The position numbers and the translations under genes are program-made. A stretch of 58,374 nucleotides of DNA from Terriglobia bacterium. GTDB lineage: Bacteria; Acidobacteriota; Terriglobia; Bryobacterales; Bryobacteraceae. A model generated the notes under the pieces. That model had not been told where the DNA came from. It did not search any database and worked only from the letters and a program-made list of their open reading frames with translations. Location of the stretch: the NCBI GenBank assembly GCA_020073445.1, contig JAIQFE010000037.1, positions 1 to 58,374 on the forward strand. Reading direction: 5' to 3'. Positions 1 to 58,374 of this stretch are shown piece after piece (positions within the stretch are counted from its first letter, which is position 1; every line of letters starts with the position of its first letter).

Positions 1-243
1 AATGCTTTAGTTCGTCGCAGTCAACGCGCCCAGGTGCGCTGGGGGCGTCTGTTCCCCATTCTGTACCGGTGGATTCCTCAACCCCGCGTTCTGCATCCCT
101 ATCCTCATGTTCGCTTTGCCGCCACTCATCCTCGGTAAGAGCCGTGTGCGTAAACGCGCTCGCACGGATCTGTGCGGGGGGCGATCAGCGATGGTCGTCC
201 CTACCGCGACCACTATGCGCCCGAGACAGCCTGATATCCACCA

Positions 244-447
244 TTATCGGCAGCGAGTCGGCGCTGGGCGAAGTCGGCCAAGTAGGCCCTTTGCTGGTCG
301 CCCATATTCTGTCTTCACCACAAGCATCCTCACCAATTTGCCTTCCGCGGAGATGGAATGAACCCTGATGTACACTTGCGGAGCATCAGTCGGTAGGACG
401 AAGTCCTCGAGTTGTTCCAGACGGCGGGCGAGCGTCCTGTGAATCAT
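244..447 (-). CDS. Small phage-associated protein
   Basis: A 67-residue product starting at the ATG at 447 (MIHRTLARRLEQLEDFVLP...). It has a basic/leucine-rich N-terminal helix (RRLEQLE) followed by a short beta-like segment. I infer that it belongs to a class of small proteins found beside phage DNA-packaging or methylase genes in Acidobacteria; no function is known to me. The start is chosen because its ATG overlaps the TGA of the upstream gene (ATGA at 444-447), a typical translational-coupling junction, which also argues that both short frames are real. A longer upstream extension in the same frame lies over the neighbour and is unlikely. Confidence 0.5.
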   Translation of the reverse strand: MIHRTLARRLEQLEDFVLPTDAPQVYIRVHSISAEGKLVRMLVVKTEYGRPAKGLLGRLRPAPTRCR

Positions 448-608
448 CTTGGGTCGGCTAGCCGAGGTTTCATGTATGCCTGACGCGCGCGCAAAATGTG
501 ATCGGCAATCGTGCGACACCTGCTGTAGTCGATGATTGGCAGATCCTCATCGGGCTGGCCACTTTTTCCCAGGCGGCGCCGTCTCCTCGCCCTGATCAGG
601 TCAGCCAT
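444..608 (-). CDS. Small basic phage-associated protein
   Basis: A 54-residue protein starting at the ATG at 608 (MADLIRARRRRRLGKSG...), or possibly at 653. It is Arg-rich at the N-terminus and has no recognised domain. It overlaps the end of the upstream HTH gene (stop at 596) by about 13 bases and the start of the downstream gene by 4 bases, so the three minus-strand frames look like a compact phage-style operon. The function is unknown; the support is only this overlapping arrangement. Confidence 0.4.
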   Translation of the reverse strand: MADLIRARRRRRLGKSGQPDEDLPIIDYSRCRTIADHILRARQAYMKPRLADPR

Positions 609-1071
609 GGTCTGGCAGGCTTCGACACGAGCCTTTGCGCCTCCAACCGGCACAACCGTCGGATAATCGCTTTCACTGTCGATGACCGCCCCCCAGGCAA
701 GGCCGCGGTCCGCTCAAGCTCGGACACCCGCGCTTCGATGTCCTCAATCTCGATCGCCCTGGCAGTGTGGTCTAAGATGCTGTCCGCGGCCCTTACTCGG
801 GTCGCCGGCGTGTCATCGAGTCGAACATGATTTTGCCCAGAGTCGCAACAGCCGCGCTGGATAGGTGATGTAGGCGGGCAATCGACTGACCGAAGGCCGC
901 ACGCTTGGTCTTGCGATAGGCAGCATCGAACTCCGGCTCCTTCATCCATCGGTATAGGGTTCTCGGGGTGACATCGGCGACGCGGGCTGCATCCTCGACG
1001 CTTCGCTGCGACAGCAGGGCTACGATCGCTTCTTCCAGTTTGCGTCCTAATTTTCCGTCAGATTGCGACAT
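596..1071 (-). pseudogene. Phage-type helix-turn-helix protein, frameshifted
   Basis: The reading frame starts at 1071 (MSQSDGKLGRKLEEAIVALL...). It contains a clear helix-turn-helix (DAARVADVTPRTLYRWMKEPEF) of the kind found in small-terminase-like or phage regulator proteins, and then stops at 793. The rest of the protein (TPATRVRAADSILDHTARAIEIEDIEARVSELE...) continues in another frame down to 596, so a single-base shift lies near 820-835. Joined, the pieces give about 158 residues, with an N-terminal HTH and a C-terminal alpha-helical segment. It heads the row of small minus-strand phage-like genes. A sequencing error cannot be excluded. Confidence 0.65.
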
Positions 1072-1159
1072 AGGCTGACATCTATTGACACGGGATCGGT
1101 AGCATCGCCATTCCATCGCCCCGAATTGCTGCAGATTCTGCTTGCTTTCCCAACCCACC

Positions 1160-1330
1160 GCAGCCATTCAGCCCGGCGCGATCGCGCCATTCAGAATCGA
1201 GTTCAATGCCGTACGGCGGGTCAGTCACCATTAGCCGCGGCTTACACTCACGGAGAAGCCGGGCGATGGCTTTCGCGCTGGTAGCGTCGCCGCGGTGCGT
1301 CGTGCTAAAGGGCGTGTTGGCGTAGAGCCA
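1160..1330 (-). pseudogene. DNA methyltransferase, N-terminal fragment
   Basis: In the minus frame, 1330-1160 encodes a segment with the sequence VTDPPYGIELDSEWRDRAG (around 1235-1179). DPPY is the catalytic motif of N4/N6 amino-methyltransferases, and the flanking residues resemble phage/ParB-linked DNA modification methylases. Similarity ends abruptly near 1160, and no remaining catalytic or SAM-binding part follows, so only about 57 residues survive. The fragment begins about a dozen bases past the 3' end of the tRNA-Asn gene, on the same strand, which suggests it is debris of an element that had integrated there. Confidence 0.6.
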
Positions 1331-1341
1331 GCCCTTAGTTT

Positions 1342-1416
<75 letters not shown>

Positions 1417-1598
1417 GCAAGTTGGTGGGCAGGTTCCAGTTTACACCAGCAGCGTTCTTCAGGCCACTTCGAAATCAAGAGACAGCCTTCCCGCGCTCTC
1501 CACACTGATTCTCCACCTTCTTGAGGTTGTAACGAAAGAGCGTGAGTCCTCTTCTCTTCCTCTTGGGGCTGCCCTCATGGGCGAGTAGGAAGGGATGT

Positions 1599-2939
1599 AT
1601 GATCAGCGGCGCTAAAGCGGCCCACGACTGGTACGAATGGGAAGGCCAGATCATCGACGGCAAGTTCCCGCTTCTGAGATATCTCGGATGCACGGATCGC
1701 AATGCGGTGTTTCTTACGGAACGGCAGGAGGGGGAGCCGCGGACGGCGGCGATCAAGCTGGTTCCTGCAAATGACATCACCGTGGAAGCGCTTCTCGCAC
1801 GTTGGATGGCAGCCGCCCCGCTGTCTCATCCGGATCTCCTGCGGATGTTCGAAATAGGCAGTGATTCGCTCGGCGACGTCGAATTTGCCTACGTCGTGAT
1901 GGAATACGCGGAGGAGGATCTGGCGCAAGTGGACCGGCCGCTCACCGAAGCGGAGGGGATCGACTTGCTGGAGCGCGTGTTGCCAGCCCTCGCCTATCTT
2001 CACGGCAAACGGCTCGCTCACGGCCATCTGAAGCCTTCGAATATCCTGGCCATGGGCGATCGTCTCAAGATCTCCAATGACACCATCCGGCCCGCCGGCG
2101 AATGGCGCAGCAACCTGGATGCGCCAGAACTTTACGACCCGCCGGAAATCGCGCGGGAAGGGGCTTCCTCCGCGGGAGACATCTGGTCGGTCGGAGTCAC
2201 CCTCGTCGCCGCACTGACGAAGCAGATGCCTTCCTGGGATCAGGGCGCCCTCGCGGAGTCCTTACTCAACCGTCTCCCCACTAAGTTTCGTGTGCCGGTA
2301 TCGAACTGCTTGCGCGTCGATCCTCAGGAACGCTGGACTGTGGCGGAGCTCGCGGAATGGTTTCGGCCAAAAGCGGTGACGCCGCTACTTCCGGCAACGG
2401 AGCAATCCCGCCCAAAGATGGCGAAACGACGCTACCTCCTGCCCGCGGTCGCTGTTGGCCTGGCGCTTGCAGCCACCGTAGTTGTGTCCCGGCTCACCAG
2501 CGATCGCGTGGACGGGGCGCGACCAATCGTCGTCGAACCAAAGGAATCGAACTCAGGACCGGCCGCAAGTCTGCCGAAGCCGGAAGACGTTCAGGCAAAG
2601 GCGGCGGCTCCTACGGTTCCCGCCCCATCGCCGAGTCAGGGTGTAATCATGCAGGTGCTGCCGGATGTCCCCGCGAAGGCGCGCAATACCATTCATGGGA
2701 AAGTGACGGTTAACATCCGCGTCGGGGTCGATGCGAACGGTTCGGTGGTGGAGGCCCGCAATGAGTCGCCGCGGTCGAGCCGGTTCTTCGGCAATCTGGC
2801 TCTGAATGCAGCCCGTCAGTGGAAGTTCGCGCCGTCGGGCGCGGGTGGCTCTCCGCATCCAACAGAGTGGAACCTGCATTTTCAATTCCTTCGGGACGCC
2901 CAGCATCCCGTCTCCGTGAAGGCGGTTCCGGCCCGCTGA
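1599..2939 (+). CDS. Pseudokinase-TonB C-terminal fusion membrane protein
   Basis: A 446-residue protein starting at the ATG at 1599, preceded by a good Shine-Dalgarno AGGAAGGG; the upstream ATG at 1542 lacks one. Residues about 20-265 have a Ser/Thr kinase fold. The VAIK-type lysine is kept (AAIK, K53), but the catalytic loop reads HGHLKPSN (141-148), with His in place of the HRD aspartate, and the DFG site is SND (about 159-161), so it is probably catalytically dead. A transmembrane helix follows at about 271-293, then a Pro/Ala-rich linker and a TonB C-terminal domain (about 355-430, with ALNAARQWKF). I infer a cytoplasmic sensing or scaffold domain joined across the membrane to a periplasmic TonB-like tail. 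Its partner is unknown. Confidence 0.8.
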   Translation: MISGAKAAHDWYEWEGQIIDGKFPLLRYLGCTDRNAVFLTERQEGEPRTAAIKLVPANDITVEALLARWMAAAPLSHPDLLRMFEIGSDSLGDVEFAYVVMEYAEEDLAQVDRPLTEAEGIDLLERVLPALAYLHGKRLAHGHLKPSNILAMGDRLKISNDTIRPAGEWRSNLDAPELYDPPEIAREGASSAGDIWSVGVTLVAALTKQMPSWDQGALAESLLNRLPTKFRVPVSNCLRVDPQERWTVAELAEWFRPKAVTPLLPATEQSRPKMAKRRYLLPAVAVGLALAATVVVSRLTSDRVDGARPIVVEPKESNSGPAASLPKPEDVQAKAAAPTVPAPSPSQGVIMQVLPDVPAKARNTIHGKVTVNIRVGVDANGSVVEARNESPRSSRFFGNLALNAARQWKFAPSGAGGSPHPTEWNLHFQFLRDAQHPVSVKAVPAR

Positions 2940-3055
2940 GGCCTGATTCCGGAGCTTCCACACCAGATTGGGTTCGAACGCCGGTGCCTGCGCTAGAATA
3001 AAGGAACTGCCTTCCGGCGGCCCAACCCACCCGGCGTTGCAGTTCCCAGCTACTC

Positions 3056-4408
<1,353 letters not shown>

Positions 4409-4453
4409 GATAATAGAAGATCCGGTCAAAATATACAGGATGGAGTTACAAGG

Positions 4454-4702
4454 ATGCTGATGATTCGTTTGGCGCGATTCGGCGCAAAGAAGAAGCCGAC
4501 CTATCGCGTGGTGGTAATCGATAAAGAGCGGGCTCGGGATAGCACGGCCATCGAGGTGGTAGGTACGTACAATCCCATCTCTAAGCCCAAGGCAGTGAAC
4601 CTGAACCATGAGCGCATCGCGCACTGGATGAAGAATGGAGCCCGCCCGTCCGACACGGTGGCTCGCCTGATTCGCGTTTATCCCGCGGCCCCGGCGGCCT
4701 AA
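4454..4702 (+). CDS. rpsP: 30S ribosomal protein S16
   Basis: An 82-residue protein with the S16 signature at the N-terminus (MIRLARFGAKKKPTYRVVV) and the conserved YNP motif (VGTYNPISKPKAVNLN). It binds 16S rRNA and is needed for 30S assembly. The ATG at 4454 has GGAG/AAGGA-like sequence upstream; a second in-frame ATG at 4460 gives the more usual short N-terminus, so the exact start is open by two codons. It lies 45 bases after ffh in the conserved ribosome/SRP block. Confidence 0.98.
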   Translation: MLMIRLARFGAKKKPTYRVVVIDKERARDSTAIEVVGTYNPISKPKAVNLNHERIAHWMKNGARPSDTVARLIRVYPAAPAA

Positions 4703-4745
4703 TCTACCCCCGGTTCACCCTGGGGGCGCGGTTCCGGCATGCAAG

Positions 4746-4754
4746 TGCTAGAAT
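4746..4754 (+). promoter_or_regulatory. Extended -10 promoter element before khpA
   Basis: TGCTAGAAT at 4746-4754 matches the extended -10 form TGnTATAAT in most positions and lies 25 bases before the khpA start. No good -35 is visible, as is usual for extended -10 promoters. It could give khpA-rimM-trmD internal transcription separate from rpsP. Confidence 0.4.
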
Positions 4755-4779
4755 CGATCCAAGCAGGAGGGTGTAACGG

Positions 4780-5010
4780 GTGAAAGATTTAGTAACGGAT
4801 ATCGCCAAAGCGCTAGTTGATATTCCCGATGAAGTGACGGTTCGTGAAGTGGAAGGCGAGCAAGTTACCGTATTGGAGTTGCGCGTCGCACCGACCGATT
4901 TGGGTAAGGTGATCGGCAAACAAGGCCGTACCGCGCGTTCGATCCGGACGCTACTCGGAGCGGCGGGAATGAAGTTGAACCGGCGCTTTACCTTGGAGAT
5001 TCTGGAGTAG
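4780..5010 (+). CDS. khpA: KH-domain RNA-binding protein KhpA
   Basis: A 76-residue single KH domain protein with the RNA-binding GxxG loop ([16 protein letters not shown]). It is the YlqC/KhpA family found between rpsP and rimM in many bacteria, where it acts as a small RNA chaperone, often with KhpB. The start is a GTG with a strong AGGAGG at 4766-4771. It ends one base before the rimM start codon, so the two are likely translationally coupled. Confidence 0.95.
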
Positions 5011-5011
5011 G

Positions 5012-5533
5012 TTGCCCGACGAGAATGCCGAGAATTTGGTTGCGGTTGGCAAGATCCTGCGGGAACGGGGCCGGATCGGCGAACTGACGGCTGAAATCTA
5101 CAGCTCGCAGCCGGGCCGTGCGGAGAAGTTGAAGGATGTGGTGCTGAGCTTGGCTGGCCTGAAGCGGCCGGTCCAAGTGGAACGGCTCTGGTATCACAGC
5201 GGCCGGCCGGTGTTTAAGTTCGTCGGGATCGACTCGATCTCGGACGCCCAGATCTGGCGCGGAGCTGATTTACTGGCTCCCGAAAGCGAGCGGGCGCGTC
5301 CGGAACAAGGCGAGTATTCGCATGCCGATCTGATCGGCTGCGAGATCTGGGCGCCTCAGCCGCTGGGCACCGTGCGCGGGGTTGATGATTATGGCGGCCA
5401 GACGCTTCTCCGCGTAGAGAAGACCGCGGGCGGGGAGATGCTGATCCCTTTCGCGAACGCCATCTGCCGCGAAATTGATGTAGCCCGGAAAGTCATTCGG
5501 GCGGAGTTGCCTGAAGGCTTGGCCGACTTATAA
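5012..5533 (+). CDS. rimM: Ribosome maturation factor RimM
   Basis: A 173-residue protein. The N-terminal RimM beta-barrel (VAVGKILRERGRIGELTAEIYSS) is followed by a PRC-barrel domain (about 95-170, with DLIGCEIW and GGEMLIPFANAICREID). RimM binds S19 and helps 16S/30S maturation. The start is TTG at 5012, one base after the khpA stop; no ATG is available before the conserved VAVGKI segment, and GGAG in the end of khpA can serve as ribosome binding site. It is followed at once by trmD, the standard order. Confidence 0.95.
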   Translation: MPDENAENLVAVGKILRERGRIGELTAEIYSSQPGRAEKLKDVVLSLAGLKRPVQVERLWYHSGRPVFKFVGIDSISDAQIWRGADLLAPESERARPEQGEYSHADLIGCEIWAPQPLGTVRGVDDYGGQTLLRVEKTAGGEMLIPFANAICREIDVARKVIRAELPEGLADL

Positions 5534-5546
5534 GAGACGCGTTGTG

Positions 5547-6245
5547 ATGACGTTCCATGTTCTGACGATTTTCCCCGAGTTTTTTCGCGGGCCGTTCGAG
5601 CATGGCGTGATTGAGCGTGCGCATCGAGCCGGCCTGATCGAGATCAAGATTCACGATCTGAGGACCTGGACGGCGGATCGGCACAGGACCGTGGACGACC
5701 GGCCGTTTGGCGGCGGCGAGGGCATGGTTTTGAAGCCCGGGCCGATTTTCGAGGCGGTGGAATCGATCTGGCCGGATCGGGCGGCAACGGAGCGGGACCC
5801 GGGTAAAAAGGTCGTGCTGCTCTCGGCTCAGGGCCGGAAGTTCGATCAGTCCGTGGCGCGAGAATTCGCGGGACTCAGTGAGTTATTGCTGATCTGTGGC
5901 CGCTACGAAGGCGTGGATGAGCGGGTCGCCGAGCATTTGGCAGATGAGGAACTGTCGGTCGGTGATTTTGTGCTGAGCGGCGGTGAACTGGCCGCGGCCA
6001 TGGTGATCGACGTGGTGGCGCGCCTGAAGGAAGGCGTGCTGGGAAATCGGGATTCGGCGGTGTATGAGTCGTTCGGAGAGGACGGCCTGCTGGATTGCCC
6101 GCAATATACCAGACCTGCGGAATTTCGCGGCTGGAAGGCTCCGGAAGTGCTATTGGGCGGGAATCACGAAGAAATCCGCCAGTGGCGGCTGAAAGCGGCG
6201 CGTGAGAAGACCGCGCGGCAGCGACCCGATTTGCTGCGGATGTAG
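5547..6245 (+). CDS. trmD: tRNA (guanine-N1)-methyltransferase TrmD
   Basis: About 232 residues. TrmD methylates G37 next to the anticodon using SAM through a trefoil-knot (SPOUT) fold. Visible family motifs are [11 protein letters not shown] at the N-terminus, [26 protein letters not shown], the knot segment [15 protein letters not shown], and CPQYTRP with the C-terminal domain after it. A GTG at 5544 and an ATG at 5547 are adjacent; the ATG is preferred because family members begin M-x-F-x-VLT. It lies 13 bases after rimM. Confidence 0.97.
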
Positions 6246-6291
6246 GACTGGGTCGCCCGTCTGTGAGATCATTGAAGGTGGATTTTTGATT

Positions 6292-6642
6292 ATGGAAAAC
6301 GCACTGCTGACGAAGATTACGGCCCGCAACCTGAGAACCGGGCATCCCGAGTTTCGGCCCGGTGACACCATCCGGGTGCACGTAAAGATCAAGGAAGGCG
6401 ACAAGGAACGGCTGCAGGCCTTTGAAGGCACCGTCATCGCCGAGAACAACAAGGGTGTGAGCCGGACCATCACGGTCCGTAAGGTCAGCTTCGGCCAGGG
6501 CGTCGAACGCATATTCCCGCTCTCCGCGCCGGTTGTGGATCACATTGAAGTGGTGCGCACCGGACAGGTCCGCCGCGCCAAGCTGTACTACCTCCGGGGC
6601 TTGAAAGGCAAAGCCGCCCGCTTGCGGGAACGCGAGTCCTGA
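6292..6642 (+). CDS. rplS: 50S ribosomal protein L19
   Basis: A 116-residue L19, located at the 30S-50S interface. Hallmarks are [58 protein letters not shown] and [17 protein letters not shown]. The frame is open further upstream (to 6202), but the ATG at 6292 with GAAGGTGG just before it matches the usual L19 N-terminus. It follows trmD by 46 bases, the standard trmD-rplS pairing. Confidence 0.97.
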
Positions 6643-6661
6643 TCGCGCCCGGCCGAACCGC

Positions 6662-7333
6662 ATGCCGACCAGCCGTCATGAACGGGCTTTCCGGCGCGCT
6701 GGATACCGGGCTATCGCGGGGCTGGATGAAGCCGGCCGCGGTGCGTTGTTCGGTCCGGTCTTCGCCGCAGCGGTGATCCTCGATCCGGAAAAACCAATTC
6801 GCGGGCTGGATGACAGCAAGCAACTGGCGCCGGAGCGGCGCGAGGTCCTTGCCCACCGAATCCGGGAGCGCGCCCAGTCCTGGGCCGTGGCGGCCGCGGA
6901 CGCCTTCGAAATCGATCACTGGAACATCTTGCAGGCCGCGCGTCTGGCCATGCGCCGCGCTGTGGAGAAACTGCCCTCGCCCTGCGATTGCCTGCTGGTG
7001 GACGCCGTCCGTGTCGACCTGCCCCTGCCGCAAAAGGCCCTGATCCACGGCGACGCGCTGTGCTTTTCGATTGCCGCTGCATCGATCCTGGCTAAGGTCG
7101 CCAGGGATGCCGCGCTACAGGCCTGGGATGCGGTCTTTCCTGAGTATCGCCTTAAGGACAATAAAGGCTATGGAACGCCCGAGCACCTGGCTGCGCTCGA
7201 GCGCCTGGGTCCGACTACGTTGCACCGATTCAGCTTCGAGCCGGTCCGGAACCTGAGCCGCTACCAACTTTGGACTGGCTATCCGATCCCGCTGCCCGTT
7301 CCTGAGCAAGGCGAGCTATTCGCATGTCCTTGA
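6662..7333 (+). CDS. rnhB: Ribonuclease HII
   Basis: A 223-residue enzyme that cuts RNA in RNA-DNA hybrids and removes single ribonucleotides from DNA. The active-site DE pair lies in AGLDEAGRGALFGPV near residue 20, with further acidic residues in LLVDAVRV and SILAKVARD. The family element NKGYGTPEH and the segment LHRFSFEPV are also present. The start ATG at 6662 is 19 bases after rplS. It overlaps the next small membrane-protein gene by 10 bases. Confidence 0.96.
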   Translation: MPTSRHERAFRRAGYRAIAGLDEAGRGALFGPVFAAAVILDPEKPIRGLDDSKQLAPERREVLAHRIRERAQSWAVAAADAFEIDHWNILQAARLAMRRAVEKLPSPCDCLLVDAVRVDLPLPQKALIHGDALCFSIAAASILAKVARDAALQAWDAVFPEYRLKDNKGYGTPEHLAALERLGPTTLHRFSFEPVRNLSRYQLWTGYPIPLPVPEQGELFACP

Positions 7334-7635
7334 CACCGGAGCCGGCCCCGGCTCCTGATTCCGTACCTCCCACCGGTGAAACCCGCCCGGCATCATCCAG
7401 AACCCCGCGTCTGCTCCGCCTTGTCTTCGCCATCTTCACCTTCGAAATCGGCCTCTTCCTGACCGTTTTCCCCTGGGTCGACATCTGGAGTCTGAACTAT
7501 TTCTCCGGATGGCTCCCGGCACTCGAAAACATCTGGGATGAGCCCTATTTTCGCGGCGCCATCACCGGCCTGGGTCTCGTAAATATTTACGTCGCTTGCG
7601 CGGAAGTGCTGCGATTGTTCCGCCGTTCCACTTAA
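7324..7635 (+). CDS. Small two-TM membrane protein
   Basis: A 103-residue protein. The first 28 residues are Pro/Ser-rich and cytoplasm-like, then come two hydrophobic segments (about 29-54, FAIFTFEIGLFLTVFPWVDIW; about 77-98, GAITGLGLVNIYVACAEVLRLF). It starts inside the end of rnhB (10-base overlap), so it is probably co-translated. I do not recognise a characterised family; small proteins in this position seem to occur in related Acidobacteria. The function is unknown. Confidence 0.75.
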   Translation: MSLTPEPAPAPDSVPPTGETRPASSRTPRLLRLVFAIFTFEIGLFLTVFPWVDIWSLNYFSGWLPALENIWDEPYFRGAITGLGLVNIYVACAEVLRLFRRST

Positions 7636-7714
7636 CTCCCAAATAATCAGTTAGATACCTGTTCTCCAGAAGCTCCGCAGGCTGAGCTTTCCTCGTCTCT
7701 CAGCTCCGCGAGTA

Positions 7715-7777
7715 CTAGGGAAAAACCCTATTGACCCAAACCAAAGTACTGTCTATTATCTAGGGGAAAGCCCTTAG
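7715..7777 (+). promoter_or_regulatory. Strong promoter flanked by two TAGGG-N5-CCCTA hairpins
   Basis: A near-consensus sigma-70 promoter: -35 TTGACC at 7731-7736, a 17-base spacer and -10 TATTAT at 7754-7759. Directly upstream of the -35 is the inverted repeat TAGGG-AAAAA-CCCTA (7716-7730); directly downstream of the -10, across the likely transcription start, is TAGGG-GAAAG-CCCTTA (7761-7776). The two elements are 45 bases apart and look like operator copies. The first downstream gene is the repeat peptide at 7833. The bound regulator is unknown. Confidence 0.7.
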
Positions 7778-7832
7778 CTATTGGCTCAGTGTGTAGTGCT
7801 ATCAGGCCCGGCCGAGGGGAAAGGTGCAGGTA

Positions 7833-8078
7833 ATGACAAAATTTCGTAGTTCTTATGCTACAATTTGCGCAGTTCTTGTTTTAGCGCTCACGATGGGCGC
7901 TATCGTGTCGCACGGGCCGGTTGCTCCTCCCGATGGCGACGGAGATGGCGGGAACATTATTTCACATGGGCCGGTTGCTCCTCCGGATGGTGACGGCGAC
8001 GGCGGAAACATCATCGCCCACGGACCGGTTGCGCCCCCGGACGGTGACGGCGACGGCGGAAACATTCGGCTGGTCTAG
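7833..8078 (+). CDS. Secreted peptide with three 18-residue tandem repeats
   Basis: An 81-residue protein with an N-terminal signal peptide (MTKFRSSYATICAVLVLALTMGA; cleavage likely about residue 23). Almost the whole mature part is three copies of SHGPVAPPDGDGDGGNII (residues 26-43, 44-61, 62-79; DNA 7908-8069), followed by LV. Each repeat contains DGDGDGG, similar to the DxDxDG metal-binding loop of EF-hand/dockerin proteins, and a Pro-rich HGPVAPP. The start is ATG at 7833; a GTG at 7824 in the same frame is an alternative. It stands alone behind the strong 7731 promoter and 57 bases before a 7-TM protein. I recognise no named family. It may be a structural, calcium-binding or signalling peptide, or a multi-core precursor. 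Confidence 0.75.
   Translation: MTKFRSSYATICAVLVLALTMGAIVSHGPVAPPDGDGDGGNIISHGPVAPPDGDGDGGNIIAHGPVAPPDGDGDGGNIRLV
7908..8069 (+). repeat. Three tandem 54-bp coding repeats
   Basis: Copies at 7908-7961, 7962-8015 and 8016-8069 encode the 18-residue peptide unit. Copy 1 and copy 2 differ at nine codons, all synonymous. Copy 2 and copy 3 differ at six synonymous codons plus the first (Ser to Ala) and last (Ile to Arg) residues. The repeats have therefore diverged at the DNA level while the peptide has been kept. Confidence 0.9.
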
Positions 8079-8135
8079 TTCTTTCCTAAAGGCAAAGGGC
8101 CAGTCCCGCGTCCTGTCGATTCAGGGTGAGGTGAT

Positions 8136-8837
8136 ATGGCCCTAAGCCAGCTTGTTCTGGAGGCAATTAGTATTGCCATCCAGTCTGCACTTATCTTCCT
8201 CCTCCTTCGGCGCTCTTCTTTCCGCCGCTATCCTCTTCTTCTTTTATATTGCGTTCTCCAACTGGTTGCCACGGCAGCCGAGGAGTATGTTTCTCGCATC
8301 CACGGGCAGCCGAATCTCTTTCGCAAGCTCTATTGGACCGATGAGATAACCCTCGATCTTGTGTTGTTCCTCATGGTGATCACGCTAATCTATCGAGCCC
8401 TGGAAGCGAGCCCCGTGCGGATCGCGATGGGTCGGCTGCTAGGGGCGGTCGTGGCCGTCGTGCTGGTCGTACCCTTTGTCCTTTTTAGCGCCCGCCGGTT
8501 CAGTACGAACTGGTTCGACGGCACCAGTCAACTGCTCAACTTCGGAGCGGCGATCCTGAATCTGGGCCTGTGGACGGCGCTCATCGCAACCAAAAAGCGC
8601 GACCCTCTTCTGCTCAAGGTCAGCGCTGGGCTGGGTGTGGCGGTAACCGGCGCCGCCATCGCTTACGGTCTCAGACGATACACGCCGCCCACCAGCACCC
8701 CACAGCAGTTGGCGAATCTGTTCAAGACCCTCACCTATCTCACCAGCGTCGCGATCTGGTGCTGGGCGTTCCGGCCCGCGGCGAAGAAGAACCCGGCTCC
8801 TCCAGCCACGGTCACTCCCTCGTCCGTTCAACTGTGA
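8136..8837 (+). CDS. Seven-TM integral membrane protein
   Basis: A 233-residue protein with about seven hydrophobic helices (roughly 4-22, 31-47, 71-88, 97-118, 130-150, 160-180 and 190-212) and a short Pro-rich hydrophilic tail. A conserved-looking loop EEYVSRIHGQPNLFRKLYWTDE lies between helices 2 and 3. It is not recognisable as a transporter, kinase or enzyme family; it looks like an uncharacterised acidobacterial membrane family. The ATG at 8136 has GTGAGGTGAT upstream. It follows the repeat peptide gene by 57 bases and its stop overlaps the GTG of the flavin oxidase gene (GTGA at 8834-8837), so the three are probably one operon. Confidence 0.75.
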   Translation: MALSQLVLEAISIAIQSALIFLLLRRSSFRRYPLLLLYCVLQLVATAAEEYVSRIHGQPNLFRKLYWTDEITLDLVLFLMVITLIYRALEASPVRIAMGRLLGAVVAVVLVVPFVLFSARRFSTNWFDGTSQLLNFGAAILNLGLWTALIATKKRDPLLLKVSAGLGVAVTGAAIAYGLRRYTPPTSTPQQLANLFKTLTYLTSVAIWCWAFRPAAKKNPAPPATVTPSSVQL

Positions 8838-10234
8838 AACTCGAGTATCGTGTCCGGAGAGAGCCATCCCGGCGCGATCTGCTTAAAGCTGCACTTGTTG
8901 TCACTGGATCGATTGCACTGAGCGCGGCGGGCCGCCCGCGCAAAAGAATCTTGATCGCCGGTGCCGGACTGGCGGGGCTCTCGGCGGCTTACGAATTGGT
9001 CCAGTCCGGCCACGACGTCACGGTGCTCGATGCTCGCGACCATCCCGGTGGGCGCGTGCTCACCTTGCGGGATACGTTCGCCGACGGCCAGTATGCCGAG
9101 GCAGGAGCCGAGACCTTCAGTGACACCCACAATTACGTTCAGCACTATGTTCAGGCGCTGCAGCTTGAAACGATTCCGGCCTGGAATTATGGAAAGCTGA
9201 CTTCGCTGGTCTTCCGGAACGGCCAAAGTTCCTCGTCAGCCTCTATTTCCGCGCTCTCTCGCAAGTACGTTGCGCCTGCCGTGAAGGAAATTGGCGATCC
9301 CCTCGCACCAGGCTGGCCCTCGGCCGATCTCCTTCGCCAATTCGATCGAGTCTCTATGGCCGAAATGCTGCAAAGCCGCGGCGCTTCGGCCGAGGAGATC
9401 GCGGCGCTCCAGGTCATCTACAGCGATTCCTGGGACAACGGGACCGCTCCAGATTCGGCGCTGTGCCTGCTGCGCGACGAAGCGATCGCGCGCAAGGGCG
9501 CGTCGTTTCGCATCCGCGGCGGCAATGACCGGCTTCCGAAGGCTCTGGCGCAAAGCCTCGGCGCGCGCGTCCACTACCGCACCACGCTCGAGCGCATCCA
9601 ACAAGACAACAAACGAGTGACCGTCGCTGTGAACACATCCGGACGCCGGAGCCACATCTCCGCGGATTATCTGATCTGCGCGATCCCGTTCACGGTGCTG
9701 CGCTCGATCGAGGTTTCGCCCGCGTTCAGCGAAGGCAAGCAGCGCGCCATCCGCGAGCTGAGCTACAACGCGGTGACTCGCGTGTACGTGCAATCGCCGG
9801 CCCGGTCCTGGGTCGCGGATGGACTGTCCGGCTATGCGGCTACCGATCTCCCGATCGGAACCGTGTGGGACTGCACGGAAGGTCAGCCCGGCGCGCGCGG
9901 AATCCTGGAATGCTACACGTCGGGCGAGCGCGCCCGGAGGCTGGCGTCGCTCTCCGAGCCGCAGCGCGTTCGCACGGTGGTCGAGAATCTTCAAAAAGTG
10001 TTTCCTGGCGTGAGCAACGAAAAATCGGCGTCGGTGGCCTGGGATGCCGATCCGCTGGTGAAAGGCGCATTCGCCTGGTTCAAGCGCGATCAGATGTCGA
10101 CACTGCTGCCGCACATCGCGCGCCGCGAGGGCCGGGTGTTCTTCGCGGGCGAGCATACTTCACCGTGGTTCGGCTGGATGCAGGGCGCGCTCGAATCCGG
10201 CAATCGCGCGGCTCATGAAGTAAACGAAGCCTAG
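8834..10234 (+). CDS. Exported FAD-dependent amine oxidase
   Basis: A 466-residue flavin amine oxidase-type protein. A twin-arginine-like leader (SRRDLLKAALVVTGSIALSAAG, residues about 12-33) precedes the Rossmann FAD motif GAGLAGLSAAYELVQSGHDVTVLDARDHPGGRV (from about 42). The C-terminal FAD-binding end is FFAGEHTSPWFGWMQGALESGNRAAHE. This family oxidises amines, such as amino acids or polyamines, with O2; the substrate here is unknown. The open frame runs back to 8570, but the GTG at 8834 is chosen because it overlaps the upstream stop and puts the Tat leader at the N-terminus. Its link to the peptide and 7-TM genes suggests extracytoplasmic work on the same pathway. Confidence 0.85.
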   Translation: MKLEYRVRREPSRRDLLKAALVVTGSIALSAAGRPRKRILIAGAGLAGLSAAYELVQSGHDVTVLDARDHPGGRVLTLRDTFADGQYAEAGAETFSDTHNYVQHYVQALQLETIPAWNYGKLTSLVFRNGQSSSSASISALSRKYVAPAVKEIGDPLAPGWPSADLLRQFDRVSMAEMLQSRGASAEEIAALQVIYSDSWDNGTAPDSALCLLRDEAIARKGASFRIRGGNDRLPKALAQSLGARVHYRTTLERIQQDNKRVTVAVNTSGRRSHISADYLICAIPFTVLRSIEVSPAFSEGKQRAIRELSYNAVTRVYVQSPARSWVADGLSGYAATDLPIGTVWDCTEGQPGARGILECYTSGERARRLASLSEPQRVRTVVENLQKVFPGVSNEKSASVAWDADPLVKGAFAWFKRDQMSTLLPHIARREGRVFFAGEHTSPWFGWMQGALESGNRAAHEVNEA

Positions 10235-10243
10235 AATAGCGTC

Positions 10244-10285
10244 TAAACTATATCATTGACAAGTATAGTTTACAAAAGTATACTT
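10244..10285 (+). promoter_or_regulatory. padR promoter with overlapping palindromic operators
   Basis: -35 TTGACA at 10256-10261 (perfect consensus), 17-base spacer, -10 TATACT at 10279-10284. The -35 lies between two 9-base arms, TAAACTATA (10244-10252) and TATAGTTTA (10264-10272). The -10 lies inside the perfect palindrome AAGTATACTT (10276-10285). This suits binding by the PadR repressor encoded just downstream and therefore autoregulation. Confidence 0.75.
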
Positions 10286-10304
10286 GTGCAGGTTAGATAT
10301 AGCG

Positions 10305-10658
10305 ATGCACGAAACCAAGCCAGATTCTCTGCTGCCGCTGCCGACGGCAGTTTTCCATATCCTGATAGCGTTGGCCGATCGGGACCGGCACGGTTACTCG
10401 ATCATGCAGGACGTCGCGGCCCGAACCGGAGGCAAGGTTCGGCTGAGCGCGGGAACGCTTTACAGTTCCATTCGCCGCATGCTGGAACAGGGGCTAGTGG
10501 AGGAACTTTCGGATAGCCCGGATCCGGCCAGCACCGACGAGCGCAGGCGCTACTACCGGCTGTCGCGTTTTGGAAAGCGCGTGGCGGGAGCAGAGGTCGA
10601 GCGGCTGAACACGCTGCTGCAGCAGGCTCGCGAAACAGGTCTGGTGCCGGGAGCCTAG
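10305..10658 (+). CDS. PadR family transcriptional regulator
   Basis: A 117-residue winged-helix protein. The PadR signature is clear: HILIALADRDRHGYSIMQDVAARTGGKVRLSAGTLYSSIRRMLEQGLVEE followed by RRRYYRLSRFGKRVAGAEVERL. PadR proteins are mostly dimeric repressors. The ATG at 10305 is preferred to a TTG at 10284, which would place the start inside the promoter's -10. It precedes the orphan ABC permease by 10 bases, a pairing very common in Acidobacteria, so it probably controls both genes. Confidence 0.92.
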   Translation: MHETKPDSLLPLPTAVFHILIALADRDRHGYSIMQDVAARTGGKVRLSAGTLYSSIRRMLEQGLVEELSDSPDPASTDERRRYYRLSRFGKRVAGAEVERLNTLLQQARETGLVPGA

Positions 10659-10668
10659 GGATCTGCCT

Positions 10669-13380
10669 ATGACTCGCGCCAATGTCATTTACAGAGCGTT
10701 GCTGTACTGTTATCCGGCGGCTTTCCGGCAGGAATACGGGAACCAGATGCTCTTCATGTTTTCTGAGCAACTGGAACACGCGCGACGCGCGCAAGGCCGT
10801 ACCGGTGCAGCGTCCATATGGTTCCGTGCGGCCCTGGACGCGCTGACGGTCGCGCCGAAGGAGCATTTCCACGTGATTCTTCAAGACTTGCGCTACGCGT
10901 TCCGCACGATGGCCGCCAGCCCAAGCTTCACCGCGGTCGCGATTCTGTCGTTGGCTCTCGGCATCGGCGCCAACACGGCAATTTTCAGCCTGTGGAATGG
11001 CGTGATCCACGCGTCGCTCCCTGGCGTTGATAAACCCGAGCAACTGGTGATGTTGTCCGATCCCGACCGGCAAGGAATGTGGACCGGCAATTTGACCACT
11101 CGCGAAGATGGCGATCGGCCTTGGCTGACCTACGCTGAATTCGAGCAATTCCGAGATAGCTCAGGTGTCTTCTCCGCGGTAATGGCCACCCAGAGTGATT
11201 TTGACACCTTGCAGGTCCGTGTCGGAGGTGGCGAGTTTGAACGGGCGAACAGTCACCTGGTGTCGGGTGGATTTTTTCAAGTGCTGGGCGTGAGCCCAGT
11301 ACTCGGTCACGCATTCACCGCAGCTGACGATTTCGGGGACGCGCCCTACGCCGTGATCAGTTACGACTATTGGCAGCGCCGTTTCGGTGGCCGCACGGAC
11401 GTGCTCGGCAAAACCCTGGCGATGCGGAAGGGTGCGCTGACCATTATCGGAGTGGCACCCCGCGGATTTTTCGGCGAGACCAGCGGCCAGCAGCCTGACC
11501 TTTGGATTCCGCTGCGTATGCAGCCGTTGGTTCTGCCAGGTGACGATCGGCTGCACGATGAGGGTATTGAGAAGGTGATGTGGCTGCAGGTCTTCGGAAG
11601 ATTGAAGCCTGGAGTGACGCTGGCGCAGGCGGAAGCGCAGGTAAACTCGCTTTTCAGGGCAGGCCTCGAGGCATTCTACAGCGGTGTCCTGACAGCGGAG
11701 AAGCGGGCTGGGTATCTGGATCAGCGTATTCGAATCCGGCCTGCGGCGCGCGGAGCATCGAGTGTGCGCAAGCGATTTTCTGGATCGCTCAGTGCGATGT
11801 TAGCGGCCGTGGGCGTATTGTTGCTGATTGCGTGTGCGAATCTGGCCAATCTCCTGCTGGCACGCGGCGCCGCGCGGAGGCCGGAAATCGCATTAAGGCT
11901 GTCGCTCGGAGCCAGCCGCGGTCGGATTATGCGCCAAATGATCACGGAAAGCCTGGCACTCGCCGTCATGGGAGGCTTGGCCGGCCTCGCCACGGCCTAT
12001 GTTTTGCACGGAGCTTTGGTGCGGCTGCTGAACTTCCAGATGAACTTCTCTCTGGACCCAATGGTGGTGGCTTTTACGGCAGCCGCGACTCTCGGCGCAG
12101 CCCTGCTGTTCGGTGTGTTGCCGGCCTGGCAAGTGACGACGATCGATGCCGGCCAGCCGCTCCATGAACAGAGCCGCAGCGCCACCGCTTCGATCGGCCG
12201 CACGCAATGGGGCCGACTCCTGGTCAGCCTGCAGATCGCTCTTTCCTTGCCTTTGCTGGTTGGCGCCGGATTATTGGCACGCACACTCTACAACCTCCAG
12301 CGAACGGACCTTGGCTATCCCGCCGAACGTCTGTTACTGGTTCGGATCGATCCCCGCGAGGCCGGCTACAACTCCGTTCGACGCGATACGTTGATGCGTG
12401 AACTGCTGGAACAGTTCCAGCGAATCCCGGGCGTCCGCGCGGCAAGCTTTTCGAGCCTGGGTGTGTTCAGTGGGGGGAACACTATTTTAGGGGTCGAAGT
12501 GGAAGGCTACACTCCGAAAGGAGACAAGGATCGCAGCTCCGATTTCGATGCGGTGGGCCCTGGTTACTTCGCGGCTTTAGGCGCCCCCATTGTCCGGGGA
12601 CGGGACATCCTGGAGAGCGATCGACACGGCGCGCCCAACGTCTGCGTGGTCAACGAAGCCTTCGCCAAGCAGTTCTTTGAGGGACGGAACCCCATCGGGA
12701 GAAGTGTTACATCGGCGGAAGAGCACGAGCGGATGACATGCCAGGTGGTGGGCGTCGCGAAAAACGCGCGCACGCAGAAGTTGCGGCGTGACGCCAAGCC
12801 GCGCTGCTACTTGGCGGCCATGCAGTCTCCGTCCGACGCCGAAAGTCCCACTATCTTGATCCGTACGGCCACTGGTCCCGCACCGGTTCTCGCAGCCGTG
12901 CGGCAGACCATCCAGCGCACCTACTCCTCGCTGCCGATTCTCTCCGTAAAGTCCATCGAAGAGCAGGTGGCTCGTTTGACGGCTCAAGACCGGGCAGTCG
13001 CACAGATTGCCCTCGCGTTCGCCGCCGTCGCTCTTACCCTCGCCGCCATTGGCCTGTACGGGGTATTGTCGTATGGCATCGCGCGCCGTAGGAGCGAAAT
13101 CGCCATCCGCATCGCTCTGGGAGCCCAATCGGCCCGCGTTATCGCGATGGTCCTCCGTGAGACGACGAGAATGGTCATCGCCGGACTGGCGCTCGGAGCG
13201 GGATTGGCCTACGCGGCGTCGCGCGTCGTCACCAGCCAGCTGTTCGGCGTCAGTCCTCAGGATCCTCTCACTCTGGCTTTGGCGATCGGGATACTCGTAG
13301 CGGTGGCACTCTGCGCGGCATACTTCCCCGCGCAGCGGGCGTCGAAACTGGACCCGATGGTGGCGCTACGCAGCGAGTGA
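10669..13380 (+). CDS. MacB/FtsX-type ABC permease without ATPase
   Basis: A 903-residue protein of the class called acidobacterial duplicated orphan permeases. The N-terminal cytoplasmic part (YPAAFRQEYGNQM...) precedes TM1 (about 85-108), then a large periplasmic MacB_PCD domain, an FtsX core (SAMLAAVGVLLLIACANLANLLLARGAARRPEIALRLSLGAS), a second periplasmic domain and a second FtsX core (ALAAIGLYGVLSYGIARRRSEIAIRIALGAQ), ending with YFPAQRASKLDPMVALRSE. No ATP-binding subunit is nearby, so the energy source or partner is unknown. It follows padR by 10 bases. The transported substrate cannot be told from the sequence. Confidence 0.92.
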   Translation: MTRANVIYRALLYCYPAAFRQEYGNQMLFMFSEQLEHARRAQGRTGAASIWFRAALDALTVAPKEHFHVILQDLRYAFRTMAASPSFTAVAILSLALGIGANTAIFSLWNGVIHASLPGVDKPEQLVMLSDPDRQGMWTGNLTTREDGDRPWLTYAEFEQFRDSSGVFSAVMATQSDFDTLQVRVGGGEFERANSHLVSGGFFQVLGVSPVLGHAFTAADDFGDAPYAVISYDYWQRRFGGRTDVLGKTLAMRKGALTIIGVAPRGFFGETSGQQPDLWIPLRMQPLVLPGDDRLHDEGIEKVMWLQVFGRLKPGVTLAQAEAQVNSLFRAGLEAFYSGVLTAEKRAGYLDQRIRIRPAARGASSVRKRFSGSLSAMLAAVGVLLLIACANLANLLLARGAARRPEIALRLSLGASRGRIMRQMITESLALAVMGGLAGLATAYVLHGALVRLLNFQMNFSLDPMVVAFTAAATLGAALLFGVLPAWQVTTIDAGQPLHEQSRSATASIGRTQWGRLLVSLQIALSLPLLVGAGLLARTLYNLQRTDLGYPAERLLLVRIDPREAGYNSVRRDTLMRELLEQFQRIPGVRAASFSSLGVFSGGNTILGVEVEGYTPKGDKDRSSDFDAVGPGYFAALGAPIVRGRDILESDRHGAPNVCVVNEAFAKQFFEGRNPIGRSVTSAEEHERMTCQVVGVAKNARTQKLRRDAKPRCYLAAMQSPSDAESPTILIRTATGPAPVLAAVRQTIQRTYSSLPILSVKSIEEQVARLTAQDRAVAQIALAFAAVALTLAAIGLYGVLSYGIARRRSEIAIRIALGAQSARVIAMVLRETTRMVIAGLALGAGLAYAASRVVTSQLFGVSPQDPLTLALAIGILVAVALCAAYFPAQRASKLDPMVALRSE

Positions 13381-13381
13381 G

Positions 13382-15160
13382 CTAGGGTTTCCGAATCGCG
13401 ATTCCCAGTTCCCGCAGTTGCCGCTCGGGAACTTCGCCCGGAGCGTCGCTCATCAGATCGGTGCCCTTGGCGGTCTTGGGGAAGGGAATTACTTCCCGGA
13501 TCGACGTTTCGCCCGCTAGGATCATCACCAGCCGGTCGAGCCCCAGCGCGATGCCGCCATGCGGCGGGGCCCCGAATTCCAGAGCCTCCAGCAGAAATCC
13601 GAACCGCTTGCGAGCCTCTTCTTCGGTGAAACTGAGGGCCGAAAACACTTTCGACTGCACGTCCTGACGATGAATACGGATCGAGCCGGAGCCCAGTTCG
13701 GTTCCGTTCAGCACCAGGTCGTACGACTTCGCGCGGCAGCGCGCCGGATCGGATGTGAGTTTCTCGAGATCCTCGTCGTGAACCGAGGTGAACGGATGAT
13801 GCGCGGCATTCCACCGGTTTTCTTCTTCGTTCCACTCGAACATCGGGAAGTCGACAACCCAAAGGAATTGAAAGTTCGTGGGATCCAGAAGCTTGTGTTT
13901 GTCGGCATATTTCTGCGCGGCGAACAGGCGAAGCTGCCCGCACGCCATCAGCACGGTTTCTTCCGGCTTGGGGCCTTTCGGCTCGCCTCCCCATCCCGCC
14001 ATCAGGAACAGATCGTCTTCCGCGGCGCCAATGCGCTCGCGCACGGACTTCATCTTTTCGGGGAAATCGCGATCCAGGCGCTTGGGATCGTCGTATACGC
14101 GCAGGCCGCGCTCCTGGCCGAACGCCTTTAGGTCGTCGCGTTCCTTGCGGCTAATCTGGCCGACCTTAGGAATGCGAATGGCCACCAGAGGCAGCCCTTC
14201 GGGCGTCAGCCCTTCGCCGAGGAACAGGTCTTCGACGCAATGGAACTGAGGAATCCGCAGGTCGGGTTTATCGCTGCCATAGGCGTGCATCGCCTGGGCG
14301 TAGGTCAGCCGCGGGAACGTCGCGGGCACCTGAAATCCGGCCACTTTGCAGGCCGCGCCGATCAGTGGCTCGATCACTTCGTAGATGCGCTCCTGCTGCG
14401 GGAAGGACATCTCCAGGTCGATTTGTGTGAACTCCGGCTGGCGATCGGCGCGCAGGTCCTCATCGCGGAAGCAGCGGACGATCTGGAAGTATTTCTCGAA
14501 CCCTGCCACCATCAGCAGCTGTTTGTAGATCTGCGGCGATTGCGGCAACGCATAAAATCTTCCCGGATTGACGCGGCTGGGAACCAGGTAATCGCGCGCG
14601 CCTTCCGGAGTCGAGCGGCCCATGAACGGGGTTTCGATCTCGAGAAAACCCATGTTCGTCAGGACTTCGCGTATGGCGAAGCTCATCTTCGAGCGCAGGA
14701 TAATATTGCGCTGCATGTGCGGCCGGCGCAGGTCGACGTAGCGATACTTCAGGCGCGCGTCTTCCTTGACGTCTACGTTCTCTTCCATGGGGAACGGAGG
14801 CGTCTTGGAGGTGTTGAGGATCCAGATCTTATCGACGACGACTTCGACCTCGCCGGTAGCGATCGCCGGATTGACGGTATCGGCCGCGCGGCGTTCCACC
14901 AAGCCTTCCACCGCGATCACGTATTCCGACCCGAGCAGTTCGGCCCTGGCGTGCACCGCCGGATCGCCGTCGGAGCGGAACACCAGTTGCGTGACGCCTT
15001 CGCGGTCGCGCAGATGAATGAACAGCACGCCGCCCAGGTCGCGACGGCGATGCACCCATCCCATCAGGATGGCCCGTTTGCCAGCATCAGCGGAGCGAAG
15101 CGCTCCACAGTCATGAGTTCGGCGCAGTTCGCCTAGAAAGTCTAAAGGTACTTGTTCCAT
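13382..15160 (-). CDS. aspS: Aspartyl-tRNA synthetase
   Basis: A 592-residue class II synthetase. The N-terminal OB anticodon-binding domain (GWVHRRRDLGGVLFIHLRDREG) is followed by motif 2 (FRDEDLRADRQPEFTQIDLEMSF), the bacterial GAD insertion domain and motif 3 (GIALGLDRLVMILAGETSIREVIPFPKT). It charges tRNA-Asp; whether it also mischarges tRNA-Asn for amidation was not resolved here. It starts three bases after the hisS stop, so the two form one operon. The stop converges with the permease gene stop, 1 base apart. Confidence 0.97.
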   Translation of the reverse strand: MEQVPLDFLGELRRTHDCGALRSADAGKRAILMGWVHRRRDLGGVLFIHLRDREGVTQLVFRSDGDPAVHARAELLGSEYVIAVEGLVERRAADTVNPAIATGEVEVVVDKIWILNTSKTPPFPMEENVDVKEDARLKYRYVDLRRPHMQRNIILRSKMSFAIREVLTNMGFLEIETPFMGRSTPEGARDYLVPSRVNPGRFYALPQSPQIYKQLLMVAGFEKYFQIVRCFRDEDLRADRQPEFTQIDLEMSFPQQERIYEVIEPLIGAACKVAGFQVPATFPRLTYAQAMHAYGSDKPDLRIPQFHCVEDLFLGEGLTPEGLPLVAIRIPKVGQISRKERDDLKAFGQERGLRVYDDPKRLDRDFPEKMKSVRERIGAAEDDLFLMAGWGGEPKGPKPEETVLMACGQLRLFAAQKYADKHKLLDPTNFQFLWVVDFPMFEWNEEENRWNAAHHPFTSVHDEDLEKLTSDPARCRAKSYDLVLNGTELGSGSIRIHRQDVQSKVFSALSFTEEEARKRFGFLLEALEFGAPPHGGIALGLDRLVMILAGETSIREVIPFPKTAKGTDLMSDAPGEVPERQLRELGIAIRKP

Positions 15161-15163
15161 TGT

Positions 15164-16414
15164 CTAATTTGATTTAATCCGCGCCGCCAGCTCGGAGCGC
15201 GTCAGCTTCACTTGCTCACCCGACGCCATGTCCTTTAAGGAATACGTTCCGGTGCTGACTTCATCATCGCCCAGGATCAGCGTGTAGCGCGCGCCGGTCT
15301 TGTTGGCGACCTCTAAGGCCCGCTTCAGCTTCCGGTCGGCTGACCGCTCGACGGAAAAACCTTGCGAGCGCAGTTCGGCCGCCAGCGCGCCCGCGTGCTG
15401 CTCGGCGGCTTCGCCCATCGGCGCGAGGAACACGTCCACTGCGGGCTTGAAGCGGTCCGGATTCGATTCTTCGAGAATCATTACCAGTCGGTCCTCGCCG
15501 ATCGAGAAGCCGATACCCGGCGCGGGAACCTTCGAGCCGATGGCTTCGGCCAGCCCGTCATAGCGCCCCCCGCCCAAAACGGAGTTTTGGGCCCCAAGTG
15601 CGCCGTGAGTGATCTCGAACGTGGTGCGCATGTAGTAATCCAGGCCGCGCACCATACGAGGGCGCACCCAATAAGTAATCCCACGGGCATCCAGATGCGC
15701 GCGAACGGTGGAGAAATGCTGGCGGCAGGCATCGTCCAGATGATCGAGGATCGATGGCAGGGCTTCGATGTACGGCTGGTCTTCAGCAACTTTGCAGTCG
15801 AGCACGCGCAGCGGATTCGTAGTCGCACGACGCTGGCAATCGGCGCAGAGCTTGGGAGCGATTTCCGCCAGCTTTTGCCGCAGCAAATCCAGGTAGGCCG
15901 GGCGGCAATCCTTGCAGCCCACCGAGTTCAGAATGAGCTGAATTCCTTCCAGCCCGCAGCGGCGGAACAGCTCCACCACCATCTCGATCACTTCCGCGTC
16001 CACCACCGGCGATTCCGAGCCGATCGCCTCCGCGCCGATCTGGAAAAACTGGCGGAAACGGCCTTTCTGTGGGCGCTCGCGGCGGAACATAGGGCCCATG
16101 TAGTAGAACTTCTTGATGCCGGGAATCTGGTCCAGACGATGCTCGATATAGGCGCGCATCACCGACGCGGTGGCTTCGGGACGAAGCGTCAACGAGTTGC
16201 CGTCACGATCCTCCCAGGTGTACATTTCCTTGCCGACGATGTCGGTGTCTTCGCCGACGCCGCGCGCGAACAGCGCTGTTTCTTCGAACAGCGGTGTGCG
16301 GATCTCCTGATAGTTATAGGTGCGGAAGACTTCGCGAGCCACCGCTTCCACGTGATTCCAGGCCGCGCTTGCGGGCGGAAGGATATCGCGGGTACCCTTA
16401 ACTGCCCGGATCAT
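15164..16414 (-). CDS. hisS: Histidyl-tRNA synthetase
   Basis: A 416-residue class II synthetase: KGTRDILPP near the N-terminus, motif 1 around YNYQEIRTPLFEE, motif 2 FYYMGPMFRRERPQKGRFRQFFQIGAE, the histidine-specific segments VRPRMVRGLDYYMRTTFEI and GGGRYDGLAEAIG, and the C-terminal anticodon-binding domain. It is upstream of aspS in the same direction with a 3-base gap, a gene pair conserved in many bacteria. Confidence 0.97.
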   Translation of the reverse strand: MIRAVKGTRDILPPASAAWNHVEAVAREVFRTYNYQEIRTPLFEETALFARGVGEDTDIVGKEMYTWEDRDGNSLTLRPEATASVMRAYIEHRLDQIPGIKKFYYMGPMFRRERPQKGRFRQFFQIGAEAIGSESPVVDAEVIEMVVELFRRCGLEGIQLILNSVGCKDCRPAYLDLLRQKLAEIAPKLCADCQRRATTNPLRVLDCKVAEDQPYIEALPSILDHLDDACRQHFSTVRAHLDARGITYWVRPRMVRGLDYYMRTTFEITHGALGAQNSVLGGGRYDGLAEAIGSKVPAPGIGFSIGEDRLVMILEESNPDRFKPAVDVFLAPMGEAAEQHAGALAAELRSQGFSVERSADRKLKRALEVANKTGARYTLILGDDEVSTGTYSLKDMASGEQVKLTRSELAARIKSN

Positions 16415-16556
16415 GCTTGACCTTGTAGCGCACGCACTCGTGCGTGCCGCGTCAATGCTGAAGGGGGACAGGCTACTCTGTCCCCTCGCGTAAACTTGTG
16501 ACTTCGCGCATGAGCCTGAGAGTGGACAGAGCGGCCTGCCCCCTTTTTCAATGAGC
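16415..16556. repeat. Intergenic region with GGGGACAG/CTGTCCCC palindrome
   Basis: Between two minus-strand genes. GGGGACAG (16464-16471) and CTGTCCCC (16478-16485) form a perfect 8-bp stem with a 6-base loop. A degenerate copy (GGACAG...CTGCCCCC) follows at about 16523-16543. Related sequence recurs at 37433-37633, so this is probably a dispersed palindromic repeat family. It also has to contain the hisS promoter. Confidence 0.6.
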
Positions 16557-17069
16557 TCATTCCGCTTCTTCCTTGGCCTGCTGGCCCCGTTCGACGTATC
16601 CGCCGACGCCCTTCTGAAACCGCTCCTTCTCGTCCGCGCTCACCGGACGACGCGGCTTGGCGGGCGCGCCCATCACCAGCATGTCCGGCGCGACTTCCAT
16701 CCCTTCGGGAACTAGTGCACCGGCGGCCACGACCGCTCCGCGGCCGATCCGCGCGCCGTTCAGTACCGTGGCGCCCATCCCGATCAGGCTGTCTTCTTCG
16801 ATGGTGCAGCCGTGCAGGATCGCCGAGTGGCCCACGCTCACCCGGTCGCCGATGGTCGCCGGAAAGCCTCGATCCGTGTGAATCACGGTGCCGTCCTGGA
16901 TGTTCGTGTCCGCGCCGACGCGAATCGGCTCGATGTCACCGCGCAGGACCACGCACGGCCAGACGCTCGCGCGCTCGCCGATTTCCACGTCGCCAATGAC
17001 GTGGGCGCCTGGGTCAACGTAGGCGGAAGCGGCGATCCTGGGGTTAATGCCTCGGAAACTGCGAATCAT
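16557..17069 (-). CDS. Gamma carbonic anhydrase-like hexapeptide protein
   Basis: A 170-residue left-handed beta-helix protein built of hexapeptide repeats (IGDVEIGERASVWPCVVLRGD...). The gamma-carbonic anhydrase family residues are present: VLRGDIEPIRVGADTNIQDGTVIHTDRG and VGHSAILHG, supplying the three zinc-ligand histidines. It may hydrate CO2 or simply be a metal-binding homologue (YrdA/PaaY type). The start is ATG at 17069, giving MIRSFRGINPRIA; a GTG at 17087 adds six residues. It is divergent from the next gene, with about 50 bases between. Confidence 0.88.
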   Translation of the reverse strand: MIRSFRGINPRIAASAYVDPGAHVIGDVEIGERASVWPCVVLRGDIEPIRVGADTNIQDGTVIHTDRGFPATIGDRVSVGHSAILHGCTIEEDSLIGMGATVLNGARIGRGAVVAAGALVPEGMEVAPDMLVMGAPAKPRRPVSADEKERFQKGVGGYVERGQQAKEEAE

Positions 17070-17118
17070 GATCGGAGGGGGTAACACTCATGCTAACAGA
17101 AGCCGATATGCTGAAGGT

Positions 17119-18039
17119 ATGCGAGTCTCGATTCTACTCGCGACGTTAGTCCTTGTAATATGGTGCGCGCCATGCGCGCTTAAGGGTGACGAGCGCACCC
17201 AGCAACTGGCCGCGAGCCTGAGCCGCGAGGCCGACGCGTTTCGGAAAATCGCTCCCGACTTGGTCGGCCAGGAAACCTTGTTTCAACGCGCCATAAAGCC
17301 TCCCAAGGGAGGATTCCATCTTCGCGTGGGCGCCAGCGCTCAAAAGGCCCCGGAACCTGTTTGGCAAGAACGGCGCATCCTGTCCGAATACAGCTTTGCG
17401 GCATTTGCGGGCGAGGGCGGCGCGCTGCATGAGCTGCGCCGCGTTACGGCGGTGGATGGCCGCACGCTACAGGATTCCAAGAAAGCCCAGGAGGAGCTCG
17501 CTGCGATCGTGACTGCCCCCGACGACAAGCGAAAAAAAGAACTCCTGGAGCAGTTCGAAAAATATGGCCTGGTGGGCGCTGTCACCGATTTCGGGCAACT
17601 CCTGTTGCTGTTCAATTCTCGCGATGTGATGCATTACGAGTTCACCTATCGCCGCGTGGAGATGCAGGGCATCGCTCGTATTCTGGTTTTCGGATACCAG
17701 CAGATCGATGGCCCGGAAGGGCTGACCGTAATCAATGCCAGAGGCGGCGGATCGGCGCAGAACGTTCGCCTCAGCGGGGAAGTGTGGGTTCGCGAGAACA
17801 CTTTCATACCCGTGAGGATTACTCTGGCCACCAGTCAGGGGGAGGGTCCGGCAATGGTTCGCCAGGAAGCCTCCGTCGATTACACTATGTCGCCTTACGG
17901 CGCGCTCCTGCCGTTATGGACCGAGCACCGCGAGCTGCGCGGGGGTAAAGTCGACGTGGAGAACAAGTTCAGCTACGCCGAGTTCCACAAATTCGGTGCC
18001 GCCAGCCAAATCAATTTCGGCGATCCCAACTCCAAATGA
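17119..18039 (+). CDS. Secreted protein of unknown function
   Basis: A 306-residue protein with a signal peptide (MRVSILLATLVLVIWCAPCA). The mature part is helical at first (QQLAASLSREADAFRKIAPDL) and then beta-rich (YEFTYRRVEMQGIARILVFGYQQIDG, VWVRENTFIPVRITLATSQG). It has no transmembrane segment and no domain I can name. The start at 17119 is chosen because it begins the signal peptide; the frame is open upstream across the divergent promoter region. It overlaps the YqiA-like hydrolase gene by four bases (ATGA). Confidence 0.75.
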   Translation: MRVSILLATLVLVIWCAPCALKGDERTQQLAASLSREADAFRKIAPDLVGQETLFQRAIKPPKGGFHLRVGASAQKAPEPVWQERRILSEYSFAAFAGEGGALHELRRVTAVDGRTLQDSKKAQEELAAIVTAPDDKRKKELLEQFEKYGLVGAVTDFGQLLLLFNSRDVMHYEFTYRRVEMQGIARILVFGYQQIDGPEGLTVINARGGGSAQNVRLSGEVWVRENTFIPVRITLATSQGEGPAMVRQEASVDYTMSPYGALLPLWTEHRELRGGKVDVENKFSYAEFHKFGAASQINFGDPNSK

Positions 18040-18731
18040 CGCGAGTCGTCTATCTTCACGGTTTCGCCTCCAGCCCGCACTCGAGCAAAGCGCAGTTCTT
18101 CCGCCGCCAGTTCGCCGAACACGGCGTCCCGATGGAAATTCCCATCCTGGACGAAGGCCGCTTCGAGGAACTCACCGTTACCGGGCAGCTCGCAGTGATC
18201 GAGCGCGCGGTGGGCGGCGAGCCTGCAATCCTGATCGGCTCGAGCCTGGGAGGCTATCTCGCCGCTCTTTACGCGAGCCGGCACCCGTCGCAGATCGAAA
18301 AGCTGGTGCTGCTCGCGCCGGCCTTCCAGTTTCCAGGTCGCTGGCGGGAGCGCTATTCCCCGGAAGATTGGGAGCAGTGGAAGCGCGAAGGCTCCGCCCC
18401 CGTTTTCCACTACGGCGAGGGCCGGGAACGGCGGCTGGGATATCAGTTCATGGAAGACGCTGCAAAGTTTGAGGACGAGCCGGAGTTTCCCCAGCCGGCG
18501 CTGATCCTGCACGGAAAGCGCGATAACGTCGTACCCGCCTCAATTTCCAGCAGTTACGCGTCCCGGCGTCCCGCCACCAAGCTGGTTCTCTTCGAATCCG
18601 GGCACGAGCTTACTGATGTCCTGGAACCCATGTGGGTAGAAATCTCAAATTTCCTCTCAGTTCCAGAATCCATAGATCCGATGTCTAAACACGTATCTAA
18701 ACCCAGGTCTATAGGATTATCTGCGGATTAG
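18036..18731 (+). CDS. YqiA-type alpha/beta hydrolase
   Basis: A 231-residue serine hydrolase of the YqiA/YcfP esterase-like family. The oxyanion/N-terminal motif is YLHGFASSPHSSKAQFF, the nucleophile elbow is IGSSLGGYLAALYA, the acid lies in LHGKRDNVVP and the histidine in ESGHELTD. It probably cleaves acyl esters in the cytoplasm (no leader). The ATG overlaps the TGA of the preceding secreted-protein gene, so the pair is co-translated. The last 25 residues beyond the fold look unstructured. Confidence 0.88.
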   Translation: MTRVVYLHGFASSPHSSKAQFFRRQFAEHGVPMEIPILDEGRFEELTVTGQLAVIERAVGGEPAILIGSSLGGYLAALYASRHPSQIEKLVLLAPAFQFPGRWRERYSPEDWEQWKREGSAPVFHYGEGRERRLGYQFMEDAAKFEDEPEFPQPALILHGKRDNVVPASISSSYASRRPATKLVLFESGHELTDVLEPMWVEISNFLSVPESIDPMSKHVSKPRSIGLSAD

Positions 18732-18747
18732 GGAGTTGTTGGTCGTA

Positions 18748-18756
18748 TGTTAAACT
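18748..18756 (+). promoter_or_regulatory. Extended -10 (TGTTAAACT) before tonB-like gene
   Basis: TGTTAAACT at 18748-18756 lies in the 126-base gap before the TonB gene (start 18858). The identical 9-mer is found at 40829-40837, upstream of the LigM-like gene. It fits an extended -10 with no clear -35. The leader of about 95 bases shows nothing else recognisable. Confidence 0.4.
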
Positions 18757-18857
18757 CAGACCAGAGCTGGAGTATGGGTGAAAGTTCCAGAAACTGAAAC
18801 CCGCGGCTAGCTCTGAACGTCATTATTAGCGACCCGCAAGGGTTGAAGAGAGCATAA

Positions 18858-19973
18858 GTGTCCGAGCAGCTTCCAGAAAAACCGGTCAACGCTGGCGGCG
18901 GAACACCACCTCACGATCTGAAGTTGTTGGTGCCCGCGTCCATCGAACTGCCCTGGTATAAGGGCATTGTCCAGGGTATCCGGGAGATGATAAATCCCCC
19001 GAAACTCCCGCCGCTGGAAATCACTTCCAAGCCGCTCGACCTGGAGCATCCTTCCGCGGAAACGGATGTCCATCTGCAGCACTTCATGGTGCCTGCTTCC
19101 ATCGAATTGCCCTGGTATAAGGGCATCATCCAGGGCGTGAAGGAGATGATTCATCCTCCTAAGCTGCCGCCCCTGGAAATCACTTCCAAGCCGGTGAACG
19201 ATCTCCCCTCTTTAAAGGGTTTGTACGGTGGTCATGAATCGATGGCTGGGCTTGGCTCGGTGATCATTCACGTGGTCGTGGTGGCGCTGCTTCTGTTCAT
19301 CGGTACACTTAAGCCGGTGCAGCAAGCCGTGAAGGAATTCGTCCCGATTTTCGCTCCCGACCTGAAGCCCTTGCAGCCCAAGCCGAAGCCTGAACAGTCC
19401 AAGGGCGGCGGCGGCAGCCCGCAGAAGACGGAAGTAACCAAAGGTGCGCTTCCCAAGATTGCGCCCAAGTCATTTGTTCCTCCGATTCGCCCGCAGGAAG
19501 ATCCTAAACTGGCGGTCAATCCCACGATCGTCGCTCCGGAAATGCCGAATATCAATTCGTCAAACTTCGGAAACCCTCTTGCCGGGGTGGGCCTCCCCTC
19601 CGCCGGCAACGGTATCGGCACCGGCATTGGCAGCGGCCGGGGACCGGGCGTGGGTCCTGGCAGCGGCGGCGGATTCGGTGGCGGAGCGTACAAGATCGGC
19701 GGAGGCGTGAGCGCTCCTGTTCCGGTTTTCCGGCCCGAGCCCGAATACTCCGAGGAAGCCCGCAAAGCCAAGTGGCAGGGCGCGGTGCTGCTGCAGCTGG
19801 TGGTCGACGAAAACGGCGTCCCACAGGATATCAAGGTCGTCCGTTCGCTGGGTCTGGGCCTGGATCAGAAGGCCATCGAAGCGGTGCAGAAATGGCGCTT
19901 CAAGCCCGGCCTGAAGGACGGCAAGCCGGTCCCGGTCTCGGCCAACATCGAAGTCAACTTCCGGCTCCTCTAA
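18858..19973 (+). CDS. TonB-type energy transducer with duplicated N-terminal motif
   Basis: A 371-residue protein from a GTG start (GAAGAGAG upstream). The cytoplasmic N-terminus carries two near-identical 35-residue units (residues about 25-59 and 78-112), each beginning VPASIELPWYKG and ending PPKLPPLEITSKP. One TM helix follows (about 132-152, VIIHVVVVALLLFIGTL), then a periplasmic Pro/Lys and Gly-rich spacer, and the TonB C-terminal domain (about 285-371, with YSEEARKAKWQGAVLLQLVVDENG and AVQKWRFKPGLKDGKPV). It should couple inner-membrane energy to outer-membrane receptors. No exbB/exbD lies in the window. The long N-terminus is unusual for TonB. Confidence 0.9.
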   Translation: MSEQLPEKPVNAGGGTPPHDLKLLVPASIELPWYKGIVQGIREMINPPKLPPLEITSKPLDLEHPSAETDVHLQHFMVPASIELPWYKGIIQGVKEMIHPPKLPPLEITSKPVNDLPSLKGLYGGHESMAGLGSVIIHVVVVALLLFIGTLKPVQQAVKEFVPIFAPDLKPLQPKPKPEQSKGGGGSPQKTEVTKGALPKIAPKSFVPPIRPQEDPKLAVNPTIVAPEMPNINSSNFGNPLAGVGLPSAGNGIGTGIGSGRGPGVGPGSGGGFGGGAYKIGGGVSAPVPVFRPEPEYSEEARKAKWQGAVLLQLVVDENGVPQDIKVVRSLGLGLDQKAIEAVQKWRFKPGLKDGKPVPVSANIEVNFRLL

Positions 19974-20066
19974 AATCTCAGCGGACAACCGCTCGATAAC
20001 TCTCGCGGCTCGGAAAGAGCTTCAGAGCCGCGACAGTCATGGAGCGGTGTTACGCTGGATACTACT

Positions 20067-22778
20067 GTGTCGGCGCGTCCGTATTCCCGCCGGTCTGGGC
20101 TGATTCTGTTTGGCGCAGCCCTCATCCTGCTCCTGATCTTCGGTGGATCCCTGTGCTCCCTCCTGATCGATTACAAATGGTGGGGCGAATTGGGCCAGGT
20201 GAACACGTGGCAGCGGATGTGGCTGTACCGCTACGTTCCCGACATCGTGCAGTGGCTGATCCTCTTCCTGGTGCTGTGGATCGCCCACGCCATGGGCATG
20301 AGCCATGCAGGCGCCACCAGACAAGGGCGTGGCCGCTACAACTTGCTGGTCACCGTGGCGATCCTCTTCGTCTCCTTGATTCTGGCCGCTGCTTCCATGG
20401 ACGGCTGGGTCATCGCCCGATACATCGGCGGGCGCGGAATTGAATCGACGTGGCAGGATCCGGTTTTCGGCCGTTCCCTGGTTTTCTATTTCTTCGAGCT
20501 TCCGTTTTATACGCAGCTGATCGGATTCGTGGAAGTCTGCGCTGCCGCCGGCGCCCTGGTCTACTATGTCACCGCGCGCGTCTGGCAGATGCAGACCCGC
20601 TTCCCCGAGCTATGGGCTTCCGGGCATCTCCAGTGGGATGACCTGCGCCGACTGGGGCGCCTCGAAACCGGAATGTTCAAGGTGCTGATGGCGTTCTTCC
20701 TGGTGGGTCTCGCCGTGTATTTCTGGCTGGGCCGCTACGAGCTGCTGTATACCGATCATGGCGAGCTGATGACCGGCGTCGATTACGTCCAGCAGCACAT
20801 CGGGCTTCCGCTACAAACCGTCAAGGCTGCGGCCGCGGTACTAGCGGCGATTCTGGTTTTGGCGGGCCGCCGTAAGCTGGCGATCGCCTGCGCCATCGTG
20901 CTGGTGGCCGATGCGGTCATTCCGTCTGCGGTCAATGCTCTGCAAGTGCGGCCGAATGAGCTGGCGCTGCAGCGGCCCTTCATCGAGCGGCACATCGAGG
21001 CGACGCGCTCCGCCTACGGCTTGAACCGCCGCGCTACCGAGTCCGAATTTCCGGCGCGCAAGGAAGCGCCCATCGATTTCAAGCGCAACGCTTCCATGCT
21101 CGATAACGTCCGGCTGTGGGACTGGCGCGCGTTTCATGACACGCTCAGCCAGAGCCAGCCGCTGCGGCCTTACGCGTATGCGGAAACCGATGTCGACCGC
21201 TATCAGATCGGTGGCCAGCTGCGGCAGGTATTATTGGCCCCGCGCGAGCTCGATCTGACCCAGTTGGGCGACGCCCAGAGCCGTTGGGTGATCTCTCACA
21301 CCATCTACACGCATGGATATGGCCTCGCATTGGCCGAAGCCAATCGGATCACTCCCAGCGGGCTTCCCGAGCTGCTGATCCGCAATGCTCCGGTCGAAGT
21401 GCTGACGCCCAGCCTGAAGCTGACTCGTCCCGAGATTTATTACGGCGAGGAGTCCCGCGATCCCGTCTTCGTCCGGACCACGCAGCCTGAGTTCAACTAT
21501 CCTTCAGGTTCCGAGGAAGTTCACACCCGCTACGAAGGCAAGGGCGGAATCCCCGCCGATTCCATGGGCCTGCGCCTGGCTTCGGCGTGGGCGTTTGGCG
21601 ATCCCAACATCGTGCTGTCCGATGCCTTCACGCCGGATAGCCGGATGATGATCCGGCGCGGCATCCGCGAGCGGCTCGGCACGCTGGCTCCGTTCATCAC
21701 CTGGGATCCGGACGCTTACATGGTGATCGGCGACGACGGGCGCCTGGTGTGGATCGTGGACGGGTACACCACAAGCGAGGCGCATCCCTACGCGCGGCCG
21801 ATTCAGGCCGAGGGTGCGGGCGAGTTCAACTACATCCGCAATTCCGTCAAGGCCACCGTCGACGCCTACGACGGCGAGGTCAAGCTCTACCTGTTTGACG
21901 ATCAGGATCCCTTGATCCTGGCGTACGAGCATTTGTTCCCGGGACTCCTGACGCCTGCTTCGGAGATGCCCGCGGATATCCGGCGCCACGCTCGTTTTCC
22001 GGAACTTCTTTTCCGCGTGCAGGCCGAGCTGTATCGCACCTATCACATGCGTGTGCCGGATTCGTTCTATAACCGCGCAGACCTTTGGGATCTGGCGACC
22101 TTCACCAGCGGCCAGGCCGGGAACCCGCAATCGATGACGCCGACCTACATGGTGGCGACCCTGCCCGGCGAGAGCCAGCCGGAGTTCCTGCTGACCATCC
22201 CCTTCACGCCGCACAACAAGCAGAACCTGATCGGGCTGATGGCGGCGCGCTGTGACGGCGCGCACATGGGCGAGATCGTGTTCCTGCAACTGCCCAAACA
22301 GGAAATCATCTCCGGGCCGCTGCAGATCGAGGCGCTGATTAATCAAGACCCGGTGATATCGAAAGACCTGTCGCTGTGGAACACGCAGGGATCGCAGGTG
22401 CTGCGTTCGCAAATCCTGGTGCTGCCGATCGACAATACGTTTCTGTTCGTCGCGCCCATTTACATCCAGGCCGCGCAGGCCCGCATGCCTCAGCTTGAGA
22501 GGGTAGTGCTGGCCGCGGGCAGCCAGTTGGTGTACGCCGATACGTACCAGGACGCGCTGAAGCAGCTTGCTTCGCTGCGAGGTGGCGCGCCTGCGCCGGC
22601 CGAAACCCGGGTATCCAGCACCTCGACACCTTCCGCGCCCAGCGCCCCGGGAACGACGGACACGCGTATCGAAAGCATCCGCGGCCACCTGGATCGGTAT
22701 CGAGCTCTCTCCGCGCAAGGCAAATGGGCCGAGGCGGGGAAAGAGCTGGAAGCGGTCGAATCGCTGGTGAAGAAGTAG
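20067..22778 (+). CDS. UPF0182 family membrane protein
   Basis: A 903-residue protein from a GTG start. The N-terminal third holds about seven TM helices (for example SGLILFGAALILLLIFGGSLCSLL and WLILFLVLWIAHAM), with the family element DYKWWGELG near residue 35. The large remainder is soluble and presumably extracytoplasmic, with LNRRATESEFPAR, VRLWDWRAFHDTLSQ, YTHGYGLALAEANRI and EIYYGEESRDPVFV typical of UPF0182. A coiled-coil-like C-terminus is present. The biochemical role of the family is unknown. It stands alone, 93 bases after the TonB gene. Confidence 0.93.
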   Translation: MSARPYSRRSGLILFGAALILLLIFGGSLCSLLIDYKWWGELGQVNTWQRMWLYRYVPDIVQWLILFLVLWIAHAMGMSHAGATRQGRGRYNLLVTVAILFVSLILAAASMDGWVIARYIGGRGIESTWQDPVFGRSLVFYFFELPFYTQLIGFVEVCAAAGALVYYVTARVWQMQTRFPELWASGHLQWDDLRRLGRLETGMFKVLMAFFLVGLAVYFWLGRYELLYTDHGELMTGVDYVQQHIGLPLQTVKAAAAVLAAILVLAGRRKLAIACAIVLVADAVIPSAVNALQVRPNELALQRPFIERHIEATRSAYGLNRRATESEFPARKEAPIDFKRNASMLDNVRLWDWRAFHDTLSQSQPLRPYAYAETDVDRYQIGGQLRQVLLAPRELDLTQLGDAQSRWVISHTIYTHGYGLALAEANRITPSGLPELLIRNAPVEVLTPSLKLTRPEIYYGEESRDPVFVRTTQPEFNYPSGSEEVHTRYEGKGGIPADSMGLRLASAWAFGDPNIVLSDAFTPDSRMMIRRGIRERLGTLAPFITWDPDAYMVIGDDGRLVWIVDGYTTSEAHPYARPIQAEGAGEFNYIRNSVKATVDAYDGEVKLYLFDDQDPLILAYEHLFPGLLTPASEMPADIRRHARFPELLFRVQAELYRTYHMRVPDSFYNRADLWDLATFTSGQAGNPQSMTPTYMVATLPGESQPEFLLTIPFTPHNKQNLIGLMAARCDGAHMGEIVFLQLPKQEIISGPLQIEALINQDPVISKDLSLWNTQGSQVLRSQILVLPIDNTFLFVAPIYIQAAQARMPQLERVVLAAGSQLVYADTYQDALKQLASLRGGAPAPAETRVSSTSTPSAPSAPGTTDTRIESIRGHLDRYRALSAQGKWAEAGKELEAVESLVKK

Positions 22779-22989
22779 CTGGATTCATAGGGCGCCCCTG
22801 CCGTGCCTTTTACTCCCCACGGCGGGAATCCAGTGCAATGTACCGGACACATCCACTGTACGCAGGCCCTAGATAGCAGTGTCTAGAATGCTATTTCCTG
22901 GCCGATTCGGCTCTCCAGTGGAAGAGCGCGCGAACTCCTTGCTCTGAGAGTAGGGGCGCGGATACGGGGCGTGGCGACGTATAGCGGGA
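22779..22989. other. Intergenic stretch with no recognised gene
   Basis: Begins the 2.3-kb low-coherence islet. I see no intact gene, RNA or clear repeat here; the minus-strand frame that covers part of it is the out-of-frame continuation of the broken ORF at 23 kb. Confidence 0.5.
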
Positions 22990-23041
22990 AATGGTGGCAA
23001 GGACGGGGAATACGGATTGTTGGGAGCGCGTGAACGCGGCC

Positions 23042-23354
23042 CGATCACTTGTAATCCGGAAGGCTCTTGACGATGCGGACCGTTTCCATGCTGACTTGCA
23101 CGACCTGACCCACTAGCCGGACGATATATCCTCGATCGTCCCTCCAAAAGGGCCTGATACGACATCTTCCAAGTGGAATCGAGCAATGCCTTATCCTCGG
23201 TGCCCGTTGCGTAGAACCACAGGTTATTGTTCTTGAGATGGGTGTTTAGGCCAATGGCATTGAGGATCAGAATAAGCGCAGTATGGCGAGACCAACGATC
23301 TTTTGCAGATTCAACAGATGCTGCAGAGGCTTGGGCTCGAGTGCCACTATACAC
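23042..23354 (-). pseudogene. Broken ORF of unknown function
   Basis: The minus frame from 23354 encodes a plausible protein (LILILNAIGLNTHLKNNNLWFYATGTEDKALLDSTWKMSYQ), which then turns into low-complexity Ser/Pro/Arg sequence. In the next frame the coding character resumes (PFWRDDRGYIVRLVGQVVQVSMETVRIVKSLPDYK, ending with a stop near 23042). A single extra G near 23155 would explain the break. The family is not recognised. It sits among other damaged genes. Confidence 0.45.
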
Positions 23355-23395
23355 TCGTCAAACGAAAACTATTCCCCGCTGGATAGAATGAACCT

Positions 23396-24079
23396 ATGAC
23401 GCCACACTGGGCAGAATCAATTACTGCTGAGGACAAGCGGCTCTATCCCGCTTTTGCCTTCGTCAGACTACACCAAGCGGTGGCGCATAATCTAAAACGG
23501 TTGAACGGTAAACACGATGCAGCGGAACTGGACTGTGTAGCATGGCTCACGAGAAATCTACTTGAACTTCGCGTGTGGGTCGCCTTCTGCGCTCTTTCAG
23601 AGAAGCATGCGATGGCCTTTTATGAGGACTCCGCCCGAGATCTGATTGATTTGAATCGGAAGAATGACCCATCCGATACGAAGTTCCAGGAGGAGTTGGC
23701 AAACGTAGCGAAAACTCTTGCGCAAGATAAACTGCCGCACAAGTTCACCACAGCGCCGGAGGCAGCGGTTGCTGTAGGCATTAAGGAAACATTCGATGTG
23801 CACAACAAGATGCTCTCGAAATTTGTACATCCGACTGCGATGTCAGTCTGTGCCCCGATTCGAGGCGGAGGGGCAGAGACCATCATTCAGCATTTCGTTG
23901 CCATGGGGCAGGAATTTGGCAAGGAGTCCGTTGATTCACTGGATGCATCCTTCATGAAGCCACTTTATGACAAGTACGAAGGTGCCATCATTAAGGTTCG
24001 CGAAGAGCAACCCGAATTAGACTATGTCCTAACTCGTGACGTGATCCCCATTTCCCATCCAAATCGAAGTACGATTTGA
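23396..24079 (+). CDS. Hypothetical soluble protein
   Basis: A 227-residue, mostly helical soluble protein (LDCVAWLTRNLLELRVWVAFCALSEKHAMAFYEDSARDLIDL...) without TM segments or leader. I recognise no family with certainty; the helix pattern with DVHNKMLSKFVHPTAMSV vaguely recalls proteins of the DUF5677 kind. A TAGAAT -10-like hexamer at 23384-23389 lies only six bases before the ATG, so the mRNA may be leaderless. It is surrounded by degraded accessory genes and is probably horizontally acquired. Confidence 0.65.
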   Translation: MTPHWAESITAEDKRLYPAFAFVRLHQAVAHNLKRLNGKHDAAELDCVAWLTRNLLELRVWVAFCALSEKHAMAFYEDSARDLIDLNRKNDPSDTKFQEELANVAKTLAQDKLPHKFTTAPEAAVAVGIKETFDVHNKMLSKFVHPTAMSVCAPIRGGGAETIIQHFVAMGQEFGKESVDSLDASFMKPLYDKYEGAIIKVREEQPELDYVLTRDVIPISHPNRSTI

Positions 24080-24122
24080 GACGAAAGAAACGAATCAATG
24101 AGCAAGCGCAGCGAGGCGCAGA

Positions 24123-24416
24123 TCATTGATTCGCTAAGTCAGCAAGCACGCGATCTACGCCCGTGAAGCAATGTACAGCCTCGCGCCAGCCGGAACTCGT
24201 CGCGCACGGTTCCATCGGGACCACGCGCTTGCCGCCTGAGTATGTGGAAAGCTCGGGAACGAGCGTCCAGCTGCGCTGTTTTGCGGCCTTGTCCAGAAGA
24301 TGTTGAAAGGGGCCGCGCAGGCCCATCTCGTGGGCTATCTGCTGGCCGTGCTTAATGCGCTGAATGTCCTGGAGATACGTCTTAATGATCGCGTCATTCG
24401 GCGCAAGCTCCAGCAT
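24123..24416 (-). pseudogene. Type IIG/ISP-like DNA methyltransferase, truncated N-terminus
   Basis: The frame from 24416 begins like the N-terminus of large adenine-specific restriction-modification proteins (IIKTYLQDIQRIKHGQQIAHEMGLRGPFQHLLDKAAKQRSWTLVPELSTYSGGKRVVP). After KRVVP the similarity switches frame (DGTVRDEFRLARG) and then ends; the methylase core (DPPY, SAM motifs) is absent. It is therefore both frameshifted and truncated. It adjoins the HigBA remnant, and the whole 22.8-25.1 kb stretch looks like a decayed defence-type islet. Confidence 0.6.
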
Positions 24417-24480
24417 TTGCTTTCTCGTATCGTAGCAGTCTTGGACCAGCCCCCATCACTGGAGTGCCGCCTCAGAATCC

Positions 24481-24788
24481 TCACGCCGCGGGTCGCGGCT
24501 CCGCCATCCCGCTGCGCTTCGGGATTCGCTGTATAGCCTTGCCGACTTGCTGACGCGCAAGATCAAGCTCATAGGCGCTCTGCAGGTTCATCCAGAAATC
24601 CGCGGATGTGCCGAAATACTGAGCAAGGCGCAGGGCGGTGTCCGCTGTCAGGTTCCGTTTCCCGGCCAGAATCTGGTAGAGCCGGTTCGGCGGTACCTCG
24701 ATAACGTCGGCAAGCTTCTTCGCAGATAGGCCGATCTCCTCAAGCTCATCGGCGAGGATCTCTCCCGGTAGATGGGTGTAAGGGCCAT
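24481..24788 (-). pseudogene. higA: HigA-type antitoxin, frameshifted near start
   Basis: From 24770 down to the TGA at 24481 one frame reads HLPGEILADELEEIGLSAKKLADVIEVPPNRLYQILAGKRNLTADTALRLAQYFGTSADFWMNLQ..., a complete HigA XRE-type HTH antitoxin. That frame has no start codon. The only good ATG (24788, preceded by GAGAGGAGA) is in another frame (MALTP...), which fits the loss of one base around 24773. The antitoxin would normally neutralise HigB, encoded just upstream, and repress the operon. As written it cannot be made. Confidence 0.75.
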
Positions 24789-24804
24789 GGTTTTCTCCTC
24801 TCGT

Positions 24805-25089
24805 CTAGTGATAGTCAACAATCTCAACGTTCAATGGACCGGGCTCATCGTTAGGCCAGCTGAAGCAGATGCGCCACTGCTTATTGATCCGAATGGAATG
24901 CTGTCCCTTTCGGGAGCCTTTCAGGGCTTCCAACCGGTTGGAGTTGAGCGCCGCAAAGTCGCCCAGTGACGTGGCGGCATCCAGAATTGGCAATCGTTTC
25001 TCCGCCTGCGTCCGGAACGGCTCCCACTGGCGAATTTTCTCGCCAGCCGCGAGACGCTCCGTGTCGCGGTTGCCATAACTCCTTATCAT
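24805..25089 (-). CDS. higB: HigB/RelE-type toxin
   Basis: A 94-residue RelE/ParE-superfamily mRNA interferase of the HigB type. It has the N-terminal MIRSYGNRDTERL, the helical middle (AEKRLPILDAATSLGDFAALNSNRLEALKGSRKGQHSIRINKQWRICFSW) and the C-terminus NVEIVDYH typical of the family. HigB cleaves mRNA on the ribosome. The toxin-first order with higA 17 bases downstream is the standard arrangement. The toxin frame is intact while the antitoxin is frameshifted. Confidence 0.85.
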   Translation of the reverse strand: MIRSYGNRDTERLAAGEKIRQWEPFRTQAEKRLPILDAATSLGDFAALNSNRLEALKGSRKGQHSIRINKQWRICFSWPNDEPGPLNVEIVDYH

Positions 25090-25155
25090 CCCAGACGAGT
25101 GACGTCAAGCGTACACCGGCCGGTTGGATGCCAAATCGCGTTACGATGAAGTTAG

Positions 25156-26085
25156 ATGGCCCATTTCCACGCACACGGCCACGGCAAGGCGACTGGCAGG
25201 ATCCTACTGGGCTCGCTGGTGGTTACGCTCGTATTCGTCGCCGTGGAAGCCATCGCGGGATTGCGGTCTGGCAGTCTCTCTCTACTCTCCGACGCGGGCC
25301 ATAACTTCACCGATGCCTTCGGTTTGGGATTAGCGGCCGCCGGCTTCTACATTGCGGCCAAGCCCGGCGACCAGCTCCGAACCTTCGGGTACCAGCGCAT
25401 GGGTGTGCTCGCGGCGTTTCTGAATGCGCTGCTCCTGGTGATCTTGTCGGGAGCCCTGCTGTGGGAAAGCTACCTGCGCCTGATGAACCCGGAACCTGTG
25501 TCGGAAGGAACCATGCTGTGGGTCGCCGCGCTCGGAATCGTGGTCAATCTCGCGATCGCCTGGAGCATCGGCGGCCACGGCCACCACGGGCACGATCACG
25601 ATCTGAACATCCGCGCGGCGTGGATTCACCAGATGGGCGACGCGGCCAGTTGCGTCGGCATCATCATCGGCGCCGTGATCATCCACTACACAGGCTGGCT
25701 GAAGATCGATCCCATCCTGTCGATTGTGATCTCGCTGGTGATCGTGTGGACCGCCTGGGACATCTTCAAGGACTCGCTCAATATTCTGCTCGAAGGGCTG
25801 CCCAAAGGCTTGCGCCTCACCGAAGTCATTACGGGCATTCGGGGCGTTTCCGGCGTGATCGACGTGCACGATCTCCACATCTGGAATCTGGGGGCCGAGG
25901 AGCGCGCGCTGAGCTGTCATGTCCTGATTGAGGACGTGCCTCCCTCGGCCAGCGAATCGATTCTGCGGGACGTCAACTGCGTGCTGCAGGAACGCTTCGG
26001 GATCCATCACACCACCATTCAGTTCGAGCACACTCGCTGCGCTCTGGCCGATATCTCCTGCGCCCCTGGCCGTAAGGCGTATTGA
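25156..26085 (+). CDS. Cation diffusion facilitator (Zn/Cd/Co efflux) transporter
   Basis: A 309-residue CDF protein of the CzcD/ZitB type. It has six TM helices; the metal-site motifs are SDAGHNFTDAFGLGLAA (TM2, HxxxD) and IHQMGDAASCVGIIIGAVII (TM5, HxxxD). A His-rich loop (GGHGHHGHDHD) lies between TM4 and TM5, and the N-terminus begins MAHFHAHGHGK. The cytoplasmic C-terminal domain contains VHDLHIWNLG. It exchanges divalent cations for protons at the inner membrane. The start ATG at 25156 lies just after the damaged islet. Confidence 0.94.
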   Translation: MAHFHAHGHGKATGRILLGSLVVTLVFVAVEAIAGLRSGSLSLLSDAGHNFTDAFGLGLAAAGFYIAAKPGDQLRTFGYQRMGVLAAFLNALLLVILSGALLWESYLRLMNPEPVSEGTMLWVAALGIVVNLAIAWSIGGHGHHGHDHDLNIRAAWIHQMGDAASCVGIIIGAVIIHYTGWLKIDPILSIVISLVIVWTAWDIFKDSLNILLEGLPKGLRLTEVITGIRGVSGVIDVHDLHIWNLGAEERALSCHVLIEDVPPSASESILRDVNCVLQERFGIHHTTIQFEHTRCALADISCAPGRKAY

Positions 26086-26155
26086 GCTGCCCCGCTTCGA
26101 TTTGGCTTTTTTGCTTTGGCCCGAAACGTGCTTTTGCGGCAAGCGTCTATTGGAT

Positions 26156-26164
26156 TGTTATACT
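26156..26164 (+). promoter_or_regulatory. Extended -10 promoter before NHL protein
   Basis: TGTTATACT at 26156-26164, a near-perfect extended -10, lies 30 bases before the ATG at 26194. A possible -35 TTGCGG is at 26134-26139, with a long 19-base spacer. Confidence 0.5.
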
Positions 26165-26193
26165 GATTAAACGCCCGCTGTCCCGCTTCTAGA

Positions 26194-28947
26194 ATGTTCA
26201 AAACCTGTGCTCTTCTTTCACTGTGTGCCTGTGTAGGCCTAGCCGCCGATTTCGTTACCGGCCAGGCCGCGCGCCTGGTTATTGGGCAAACCACCTTTAC
26301 GCAGCAACAGCCGGGTACGTCGGATACTCTGTTGGGCGCGGTGGGCGGCATAGCCTACGCGAACGGCGTTTTGTTCGTGGCGGATGCTAACCGGACCGGT
26401 CTTACACCGGTGAACAACCGGGTCCTCGAGTTCCCCACGCAGAGCTTTCCGGGTCCGCTGGATACGATTCGGCCGTTTATCGCGCGCTGCGCGGTGTGCG
26501 TGGGACAAGCCAATGTGGTGCTGGGCCAGCCGGATTTCGTCAGCAACACCTTCCACATCGCGCAGACGGGCTTACGCTTGCCAACGGCCGTCGCTACCGA
26601 CGGATCGATCCTGGCGGTGGCGGATACCGGCAACAATCGCATCATGATCTGGAAGTCGATTCCCACTACGGTCAACCAGCCCGCAGACATCGAACTCGGC
26701 CAGCCCGATTTCAAAACGATTCTGACGGGCTCGCAACAGGTGGTGGACAACCGGAGCCTGCGCAGCCCGCAGGGCGTGTGGATTCAGAACGGCAAGCTGT
26801 TCGTGGCCGACACGCAGAATCACCGGGTCTTGATCTGGAATTCGATTCCCACCCAAAACCGCCAGCCCGCCGATGTAGTGCTCGGGCAGCCGAATTTCAA
26901 CGTCGCGAACCAGCCGGATCTGACCAAAGCGACCACCGACGCTCACGCCAACACGCTTCTTAATCCGGTGTCGGTTTCGAGCGACGGCGTCCGGCTCTAC
27001 GTGGCTGACTTGGGCAACAACCGTGTTTTGATCTGGAATTCGATTCCGACGACCAATCAGGCGCCGGCCGATGTCGTGGTCGGGCAGAAGGATATGGACA
27101 CAGGCATCTCGAACGATGCCCCGGATCTGTGCCCTTCGAATGGTAAGGATTCCACCGGCGCGGACACTTTCCCGGCCCGCTGCGGCAAGACCATGGATTT
27201 TCCGCGTTTCGCGCTGTCTGACGGCACGCGCCTGTTCATCGCCGACGGCGGTAACGACCGCATCCTGATCTACAACACGATTCCCACGCAGAATGGCGCC
27301 GCCGCGGACGTGATTCTGGGGCAGCCGGACGAAAACGCCAGCGTGGTGTCCAGCTTCACCGACCTGTTCCATCCGCTGCTGCGGCAATCGGCGGCCGACA
27401 TCACGCCGACGCCGACGGGCTTGGCCTTCGATGGGACCAATCTATACGTTACCGATGGCTCGAACCGCCGGGTTCTGGTGTTCACTCCGGCGACGCCCCT
27501 GGTTCCCATCAACGGCGTCCGCAATGCCGCCAGCCTGCAGATTTTCGCGCTTGGTTCGTTTACGATCGGCGGCACCGTCACGGCCGGAGATATCGTTAAG
27601 GTGACCATCACCGACACTGCGGGCACCGCCCGCGAATACGACTACACCATGGTCAAGGACGACACGCTGGACACGGCCATGAAAGGCCTGGCTGCCGTCA
27701 TTAACGCCGGGAATGGAGATCCAGCGGTGTTCGCCGAATTCGAGCCCCGTTTGGAAACCATCAAACTGGTGGCGCGCAAGCCCGGGACCGATGGCAACAA
27801 TATCGGGCTGGGAGTCAGCGGATCGAACAATGCCACCTTCAGCGTCAGCGCGAGCGGATCTACCATGCAGGGCGGCCAGGACGCTACCATCCTCGCGCCG
27901 GGAACCCTGGTGACCCTGCTGGGGCAGAATTTAGCCGATGCCGCTGCTTCCGCGGATCTGAGCCAGGATCGCTTGCCGCTCACGTTGGGCGGAGTGCAAC
28001 TCTACTGCGACGGCAACCCGTCTCCCTTGCTCTTCGTGTCGTCCACCCAGGTCAACGGGCAGATTCCCTTCGAGTTTCTGGACGCCAACAGCATCAGTTG
28101 CTACCTGCGTATCCAGCATGCAGACGGCAGCGTGGTGGCCACCACTGCCATCGCAGTCCCCCTCGATCAGCAGAATCCGGGAATCTTTGCGAACGATGGC
28201 GAAGAGCCGCGCGCGGCGATCGCGTATCACACGTCCAGTTTCGCCACCGGCACGATCACCGTGGACGGCAGCGTCGAGGCGGGAGACACCGGCACCATCA
28301 CCATCGGCGACCGGTCCTACACCTACACGGTGCAGGCCGGCGACACGCTGACATCGGTGCGGGATGCCTTGGTGGCGCTGATTAACGCGAATCCCGAGGA
28401 AGAAGTCGTAGCAGTGCCGGAGCCGGCGTTCCACCGGATTCAACTGCGCGCCAAGGTTCCGGGACCGGAAGGCAACGGAATCACTTTCGGGGCGACCACG
28501 GACATGGGCGACAACGCCAACCTGCTCCTGATCCTGACCAACCTGAGCAATACGTTATGCTGCGCCAACCGGGCCGGCGCTCCGGTGACGCAGGCCAATC
28601 CGGCCGTGCCCGGCGAAACGATCCTGGTCTATGCAACCGGGTTGGGGACGATTGAACCGGCCGAGGCAACCGCAGCCGAGAACACCGGCGTCAAGTATGC
28701 GGGTCCGGCGCTGAACGATCCGCGAGCGTTCGTTTCATCACTGGCCGGCGGATCGACGGCCAACGTCATCTCGGCGAACCTGGCTCCGGGGATGGTGGGA
28801 GTCTACGAAGTGCGCCTGGAACTAGGATTGGGAACTCCTCCCAGCCCGTTGACGCAGCTCACGATCTCGCAGGACATCTACACCAGTAATATCGTGACCA
28901 TCCCGGTGGTCGATCCCAACGTGCAGACCCCGCTGCCGCCGCAGTAG
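26194..28947 (+). CDS. Secreted NHL-repeat protein with TIGR03437 C-terminal domain
   Basis: A 917-residue protein with a signal peptide (MFKTCALLSLCACVGLA). Residues about 20-430 form an NHL-type propeller: repeats such as LFVADTQNHRVLIWNSIPT followed by PADVVLGQPNF recur about five times. From about 435 comes the Solibacter-type C-terminal domain (TIGR03437: NGVRNAASLQ, APGTLVTLLGQNLADAA, PLLFVSSTQVNGQIPFEF, GETILVYATGLG). Two related modules of about 100 residues are inserted in it (about 454-555 and 686-781). The role is unknown; such proteins are probably surface or periplasmic binding proteins. Confidence 0.88.
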   Translation: MFKTCALLSLCACVGLAADFVTGQAARLVIGQTTFTQQQPGTSDTLLGAVGGIAYANGVLFVADANRTGLTPVNNRVLEFPTQSFPGPLDTIRPFIARCAVCVGQANVVLGQPDFVSNTFHIAQTGLRLPTAVATDGSILAVADTGNNRIMIWKSIPTTVNQPADIELGQPDFKTILTGSQQVVDNRSLRSPQGVWIQNGKLFVADTQNHRVLIWNSIPTQNRQPADVVLGQPNFNVANQPDLTKATTDAHANTLLNPVSVSSDGVRLYVADLGNNRVLIWNSIPTTNQAPADVVVGQKDMDTGISNDAPDLCPSNGKDSTGADTFPARCGKTMDFPRFALSDGTRLFIADGGNDRILIYNTIPTQNGAAADVILGQPDENASVVSSFTDLFHPLLRQSAADITPTPTGLAFDGTNLYVTDGSNRRVLVFTPATPLVPINGVRNAASLQIFALGSFTIGGTVTAGDIVKVTITDTAGTAREYDYTMVKDDTLDTAMKGLAAVINAGNGDPAVFAEFEPRLETIKLVARKPGTDGNNIGLGVSGSNNATFSVSASGSTMQGGQDATILAPGTLVTLLGQNLADAAASADLSQDRLPLTLGGVQLYCDGNPSPLLFVSSTQVNGQIPFEFLDANSISCYLRIQHADGSVVATTAIAVPLDQQNPGIFANDGEEPRAAIAYHTSSFATGTITVDGSVEAGDTGTITIGDRSYTYTVQAGDTLTSVRDALVALINANPEEEVVAVPEPAFHRIQLRAKVPGPEGNGITFGATTDMGDNANLLLILTNLSNTLCCANRAGAPVTQANPAVPGETILVYATGLGTIEPAEATAAENTGVKYAGPALNDPRAFVSSLAGGSTANVISANLAPGMVGVYEVRLELGLGTPPSPLTQLTISQDIYTSNIVTIPVVDPNVQTPLPPQ

Positions 28948-28959
28948 CGGCCCGGGCGC

Positions 28960-29220
28960 TTACTCCGTCTTGTACGGCTGGAACCCGTGCCGGCTGAGCG
29001 TGTCCTTGGCCGCGTCTTCATCACCCGGCGCGACGTAGAAAAAAGCTCCCACCCGTTCCGATTGAAAAATAATTCCGCCCGAATACTTGTCGGGCTCGAC
29101 CAGATAGTCGAGCCCGGACTCGGTCAGCAGATTTTCCAGACGCAAGGCTTCGGTGAGGCGTTTGGCGATGTAGATGAGCGTCAGCTCCTGATCGCCGAAG
29201 TGCTCCGGAGCACGCTGCAT
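28960..29220 (-). CDS. Small DUF2007-like protein
   Basis: An 86-residue cytoplasmic protein (ELTLIYIAKRLTEALRLENLLTESGLDYLVEP...VGAFFYVAPGDEDAAKDTLSRHGFQP). The alpha/beta pattern resembles DUF2007 putative signal-transducing proteins, an inference from the pattern only. It lies nine bases after the stop of the next upstream minus-strand gene, so they form a two-gene operon; it converges with the NHL gene. Confidence 0.7.
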   Translation of the reverse strand: MQRAPEHFGDQELTLIYIAKRLTEALRLENLLTESGLDYLVEPDKYSGGIIFQSERVGAFFYVAPGDEDAAKDTLSRHGFQPYKTE

Positions 29221-29229
29221 GTGGCCGTT

Positions 29230-29661
29230 TCAGCCTACGCGTGCGGTGAAAGCTTTATACGCTTCCTCGCCGCTGGTCTTGGAAACCCATTCGGCACAAG
29301 CTTTCCCGGCTTTTTCCAGATTTCCGAGATAATGGGGGTCTTTATATGCCGCGCGTACCTCGGCGAGGATCGGCTTCACCCGTTCCCACACGAAAAGAAT
29401 CTCGCGGGTGTTGGCGAAGAACAGATCGTGGTTCAGCACCCCCGAATTGACGAACGACCCGGCCATGTCCCAATAGCTGGCGACCTGGCGGAAGTACGCA
29501 TTGGGTTCGGATCCGGGAGGGCAGAGCTGACCGAACTCCGCCATGGTCTTGCATTTGAAGTTGCCGAAGAACCAGTTGCGCGCTTCACGCATCTTGGGTT
29601 CCCTGCGCAGTTCGTAAAGTTTCAGGAGCAGGTTCGCATCATCGTAGGTTGGCTGTGACAT
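29230..29661 (-). CDS. Hypothetical helical protein
   Basis: A 143-residue soluble, mainly helical protein (DDANLLLKLYELRREPKMREARNWFFGNFKCKTMAEFGQL...ILFVWERVKPILAEVRAAY). The start is ATG at 29661, giving MSQPTYDD; the frame is open to 29718. I recall similar sequences in Acidobacteria next to DUF2007-like genes, but no function. It is the first gene of the two-gene minus operon and divergent from dprA. Confidence 0.7.
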   Translation of the reverse strand: MSQPTYDDANLLLKLYELRREPKMREARNWFFGNFKCKTMAEFGQLCPPGSEPNAYFRQVASYWDMAGSFVNSGVLNHDLFFANTREILFVWERVKPILAEVRAAYKDPHYLGNLEKAGKACAEWVSKTSGEEAYKAFTARVG

Positions 29662-29726
29662 AACCTTCAGCGTACCCGATCCGCGGGAGAGGTGAGAATT
29701 CGCGGGCAGCTGGGCCACAAATCTAA

Positions 29727-30916
29727 GTGACTGCTTCCGCGCCCGTTTCCCTCACTCGCGAGTCCGAACTTCACTGGCTGGCTCTGCGCATGACCCCGGG
29801 ACTCGGAACGCGCACGGCGGTCCAGTTGATCGAGACGTTCAAGACCCGGAGGCCGTATTTCGTGCCTCCCGTTCGGAGCTGGAAGCGGCGGGCACGTCGT
29901 CCGGCTTGGCGCAAAGCGTTGCCAGTGGCTGCGCCTTCGACGATGCCGTCACGCAGCAGCAGAAGCTGGCCGAGGCCGGCGCTGTAGTGATCCCTCTGAC
30001 CGATCCACGCTATCCCGCCCGGCTCAAGGAGATTTTCGACCCGCCGCCGTTGCTGTTCGCGCGCGGCCGCGTGGAATTGATGGGAGAGCTGACCCTGGGG
30101 ATTGTAGGAACCCGGCGGCCCACAGCCTACGGGATCGCCGCTGCGGCCCGCCTGGCCAAGGATCTGGCGGGTGCGGGCCTGGCAATCGCCAGCGGCATGG
30201 CGCGCGGTATCGATACGGCGGCTCATCGGGCGGTGCTTGAAGTTGGGTTGGAGGCCGGAGGCAACACCATTGCCGTGTTCGGCTGTGGCGTCGACGAGGT
30301 CTATCCGGCCGAAAACCGCAAGCTGGCCGAGACGATCGCCCGCGACGGCTTGATCGTATCCGAGTTTCCCATGGCCACGCCGCCCTATCCCCAGAACTTC
30401 CCCATCCGCAACCGGATCATTGCCGGGATGAGCGTGGGAGTTCTAGTGATAGAAGGCGGCGAATACTCGGGATCGGCCATTACCGCCAAGCTTGCTGCCG
30501 AGCAGAATCGCGAGGTCTTCGCCGTGCCCGGCAACATCACGTCGAAGATGAGCTGGGGACCGAACCTGCTCATAAAACAAGGCGCCAAACTCGTACAGGA
30601 ATGGAATGACGTGGTTGTGGAGCTCAAGGCCGAAGACCGGCGCAGGCTGGCGGATAGGTGCCGTAACCGATTGAATCTAAATGGCAATGAATCGAAGGAT
30701 GCGGGCCAATCATCTCTAGCGTTCGGAGTCGATGGAACTGGCCGGGCCATTCTCAATTACCTGAGATCGGACGCTCCAATCGCCCTGGACTACCTCGTGG
30801 AAAACCTGGCGGGCACTTCCCCTTCGGAGATCATAGCCGCCCTTTTTGAGCTGGAGTTGGCCGGCCTGGTCCGGCAGCTTCCTGGGAAAAGCTTCATAAA
30901 GGTCTGGCTGGATTGA
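29727..30916 (+). pseudogene. dprA: DNA-processing protein DprA, frameshifted
   Basis: DprA loads RecA on incoming single-stranded DNA in transformation. The frame from the GTG at 29727 gives the N-terminus (HWLALRMTPGLGTRTAVQLIETFK). The protein then continues in the next frame (EAVFRASRSELEAAGTSSGLAQSVASGC...) to 30916. One missing C in the CCC run at 29845-29847 explains the break. The rest is complete: Rossmann GIVGTRRPTAYG, ASGMARGIDTAAH, SEFPMATPPYPQNFPIRNRIIAG, and a C-terminal winged helix (LNYLRSDAPIALDYLVENLAGTSPSEI). An internal start at 29906 could yield a shorter product. It precedes topA, a common order. Confidence 0.85.
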
Positions 30917-30973
30917 ACTTACGCCTAAGGGCCCGGGCCGTCGCCGTCATCTCCGGCCGCGTCATGGTAAGAT

Positions 30974-31002
30974 TTCGGTTGTTTGCGTCCGACTTGTAAT
31001 AT
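30974..31002 (+). promoter_or_regulatory. Possible promoter before topA
   Basis: TTCGGT (30974-30979), 17-base spacer, TAATAT (30997-31002), in the 137-base gap before topA. The -10 is good and the -35 moderate. No other structure is visible in this gap. Confidence 0.35.
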
Positions 31003-31053
31003 AAGGACCCGCAGGGGCAGTTCGTCCTAAAAGAAAGAAAGCTGACGTCATCT

Positions 31054-33492
31054 ATGGCAAAGAACCTCGTCATCGTCGAATCACCGGCGAAGGCGAAAAC
31101 CATCGGCAAGTATCTAGGCAAGGATTTTACGGTCAAGGCCTCCCTGGGCCACGTCAAGGATCTGCCCAAGAAGAACCTGTCGGTGGATGTGGACAACGAC
31201 TTCACCCCCGTCTATGAAGTTATTGAAGGCAAGAAGAAGCTGATCGCCGAGTTGAAGGCCGCCGCCAAGGGCACCGACAACATCTATCTCGCAGCTGACC
31301 CTGACCGTGAAGGGGAGGCGATCTGCTACCACCTCCAGGAAGAGCTGAAAGACAGCAAGCCCACCAAGAACAGCCCCAAGATCTTCCGGGTGATGTTCAA
31401 CGAAATCACCAAGAACGCGATTCAGAAGGCGTTCGAGAAGCCCACGGCTGTGAACCTCCACTTAGTGGATGCGCAGCAGGCTCGGCGCGTGCTCGACCGC
31501 ATCGTCGGCTACAAGATTTCTCCGCTGCTGTGGGATAAAGTCCGCCGTGGGCTCTCCGCGGGCCGCGTCCAGACCGTGGCTCTGCGACTGATTGTCGACC
31601 GCGAACGCGAGATCAAGGCGTTTCAGACTCGCGAATACTGGAGCATCGACGTCAACCTCGCAGCCAAGAAGCCTCCGCAGCTCACGGCGCACTTGGCGAA
31701 GAAGAACGACGAGAACGTCGAGATCCCGAATGAAGCCACGGCACAGGCCATCGTTGCGGCCGTGGAAGGCGTCGACTACGTCGTTCGCTCCGTCACCAAC
31801 AAGGAAAAGCGCCGGAATCCGGTGCCGCCATTTATCACGTCCACTTTGCAGCAGGAAGCCGCGAGGAAACTTCGCTTCAGCGTGAAGCGCACCATGATGC
31901 TCGCGCAGAAGCTGTACGAAGGCGTCGAACTCAGTAAAGAGGAAGGTGCGACGGGTCTGATCACCTACATGCGTACCGACTCTGTCCGGGTATCGAACGA
32001 TGCTCTGGACGAAGTCCGCGCCATGATTACCGATCGCTGGGGAGCCGAGTATCGTCCCGCGCAGCCCAATATTTATAAGGGCAAGAAGGATGCTCAGGAT
32101 GCGCACGAAGCGGTACGTCCGACTTCGGCCATGCGCACGCCCGAGAGCGTCGAGAAGTTTCTGGCCGAAGACGAGATGAAGCTGTACCGGCTGATCTGGA
32201 TGCGCTTCGTCGCGTCGCAGATGACGCCCGCGGTGTTCGACCAGACGACTATCGACGTCGACGCCAAGGGCAAGGATGGCGCCGCGTATCTGTTCCGCGC
32301 GACCGGCAGCGTTCCCAAGTTCGACGGCTTCCTCAAGGTTTATCAGGAAGGCAAGGACGAAAAAGACGAGGAAGATGAGGAACTGAAGAACAAGCTCCCG
32401 GCCGTGGTCGCGGGCGAGATCCTGAAGTTCCGCGCAATCCTGCCCGAGCAGCATTTCACCGAGCCGCCTCCGCGTTTCACGGAAGCGACGCTGGTGAAAG
32501 AGCTGGAAGCCAAAGGCGTGGGCCGCCCGTCCACGTACGCATCGATCTTATCCACCATCCAGGAGCGCGAATACGTCCGCAAGGACGGCGGCAAGTTCAC
32601 GCCCACCGAGCTCGGAATGGTGGTGACCGATCTGCTGCTCGAAAGTTTCGACGACCTGTTCGACGTCACCTACACGGCTCGCATGGAAGGCGAGCTGGAC
32701 GATATCGAAGAAGGCAAGCTGGACTGGCGCGTGGCCATGAGCGAGTTCTACGAGCGGTTTCAGAAAGACCTGAAACACGCCGAGCGCCACATGACCGACA
32801 TCAAGCGCATGGAGGAGCCCACCGACCAGATTTGCGAGAAGTGTGGCAAACCCATGGTCATCAAGTGGGGCCGCCACGGCAAGTTCATCGCCTGCACCGG
32901 GTATCCGGAGTGCACCAATACCCGTGAGCTTCCGCAGGAGGGCGTCACTGAGCAGGATGAGGCGGAATACTGCGACAACTGCGGCCGTCCCCTGGTTCTC
33001 AAGAAGGGACGCTTCGGGCAGTTCCTGGCGTGCTCGGGCTATCCCGATTGCAAGACCACCAAGCAACTCGGCGCGGGGCAGAAACCGCAGGATGTGCCCC
33101 TTGACGAATCATGCCCGCAATGTAGCAACAAGCTGGTCAAGAAATTCGGACGCTTCGGCGAGTTCATCGCGTGCAGCAATTACCCGACCTGCAAATACGT
33201 CAAGCAGAAGACCATCGGAGTGAAGTGTCCCAATTGCTCGGAGGGCGAAATCATCGAGCGGCGCTCCAAACGCGGCAAGACTTTCTACGGCTGCAACCGC
33301 TACCCTGAGTGCGATTTCGTCGCCTGGGGTAAGCCGCTTCCGGAAAAATGTCCGGAGTGCGGCGGCAGCTATCTCATCGAGAAGTTCCTGAAGGCCGGCG
33401 CTTTCGCGCAGTGCCCCAACGCGGAATGCAAGTTCAAGAAACCCCTACCTCCGCCAGCTCCTACTGAGGTTCCCGTAGAGGTCCAGGCGTGA
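31054..33492 (+). CDS. topA: DNA topoisomerase I
   Basis: An 812-residue type IA topoisomerase that relaxes negative supercoils. The TOPRIM domain is at the N-terminus (VIVESPAKAKTIGKYLG, AADPDREGEAICYHL), and the active-site tyrosine is in LITYMRTDSVRV (about residue 308). The C-terminus has five Cys-rich zinc-ribbon modules, each starting CxxC: CEKCGK, CDNCGR, CPQCSN, CPNCSE and CPECGG (from about residue 590). The last has a variant second pair (CPNAEC). The start ATG at 31054 is preceded by GAAAGAAAG. Confidence 0.97.
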   Translation: MAKNLVIVESPAKAKTIGKYLGKDFTVKASLGHVKDLPKKNLSVDVDNDFTPVYEVIEGKKKLIAELKAAAKGTDNIYLAADPDREGEAICYHLQEELKDSKPTKNSPKIFRVMFNEITKNAIQKAFEKPTAVNLHLVDAQQARRVLDRIVGYKISPLLWDKVRRGLSAGRVQTVALRLIVDREREIKAFQTREYWSIDVNLAAKKPPQLTAHLAKKNDENVEIPNEATAQAIVAAVEGVDYVVRSVTNKEKRRNPVPPFITSTLQQEAARKLRFSVKRTMMLAQKLYEGVELSKEEGATGLITYMRTDSVRVSNDALDEVRAMITDRWGAEYRPAQPNIYKGKKDAQDAHEAVRPTSAMRTPESVEKFLAEDEMKLYRLIWMRFVASQMTPAVFDQTTIDVDAKGKDGAAYLFRATGSVPKFDGFLKVYQEGKDEKDEEDEELKNKLPAVVAGEILKFRAILPEQHFTEPPPRFTEATLVKELEAKGVGRPSTYASILSTIQEREYVRKDGGKFTPTELGMVVTDLLLESFDDLFDVTYTARMEGELDDIEEGKLDWRVAMSEFYERFQKDLKHAERHMTDIKRMEEPTDQICEKCGKPMVIKWGRHGKFIACTGYPECTNTRELPQEGVTEQDEAEYCDNCGRPLVLKKGRFGQFLACSGYPDCKTTKQLGAGQKPQDVPLDESCPQCSNKLVKKFGRFGEFIACSNYPTCKYVKQKTIGVKCPNCSEGEIIERRSKRGKTFYGCNRYPECDFVAWGKPLPEKCPECGGSYLIEKFLKAGAFAQCPNAECKFKKPLPPPAPTEVPVEVQA

Positions 33493-33508
33493 CGGATAAG
33501 AGCCTCTG

Positions 33509-34258
33509 ATGGCGGCAGTTGCGGCAACGGCGAGCGGATCTCCGGATTACGGCTTAGACGCTCCGCGCATCGTTCACAGCATGTTCAGCCGGGCCGCGTG
33601 GATCATCGCGATCGCCCTGGTGCTTTACTTCGTCAATCGTTCTGAGTATCCGGGACCAGCCGCGCGGATGTGCGGTGTTCTGGCGCTGATCGGCCTGTTT
33701 TTCCTGGCCATCGGAGTCGACATGGTCTGGTCGAGCCGCGTCGCGAAACTGCGCCTGCGCGATCAGCTGCTCGATTCGCTGGCGCTGCGCGGCGATGAGC
33801 GCATATTGGATGTCGGCTGCGGGCGCGGATTGCTCGCGATCGGCGCCGCCAAGCGCCTGAAGAACGGGAAAGTCATCGGCATCGACGTGTGGAACCCGTT
33901 GGATCTTTCCGGAAACACGCCGGACGCGGCTAAGGCCAACGTCAAGATGGAAGGCGTCGCCGACAAGGTCCGCATCGAGAACGGCGACGCGCAGAAGCTG
34001 GTCTATCCCGATAACCACTACGACGTCGTTGTTTCCAGCTTAGTCCTGCACAATATCCCGGAACAGGACGCGCGAGCCCAGGCCGTTCGCGAAATGGTTC
34101 GCGTGCTGAAGCCCGGCGGGAAGCTCGCGATCTTCGATCTGTTCCGCACCGGCGAGTACGCGGAAGTGCTGCGAGCCTCAGGCGCGAAAGATGTCGAGCT
34201 CTCGAAGACCAGCTTTTTCTGGTGCGTGCCGGGGCGAAGCCTCACCGCGCGGAAGTAG
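33509..34258 (+). CDS. Membrane-anchored class I SAM methyltransferase
   Basis: A 249-residue protein. Two hydrophobic helices (about 29-44, AAWIIAIALVLYFVN; about 54-72, CGVLALIGLFFLAIGVDMV) precede a class I methyltransferase domain with motif I ILDVGCGRGLLAIGAA, an acidic motif VIGIDVW, and post-motifs YDVVVSSLVLHNI and MVRVLKPGGKLAIFDLF. The substrate is unknown; the UbiE/Methyltransf_11 flavour allows a lipid or quinone, or a small molecule. It follows topA by 16 bases and precedes aat directly, probably co-transcribed. Confidence 0.88.
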   Translation: MAAVAATASGSPDYGLDAPRIVHSMFSRAAWIIAIALVLYFVNRSEYPGPAARMCGVLALIGLFFLAIGVDMVWSSRVAKLRLRDQLLDSLALRGDERILDVGCGRGLLAIGAAKRLKNGKVIGIDVWNPLDLSGNTPDAAKANVKMEGVADKVRIENGDAQKLVYPDNHYDVVVSSLVLHNIPEQDARAQAVREMVRVLKPGGKLAIFDLFRTGEYAEVLRASGAKDVELSKTSFFWCVPGRSLTARK

Positions 34259-34259
34259 C

Positions 34260-34856
34260 TTGGACGTCGTCCGCATTACTAAGATCCTGACGGCTGCCGA
34301 CGTCGAATCGGCCTATGGCGCCGGGATCTTCCCCATGGCAGATTCCGACCGCGGAATCATCACCTGGCACCGGCCCAAGCGCCGGGCGATTCTCCCTCTG
34401 GAGACATTTCATGCCTCGCGTTCCCTACGCGCTTTGCTAAGACGACGCCCGTTCGAGGTCACGATTGACCGCGCCTTCGCCGATGTCGTGAATGCGTGCG
34501 CCGATCGTCCAAGCACGTGGATCAGCGGCGATATCAAGACCGTCTACGGCGAGCTCCATACGCAAGGCAAAGCGCATTCGGTGGAAGTCTGGGTGGACGG
34601 CGAACTGGCCGGCGGACTCTACGGCGTCCATATTGGCGGCGCGTTCTTCGCCGAATCGATGTTTCATCGGCGCACCAACATGTCCAAGGTTGCGCTGGCG
34701 GAACTCGTTTCCCGGCTTCGCGCGCAGGGGTTCGCACTCCTCGAAGTCCAGTATTTGACGGAGCATCTGGGGCAGTTTGGCGTGATCGAGATTCCGGACC
34801 AGAAGTATCAGGCTCGCCTGAAAGAAGCGCTAGAGCGCTCGTGCAGTTTTGGGTAA
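34260..34856 (+). CDS. aat: Leucyl/phenylalanyl-tRNA-protein transferase
   Basis: About 198 residues. Aat adds Leu or Phe from tRNA to proteins with N-terminal Arg/Lys, marking them for ClpAP (N-degron pathway). The family motifs are YGAGIFPMADSDRGIITWHRPKRRAILPL, WISGDIKTVYGELHTQGKAHSVEVW, LAGGLYGVHIGGAFFAESMFHR and LLEVQYLTEHLGQFGVIEIP. The TTG at 34260, with GGAAG upstream, is preferred because the frame upstream lies inside the methyltransferase gene; the N-terminus is short compared with E. coli Aat. Confidence 0.92.
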   Translation: MDVVRITKILTAADVESAYGAGIFPMADSDRGIITWHRPKRRAILPLETFHASRSLRALLRRRPFEVTIDRAFADVVNACADRPSTWISGDIKTVYGELHTQGKAHSVEVWVDGELAGGLYGVHIGGAFFAESMFHRRTNMSKVALAELVSRLRAQGFALLEVQYLTEHLGQFGVIEIPDQKYQARLKEALERSCSFG

Positions 34857-34863
34857 TCGTTCC

Positions 34864-34924
34864 GGGCGAGGCGTGCCTCGCCCCTACGATGCCAACAGGT
34901 TTTGTAGGGGTCGGGCATGCCCGA
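34864..34924. repeat. Two palindromic intergenic repeats
   Basis: GGGCGAGGC (34864-34872) pairs with GCCTCGCCC (34875-34883) across a 2-base loop. TCGGGCATGCCCGA (34911-34924) is a perfect palindrome. CCCTAC and GTAGGGG lie between them in inverted orientation. The pair sits between convergent genes and resembles dispersed REP-type elements; it may also end transcription. It overlaps the 3' end of the minus gene at 34884-35219. Confidence 0.7.
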
Positions 34925-35219
34925 CCCGCCAACGACTAGCCGTGCTGCCTTCCAGCACGCAGCGCCGCATCCCCTCCCGACCCTCTACCCGCACCGATCC
35001 TCTGCGTGGCGACACGCGGTAGCCCGTCCGGGCCCCGCGGTCGAGCATCAGGGAATCGAGCGGCCAGTCCGAATCGGCGCACATCTGAATTCCGCCATCC
35101 CGGCTGATCAGGACCGTCATGACCTTCATTTCCGCGCAGCTCTCCCCGCGATTGAGTGCCTCCAGGGCGGCATCCATCAGACTCTGGGCTTGTTCGGCGA
35201 ACCCGTGCACGAATTCCAT
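34884..35219 (-). CDS. Hypothetical protein running into a repeat
   Basis: A 111-residue protein (MEFVHGFAEQAQSLMDAALEALNRGESCAEMKVMTVLISRDGGIQMCADSDWPLDSLMLDRGARTGYRV...). The first 95 residues look coding and soluble; the segment GGIQMCADSDWPLDSL resembles small conserved acidobacterial proteins of unknown role. The last 15 residues are read from the palindromic repeat at 34911-34924, so the natural C-terminus may have been replaced by repeat insertion. Confidence 0.55.
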   Translation of the reverse strand: MEFVHGFAEQAQSLMDAALEALNRGESCAEMKVMTVLISRDGGIQMCADSDWPLDSLMLDRGARTGYRVSPRRGSVRVEGREGMRRCVLEGSTASRWRVGHARPLQNLLAS

Positions 35220-35287
35220 ATCGCAACGCGGAATGGAAGTTTCAGTCGGACTTTATGTTATCCTGAGACTTCCCGATAGTATAGAAC

Positions 35288-36382
35288 GTGCTGTCCCGCA
35301 GGTCATTTATACACGCCGGGGCCGGTGTACTCGCCGCGCCCTTCATCAACCGTGGTCATTTCTCCTTATTTGCCAATAGCTTAGACCAGTACTCGTCCCT
35401 CACCGTGGATCTGGTTCGCGAATCCACCGTGATCGACATGCTGGGCCTGCTCACCCTGGATTTCAAGAAGCTGGATGCCTGGCGAACCCGCCCGGCCAGC
35501 TTCCGTCTGTCAGATTTTCAACGCTTGAAGGACTCCGGCATCACTGTTTTCCACCCCGCGGTTGGCTATATCCAGGGCGACATCTACGCCGAATCGTCGG
35601 CCGATATCACCAGCTGGGACGCCTTCATCGACTCCTATCCCCAGTACTTCATTCGCGTGTGCAATCCGGCAGATGTTTCTCGCGCCAAAGCCGAGGGGAA
35701 ACTGGGGATCATCGTCGGACAGCAGAACTCGAATCATTTTCGGACGGTGGACGACGTCGATGCGTTCTACAAGCTGGGCCAGCGCGTGTCTCAGCTCACC
35801 TATCACGACAATGCTTTGGGCGGCGGTTCCACCGATCCCGCGGAGCGCGGACTCACCCCATACGGCGAAAGTGTTCTGGCGAGGATGAACCAGCTCGGCA
35901 TGGCCGTCGATATCTCGCACTGCGGCGATCGAACCACGCTGGACGTGATTGAAGCATCGGCGAAGCCGGTTCTCGTGACGCATTCGAACTGCCGGGCACT
36001 GGTGCCATCCAGCGCGCGCTGCAAGACTGACGCGGCCATTCGCAAGCTGGCGGCCAGTGGCGGCGTGATGGGCGTGACCATGGAACGCTTGTTCGTCGGT
36101 ACGGGAAACTCGGTGACGATTGAGAATGTGCTCGGACACATTGACCATATCGTGAAGCTGGTGGGTGTGGAGCATGTCGGCCTGGGAACTGACGTCGATC
36201 TGGACGGCCGGGATCTTGCGACCGCATTGAAAAAGAAGAACGACCTGGACGGCCTGCAGTACGCGCGTAAGGTTTACGAGCTGACCGAAGGCCTGATCCG
36301 CCGGAAGTACTCGAAAGCCGATATCCAACTCATCCTGGGCGGCAATTTCCACCGGGCGCTGACCTCCATCTGGCAAGCCTGA
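35288..36382 (+). CDS. Membrane dipeptidase (renal dipeptidase) family protein
   Basis: A 364-residue exported protein with a Tat-like leader (SRRSFIHAGAGVLAAPF). Family M19 features: MAVDISHCGDRTTLDVIEAS, PVLVTHSNCRAL, GVEHVGLGTDVDLDG (the usual GIGSDFDG) and ILGGNFHRAL near the end (usual GGNFLR). The N-terminal HxD zinc motif usual for active M19 enzymes is not visible; its place seems to read VIDMLGLLTLDF. It may have changed metal site or substrate. The start is GTG at 35288; TATAGA just upstream suggests a very short leader. Confidence 0.83.
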   Translation: MLSRRSFIHAGAGVLAAPFINRGHFSLFANSLDQYSSLTVDLVRESTVIDMLGLLTLDFKKLDAWRTRPASFRLSDFQRLKDSGITVFHPAVGYIQGDIYAESSADITSWDAFIDSYPQYFIRVCNPADVSRAKAEGKLGIIVGQQNSNHFRTVDDVDAFYKLGQRVSQLTYHDNALGGGSTDPAERGLTPYGESVLARMNQLGMAVDISHCGDRTTLDVIEASAKPVLVTHSNCRALVPSSARCKTDAAIRKLAASGGVMGVTMERLFVGTGNSVTIENVLGHIDHIVKLVGVEHVGLGTDVDLDGRDLATALKKKNDLDGLQYARKVYELTEGLIRRKYSKADIQLILGGNFHRALTSIWQA

Positions 36383-36396
36383 CTCAGGCTGGCCTG

Positions 36397-36405
36397 TGAT
36401 AGAAT
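36397..36405 (+). promoter_or_regulatory. Extended -10 before YVTN protein
   Basis: TGATAGAAT at 36397-36405, 20 bases before the ATG at 36426. No convincing -35. Similar TAGAAT hexamers lie before ffh, khpA and the gene at 23396. Confidence 0.4.
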
Positions 36406-36425
36406 CGCGGGCGAGGTCACACTCC

Positions 36426-37412
36426 ATGAAGAGATTCTGGGTTTCTCTGGCTTTAGCTCTGCCGCTGGCGGCCGGTTCGGTTCGCGTCATCCAGACCAAC
36501 GCGGCGGGCGACACCGCTCAGTTCATCGATCCCGCAACCAATAAAGTTGTCCTCACGGTGAAGGATCTCGAGGCCCCGCACGGAGTCACTTCCTCGCCCG
36601 ATGGAACGCGCGCGTATTTCACCGTCGAATCCGACAGCACGGTGGTTGCGGTGGACACCAAGACCGGCAAGCATCTGGGCAAGGTCGCCTTGAGCGGGCA
36701 CCCCAACAACATCGCCGTCTCGAAAGATGGCAAGCTGATTTTCGCCGGCATCGCCGTAGCGCCCGGCGGCGTGGACGTGATCGACGCGGCCACCATGAAG
36801 AACATCAAGACCATCAAGGTCAAGGGTGCCGTGCATAACGTGTACGTGACGCCGGATGGAAAGTGGGTGGTCTCGGGATCGGTCGGTAGCCGTGTTCTCA
36901 CCGTAATCGACATGGCGAAGCTGGAAGTGGCCTGGGATCACACCTTCGACAAAGGCGTGCGCTGCATGACGTTTGACACCGCGCCGGATGGCTCCGCCGC
37001 TCATGTTTACCTGCAACTCTCCGACGTGCATGGATTCGCTGTGCTGGATTTGAAGACGCATGAAGAAGTGAATCGGGTCATGCTTCCCAACGAGCCCAAG
37101 GTCGGCGAAGTCCACAGCGGCGCGCCGTCGCACGGCATCGGAATCACTCCCGATAAGAAGACCCTGGCAGTGGACAGCTCCGTAGCGAATGGCGTGTTCT
37201 TTTACTCGATGCCGGATCTGAAAGTCATCGGATTCGTACCCACGGGGCCCACGCCCGATTGGCTGACGTTCACGCCGGACAGCAAGATGGTCTACGTCGC
37301 GAATGCCGGAGCGAACAATGTGTCGGCCGTGGACATTCAGGCGCGCAAGGTCGTCGCCGTTATTCCGGTGGGCGAGGTTCCGAAGCGGAACGCGACGGTC
37401 GTAGTCCCGTAA
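36426..37412 (+). CDS. Secreted YVTN-type beta-propeller protein
   Basis: A 328-residue protein with a signal peptide (MKRFWVSLALALPLAAGS). Repeats of about 42 residues follow, each with SPDGTRAYF / SKDGKLIFA / TPDGKWVVSG / TPDKKTLAV / TPDSKMVYVAN-like strands, typical of seven-bladed YVTN/WD40-like propellers (for example NNVSAVDIQARKVVAVIPVGEVPKR at the end). It is probably periplasmic or surface-exposed and ligand-binding; the ligand is unknown. The ATG at 36426 starts the leader. A frame open to 36396 is ignored. Confidence 0.88.
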   Translation: MKRFWVSLALALPLAAGSVRVIQTNAAGDTAQFIDPATNKVVLTVKDLEAPHGVTSSPDGTRAYFTVESDSTVVAVDTKTGKHLGKVALSGHPNNIAVSKDGKLIFAGIAVAPGGVDVIDAATMKNIKTIKVKGAVHNVYVTPDGKWVVSGSVGSRVLTVIDMAKLEVAWDHTFDKGVRCMTFDTAPDGSAAHVYLQLSDVHGFAVLDLKTHEEVNRVMLPNEPKVGEVHSGAPSHGIGITPDKKTLAVDSSVANGVFFYSMPDLKVIGFVPTGPTPDWLTFTPDSKMVYVANAGANNVSAVDIQARKVVAVIPVGEVPKRNATVVVP

Positions 37413-37632
37413 CGACTGCGGCTCTGGAACGGGGACTGGCTACGCTGCCCCGAGCGAGCCCCAGAGCGTAGGAGCAAGACTTGATTCGGTGCGAGCGGGC
37501 GGCGCTGCCTGTCCCCGTTCACCACCCCTATGCCGTCAACGAAAAATCGGGGACAGACCGCGAAATTCCGCGATCGACAGAGTCAAGTTCTATCACGGAA
37601 GTGGTCGCGGAAATTCGTAGGCAGTCCCCAAT
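37413..37632. repeat. Intergenic GGGGAC/GTCCCC repeat cluster
   Basis: No gene. Several half-palindromes recur: GGGGACTG (about 37433), CTGTCCCC (about 37509), GGGGACAG (about 37550) and CAGTCCCC (about 37621). They belong to the same sequence family as the stem at 16464-16485. The stretch sits between convergent genes and may contain decayed repeat copies. Confidence 0.55.
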
Positions 37633-38985
37633 TTACGGAATCACCTTCTTCTGTTTGATCCAGTCGATCACAATATCGCGCAGTAGCGCGCCCTGATCTG
37701 TGACGCGGAATTTGTAGCCGCGGTCCGCCCAATTCGTGGCCATAAAATCAGTGGTGACCACCCGATAGGTTCGCTGGGGATCGAGCTTGGCCGTCTCTAT
37801 AACCTTCTCGGTATGCGTTGGGCCGTCGAGCTTCATCAATTGATCCCCCGGAACCTCGGCGACGACCACACGGTCATCGAAGGGCATCACGTTCCAGATA
37901 TGGCGCGCGAATAGTTGGCCCTCGGGAAGCGTGTCGCGCACGCCGCCCATATTGGTGAAGGCGAAATCGGATGGGAAGCGGTCGTTCATCGCTTTCTCCA
38001 TCAACCCTTTGATCTCGGTCTTGGAAAATTGCTTGTTCGATTGACCGATTGGGACGTCGACCTGCCCAGATACTTTCGCTTCCCACTTCTCGACCTGCGC
38101 CTCGACTGCGGGATCGGCGGGAAATACGCCGTCATCCACGGGAATGCCGGTCCATTCGTGTGAGACGATGCGGCGGGTCGCGATGTCATAGCCCATCACC
38201 AAGCGTCCCACCTGACGGCCATAGCCCTCCGCGTGGATGATGAGCCTCCCATCCATTTCAATGGGCTCTTTCCAGGGCGTGTGTTCGTGCCCGATCACCA
38301 CCACACTCACATCCGGGAGCCCGCGCAGGATCGACTCCGCCTCGGTCTTCTCAATATGTCCGAGCACGATCACCATGTCGGCGTGTTCTTTCGCGTCCGC
38401 GACAACCGGCCGCAGCGTTTCAACGTCAGGTGCGGCATGATACGGCCCCAGATTCGCCAGAGTGGTGTGATCCAGAAGCTTTTCGAGCAGCACGCCGACG
38501 ACTGCGACGCGCATTCCACCAACATCACGAATGACATACGGCGGATTCAGTATCCGGTTTCCCGAAGCGTCGACTACGTTCGCATTGACGGTGGGAAAAC
38601 TCGCGATCTGCATGAAGTCGCGAATCTTCCTCCAGCCATAGTCGAACTCGTGGTTACCCAGGCAGTTGACGTCGATGCCGAGGTTATTGGCGATCTCATA
38701 ATCCGGGGCGCCCGAGAACACCGTGCTGACCGGGGAGCCTTGGACGATATCCCCGGCGCTCAAGGTGAGCGATGCGTGGGCCGCGGCTCGTTCCCGCTTG
38801 AGCGCAGTGGCCAGGTGCGCGACACCCCCGATGCCATCGGGATCCGGCAGCAGGCGGTCATGCAGATCGTTGATGTGCAGGATGGTGAGCTCGTGGACGG
38901 TGCTCTGCCGGCATCCAGCCAGGAACAAGGCGGCCAGGAGCAGGCTGAATTTAAGATGTGTTCGGCGGCGGAGGAGCAAACTCAA
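37633..38985 (-). CDS. Lipoprotein 5'-nucleotidase/metallophosphatase
   Basis: A 450-residue protein of the UshA/5'-nucleotidase family. The lipoprotein signal ends in LAGC (residues about 22-25). The metallophosphoesterase domain has ILHINDLHDRL, TLSAGDIVQGSP, VNCLGNHEFDYG, VIVLGHIE and VVVIGHEHTPW. The C-terminal nucleotidase domain has DFAFTNMGGVRDTLPEGQL and YRVVTTDFMATNWADRGYKF. It probably hydrolyses nucleotides or related phosphoesters outside the inner membrane. The start is TTG at 38985. It lies 18 bases after the cytochrome gene on the same strand. Confidence 0.9.
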   Translation of the reverse strand: MSLLLRRRTHLKFSLLLAALFLAGCRQSTVHELTILHINDLHDRLLPDPDGIGGVAHLATALKRERAAAHASLTLSAGDIVQGSPVSTVFSGAPDYEIANNLGIDVNCLGNHEFDYGWRKIRDFMQIASFPTVNANVVDASGNRILNPPYVIRDVGGMRVAVVGVLLEKLLDHTTLANLGPYHAAPDVETLRPVVADAKEHADMVIVLGHIEKTEAESILRGLPDVSVVVIGHEHTPWKEPIEMDGRLIIHAEGYGRQVGRLVMGYDIATRRIVSHEWTGIPVDDGVFPADPAVEAQVEKWEAKVSGQVDVPIGQSNKQFSKTEIKGLMEKAMNDRFPSDFAFTNMGGVRDTLPEGQLFARHIWNVMPFDDRVVVAEVPGDQLMKLDGPTHTEKVIETAKLDPQRTYRVVTTDFMATNWADRGYKFRVTDQGALLRDIVIDWIKQKKVIP

Positions 38986-39003
38986 TTATCGCGCGCGACG
39001 GCT

Positions 39004-39423
39004 TTATTTTGAGCCGCGAGCCCAGTCCGCGATAGCCTTCCAGTCGGGATCGCTTTGCGATTGGAACTGGCGGCCGCCGCTATGGAAATCGTCGCCGCCG
39101 GCTGTGCCAGCCAAAGGATGCTTGAGCAGGGGGCTGGACATCAGGTTGGTGGAGAAGACTAACTTCGAAACAGCCTCGAAGTTTTTCCGCGATTCCTCTT
39201 CGGTCCAGTTGGTTGCGCCCGGCGCCAGCGGCTGCAGGCGGAAGGCGTTACCCGCGTTGGCGTGGCATACGACGCAGCGGGCGTGGCCTTCGCGTTTCTT
39301 GAGGAAGATAGGCTCCACTTTTGCTTTGTAGGTAGCGTAGTCGAGCGATTGCGCGGCAGCGTGTCCGGCGGCGAAGGAAGCCGCGATTGCGATCACGATG
39401 GCGAGCCTGGCTGAACTAGTCAT
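39004..39423 (-). CDS. Exported c-type cytochrome-like protein
   Basis: A 139-residue protein with a signal peptide (SSARLAIVIAIAASFAAGHAAA) and one heme-c motif, CVVCH (in KKREGHARCVVCHANAGNAFRLQPL). Upstream of it is the DYATYKAKVEPIFLKKR segment seen in small acidobacterial/planctomycete cytochromes. The second axial ligand may be a Met in LVFSTNLMSSPLLKHP. The start is ATG at 39423 with GGGGAAAG before it; the frame extends much further upstream without support. It is probably an electron carrier of unknown partner. Confidence 0.85.
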   Translation of the reverse strand: MTSSARLAIVIAIAASFAAGHAAAQSLDYATYKAKVEPIFLKKREGHARCVVCHANAGNAFRLQPLAPGATNWTEEESRKNFEAVSKLVFSTNLMSSPLLKHPLAGTAGGDDFHSGGRQFQSQSDPDWKAIADWARGSK

Positions 39424-39459
39424 ATGTCTTTCCCCTGTTCGCGCGGTCCATAATATCAC

Positions 39460-39729
39460 ATGGGGTTCGCGGTGTGGATCGACGCCGAACGCGGCCTGGC
39501 GTGGGCGCAGGGCACCCATGAATACCGTCCCATGGGCAGCGCGGTAATCGCTTCGACGGACCAGTTCCGGCATCGTGATTTCCGGAAGACTCGGCGTCTC
39601 CCGGCCCATCTGCGCCACTCTTTCGTGGGATTCTTCGGATCGCTGGAAGAGGTCAACGTCAGGTTGCTGCTGCAGCACAAGTCGCGGCGCGAGTGGCTGC
39701 GCCGGGTCACGCCGGCTCACCTGCTGTAA
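39460..39729 (+). CDS. Small hypothetical protein
   Basis: An 89-residue basic protein (MGFAVWIDAERGLAWAQGTHEYRPMGSAVIASTDQFRHRDFRKTRR...RHSFVGFFGSLEEVNVRLLL). I do not recognise it; codon use looks consistent with coding, and it sits divergently 36 bases from the cytochrome gene. It may be spurious. Confidence 0.4.
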   Translation: MGFAVWIDAERGLAWAQGTHEYRPMGSAVIASTDQFRHRDFRKTRRLPAHLRHSFVGFFGSLEEVNVRLLLQHKSRREWLRRVTPAHLL

Positions 39730-39763
39730 GTCCCGCCAGCACGCGGTATACTTGACAGTTTGC

Positions 39764-40741
39764 ATGCAAAACGAACCTATAACTGACATCGCCCACCTGG
39801 GGCACCTGGAGCTTTACACCCCGAAAATCGAGGAGAGCGTCCGCTTCTTCGTCGACATCATGGGGATGACCGAGAGCGGCCGGGAAGGCGACTCGGTCTA
39901 CTTGCGCGCCTGGGACGACTACGAGCGCCACACGCTCAAGCTCACAGCGGCGAAACAGCCTGGAATGGGCCATATGGGACTTCGTGCGCGCAGCCCGCAG
40001 GCGCTGGAACGGCGCGTTGCGGCCCTAAAAGGCACCGAATTCGCGATCGGCTGGGACAAAGGCGACCTATGCCACGGCCCGGCCTTCGTGTGCCAGGATC
40101 CGGACGGGCACAAGATCCAGCTGTATTACGAGACCCAGTGGTACGATGCCCCTCCGAACCTGAAGCCTGCGTTGAAAAATCAGGCTCAGCGATTCCCGGC
40201 GCGCGGCTGCAACGTCCGCCGTCTGGATCACTGGAACGGCCTTGCCGTCGACATCAAATCGAATCGCGAGTTCTTTGAAAACTACCTCGGCTTCCGCCTG
40301 ACCGAGCAGATTGTCCTTGACACGGGCGTCGAAGCCGCGATGTGGATGACCTGCACCAACAAGAGCTACGACTTCGCCTACACCAAGGATGCGACCGGCA
40401 CCAAGGGCCGTTTCCATCACGTGACCTATGCTGTCAACAGCCGTGAAGAGGTTTTGCTCGCCGCCGACATTTTCCTGGAGAACGGGATCAAGATCGAGAC
40501 GGGTCCGCACAAGCACGCGATCCAGCAGACCTTTTTCCTGTACGTCTATGAGCCCGGAGGAAATCGGGTAGAGATCGCTAACGCCGGCGCGCGCCTGATT
40601 CTGGCGCCCGACTGGAAGCCGATCCGCTGGACCGAAGCCGAGCGGAAGAAGGGCCAGGCCTGGGGACTCAAGACGATTGAATCCTTCCATATTTACGGCA
40701 CCCCGGCGGTTCCCGGCCATCCCGGCAGTGGACCTGAGTAA
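39764..40741 (+). CDS. Type I extradiol (catechol 2,3-) dioxygenase
   Basis: A 325-residue protein with two VOC domains: LGHLELYTPKIEESVRFFVDIMGM (N-terminal) and LDHWNGLAVDIKSNREFFENYLGF (C-terminal, catalytic). The metal ligands of the family are visible: His in RRLDHWN, His in RFHHVTYAV and Glu in GGNRVEIANAG; catalytic Tyr/His lie in FFLYVYEPGG and GPHKHAIQ. It would open an aromatic ring next to a diol using Fe(II) or Mn(II) and O2; the exact substrate is uncertain. The ATG at 39764 is close to a TATACT element (39747-39752). The LigM-like gene follows after 149 bases. Confidence 0.88.
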   Translation: MQNEPITDIAHLGHLELYTPKIEESVRFFVDIMGMTESGREGDSVYLRAWDDYERHTLKLTAAKQPGMGHMGLRARSPQALERRVAALKGTEFAIGWDKGDLCHGPAFVCQDPDGHKIQLYYETQWYDAPPNLKPALKNQAQRFPARGCNVRRLDHWNGLAVDIKSNREFFENYLGFRLTEQIVLDTGVEAAMWMTCTNKSYDFAYTKDATGTKGRFHHVTYAVNSREEVLLAADIFLENGIKIETGPHKHAIQQTFFLYVYEPGGNRVEIANAGARLILAPDWKPIRWTEAERKKGQAWGLKTIESFHIYGTPAVPGHPGSGPE

Positions 40742-40828
40742 GACCGGCTGGATACAGGACGGGACGCTCGATTCAATGGAATTTGGGGGACTCCAAGAGA
40801 AAAATTGATGGGGCTGGCCGGGCCGCCG

Positions 40829-40837
40829 TGTTAAACT
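40829..40837 (+). promoter_or_regulatory. Extended -10 (TGTTAAACT) before LigM-like gene
   Basis: Same 9-mer as at 18748-18756, in the 149-base gap before the gene at 40891. The leader contains AAAGAGGA as a likely ribosome binding site (about 40871). A separate promoter means the demethylase need not be co-transcribed with the dioxygenase. Confidence 0.4.
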
Positions 40838-40839
40838 AA

Positions 40840-42288
<1,449 letters not shown>

Positions 42289-42332
42289 GCCGCAATCGTC
42301 GTCATCGCTGGCGCGCCGTACACCTTGCGTTT

Positions 42333-42357
42333 TATCGTAATTTGATATATCGTAATT
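42333..42357 (+). promoter_or_regulatory. Repeat operator/promoter before second padR
   Basis: TATCGTAATT occurs twice (42333-42342 and 42348-42357, period 15), with GATATATC (42344-42351) as a palindrome between. A weak -35 TTGCGT (42325-42330) stands 17 bases before TATCGT. The ATG is at 42364, so the transcript would be almost leaderless. Likely PadR binding site. Confidence 0.5.
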
Positions 42358-42363
42358 CGCAGT

Positions 42364-42678
42364 ATGGCGCGCAAGCCTAAAACCGGGCCGGCCTCCGACC
42401 CGGAACTCCTTATCCTTTCGAGCCTCGCCTCCGGCCCGAAGCACGGCTACGCCATGATGGGCGACATCGAAGCGTTCGCCGGCGTTACGCTGGGCCCCGG
42501 AACGCTCTACACCGCGATTACGCGCCTGGTCGAAAAGAAACTTATCGCCCCGGAATCGGGCTCCGGCCGCCAACGGCCGTACAAGCTGACCGCCGAAGGG
42601 GCAACTGGCCTTACGGAACAACTCAACGCCATGCGACGCGTCGCGGCAACCGGCCTACGGAGGTTACGGCCCGCATGA
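42364..42678 (+). CDS. PadR family transcriptional regulator
   Basis: A 104-residue winged-helix protein: ELLILSSLASGPKHGYAMMGDIEAFAGVTLGPGTLYTAITRLVEKKLIAPE followed by RQRPYKLTAEGATGLTEQLNAM. It is a typical PadR repressor. Its TGA overlaps the ATG of the downstream membrane-protein gene (ATGA at 42675-42678), so the two are translated together. Compared with the PadR at 10305 it belongs to a shorter, distinct subgroup. Confidence 0.9.
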   Translation: MARKPKTGPASDPELLILSSLASGPKHGYAMMGDIEAFAGVTLGPGTLYTAITRLVEKKLIAPESGSGRQRPYKLTAEGATGLTEQLNAMRRVAATGLRRLRPA

Positions 42679-43394
42679 AGACCTGGATCATCCGAACCCT
42701 TTTGCGTCTTTACCCCGCCAACTGGCGTCGCGAGTATGGTGGTGAGTTGACGCACATGCTCCTCGCCCGTCCCCTGACGGAGAACATTGTAGGCGACGTC
42801 TTCCTTAGCGCGCTCTGGCAGCGTTTTCGCGCAGCCGAAATCTCAACGCTTGTTGGACTCGGCATGCTGCTAGTCATGCTCAACGGATTCGTGTGGAACA
42901 TTGTCGCTCCTCCACCGTATGGCAGCGAGGCGAGCATGTTACTCCAGAATCTCTGGGGATCGAACCTCTACGTCTTACTTCTGGTCGGCTGCGGCTTGTG
43001 GACCCACCTGCGCCGCCGAGGCAAGTTGGACCAATCGGGGCTGGCGGCTGTGAAGATTTCGTTCCTGGCAGGCATCCCGGTCATGCTGGCCGGTGCTTTG
43101 ATGCTGTCTGGCGTCCTCGGTGTGATCGTCCTAGGACCCGGGGACATTCCCACCACCTTCCACCAACACGGATTCACGTACACCTATTACGACGCAACGT
43201 TGCGTTCTTGCTGGATCCGTGTGCAGGATCCCGCGGGTCCATTGAAGGCGGTGCTATCTACTACCTGCCCGCCAGCCCCGCTCGGCGTTCTGCTCGCGCC
43301 TCTGTTTACGCTGCCTGCATCCTGGCTATGGGGCATGGTCGGCGGCCTGTTAGGACGCTGGATCGCTCGCCGTAGGCGGCCGGTGTCCGCTTAG
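42675..43394 (+). CDS. PadR-coupled membrane protein
   Basis: A 239-residue protein with about four TM segments (about 57-77, 93-112, 125-150 and 205-230). The N-terminus ([25 protein letters not shown]) resembles the start of the orphan permease at 10669 (YPAAFRQEYGNQM), a cytoplasmic segment commonly seen in PadR-linked acidobacterial proteins, but the MacB/FtsX part is missing. The function is unknown. It converges with the LOG gene, overlapping it by four bases. Confidence 0.75.
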
Positions 43395-43981
43395 GATTTC
43401 GCCCGGTCGAGCCATTTTTCGACCGGTGGAACTTCATACGCGGACACTCGTGCGAGCAGGCGGTTCGGATTCGTGTCGGCCAGTAATAGCTGGCGATGTT
43501 CAGCGCGGATGAACCCTTCGCGGGTCGCATGGTCCAGCCACTCGAGTAGAGCGTCAAAGAAGCCTTCGACGTTTAGCAGTCCAACGGGTTTCTGATGGAT
43601 ACCGAGTTGTCCCCAAGTGAGGATCTCGCATAACTCTTCCGCAGTACCGAACCCGCCCGGCAAGGCGATAAAGGCGTCGGATAGCGAGGCCATTATCGCC
43701 TTTCGTTCGTGCATCGAGTCCACCACGTGAAGTTTGCTCAAGCCGGAGTGGGAGACTTCCTTTGCAACCAAGGCATGAGGTATTACTCCGATAACCTCTC
43801 CGCCGGCTTCTAGAGCAGCGTCCGCCACGGTTCCCATCAGACCAGTGCTGCCGCCTCCATAGACGAGAGTCAGGCCTCCAACAGCAAGCAGCTCGCCTAG
43901 TTCAGCAGCGGCAGCGCGGTAGCTCGGCTTGAGACCGCCGCTGGAGCCGCAAAAGACGCAGACTGTGTTCAGTGTCCCCAT
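43391..43981 (-). CDS. LOG family protein (TIGR00730)
   Basis: A 196-residue Rossmann-fold protein: [10 protein letters not shown] at the N-terminus, [19 protein letters not shown], the HERK segment ([29 protein letters not shown]) and the PGGxGTxxE motif of LOG/YgdH cytokinin-riboside 5'-monophosphate phosphoribohydrolases. In bacteria these cleave nucleoside monophosphates to base and ribose 5-phosphate. The start is ATG at 43981, giving [14 protein letters not shown]; the open frame to 44119 overlaps galE. Confidence 0.92.
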
Positions 43982-44043
43982 GCGGCCGAAAGGTCTCGCG
44001 CATACCCATCTTAACTCGCCCCCAACGCCCTTCACGCAGGTAG

Positions 44044-45051
44044 GTGTGGCATAGTGAAAACATCTTGCCAAGTCCTGTTCTGGTCGCCGGCGGCGCCGGC
44101 TATATCGGCAGTCACACATGTAAATTGCTCGCCCGGGCCGGCCGCGAGCCGATCGTTCTCGACAATCTCAGCACGGGCCATCGCTGGGCCGCCAAGTTCG
44201 GTCCCCTCTACGAAGGCGATATCGAAGACGGCGAGCTGGTGCAGAAGATTGTCCGCCAGCACGGCATCACCGATGTGATCGATTTCGCGGCGAAAGCTTA
44301 CGTCGGCGAATCGTATACGGATCCCGGCAAGTATTTCTGCGAGAATGTCGGCAAAACGATTCACTTCCTGGATGCGCTGATCATGTCTGGCGCTAAGAAC
44401 ATCGTGTTCTCCTCCACGTGCGCCGTGTACGGAGATCCCGAGACCATCCCGATCACCGAATCGGAAACCAAGAAGCCGGTGAATCCCTACGGCGAAACGA
44501 AACTTTTTGTGGAAAAGATGCTCCACTGGCACGGGATCGCGCACGGCCTGAAATGGGTCGCCCCGCGCTACTTCAATGCGGCCGGCGCCGATCCGGAAGG
44601 CGAGCTCGGGGAACTGCATGAGCCGGAAACGCACCTGATCCCGGCCGCATTCGAGGCGGTTCAGGGAAAGCGTCCGCAGCTCGAAGTCTACGGGACCGAC
44701 TATCCCACTCCGGACGGAACCGCGGTTCGCGATTACATCCACGTGTTCGACCTGGGCCGCGCGCACATTCTCGCGCTCGACTACTTACGCCAGGGCGGGG
44801 AATCGATCTCCGTCAATCTGGGCACCGGCGTAGGTCAATCGGTCCTGGACGTGGTGCGTGCTGTCGCTTCGGCCAGCGGTCACGATGTCCCGCACGTGCT
44901 TCGTCCGCGGCGCGCCGGCGATCCACCGGAGCTGGTGGCGGACCCGTCGCTCGCCAAGAAGGTGCTGGGTTGGACCGCCGAATACCGGGATATCAAACGC
45001 ATCGTTGAGACCGCCTGGGCCTGGCACGATAAATCCCATAAATCAGCGTGA
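44044..45051 (+). CDS. galE: UDP-glucose 4-epimerase
   Basis: A 335-residue extended short-chain dehydrogenase. It has the NAD-binding [26 protein letters not shown], the catalytic Ser/Thr-Tyr-Lys set ([17 protein letters not shown]), [16 protein letters not shown] and [22 protein letters not shown]. It interconverts UDP-glucose and UDP-galactose for envelope sugars. The GTG at 44044 (AGGTAG upstream) is used; a TTG at 44065 would give a more usual N-terminus ([11 protein letters not shown]). Confidence 0.94.
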
Positions 45052-45063
45052 TATGATTTTTCC

Positions 45064-45336
45064 ATGCCCAACTACGTGATCGAGCGCGAGATCCCCGGGG
45101 CGAGCAACATGACCGAGGAACAGGTCAAGGAAGTGGCTCTGAAGTCTCTGGGAGTGCTCAAGGACCTGGGTCCGCAGATTCAGTGGCTGCACAGCTATGT
45201 GACCGACGATAAAGTCTACTGCATTTACTGGGCGCCCAACGAAGAGATTATCAAGGAGCACGCCCGCCTGGGTGGATTTCCCGCCAACCGGATCTCGGCG
45301 GTTCGGCGCATGATGGAACCCGCCAGCGCCGGTTAG
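45064..45336 (+). CDS. DUF4242 domain protein
   Basis: A 90-residue ferredoxin-like-fold protein of DUF4242 (MPNYVIEREIPGASNMTEEQVKEVALKSL, IQWLHSYVTDDKVYCIYWAPNEEIIKEHARLGGFPANRI). Proteins of this type are small, soluble and of unknown function; some are annotated as nickel-binding. The start ATG at 45064 lies 13 bases after galE. It converges with the large kinase gene, overlapping by four bases. Confidence 0.88.
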   Translation: MPNYVIEREIPGASNMTEEQVKEVALKSLGVLKDLGPQIQWLHSYVTDDKVYCIYWAPNEEIIKEHARLGGFPANRISAVRRMMEPASAG

Positions 45337-48300
45337 CGCGGCTCACCCACGCCTAGCGCAAACCGCACAGCTTCCTCGGGCTGCATTGTCCATCCGCGCA
45401 TCCAACTGGCCGTCGCCTCCGCGCTGCTCAACTGTTTCCGCGCTGCTTCCAAGGCGCTTTGCAGGCGTGTTTTTGTGGGGCCGGCGACGGGTTTAGCTAG
45501 CTCATTGCGAAGTACGGCCGCTGCACCGGCGAGAGTCAGAGCGCGTTGGGGGTCTCCCGATGCCGCGCACACAGCAAAGGATTCCAACAGGCGCGGTAGG
45601 TCGGCTCGATGTCCCAGATCCCAATACAACTTGAGGGACTCCCCGTACAGCCGTGTGGCCGTCGCGTTATCGCAAGCTTGGACGGCCAGGTTGGCCAGAT
45701 CGTGTAGGCAGGAAGCGATGCCGGGCGAGTGCTGCAGTGTGCGAAATCGGGCCAAGGCCTGTTCATACAGTGATCGGGCTCTTTCCACATCTTCCTGCTC
45801 TCGAGCCAAGTCCGCCTGATGGCTCAAGGACCAAGCTACGCCGATGCGATCTCCCAGTTGCTCGAATAACCGTGATGTTTCCTGGTGGAGCAAGCGCGCT
45901 AGTTCATACTCTCCCTGAATCTTGACGATGTCCGCCAGGTTGCTCAGAGTGCCGGCCAGGCTCACCGGGTCGCCAAGTGTACGGGCAATCTCCACGGCAT
46001 GCTCGAAGTGCATCCTGGCGTTCGCATACCGTCCTATTCCTTGTTCCGCGACCCCACTATGGGTAAGCGCGCGAAGCGAACCGAGGGGATCGCCGATCTC
46101 GGCGAGAATCTCCAGGCCTTCTGCAAAGTGCCGCATCCGTTCGTCATTGAGGCCCGCGAATTGCGCCTGATCGGCCGCCGCAAGCAGGGCTTTCGCCCTC
46201 AGCTTCGACCGGGAAGCGGCTCCAGGCAGGTCCAGCAGCTTCTGAAAACGATCATGCGATTCCCGGCTGATGCCGCGGTCCTGCCAGTAGTACCCCAGTG
46301 CCGATCCCAAACGCAAGCCCCACTCTGCTTCGCCGGCAGCGGTGAGCCACTCCACGGCGCTGCGGGCATTACCAATCTCCGCATCGAAGCGTTCGAACCA
46401 ATGCTGCTGGCGCGCACCACCCATCAGTGCGGGTTCTGCTTCTTCCGCCAGCACCACGAAGTAAGCGGCGTGAGCCTTGCGCGTGTATGCTTCTTCCCCA
46501 GCTTCGGCCAGTCGCCCCAGGCCGTACTCACGCATCGTCTCGAGCATCACGAACCGCGGTTCGGTGAGATCCGCCCCTGTGCGGCGCACCAGGCTGTTGT
46601 CCACCAGGGACTCGATGGCGTCCAGCAGGTCTATATCGAGATCTTCCTTGGCATTGCAGACTGCCTCAATGGCTTCATGCGTGGCGCCGCCGACGAATAC
46701 GGACATCCTGCGGAAGAGCTTCTGCTGCTCCGGGTCGAGCAGGTTGTGGCTCCAGTCGAGCGTCGCACGCAGGGCCCGCTGGCGCATCGGAAGATCGCGC
46801 GGGCCACCTGCCAGAAGCTGGAGAGGATCGCGCACACGCTCAAGCAGGGCCGCCAGCGGCAGCACCCGCGTGCGGGCGGCAGCTAGCTCGATCGAAAGCG
46901 GAAGTCCGTCCAGACGCGCGCAGATCTCGGCTACCGTCCGGATTTGTGCTTCGTCCATCACAGGACCACCGGAGCGCAGCGCCGTTGCACGCTCGAGAAA
47001 CAGGGCGACGGCGGGCGACTTTGCGAGTAGCTCGACCCGCGCCGTCTTGCTGTCGGGCAAATCCAGAGGCGGGACCGGGAATTCGTACTCTCCGTACAGG
47101 CGCAAGGCCGCACGGCTCGTGATGACGATCTTCAGCTGGTCGGAGGCCGACAAGAGGTCGGTCACTAGCGGGGAGGCGCCCAATACATGCTCGAAATTGT
47201 CCAGCAGCAGCAAAGTGGGCGCCGAGCAGGCCCGAACATGCTCCTGGAGGGCGGCCGCAACAGCGCGATCCCCGGTCTGCCGGACGCCGAGCGCGTTGGC
47301 GATCTCAGAGGAAACCAGGTCCGCATCGCTGATGCGATCCAGAGGGACGAAGTAAACACCTCCGGGAAACTCGTCCAGCAGCTTGCGCCCGAGTTCTACG
47401 GCCAAACGCGTTTTGCCGATGCCTCCGGGTCCCGTCAGCGTCACCAGCCTCACCTGCGCCTGCAGGATTAGCTGCCGCGCGCCTTCCAGCTCCCGGTCGC
47501 GGCCGACCAGAGCCGTACGCTGGGCTGGTAAATTGTGCGGCGTAGCCGCGGGTGCGGCCTGTGGCTGAGAGACGCTGCCGAGAATGGCCGACAGCTCGTT
47601 CAGCAGGTCCTGCGTGGAACTGTAGCGGTCGCCGGCGTTCTTCGCCAGGCAGCGCTCCACGGCCCACTGGAGGGGCGCGGGCGTTTGCGGATTGATCCGG
47701 CCGACCGGCTCCGGCTGGTCCCGGATGACGGCCGCCAGGGCATCCACCTGCGTGGAGCCGGTGAAGGCCCGCCGTCCCGTGGTCATTTCATACAGCACTG
47801 CGCCGAAAGAGAACTGGTCGGACCGGAAATCGCCCGACTCTCCGCGCGCTTGTTCCGGCGACATATAACCGAACGTGCCCAGGACCGTTCCCGGTTGCGT
47901 GAGCGGATGCTCCGTTACCGTGGCGGAACGTCCTTCTCCCACTGGCGAACCGAGCTTGGCCAGGCCGAAGTCCAGGATCTTAGCCCGTCCTTCGGCGCCG
48001 ATCATGATATTGGCCGGCTTCAGATCGCGGTGCATTATCCCCTTGGCGTGCGCGGCCGCCAGAGCATCGGCGATCTGTACGGCGATCGTCAACAGCTTCG
48101 GGATGGGCAAGGGTCCGCCGGCCATCGCTTGCCGCAAAGTCTGGCCCTCGATCAGTTCCATGACGATGTAGGACACACCCCCTGCATCGCCCACGTCGTA
48201 GATGGTGACGATGTTGGGATGGTTCAGCGCGGATGCGGCGCGGGCTTCCTGAATAAAGCGATCCACCGAGCCGGTGGACAGTACCTTGATCGCGACGGAT

Positions 48301-48620
48301 CGCGAAAGCCGCGTGTCCCGCGCGCGGTACACCTGCCCCATTCCTCCGGCGCCCAGAGGGCCTTCGATCTGGTATGGACCCAGCCAGGAGCCGTCCGTGA
48401 GCCCGCCAGAGTCCCGGGAAGCTGGCGCTGCCACGGTGAAGGTAGCGGCTTCCGCCGAGCCATTCACGGATGCGTCTCCGGCCAGCAACGACTCCACCTT
48501 CCGGCGCAGATCTGAGTCATCGCGGCAGGCGCCGTCTAGAAACACACTGCGCTCCTGGGGGCTGCGCCGCCGCGCCCTGTGATAAACCTCTTCGACTTGT
48601 TGCCAACGCTCGGGATTCAT
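45333..48620 (-). CDS. Ser/Thr kinase fused to an AAA-type ATPase and TPR repeats
   Basis: A 1095-residue regulator. The first 75 residues resemble the N-terminal segment seen in acidobacterial kinases. A Hanks-type kinase (about 80-350) has HRDLKPANIM (about 195), ILDFGLAK and GYMSPEQARGE, all active-site residues present. An NB-ARC/COG3903-like ATPase follows, with P-loop GPGGIGKTRLA (about 398), Walker B LLLLDNFEHVL and TSRAAL. From about 700 onward are TPR-like helical repeats. No TM helix or DNA-binding domain is visible. It probably integrates a signal by kinase activity and nucleotide-dependent oligomerisation. The target is unknown. It is divergent from the membrane protein at 48673. 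Confidence 0.9.
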   Translation of the reverse strand: MNPERWQQVEEVYHRARRRSPQERSVFLDGACRDDSDLRRKVESLLAGDASVNGSAEAATFTVAAPASRDSGGLTDGSWLGPYQIEGPLGAGGMGQVYRARDTRLSRSVAIKVLSTGSVDRFIQEARAASALNHPNIVTIYDVGDAGGVSYIVMELIEGQTLRQAMAGGPLPIPKLLTIAVQIADALAAAHAKGIMHRDLKPANIMIGAEGRAKILDFGLAKLGSPVGEGRSATVTEHPLTQPGTVLGTFGYMSPEQARGESGDFRSDQFSFGAVLYEMTTGRRAFTGSTQVDALAAVIRDQPEPVGRINPQTPAPLQWAVERCLAKNAGDRYSSTQDLLNELSAILGSVSQPQAAPAATPHNLPAQRTALVGRDRELEGARQLILQAQVRLVTLTGPGGIGKTRLAVELGRKLLDEFPGGVYFVPLDRISDADLVSSEIANALGVRQTGDRAVAAALQEHVRACSAPTLLLLDNFEHVLGASPLVTDLLSASDQLKIVITSRAALRLYGEYEFPVPPLDLPDSKTARVELLAKSPAVALFLERATALRSGGPVMDEAQIRTVAEICARLDGLPLSIELAAARTRVLPLAALLERVRDPLQLLAGGPRDLPMRQRALRATLDWSHNLLDPEQQKLFRRMSVFVGGATHEAIEAVCNAKEDLDIDLLDAIESLVDNSLVRRTGADLTEPRFVMLETMREYGLGRLAEAGEEAYTRKAHAAYFVVLAEEAEPALMGGARQQHWFERFDAEIGNARSAVEWLTAAGEAEWGLRLGSALGYYWQDRGISRESHDRFQKLLDLPGAASRSKLRAKALLAAADQAQFAGLNDERMRHFAEGLEILAEIGDPLGSLRALTHSGVAEQGIGRYANARMHFEHAVEIARTLGDPVSLAGTLSNLADIVKIQGEYELARLLHQETSRLFEQLGDRIGVAWSLSHQADLAREQEDVERARSLYEQALARFRTLQHSPGIASCLHDLANLAVQACDNATATRLYGESLKLYWDLGHRADLPRLLESFAVCAASGDPQRALTLAGAAAVLRNELAKPVAGPTKTRLQSALEAARKQLSSAEATASWMRGWTMQPEEAVRFALGVGEPR

Positions 48621-48672
48621 CGCGCTTGTGGTATATTATCTCGACTCCGTACTTCCCACGTAGGAGAAATGC

Positions 48673-49722
48673 ATGAAACAGCCCGCCCTTGGAATTGTCG
48701 CCACGGCTTTGATTATCGCCGTTTCTTTCGGTTTCATTTCGCTTTTCGATTTCTCGACGCTAGGCAGCTGGGTCATTTTCGTGATGGCTGCCATCATTCC
48801 AATGGAAATCGTCATCGGTGTCGCCTGGGGAGCCAATCCCAGCTTCGCCGCCGCGCGGCCGCAACCTCTGAAAGGGATTCTGCTGGTGCTGGTGAATATC
48901 GCCATCGGGGTGATCGTCGGAGGAATCTGCCACGCCGTGGTGGGAGGCAGTATCAGCCCGCCGGTTCCGATTCTGGTACTGTTCGGGATCGTTTCGGTGG
49001 TGGTGACATTCTGGCTCGCGATCATGTTCGGAGGATGGCCGTTCAACAGCCTGATTAAGAGCCCGGTGGGAGCCGGCTTAGCGATGCTGGCGGCGGTCTA
49101 CATCATTAACTACCTGCTGTTCCGCGTGTTTTTCGATTTCAATTTCATGGCGGGCGCTCCTTGGTATAAGGCCAGTATTGATCCGCATGGAATGTTCAAC
49201 GGCGTCAATGCGCAAGTGTTCTACGTCACTGCGCTCACCTTCCTGTTCGTAATGCTGCACTTCGATTTGTGGCCCTTTACGTCGTCGCCGGCGGTAATGA
49301 AGCAGCCTGTGCTCGGCATCGTGTGGACGCTGCTGGCGCTGGCGCTGGGCGCGCTGTCGTACTACATCGGCGTGAATACGATGGGCATGGATCCGATGGG
49401 GTTCCTGATCTCCGGGCCGATCCCGTTCATCTTCGGAACCATCGTGATGCTGAACATGCTGCACAACTCGCTATTCGCCAAGTTCAGCCAGCCCTTGAAG
49501 GGGGTGCTGAACTGCATTGCGGCGGCGGTGATCGGAGTTTTACTGGCGAAGATGTACGGGGCGCTGGCGCCGGTCGTCACCGGGGTTTTGAAGCCGGGAC
49601 CGCCGACCAACGATTACGAGATCTGGCTGGCAACGGCGTTGCTCGGCGTCACTTTCCCGTTCCTGATTTTCTTCGCGGAATTCTTCAAGATGTGGCCGCT
49701 GGCCAAGGCGAAAGCGGAATAG
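48673..49722 (+). CDS. Internally duplicated multi-TM protein
   Basis: A 349-residue membrane protein with about ten hydrophobic helices. Two halves repeat: MKQPALGIVATALI ... PQPLKGILLVLVNIAIGVIVGG (start) and VMKQPVLGIVWTLLALALG ... SQPLKGVLNCIAAAVIGVLLAK (from about residue 211). That is an internal duplication typical of transporters or channels, but I recognise no family. It lies 33 bases before an intradiol dioxygenase gene on the same strand, so uptake of an aromatic acid or diol is a possible role (inference). ATG at 48673, with GGAGAA upstream. Confidence 0.8.
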   Translation: MKQPALGIVATALIIAVSFGFISLFDFSTLGSWVIFVMAAIIPMEIVIGVAWGANPSFAAARPQPLKGILLVLVNIAIGVIVGGICHAVVGGSISPPVPILVLFGIVSVVVTFWLAIMFGGWPFNSLIKSPVGAGLAMLAAVYIINYLLFRVFFDFNFMAGAPWYKASIDPHGMFNGVNAQVFYVTALTFLFVMLHFDLWPFTSSPAVMKQPVLGIVWTLLALALGALSYYIGVNTMGMDPMGFLISGPIPFIFGTIVMLNMLHNSLFAKFSQPLKGVLNCIAAAVIGVLLAKMYGALAPVVTGVLKPGPPTNDYEIWLATALLGVTFPFLIFFAEFFKMWPLAKAKAE

Positions 49723-49755
49723 ACTAGTTGGAGACGAGGTAACCAAACAAAACAT

Positions 49756-50670
49756 ATGCTACGCGCGATTGACGAGAACACCATTACCGACGCAGCCATC
49801 GAACAGATGGCATCCACGCCGAACCCCCGGCTGAAGCAAATCATGGAGCCGCTGGTAAGGCATCTGCACGCCTGGGCGCGCGAGGCGGATCTTACTCCCG
49901 AAGAATGGCTGGAAGGCATCAAGTTCCTGACCGCCGTGGGACAGAAGTGTACCGCGTATCGCCAAGAGTTCATCCTGCTGTCCGACACACTGGGAATGAG
50001 CTCGCTGATCAATTCTCTTCACGACAAGCGCGCGACTGAAGCGGGTACAAAGAGCAGCCTGGTAGGCCCCTTCTATCGCCAGGATTCTCCACCGATGAAA
50101 CTGGGAGATTCCATTGTTACCAAGCCGAGCAAGGGCCTGGAAGTGGTCCTCTATGGCCGCGTGACCGATTCCACTGGGAAGGGTGTCGCCAACGCTTCGG
50201 TCGAGGTTTGGCAGCCGGATGAAACCGGCAACTACGATCTCCAGAAGCACGATCCATCCGAGATGGACTTGCGCGGCCACTTTCACACCGATAGCGACGG
50301 CCGTTACTATCTGCGCACGGTGGCTCCGCTTGGCTACATGATCCCGATGGATGGTCCGGTGGGCGACATGATCCGTGCGCAAAAGCGCCACGGATACCGG
50401 CCCGCGCACATTCACTTCATCGTTGGCGCGCCGGGGTATCGCGAAGTCGTGACGGCGCTCTACCTGGCGGGCGACGAGCACGTCGATTCCGATACCGTGT
50501 TCGGCGTGACCGAATCGCTGGTAACGAATGTGAACCAGAAGGATCCGAATGCGCCGATCCCGAATCTGCCGAGCATCAAGTTCGACTTCAAGCTCGCTCA
50601 TGCTACGGCCAAGGACATGACGGGCCGCGTTGGCGCGGATCCGTCGCAAATCGTGAAGGCGGGGGCGTAA
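49756..50670 (+). CDS. Intradiol ring-cleavage dioxygenase (hydroxyquinol/catechol 1,2-type)
   Basis: A 304-residue non-heme Fe(III) dioxygenase. The helical N-terminal dimerisation domain (LVRHLHAWAREADLTPEEWLEGIKFLTAVGQKC...SSLINSLHD) and the intradiol core (VVLYGRVTDSTGKGVANASVEVWQPDETGNYD, GRYYLRTVAPLGYMIP, HGYRPAHIHFIVGAPGYREVVTALY) are complete. The Tyr/His iron ligands lie in LYGRV, GYMIP and RPAHIHF. It cleaves between two adjacent hydroxyls of a catecholic ring, giving muconate-type products. It is paired with the preceding membrane protein. Hydroxyquinol is the likeliest subfamily, but the substrate is not proven. Confidence 0.9.
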   Translation: MLRAIDENTITDAAIEQMASTPNPRLKQIMEPLVRHLHAWAREADLTPEEWLEGIKFLTAVGQKCTAYRQEFILLSDTLGMSSLINSLHDKRATEAGTKSSLVGPFYRQDSPPMKLGDSIVTKPSKGLEVVLYGRVTDSTGKGVANASVEVWQPDETGNYDLQKHDPSEMDLRGHFHTDSDGRYYLRTVAPLGYMIPMDGPVGDMIRAQKRHGYRPAHIHFIVGAPGYREVVTALYLAGDEHVDSDTVFGVTESLVTNVNQKDPNAPIPNLPSIKFDFKLAHATAKDMTGRVGADPSQIVKAGA

Positions 50671-50697
50671 AGGCGGGGTGGTAAAATACCACTTCCC

Positions 50698-52206
50698 GTG
50701 GAGTTTCAAGCTCTCTACTATCAAGACCGCCTGAAGATCGTCAATCCAGAGGGCGACGTTGCTATTGCGACGCTTTGGTCCAAAGTAGAATCCGCATATC
50801 AGGTTTTGGAAGAAGCGGGCGTTGATCTCGCGCCCGCGACCTCGCGCATCGGACCCATTGCCAACTTATACGGAAACGGTCTGCCGCAGATGTTGCGGAA
50901 CCTGCTGTGGAATCCGCAGATCCGGCGGATCGTGATTCTCGGGAAGAATCTTTCGGGCTCGCGTGAGTGGCTGCTGAATTTCTTCGAGCACGGCCTGGAA
51001 GAAGTGGAATTCCTGGGAGCCAAGGCGTTTCGGATTCGCAATACGACGCGCACTATTGATGGCTGTGTGCAGCCTCAACACTTCCCGCAGATTCCTGAGT
51101 TCACGGCGCTCGGTGATGTGGGCGACGCGGCGACCAAGGCAGGACTGAAGTCGTTCTTCGACTTGCTGCCGGCGGCGAATAGCGTCGAGCTTGCGCGTGT
51201 CGAGCCTCCGCCGATTCCGGAGCCCACTGTCACCCGCTTCCCTACCGAGCCGCGCAGCCACACCATCGTGCGCGACACGCCAATGGAGGCGTGGTCCGAG
51301 ATCATCTTTCGTTTGTTCCGCTTCGGCCATCGCAACATGGTCGCGAAGAAGAGCGGTCCGGAAGGCCGCGTCGAATTGCAGAACATCAAGGCGATCGTCG
51401 AGAATCCCTTAGAGGAGCCCGACGAGATCCTCCAGCAGTTTGGATTCAGTCTGGAGAAGTTTCGAGGCTATCAGCGGCGCATTCTCGATCCCGAGAAGCC
51501 GTCCGATCTCGGCTACACCTACGGCAATCGTCTGCGCGGATATTTCCGCCGCCCGGACGGGACGCTCGTGGATTCCCTTGAAATCGCCGCCCAGCGGCTC
51601 AAGGAAAAGCCCGAATCGCGGCACGCTTACATCGCCCTTTGGGACAATACGCGCGACCTGCCTGACGGCACAGATACTCCCTGCTTCGTGTCGGCGTTCT
51701 TCCGAAAGTTCGACGGCAAGCTCACGTTGACGGCGACCTTCCGCTCTCACAACGCCATGGAAGCCTGGCCAGAGAATGTCTACGGCCTGATCGCGATCCA
51801 ACGTTTCGTGGCCGAGAAGGCTGGCATGGAACGCGGTCCGTTGACGGTGTTCAGCCATTCCATCAGCATCGACGTTTCTTCGCTCGAAAAGGCCCGCAAG
51901 ATCGCCACCCGCAAGGAATCCGACGAGGTGTACGATCCCGCTACCGGCAAACACGGTCCGCGCATGGATCCCAACGGCGCCTTCACGACTACGTTTGATC
52001 GAGCGACGTGGGAGATCGTAGTCGAGCACTCCTACAACGGCATGAAGATCGCCGAATATCGCGGCAAGAGCGCCGAGGAAATCGAGCGGCAGCTGGCGCG
52101 CGATGTGGCGATTTCAGAGCTCTCGCATGCGCTGTACCTGGGCCGCGAAATTGCCCGCAAGGAGTTCGAGATGAAAGCCGCTCGCGCCAGAGCAAAATCC
52201 GAATGA
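50698..52206 (+). CDS. Thymidylate-synthase-like protein with MtrA/DUF4346-like N-terminus
   Basis: A 502-residue protein from a GTG at 50698. Residues about 15-140 (VAIATLWSK, IGPIANLYGNGLPQMLRNLLWNPQIRRIVILGKNLSGSREWLLNFFEHG) resemble DUF4346/MtrA-type pterin- or cobamide-associated domains. Residues about 270-400 match the ThyA superfamily: YTYGNRLRGY (273-282), TPCFVSAF with the catalytic Cys at about 329, RSHNAMEAWPENVYGL (349-364) and FSHSISID. The usual dUMP-recognition RSxD reads RSHN, so the substrate may not be dUMP. It overlaps the HAD gene by four bases. I infer methyl or hydroxymethyl transfer to a nucleotide. Confidence 0.8.
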   Translation: MEFQALYYQDRLKIVNPEGDVAIATLWSKVESAYQVLEEAGVDLAPATSRIGPIANLYGNGLPQMLRNLLWNPQIRRIVILGKNLSGSREWLLNFFEHGLEEVEFLGAKAFRIRNTTRTIDGCVQPQHFPQIPEFTALGDVGDAATKAGLKSFFDLLPAANSVELARVEPPPIPEPTVTRFPTEPRSHTIVRDTPMEAWSEIIFRLFRFGHRNMVAKKSGPEGRVELQNIKAIVENPLEEPDEILQQFGFSLEKFRGYQRRILDPEKPSDLGYTYGNRLRGYFRRPDGTLVDSLEIAAQRLKEKPESRHAYIALWDNTRDLPDGTDTPCFVSAFFRKFDGKLTLTATFRSHNAMEAWPENVYGLIAIQRFVAEKAGMERGPLTVFSHSISIDVSSLEKARKIATRKESDEVYDPATGKHGPRMDPNGAFTTTFDRATWEIVVEHSYNGMKIAEYRGKSAEEIERQLARDVAISELSHALYLGREIARKEFEMKAARARAKSE

Positions 52207-52883
52207 TCGTATTTTTCGACATCGGATCGACTTTGATCGATGGACCGCCGTTCGGTCCCGCCCGCCGGCTCTCGGAAACACTGGGGCTCGGCAAAGAGGC
52301 GGTGAAGGAACTGGAGCACATCCTGTTCCGCTCTCCCGCGAGCGATCCGGAGCAACTGGCCAACACGGTGGTCAACCGCCTGCGCGTCGATTACGACAAG
52401 GCAATCGAAGCGTGCACCACTCTATGGAGCGCCCAGCTCGAAGAAGCCTATGTGCTGCCCGGCGCGCGGGAGCTGATTGAGCAGCTCAAATCCGCGGGAA
52501 TTCCCAGGGCTTATCTCTCGAACATCTGGCCGCCATTCTACGAACACTTCAAGCAGGAGTTCGCGGAGGAAGCCGAGCGGCAGCCGCAGTTCCTCTCGTT
52601 CCAAACCGGGCTGATGAAGCCCGATCCGGCGTTCTTTCAGCTCGCTCTTCGCGCCATGGACGCTCGCGCCGAAGATGCCGTCATGGTGGGCGATACTTAC
52701 CAGAACGATATCCGCCCCGCGATCGAGCTGGGGATGCGTACCGTGTGGGTTCTGCACCGTCCTGAAAAAGAGAAAGCCGACCTGATTAACGTGATGAACG
52801 GCGACGCACCGCCGCCCGATCTCACGCTCGCGTCGATCGCCGATCTGGAACTTTCGAAACTACTAAGTCATGCAAATTACTAA
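52203..52883 (+). CDS. HAD-superfamily hydrolase
   Basis: A 226-residue haloacid dehalogenase-type phosphatase. Motif I is FFDIGSTLIDG (Asp nucleophile; the +2 Asp is Gly, as in several HAD groups). A helical cap follows, then motif II YLSNIWP, motif III lysine in GLMKPDPAFF and motif IV VMVGDTYQNDIRPAIELGMRTVWV. It probably removes a phosphate from a small molecule or nucleotide. The ATG at 52203 overlaps the ThyA-like stop (ATGA). The 3' end overlaps the next gene by 14 bases. Confidence 0.88.
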   Translation: MIVFFDIGSTLIDGPPFGPARRLSETLGLGKEAVKELEHILFRSPASDPEQLANTVVNRLRVDYDKAIEACTTLWSAQLEEAYVLPGARELIEQLKSAGIPRAYLSNIWPPFYEHFKQEFAEEAERQPQFLSFQTGLMKPDPAFFQLALRAMDARAEDAVMVGDTYQNDIRPAIELGMRTVWVLHRPEKEKADLINVMNGDAPPPDLTLASIADLELSKLLSHANY

Positions 52884-53505
52884 GTACCACCTGTTGCCTG
52901 AAGCCGACCTCCTGAGCCGCCTGAAACGCACTCGACTGCGCGGATTTGACCGCGCCGAAGTGTACCGAGACGCGACGCTTGAAATTCTGGAAGCCGATCC
53001 GGCGGCGCTCACGCCGGCGCAGCGCTACGTGCTCCAGGAAGGCGTTCAGGCGATTCTGGACGTGGCGGATGCGTTCGAGCCGCGCGGGATCGACATCTTC
53101 GCGTTACGCGGAGCGCTGCTGTTCTGGCCCGAGGGCACCGATCCGGACAAAGACGCGCCTATCCCCTTCCTACCGCCCGTGATCGAGGAATCCATCGAGA
53201 AAGACGGCACAAAGGTCCTGCTGATCAATGACGGCATCCATCGCGTCTACGCGGCCCGTAAGCGGGGGCGGAAGATCAACGTGGTGTTAGCTCGCAACGT
53301 GCCGCCGGAGTATCCGTATTACGCGTATGCGCTGCCGGAAGGGTGGGCTCAGGTGGATGAACTACAGGAACTGCAGGAAGGCTACCAGAAGAAGGAATAT
53401 CGCAACCCGGAGAATTACAAGGCGCTGTTCCGCGACTTCAATGAGATCTTTGAAGGCGTGCAGAAACAGCGCCCGCGAAGCAATCCCGCTCACCTAAAGG
53501 CGTGA
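52870..53505 (+). CDS. ParB/sulfiredoxin-like protein
   Basis: A 211-residue soluble protein. The N-terminal half is helical (LRGFDRAEVYRDATLEILEADPAALTPAQRYVLQEGVQAIL). The C-terminal half contains EESIEKDGTKVLLINDGIHRVYAARKRGRKINVVLARNVPP, a ParB/Srx-type motif (DGxHRxxAA) associated with nucleotide binding or nuclease activity. It begins 14 bases inside the HAD gene, so ThyA-like, HAD and ParB-like proteins are made from one coupled message. I do not know a described system of this composition. Confidence 0.8.
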   Translation: MQITKYHLLPEADLLSRLKRTRLRGFDRAEVYRDATLEILEADPAALTPAQRYVLQEGVQAILDVADAFEPRGIDIFALRGALLFWPEGTDPDKDAPIPFLPPVIEESIEKDGTKVLLINDGIHRVYAARKRGRKINVVLARNVPPEYPYYAYALPEGWAQVDELQELQEGYQKKEYRNPENYKALFRDFNEIFEGVQKQRPRSNPAHLKA

Positions 53506-53526
53506 GTGGGGCCGGCGTCTTGGTAG

Positions 53527-53546
53527 GGCCGGTCTCCAGACCGGCC
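53527..53546. repeat. Palindromic element between convergent genes
   Basis: GGCCGGTCT (53527-53535), a CC loop, and AGACCGGCC (53538-53546): a perfect 9-bp stem. It lies between the stops of the ParB-like and DUF6152 genes, so it may act as a bidirectional terminator or be a dispersed REP-type repeat. Confidence 0.6.
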
Positions 53547-53559
53547 GCCACTCAAACCT

Positions 53560-53979
53560 CTATTGTTGCTTGCCGCCGTCTTCGGCGGATCCGCTGAAGA
53601 CTCTCTTGCCGCCGGGCAGGGTAACGTTCCGAGCGTTGCCTACGTAGGCACCCTCGGCGTTAACCGGATCCTTGGCGCGAATGCCTTCCACAGTGACCGT
53701 ATCGCCTTCTTTCAGCGAATCCTTGGTCCATCCGTTGCGGCGGAGGGAGTTGGGAGGACCACCTTCGAACTGCCACTTGGTGACCTTGCCGCTCTCATCC
53801 TTCACGCTGAGGTAGACCCAGATGTGAGGATTCATCCAATCCAGTTTGGTGACGGTGCCCGTCACGGTCACTGTTTTCGTCGAGTCAAATTCGGCTGCGA
53901 TCGAGTGGTGTGCCAGCATAGGTACCGCGGCGGCCACCAACATCGTCGCTGCAATCAAAACGCCTGCGTGAGCTTTCAT
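53560..53979 (-). CDS. DUF6152 secreted protein
   Basis: A 139-residue protein with a signal peptide (MKAHAGVLIAATMLVAAAVPMLAHHS; cleavage before HH or after the Ala). The mature part is an OB-like beta domain: AHHSIAAEFDSTKTVTVTGTVTKLDWMNPHIWVYLSVKDESGKV, the signature of DUF6152, and DTVTVEGIRAKDPVNAEG. The family is common in Acidobacteria near secreted cytochromes and DUF1501 proteins; its role is unknown. A good purine-rich site (GGAGGT) precedes the ATG at 53979. Confidence 0.88.
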   Translation of the reverse strand: MKAHAGVLIAATMLVAAAVPMLAHHSIAAEFDSTKTVTVTGTVTKLDWMNPHIWVYLSVKDESGKVTKWQFEGGPPNSLRRNGWTKDSLKEGDTVTVEGIRAKDPVNAEGAYVGNARNVTLPGGKRVFSGSAEDGGKQQ

Positions 53980-54043
53980 GAGAAAAATACCTCCAAAGAC
54001 TTCGAACTAGAGTACTATCAACAGCTTGACCGTGTCAACGGGC

Positions 54044-54349
54044 TCATTTCCCAGCATCCTTCGGTGGAAACGCCTTGGCCAGATACTCGACGATCCGGTC
54101 CCGTTCCTGCTGGGTGATGTCCGGATCTTCCTGGAGCATTTCCAACACTTTATCCTGCCACTCCGCCTTGGTGGCGTGCTTCGCGACCACGCGCTCCAGC
54201 GTATGGCATTCGGTGCAAACCGCTTCCACCAGTTCTTTTCCAGGACCTTCAGGCAGCGCTGGAGTAGGTGCTTGTGCAGAAGATCGTTCGGCAACGATCA
54301 CTGCCAGGGCAACCGAAAGCAAAATGACTCCGGCCGATTTCAGGCCCAC
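54044..54349 (-). CDS. Small secreted cytochrome c
   Basis: A 101-residue protein from a GTG at 54349 that overlaps the DUF1501 stop by 10 bases. A hydrophobic leader (SAGVILLSVALAVIVAERSSAQA) precedes a heme-c motif CTECH and a helical cytochrome c fold (ELVEAVCTECHTLERVVAKHATKAEWQDKVLEML, RIVEYLAKAFPP). It is probably an electron acceptor for, or partner of, the two upstream proteins. The longer frame upstream lies inside the DUF1501 gene and is rejected. Confidence 0.85.
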   Translation of the reverse strand: MGLKSAGVILLSVALAVIVAERSSAQAPTPALPEGPGKELVEAVCTECHTLERVVAKHATKAEWQDKVLEMLQEDPDITQQERDRIVEYLAKAFPPKDAGK

Positions 54350-55803
54350 AGTTTCTGGATCAAGTTCCCGCCGGTGACCGTGGGCCGTTCCGCGCGGCCG
54401 TTGTGCATATAGGTGGTCTTCAGGTGATCGAGCCCCAGCAGATAGAGGATCGACGCGTGGATATCCCACACATGATGCGGTTCGTCCACCGCGCGCAAGC
54501 CGATCTCGTCGGTGGTTCCGATGGTCTGGCCGCCTTTGACGCCGCCGCCCGCCATCCACATGGTGAAGCCCCAGGGATTGTGATCGCGGCCATACTTTTC
54601 CGGGGTCTGACCGGCCGAGACTTGCGCGAACGGGGTGCGCCCGAACTCGCCGCCCCAGACGACCAGCGTGTCTTCCAGCATTCCGCGAGCTTTCAGATCG
54701 GCTAGCAGTCCCGCCACCGGCTTATCGGAAGCCTTGCACCATTTGGTGTGATTGTTGTTGACGTCCTGGTGCGCGTCCCAGCCCGATCCCGAGCCGCTGT
54801 AGACTTCGACGAAGCGCACTCCGCGCTCGACAAGTCTTCTGGCCATGAGGCAATTGGCCCCGTAGACCGCGGTCTCTTTTTCATCCATGCCGTACAGCTT
54901 CTTGGTGGCTTCGCTCTCCTTGCTGAGGTCCACCGCTTCCGGCGCAGATGATTGCATCTGGTACGCCAGCTCATAAGAGCGCGTGCGCGCGTCGAGCTCG
55001 GTATCCTCCTGCTTGTTGCGTCCGTACATCTCGTTCAGCTTCTGCAGCAGGTCGATCTTGCTGCGCTGCTGCTCATTAGTGGTTCCGGCGGGCGGCTTCA
55101 AGTTGAGGATGGGCGTATCGCCCTGGCGGAACAGCGAACCTTGATAGGTCGCCGGCAGGAAGCCCGAGCCGTAGTTCTGAACCGAGCCCAGGATTTCTTT
55201 ATCGTCCTGCATGACGACGAACGTCGGCAGATTCCGCTGGGCGCTGCCCAGGCCGTAGGTCAGCCACGCCCCCAGCGATGGACGGCCGGCCAGGATCGAA
55301 CCGGTATTCATCTGGCACACGCCGCCGACGTGATTCACGGCGTCGGATTGGCAAGATCGGATGACGGCGATATCGTCCACATGCTGGGCGATGTTCGGCA
55401 GCCAGTCGGATACCCACAGTCCGCTCTGCCCGTATTGCTTGAAGGGCCGCCGGGAAGGGAAGAGCCCGTCGCTGGGTTTCGCGCCTTGCGCGGTCAGCAG
55501 CGTCTCGGGATGAAAGGACGGAGGCACCGGCTGCAATGCCAGCTTCTCGAGCAGAGGCTTGGGATCGAACAGATCCACCTGGCTCGGTCCGCCTTCCATG
55601 AAGCACCAGATCACGTTCTTGGCTCGCGGAGTGACGTGCGGCTTCTTCGGCGCCAGAGGATCCACAGCCGCGGCGTAGCCGTCCTCGGCCATCATGGCGG
55701 CGAGAGCAATCCCAGCCAGCCCGCTGCCGGCCTGTGTAAAGAACTCGCGCCGGTTGGAGACGTTCCAGTGGTGTTTGAGCTTGTTGAGAATCGGATCAGC
55801 CAT
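54340..55803 (-). CDS. DUF1501 secreted (Tat) protein
   Basis: A 487-residue protein. The twin-arginine-like leader (NRREFFTQAGSGLAGIALAAMM) is near the N-terminus. The DUF1501 sulfatase-like fold is clear: NVIWCFMEGGPSQVDLFDPKP, ETAVYGANCLMARRLVERGVRFVEVYSGSGSGWDAHQD, LVVWGGEFGRTPFAQ, YGRDHNPWGFTMWMAGGGVKGG and GLRAVDEPHHVWDIHASIL. DUF1501 proteins nearly always stand next to DUF1549/DUF1553 proteins in Planctomycetes and Acidobacteria; the pair is thought to act on exported polysaccharide or sulfated substrates, but the reaction is unproven. It lies nine bases after the DUF1549/1553 gene. Confidence 0.93.
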   Translation of the reverse strand: MADPILNKLKHHWNVSNRREFFTQAGSGLAGIALAAMMAEDGYAAAVDPLAPKKPHVTPRAKNVIWCFMEGGPSQVDLFDPKPLLEKLALQPVPPSFHPETLLTAQGAKPSDGLFPSRRPFKQYGQSGLWVSDWLPNIAQHVDDIAVIRSCQSDAVNHVGGVCQMNTGSILAGRPSLGAWLTYGLGSAQRNLPTFVVMQDDKEILGSVQNYGSGFLPATYQGSLFRQGDTPILNLKPPAGTTNEQQRSKIDLLQKLNEMYGRNKQEDTELDARTRSYELAYQMQSSAPEAVDLSKESEATKKLYGMDEKETAVYGANCLMARRLVERGVRFVEVYSGSGSGWDAHQDVNNNHTKWCKASDKPVAGLLADLKARGMLEDTLVVWGGEFGRTPFAQVSAGQTPEKYGRDHNPWGFTMWMAGGGVKGGQTIGTTDEIGLRAVDEPHHVWDIHASILYLLGLDHLKTTYMHNGRAERPTVTGGNLIQKLWA

Positions 55804-55812
55804 GGCGTCCTC

Positions 55813-58095
55813 CTAATTTATGTACAGGAACTCGTTCGAATCCAGCAGCATTTGCGAAAGATCGACCAATGCCGCTGCACGCGCGGGATCGATACCTGCG
55901 GGCATGTTGGTGGGCATCGGCGGCTTGGTTTTCGGGTCCGCAGCAAGGCGTTTGGCCATGATCGGGATCTGGCGCGCCAGGAAGTCGGCTGTGAGTTTTT
56001 GCTCTTCGGCGGAAGGTGAGCGTCCGTACGTAAGCTTGAACGCGCGGTCGATCTGCGCATCCGGGGTCAGTCCGCTATCGTTCAGCACGCGACCGGCCAG
56101 CGATTGCGCCCACTGCAGGATCAGATCGTTATTCAGCAGATCCAGCGATTGAGACGGTGTGACGGTGTTCTTGCGGAAATCGCAGCTCTCGAAGGTATTC
56201 GCCGAATCGAACTCCTGCAGCATGGGGTAGCGCAGATTGCGCCGCACGAAAATGTATACGCTGCGGCGGTTGTTCTGCGCTGGATCCTTCTCGGTCTTCC
56301 AGCCGCCTGCGGCAGCGGTGGCCGACAGATCGGAGAGCGTGCCGGCTGGAACCGGCGGGAAGACGCCGGGCCCGCCCATCTTGGCATTCAGCAGGCCGCT
56401 GGTGAACAGCATGGAATCGCGAACCGCCTCGGCTTCCAGACGGCGGCGCGGCCAGTGCGACAGCAGCTTGTTGTCGGGATCATCCTCCGCAGCCTTAGGT
56501 TGCAGATCGGCGGACTGTTGATAAGTGTTCGAAAGCAGGATCTGGCGCTGGAGTTTCTTGATGCTCCAGCCGTTTTCGACGAAGTTCGCGGCCAGATAGT
56601 CCAGCAACTCAGGATGCGTGGGACGTGATCCCATGCGGCCGAAATCGCCGGGAGTGGCCACGATGCCTTTGCCGAAGTTGTAATGCCAGATGCGATTCAC
56701 CATCACCCGCGCGACCAGCGGATTCTTGGGATCGGTGAGCCACGCGGCCAGAGCCGTGCGGCGGCCTGTGGAGTTCGGAAGTGGAGTGACTTTCGCGTCC
56801 GTGGGATCCAGGATCGAAAGGAAACCCGGCTGGACTTCCTCGCCTTTCAAAGCAAAATTGCCGCCACGCAGCACATACGTTTCCGGGGCCTTCGGGCCGA
56901 TATCGATCATGAACTGGCCTTGCGGCAGCGGTGCGGGCCTCAGGGAATCGAACGCCGCCAGCTGCTTTTTCAGATCCGCGTAGCGAGTGGCGGAGTCGCC
57001 TTTGAGGCTGCGCAGAGTGCGGGCATCCGGCTCCTCGTCGAAGGTCACGCGCGGTTCGGCGGTGTGATACATCATCGCCTGGAGAGGATCGCGCTTAGCG
57101 GGATCCATCATGATCGCGGCCTTCACTTCTTCCTCGAAGGTATTGGAGCCGCTCTTGGCCTTGGCGACGCGCAGCGGTTCCAGGATCTGGTTCATCTCGG
57201 CGCGGATGTCTTTGGTCTTTTCTTCCCACGCGGCCTTCTGTTCGTCATATTTCTTGCGCTCCGTGGGATCCTTGAGCGGCAGCGGACCATCGCCAAAGCT
57301 GGTGTTGGCGAAGAACGCCTGCAGCCGATAGTAATCCTTCTGCAGAATCGGATCGAACTTGTGGTTGTGGCAGCGCGCGCAACCGAAGGTCAGCCCGAGG
57401 AATGCTTCGCCGGTGGCCGTAGTCATGTCGTCGAGCGTTTCCTGGCGGCGCGTGAACAGGGCGGCGGCGTTGGTTTCGTCGATCCAATGCCGATTGAAGC
57501 CCATGGCGACCAGCGCATCGGGGTCGCCGGGATACAATTCGTCGCCCGCGATCTGTTCCTTGATGAAACGGTCGTAGGGCTTGTCGGTGTTGAACGCGTC
57601 GATCACGTAATCGCGATAGCGCCAGATGTTGGGACGCGTTTCATCCGCCTTGAATCCGTTGCTATCGGCGTAACGCGCGACGTCCAGCCAGTGGCGCGCC
57701 CAGCGCTCGCCGTACGCGGGCGAGGCGAGCAGACGGTCCACCACTTTCTCCCACGCGTTCGCGGACTTGTCACTGAGGAACTGCTGGATCTCTTCTTGTG
57801 TCGGCGGCAGCCCGGTCATGTCGATGGTCGCGCGCCGCAGCAGCGTCAGCCGGTCGGCGGGCGGGTTGGGTTGAAGGCCGGCCTCTTCCAGTTTCGCCAG
57901 CACGAACGAGTCAATCGGAGTCTTGACCCACTGCTTGTTCTTAACAGCGGGAACGGGCGACTTCTTCACCGTTTGGAACGCCCAGAAGCTGCGCTGGGAG
58001 GGAGTGAAGGCATCGGATTCGGCAGTGTAGACGATCCCTGCCGTGAGGGCTAATCCAACGAGCGCGGCCAATAGGTGGCGCGTTGCGTGGCGCAT
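55813..58095 (-). CDS. DUF1549/DUF1553 (PSD1) secreted protein
   Basis: A 760-residue protein with a signal peptide (RHATRHLLAALVGLALTAGIVYTAES). The DUF1549 part (about 55-270) contains IDSFVLAKLEEAGLQPNPPADRLTLLRRATIDMTGLPPT, YGERWARHWLDVARYADSNGF and a heme-c-like GCARCHNHKFDPI. The DUF1553 part (about 465-740) contains RTALAAWLTDPKNPLVARVMVNRIWHYNFGKGIVATPGDFGRMGSRPTHPELLDYLA. The start is ATG at 58095 with AGGAGG upstream, rather than 58179, which would lie inside the IS end. It leads the minus-strand operon with DUF1501 and cytochrome c. Confidence 0.94.
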   Translation of the reverse strand: MRHATRHLLAALVGLALTAGIVYTAESDAFTPSQRSFWAFQTVKKSPVPAVKNKQWVKTPIDSFVLAKLEEAGLQPNPPADRLTLLRRATIDMTGLPPTQEEIQQFLSDKSANAWEKVVDRLLASPAYGERWARHWLDVARYADSNGFKADETRPNIWRYRDYVIDAFNTDKPYDRFIKEQIAGDELYPGDPDALVAMGFNRHWIDETNAAALFTRRQETLDDMTTATGEAFLGLTFGCARCHNHKFDPILQKDYYRLQAFFANTSFGDGPLPLKDPTERKKYDEQKAAWEEKTKDIRAEMNQILEPLRVAKAKSGSNTFEEEVKAAIMMDPAKRDPLQAMMYHTAEPRVTFDEEPDARTLRSLKGDSATRYADLKKQLAAFDSLRPAPLPQGQFMIDIGPKAPETYVLRGGNFALKGEEVQPGFLSILDPTDAKVTPLPNSTGRRTALAAWLTDPKNPLVARVMVNRIWHYNFGKGIVATPGDFGRMGSRPTHPELLDYLAANFVENGWSIKKLQRQILLSNTYQQSADLQPKAAEDDPDNKLLSHWPRRRLEAEAVRDSMLFTSGLLNAKMGGPGVFPPVPAGTLSDLSATAAAGGWKTEKDPAQNNRRSVYIFVRRNLRYPMLQEFDSANTFESCDFRKNTVTPSQSLDLLNNDLILQWAQSLAGRVLNDSGLTPDAQIDRAFKLTYGRSPSAEEQKLTADFLARQIPIMAKRLAADPKTKPPMPTNMPAGIDPARAAALVDLSQMLLDSNEFLYIN

Positions 58096-58172
58096 GAGGC
58101 CTCCTGATTTACCGGCCAGAATTATATCACCTCGGTACGTGCAAGTATATGAGGGGTCTAGCGTTTGTGTCG

Positions 58173-58374
58173 TTAGCACGTTAGTTGTCCGGTGGAATTA
58201 GCACGTTAGTTGTCCGGTCCAGGCCGGGTGGGAGGAAGCTGGCGAGGTGGAGACACCGAGCCGAGCAATACCCGCCCGAGAAACGGAGCGGATGATGAAG
58301 CTGCAAGACGTGATTCTGAAAGCGATGGCCAAGAGCCTGACCTGGATCGAGGCGGCCGAGATTGCCGGAATGAG
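58173..58374 (+). mobile_element. Left end of an insertion sequence
   Basis: Two identical 21-base direct repeats (58173-58193 and 58198-58218, containing TTAGTTGTCCGGT) separated by 4 bases, followed 73 bases later by the start of a transposase gene. Paired short repeats at the end are typical of transposase-binding sites. The element continues beyond the window; the exact terminal base is not fixed. Confidence 0.75.
58292..58374 (+). CDS. Transposase, N-terminal part (cut by window end)
   Basis: Begins at an ATG at 58292 (or 58295), with GGAGCGG before it, and reads MMKLQDVILKAMAKSLTWIEAAEIAGM, continuing off the window. The sequence is the beginning of a helix-turn-helix domain, as in DDE-type IS transposases with an N-terminal HTH and C-terminal integrase core (I recall ISNCY/IS481-like examples). 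The exact IS family cannot be given from 27 residues. Confidence 0.65.
   Translation, partial: MMKLQDVILKAMAKSLTWIEAAEIAGM

What the first reader, a model, noticed from the sequence alone, without database searches (positions are those of the whole stretch)
7715..10234. Repeat-peptide / 7-TM / exported flavin oxidase cassette behind one controlled promoter
Seen: a near-consensus promoter bracketed by two TAGGG-N5-CCCTA-like hairpins, then a signal-peptide protein that is almost only three 18-residue repeats, a 7-TM protein of no known family, and a Tat-type flavin amine oxidase overlapping it (GTGA). Spacing and overlaps support one operon. Inference: the peptide may be an oxidised, multi-core secreted product or surface ligand, with the 7-TM protein as exporter or receptor and the flavoenzyme as modifier. 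I know of no described system with these three parts.
Basis: partly seen in the sequence, partly recalled or inferred. Interest (0 to 1): 0.72.

Follow-up and report, generated by a model that had tools for sequence, protein, structure and literature searches.

The report
Bacterial repeat-peptide and 7-helix receptor-like pair
Soil bacteria of the phylum Acidobacteriota carry, usually side by side, a gene for a secreted peptide made of identical repeated units that differ between species and a gene for a seven-helix membrane protein shaped like hormone receptors, which looks like an undescribed peptide signalling system.

Summary
In detail: a signal-peptide protein of three near-identical 18-residue units, a 7-helix membrane protein of no known family and an amine oxidase lie behind one box-flanked promoter. 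Peptide and 7TM form a conserved module. Of 116 7TM loci read, 66 have a tandem-repeat peptide ORF just upstream (63 of 107 with over 300 nt upstream; control genes 14 of 716); many others have single-copy exported peptides. Units are held identical within arrays (pooled pS 0.289, pN 0.015; pS>pN in 66 of 66), differ between species, and co-diverge with the 7TM beyond flanking genes. The 7TM is predicted N-out with a GPCR/rhodopsin-like arrangement (not significant by Foldseek), a variable outer half and a conserved inner half. In one genus it sits behind a soluble histidine kinase in 7 of 7 loci, while a peptide gene lies elsewhere in the two genomes where one was found. Best reading: secreted peptide signal and receptor, working like fungal repeat-pheromone/GPCR pairs. 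Cleavage, binding and output are inferred. The oxidase is beside the pair in 3 of 116 loci, so the oxidised-product idea is not supported. Nine loci show no partner beside the 7TM.

The parts
7716..7730 (+). box 1: TAGGG-N5-CCCTA palindrome directly upstream of -35
   Evidence: sequence; box with TTGACC conserved in G014, G019, G020
7731..7759 (+). sigma70-like promoter TTGACC-17-TATTAT
   Evidence: sequence; same -35 and spacing with variant -10 in G014, G019, G020
7760..7777 (+). box 2: imperfect palindrome CTAGGGGAAAGCCCTTAG just downstream of -10
   Evidence: sequence; related sequence in the alignment of G014 and G020; own-genome pattern search
7833..8078 (+). exported repeat-peptide precursor (81 aa): signal peptide plus three units [S/A]HGPVAPPDGDGDGGNI[I/R]
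   Evidence: ORF; repeats; relatives; selection between copies
7908..8069 (+). three 54-nt repeat units (7908-7961, 7962-8015, 8016-8069)
   Evidence: pS 0.585, pN 0.013 between copies in the window
8136..8837 (+). 7-helix membrane protein (233 aa), predicted N-out/C-in, GPCR/rhodopsin-like arrangement; proposed peptide receptor
   Evidence: AlphaFold pLDDT 91.0; fold comparison; family and topology
8834..10234 (+). flavin amine oxidase (PF01593; nearest solved structures L-amino acid oxidases), possible Tat signal; neighbour, NOT part of the conserved module
   Evidence: homologue in 3 of 116 7TM loci

Best explanation
The pair is a peptide signalling module. The precursor is exported by its signal peptide (predicted) and its tandem units are released as several copies of one short proline-rich peptide (inferred). 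The peptide binds the periplasmic side of the partner seven-helix protein (inferred), whose more conserved cytoplasmic face passes the signal to a cytoplasmic partner (inferred). In one genus the 7TM gene lies directly behind a gene for a soluble PAS/histidine-kinase/receiver protein; in another family it is followed by a membrane-anchored helical protein; in the window lineage the partner is unknown. Units identical within a genome but different between species would make a self or kin signal, as in fungal repeat-pheromone/GPCR pairs. Shown: gene linkage and co-occurrence, selection for identical units, co-divergence of peptide and 7TM, predicted fold and topology, kinase linkage in one genus. 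Inferred: cleavage, binding, signalling, and local control through the two promoter boxes.
For: Linkage: of 116 7TM loci, a tandem-repeat ORF ends within 450 nt upstream in 66 (63 of 107 with >300 nt upstream; control genes 14 of 716). Of 42 non-tandem, non-edge loci, 20 have a short signal-peptide-like ORF with at least 2 prolines upstream (control 41 of 706). In three more the peptide lies downstream (L250, L251, L253). Co-occurrence: of 250 genomes of the order, 30 carry PPDPW arrays and 27 of these carry the 7TM (115 of 250 overall; matched by hand; Fisher p=1.2e-7); reversed-pattern control 0. G012 matches neither query. Units: 66 of 66 arrays have pS>pN, pooled 0.289 vs 0.015. Co-divergence: r(peptide,7TM) 0.48-0.81 over nine marker sets; partial r given the flanking marker 0.39-0.65, p<=0.011 for six of them (f1-dominated), while peptide-marker given 7TM is -0.18 to 0.19. 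Each of five 7TM genes of G572 has its own, different peptide. Anatomy: pLDDT 91.0 and 89.9; best-ranked structural matches are mostly GPCRs and rhodopsins; K+R counts place N out, C in; outer helix halves more variable than inner (p=5e-5 and 1e-6). Output: in 7 of 7 loci of genus g311 a hybrid histidine kinase homologue ends about 75-100 nt before the 7TM and is found in no other of the 115 loci (Pfam on one). In G594 and G764 (both g311) an array peptide lies elsewhere, in G594 between the AAA ATPase and GFO/IDH genes and in G764 beside a GFO/IDH gene, the neighbours of peptide-7TM pairs in other genera.
Confidence: 0.6

Rival explanations
1. The 7TM is an export, processing or assembly factor for the peptide, and the peptide is a structural or surface product (for example a proline-rich coat or metal-binding polymer).
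For: Linkage and co-divergence fit any dedicated partner. Co-divergence is equal for inner and outer halves of the 7TM. Repeat proteins are often structural (general knowledge). Units of 5 of 66 arrays hold cysteine.
Against: The precursor already has a signal peptide. The 7TM alignments show no obvious catalytic or metal-binding set (my judgement). The kinase linkage in genus g311 and single-copy peptides of about 40-70 aa do not fit a structural polymer. Copy number varies from about 1 to 12 while the units stay alike.
Confidence: 0.22
2. The peptide is a secreted antibacterial peptide (bacteriocin) and the 7TM is its immunity protein.
For: Small exported peptide next to a membrane protein, fast co-divergence, pairs duplicated together. 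In f8 11 of 21 units are net positive. A MacB/FtsX-like permease ORF (named by eye) lies near the 7TM in 9 of the 105 clustered loci, the window among them.
Against: The 7TM is near-universal in the window's genus (22 of 23 genomes) and lies near aspS-, trmD- and rnhB-like genes (names by eye; clusters of 14, 13 and 10 loci), not in accessory DNA. In f1 36 of 44 units are net negative, unlike typical cationic bacteriocins (general knowledge). PADLOC has no match for peptide or 7TM. The kinase linkage is unexplained. I did not search for dedicated bacteriocin exporters.
Confidence: 0.12
3. One reading: a multi-core ribosomal peptide oxidised by the exported flavin oxidase, with the 7TM as exporter or receptor.
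For: Operon-like spacing and GTGA overlap in the window; the oxidase also follows the 7TM in G014 and G020. A different oxidoreductase (GFO/IDH) follows in 13 f1 loci.
Against: Oxidase homologue in 3 of 116 7TM loci only; its nearest solved relatives are L-amino acid and amine oxidases.
Confidence: 0.03

Closest known systems
Fission yeast P-factor precursor (map2) and its GPCR Mam2 (PMC6342294; passages by term seen, among them parts of the abstract)
   Same: Exported precursor of tandem pheromone units (4-8 repeats in wild strains); pheromone and its seven-helix receptor both very diverse between strains; several ligand copies from one gene.
   Different: Eukaryotic and G-protein coupled; units within one map2 gene can differ. 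Here the host is a bacterium, ligand and receptor genes are usually adjacent, no sequence similarity was shown, and the output partner is not a G protein.
Peptide quorum sensing of Gram-positive bacteria (agr, Com, Rap/Phr; recalled, plus the search listing)
   Same: Secreted peptide with a co-evolving receptor encoded next to it; histidine kinase beside the receptor in genus g311.
   Different: There the receptor is the kinase itself or a cytosolic protein (recalled). Here a stand-alone 7TM and a tandem-unit precursor with an ordinary signal peptide.
Bacterial 7TMR-DISM sensors (Pfam PF07695)
   Same: Seven-helix bacterial membrane protein thought to sense.
   Different: Only 1 of 31 family members gave a weak PF07695 match (E 0.0049); no periplasmic domain and no fused output seen here.
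Microbial rhodopsins
   Same: Bacterial 7TM bundle with N out; among the Foldseek matches.
   Different: No conserved lysine in helix 7; E-values not significant.
Class II bacteriocin/immunity pairs (recalled)
   Same: Small exported peptide plus membrane protein.
   Different: Housekeeping surroundings, mostly acidic units in f1, kinase linkage in one genus.

Membership tests
G-protein-coupled receptors | seven-helix bundle, N outside and C inside | tested here: met
   AlphaFold models of two subfamilies; K+R distribution; predictions only
G-protein-coupled receptors | significant sequence or structure relationship to GPCRs | tested here: inconclusive
G-protein-coupled receptors | coupling to heterotrimeric G proteins | not testable with these tools
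   bacteria are not known to have these (general knowledge)
Repeat-pheromone/receptor pair (works like) | exported precursor of several near-identical units, under selection for the unit | tested here: met
   66 of 66 arrays pS>pN; some relatives have single-copy peptides
Repeat-pheromone/receptor pair (works like) | ligand and receptor co-diverge | tested here: met
   partial Mantel tests, with the limits given there
Repeat-pheromone/receptor pair (works like) | mature peptide binds and activates the receptor | not testable with these tools
   needs bench work
Microbial rhodopsin | conserved retinal-binding lysine in helix 7 | tested here: not met
   no conserved K in residues 188-211
Multi-core RiPP made by the oxidase | conserved modifying enzyme beside the precursor | tested here: not met
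   oxidase homologue in 3 of 116 loci
Bacteriocin/immunity pair | peptide inhibits strains lacking the partner | not testable with these tools
   needs bench work; context argues against
Known Pfam, NCBIfam or PADLOC family (7TM and peptide) | match above the curated cut-off (PADLOC: E up to 0.01) | tested here: not met
   Pfam; NCBIfam; PADLOC

The most novel reading that the evidence does not exclude
A class-wide bacterial counterpart of peptide-hormone/GPCR signalling: a superfamily of stand-alone seven-helix receptors in Terriglobia, each with its own rapidly diversifying secreted peptide, often made as tandem copies, reading self or kin and coupling to two-component or other cytoplasmic partners.
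Probability: 0.5. Interest if true: 0.95.

Novelty: categorically new. Interest (0 to 1): 0.85.

Why it matters
Acidobacteriota are abundant soil bacteria (general knowledge), and the listings of the ten paper searches made here showed no peptide communication system described for them. If the pair is ligand and receptor, it is a large set of natural peptide/7TM pairs in bacteria, with ligand specificity written in one short unit that can be synthesised and tested. It would show a stand-alone 7TM used as a peptide receptor in bacteria, and would give a bacterial parallel, convergent or not, to pheromone/GPCR recognition.

Tried and rejected
Rejected: the oxidase as part of the unit (3 of 116 loci); homology of the peptide to the RtxA repeat (E 0.044, below cut-off); a ceramidase or EXPERA enzyme (E 0.047 and 0.98, below cut-off); a defence system (no match for peptide or 7TM; the oxidase matched a desaturase-named model, E 7.8e-47, and the f8 third gene weakly JetA, E 0.004).

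Led nowhere: outer-half-specific co-divergence (no difference between halves); fused output domains (the four long frames looked at, G643, G478, G493 and G501, showed no recognisable output domain by eye); a plasmid search with one f8 7TM (no match); literature. The listings of the ten paper searches showed no paper on such a pair; only openly licensed PMC papers are held. Papers opened: PMC8687355 (abstract and section list); PMC6342294, PMC3174227 and PMC13220807 (passages by term).

Fold lists: apart from GPCRs and rhodopsins, ZnT1, Chs1, AziU and other helical proteins appear lower down; families that do not appear are not excluded. Two marker clusters were too small for the Mantel test. 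The phylum search with the profile (6 of 396) scored only 7 candidates per genome, so it is a lower bound.
Full report
Check of the observation. Everything described is present. The promoter is TTGACC-17-TATTAT with a perfect TAGGG-N5-CCCTA box directly before it and an imperfect one directly after it. The peptide gene starts at ATG 7833 and encodes MTKFRSSYATICAVLVLALTMGAIVS followed by three 18-residue units (translation). The 7TM gene and the oxidase gene overlap by GTGA. Box 1 and the -35 are conserved upstream of the same gene in G014, G019 and G020; a TAGGG box occurs in G021; the other 18 of 23 loci printed show no such pattern. A search of the own genome for the box (up to 2 mismatches) gave 7 sites, two of them here; the reversed control also gave 7. 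The boxes look like a local operator; this is inference.

What it is. The peptide and the 7TM are inherited together. In 61 relatives the 7TM was found in 29, including 22 of 23 of the window's genus. The peptide was found by sequence in 16: in 13 of them beside the 7TM, in G005 at a place with a degraded 7TM, and in G038 and G058 only at E 0.003, perhaps by chance. More distant members were found with other queries: 108 of 150 genomes of family f8, 115 of 250 genomes of the order, 75 of 299 genomes of the class. Profile comparison of the f1 (window's family) and f8 7TM families gives probability 98.7%, E 2.8e-16, so this is one superfamily. Named records carrying the window-type 7TM (19 loci) are Bryobacterales, Terriglobia and Acidobacteria metagenome-assembled genomes, including Candidatus Sulfopaludibacter (lineage). 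The phylum-wide profile search found only 6 of 396, but it scored only 7 candidates per genome.

How many loci. I read 116 7TM loci (the window, 31 of the 32 fetched after, 4 after), one 7TM per locus; L084 (G057) was dropped because the 7TM query did not match there. By script, 66 have a tandem-repeat ORF ending within 450 nt upstream; of the 107 with over 300 nt upstream it is 63, against 14 of 716 control genes. Of 42 further loci without arrays and not at contig edges, 20 have a short signal-peptide-like ORF with at least 2 prolines, against 41 of 706 control genes. By inspection I sort the 116 as: 66 arrays by script, 3 more arrays (L176 further upstream, L181 broken by N, L199 cut by a contig edge), 23 single-copy peptides upstream, 3 downstream, 7 kinase-linked, 9 with nothing seen, 5 at contig edges. 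The by-inspection classes have no control of their own; L073, L081, L227 and L231 were not called by the script and are least sure; L208, called by the script, I count as nothing seen. Of 20 further loci, mostly second copies in f8 genomes, 14 show a peptide, 3 none, 3 start at a contig end.

The repeat unit. Across 66 arrays the unit is 10-38 residues (median 16; the longest are doubled units) and the copy number 1.3-11.7 (median 3.9). Differences between neighbouring copies are mostly synonymous: pooled pS 0.289, pN 0.015, pS>pN in 66 of 66. In the window pS is 0.585 and pN 0.013. Thus the copies are old and each is held to nearly the same protein sequence. Choosing arrays by protein repetition biases pN down, but recent duplication or DNA homogenisation would not leave so many silent differences. 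Between species the unit changes: HGPVAPPDGDGDGGN here, IGPTLPPNPWDEGPPKLT, SGPGPSVDGF, AGPWPFPDDSAGGNI and so on. Consensus in 44 f1 arrays: aliphatic-Ala-[H/I/S]-G-P-x-x-P-P-D-P-W (the first P is fixed by the anchoring); net charge negative in 36 of 44; in f8, of 21 arrays 11 are positive, 6 neutral, 4 negative; median proline fraction 0.25.

Co-divergence. Peptide distance tracks 7TM distance (Mantel r 0.73 in the genus, n 19; 0.50 in f1, n 42; 0.49 in f8, n 21, each for the outer half; nearly the same for the inner half). Given a flanking gene as marker, the partial correlation is 0.55, 0.56, 0.39, 0.62, 0.65 and 0.59 for six markers (n 8-12, p<=0.011), 0.39 (p 0.091) for the AAA ATPase, and 0.19 and 0.29 (p 0.044 and 0.030) for the two f8 markers; peptide against marker given 7TM is -0.18 to 0.19. 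Marker proteins were raw ORFs, the sets overlap in genomes, no correction for multiple tests was made, and partial Mantel tests are liberal. The expected stronger link to the outer half of the 7TM was not found.

Where the signal might go. In genus g311, 7 of 7 loci examined have a hybrid histidine kinase homologue ending about 75-100 nt before the 7TM, and the kinases range down to 33% identity, so the link is old; the kinase query matched none of the other 108 loci of that search. The one kinase tested has PAS matches, a receiver (PF00072, E 3.7e-17) and HisKA/HATPase matches below cut-off, and no membrane segment by hydropathy. No peptide was seen beside these 7TM genes. In G594 and G764 an array gene exists elsewhere: in G594 between the AAA ATPase and GFO/IDH genes, in G764 next to a GFO/IDH gene, neighbours of peptide-7TM pairs in other genera. 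In G732, too, whose 7TM locus (L206) shows no peptide, an array lies elsewhere beside the AAA ATPase. So in these lineages the 7TM appears to have moved and the peptide to have stayed. In f8 a membrane-anchored helical protein follows the 7TM in 24 loci, with no Pfam match in the one tested (L227). In the window's genus no output partner is known.

Co-occurrence. PPDPW arrays occur in 30 of 250 genomes of the order (reversed control 0); matched by hand to, 27 have the 7TM (Fisher p 1.2e-7). The three others (G025, G700, G731) carry peptide-like ORFs with signal-like starts; G700's lies at a contig end. G012 matches neither query.

Neighbours. The oxidase is PF01593, nearest solved structures L-amino acid oxidases, beside the 7TM only in the window, G014 and G020. 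It is followed by a PadR-type regulator (PF03551) and a large permease-like ORF (named by eye) of a kind found near the 7TM in 9 of 105 loci. A GFO/IDH oxidoreductase lies within two ORFs of the 7TM in 13 f1 loci. An aspS-like gene is near in 14 loci, a trmD-like one in 13, an rnhB-like one in 10 (names by eye).

Judgement. A peptide/7TM module is shown; that it is ligand and receptor is the best reading (0.6). Export or surface assembly and bacteriocin immunity remain open.

Noticed in passing
L182, L188, L191, L194, L197, L198, L200 (genus g311): 7TM lies directly behind a soluble PAS/histidine-kinase/receiver gene (7 of 7 loci), while a repeat peptide lies elsewhere in the two genomes where it was found.
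   Followed up: partly
24 f8 loci, gene after the 7TM (for example L221, L227): Conserved ~175-aa protein with one membrane segment and a helical-looking rest, no Pfam match in the one tested; possible output partner.
   Followed up: partly
f1 loci such as L055, L080, L082, L180: GFO/IDH/MocA oxidoreductase gene with a Tat-like start follows the 7TM within two ORFs in 13 loci and stays with the peptide where the 7TM has left.
   Followed up: partly
window 7324-7635: 103-aa membrane protein without a Pfam or NCBIfam match upstream of the peptide; a similar protein lies upstream in G004, G022 and G005 (by eye).
   Followed up: no
L013 (G005): Repeat peptide beside a degraded 7TM, with two other 7TM genes in the same genome that show no peptide beside them.
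   Followed up: partly
L250, L251, L253, L272, L273: Peptide genes lying downstream of the 7TM, with a C-terminal GGPxPxCxP-like motif instead of repeats.
   Followed up: partly
L235, L240, L241, L254 and similar f8 loci: Single-copy peptides with a TGTDP/SGTNPPP-like core and a hydrophobic C-terminal tail, some ending in LGL; a distinct peptide class.
   Followed up: no
L175, L199, L203, L204, L298, L307, L311 and others: Contigs end at the repeat array, so these genes are probably under-assembled in metagenome-assembled genomes.
   Followed up: no
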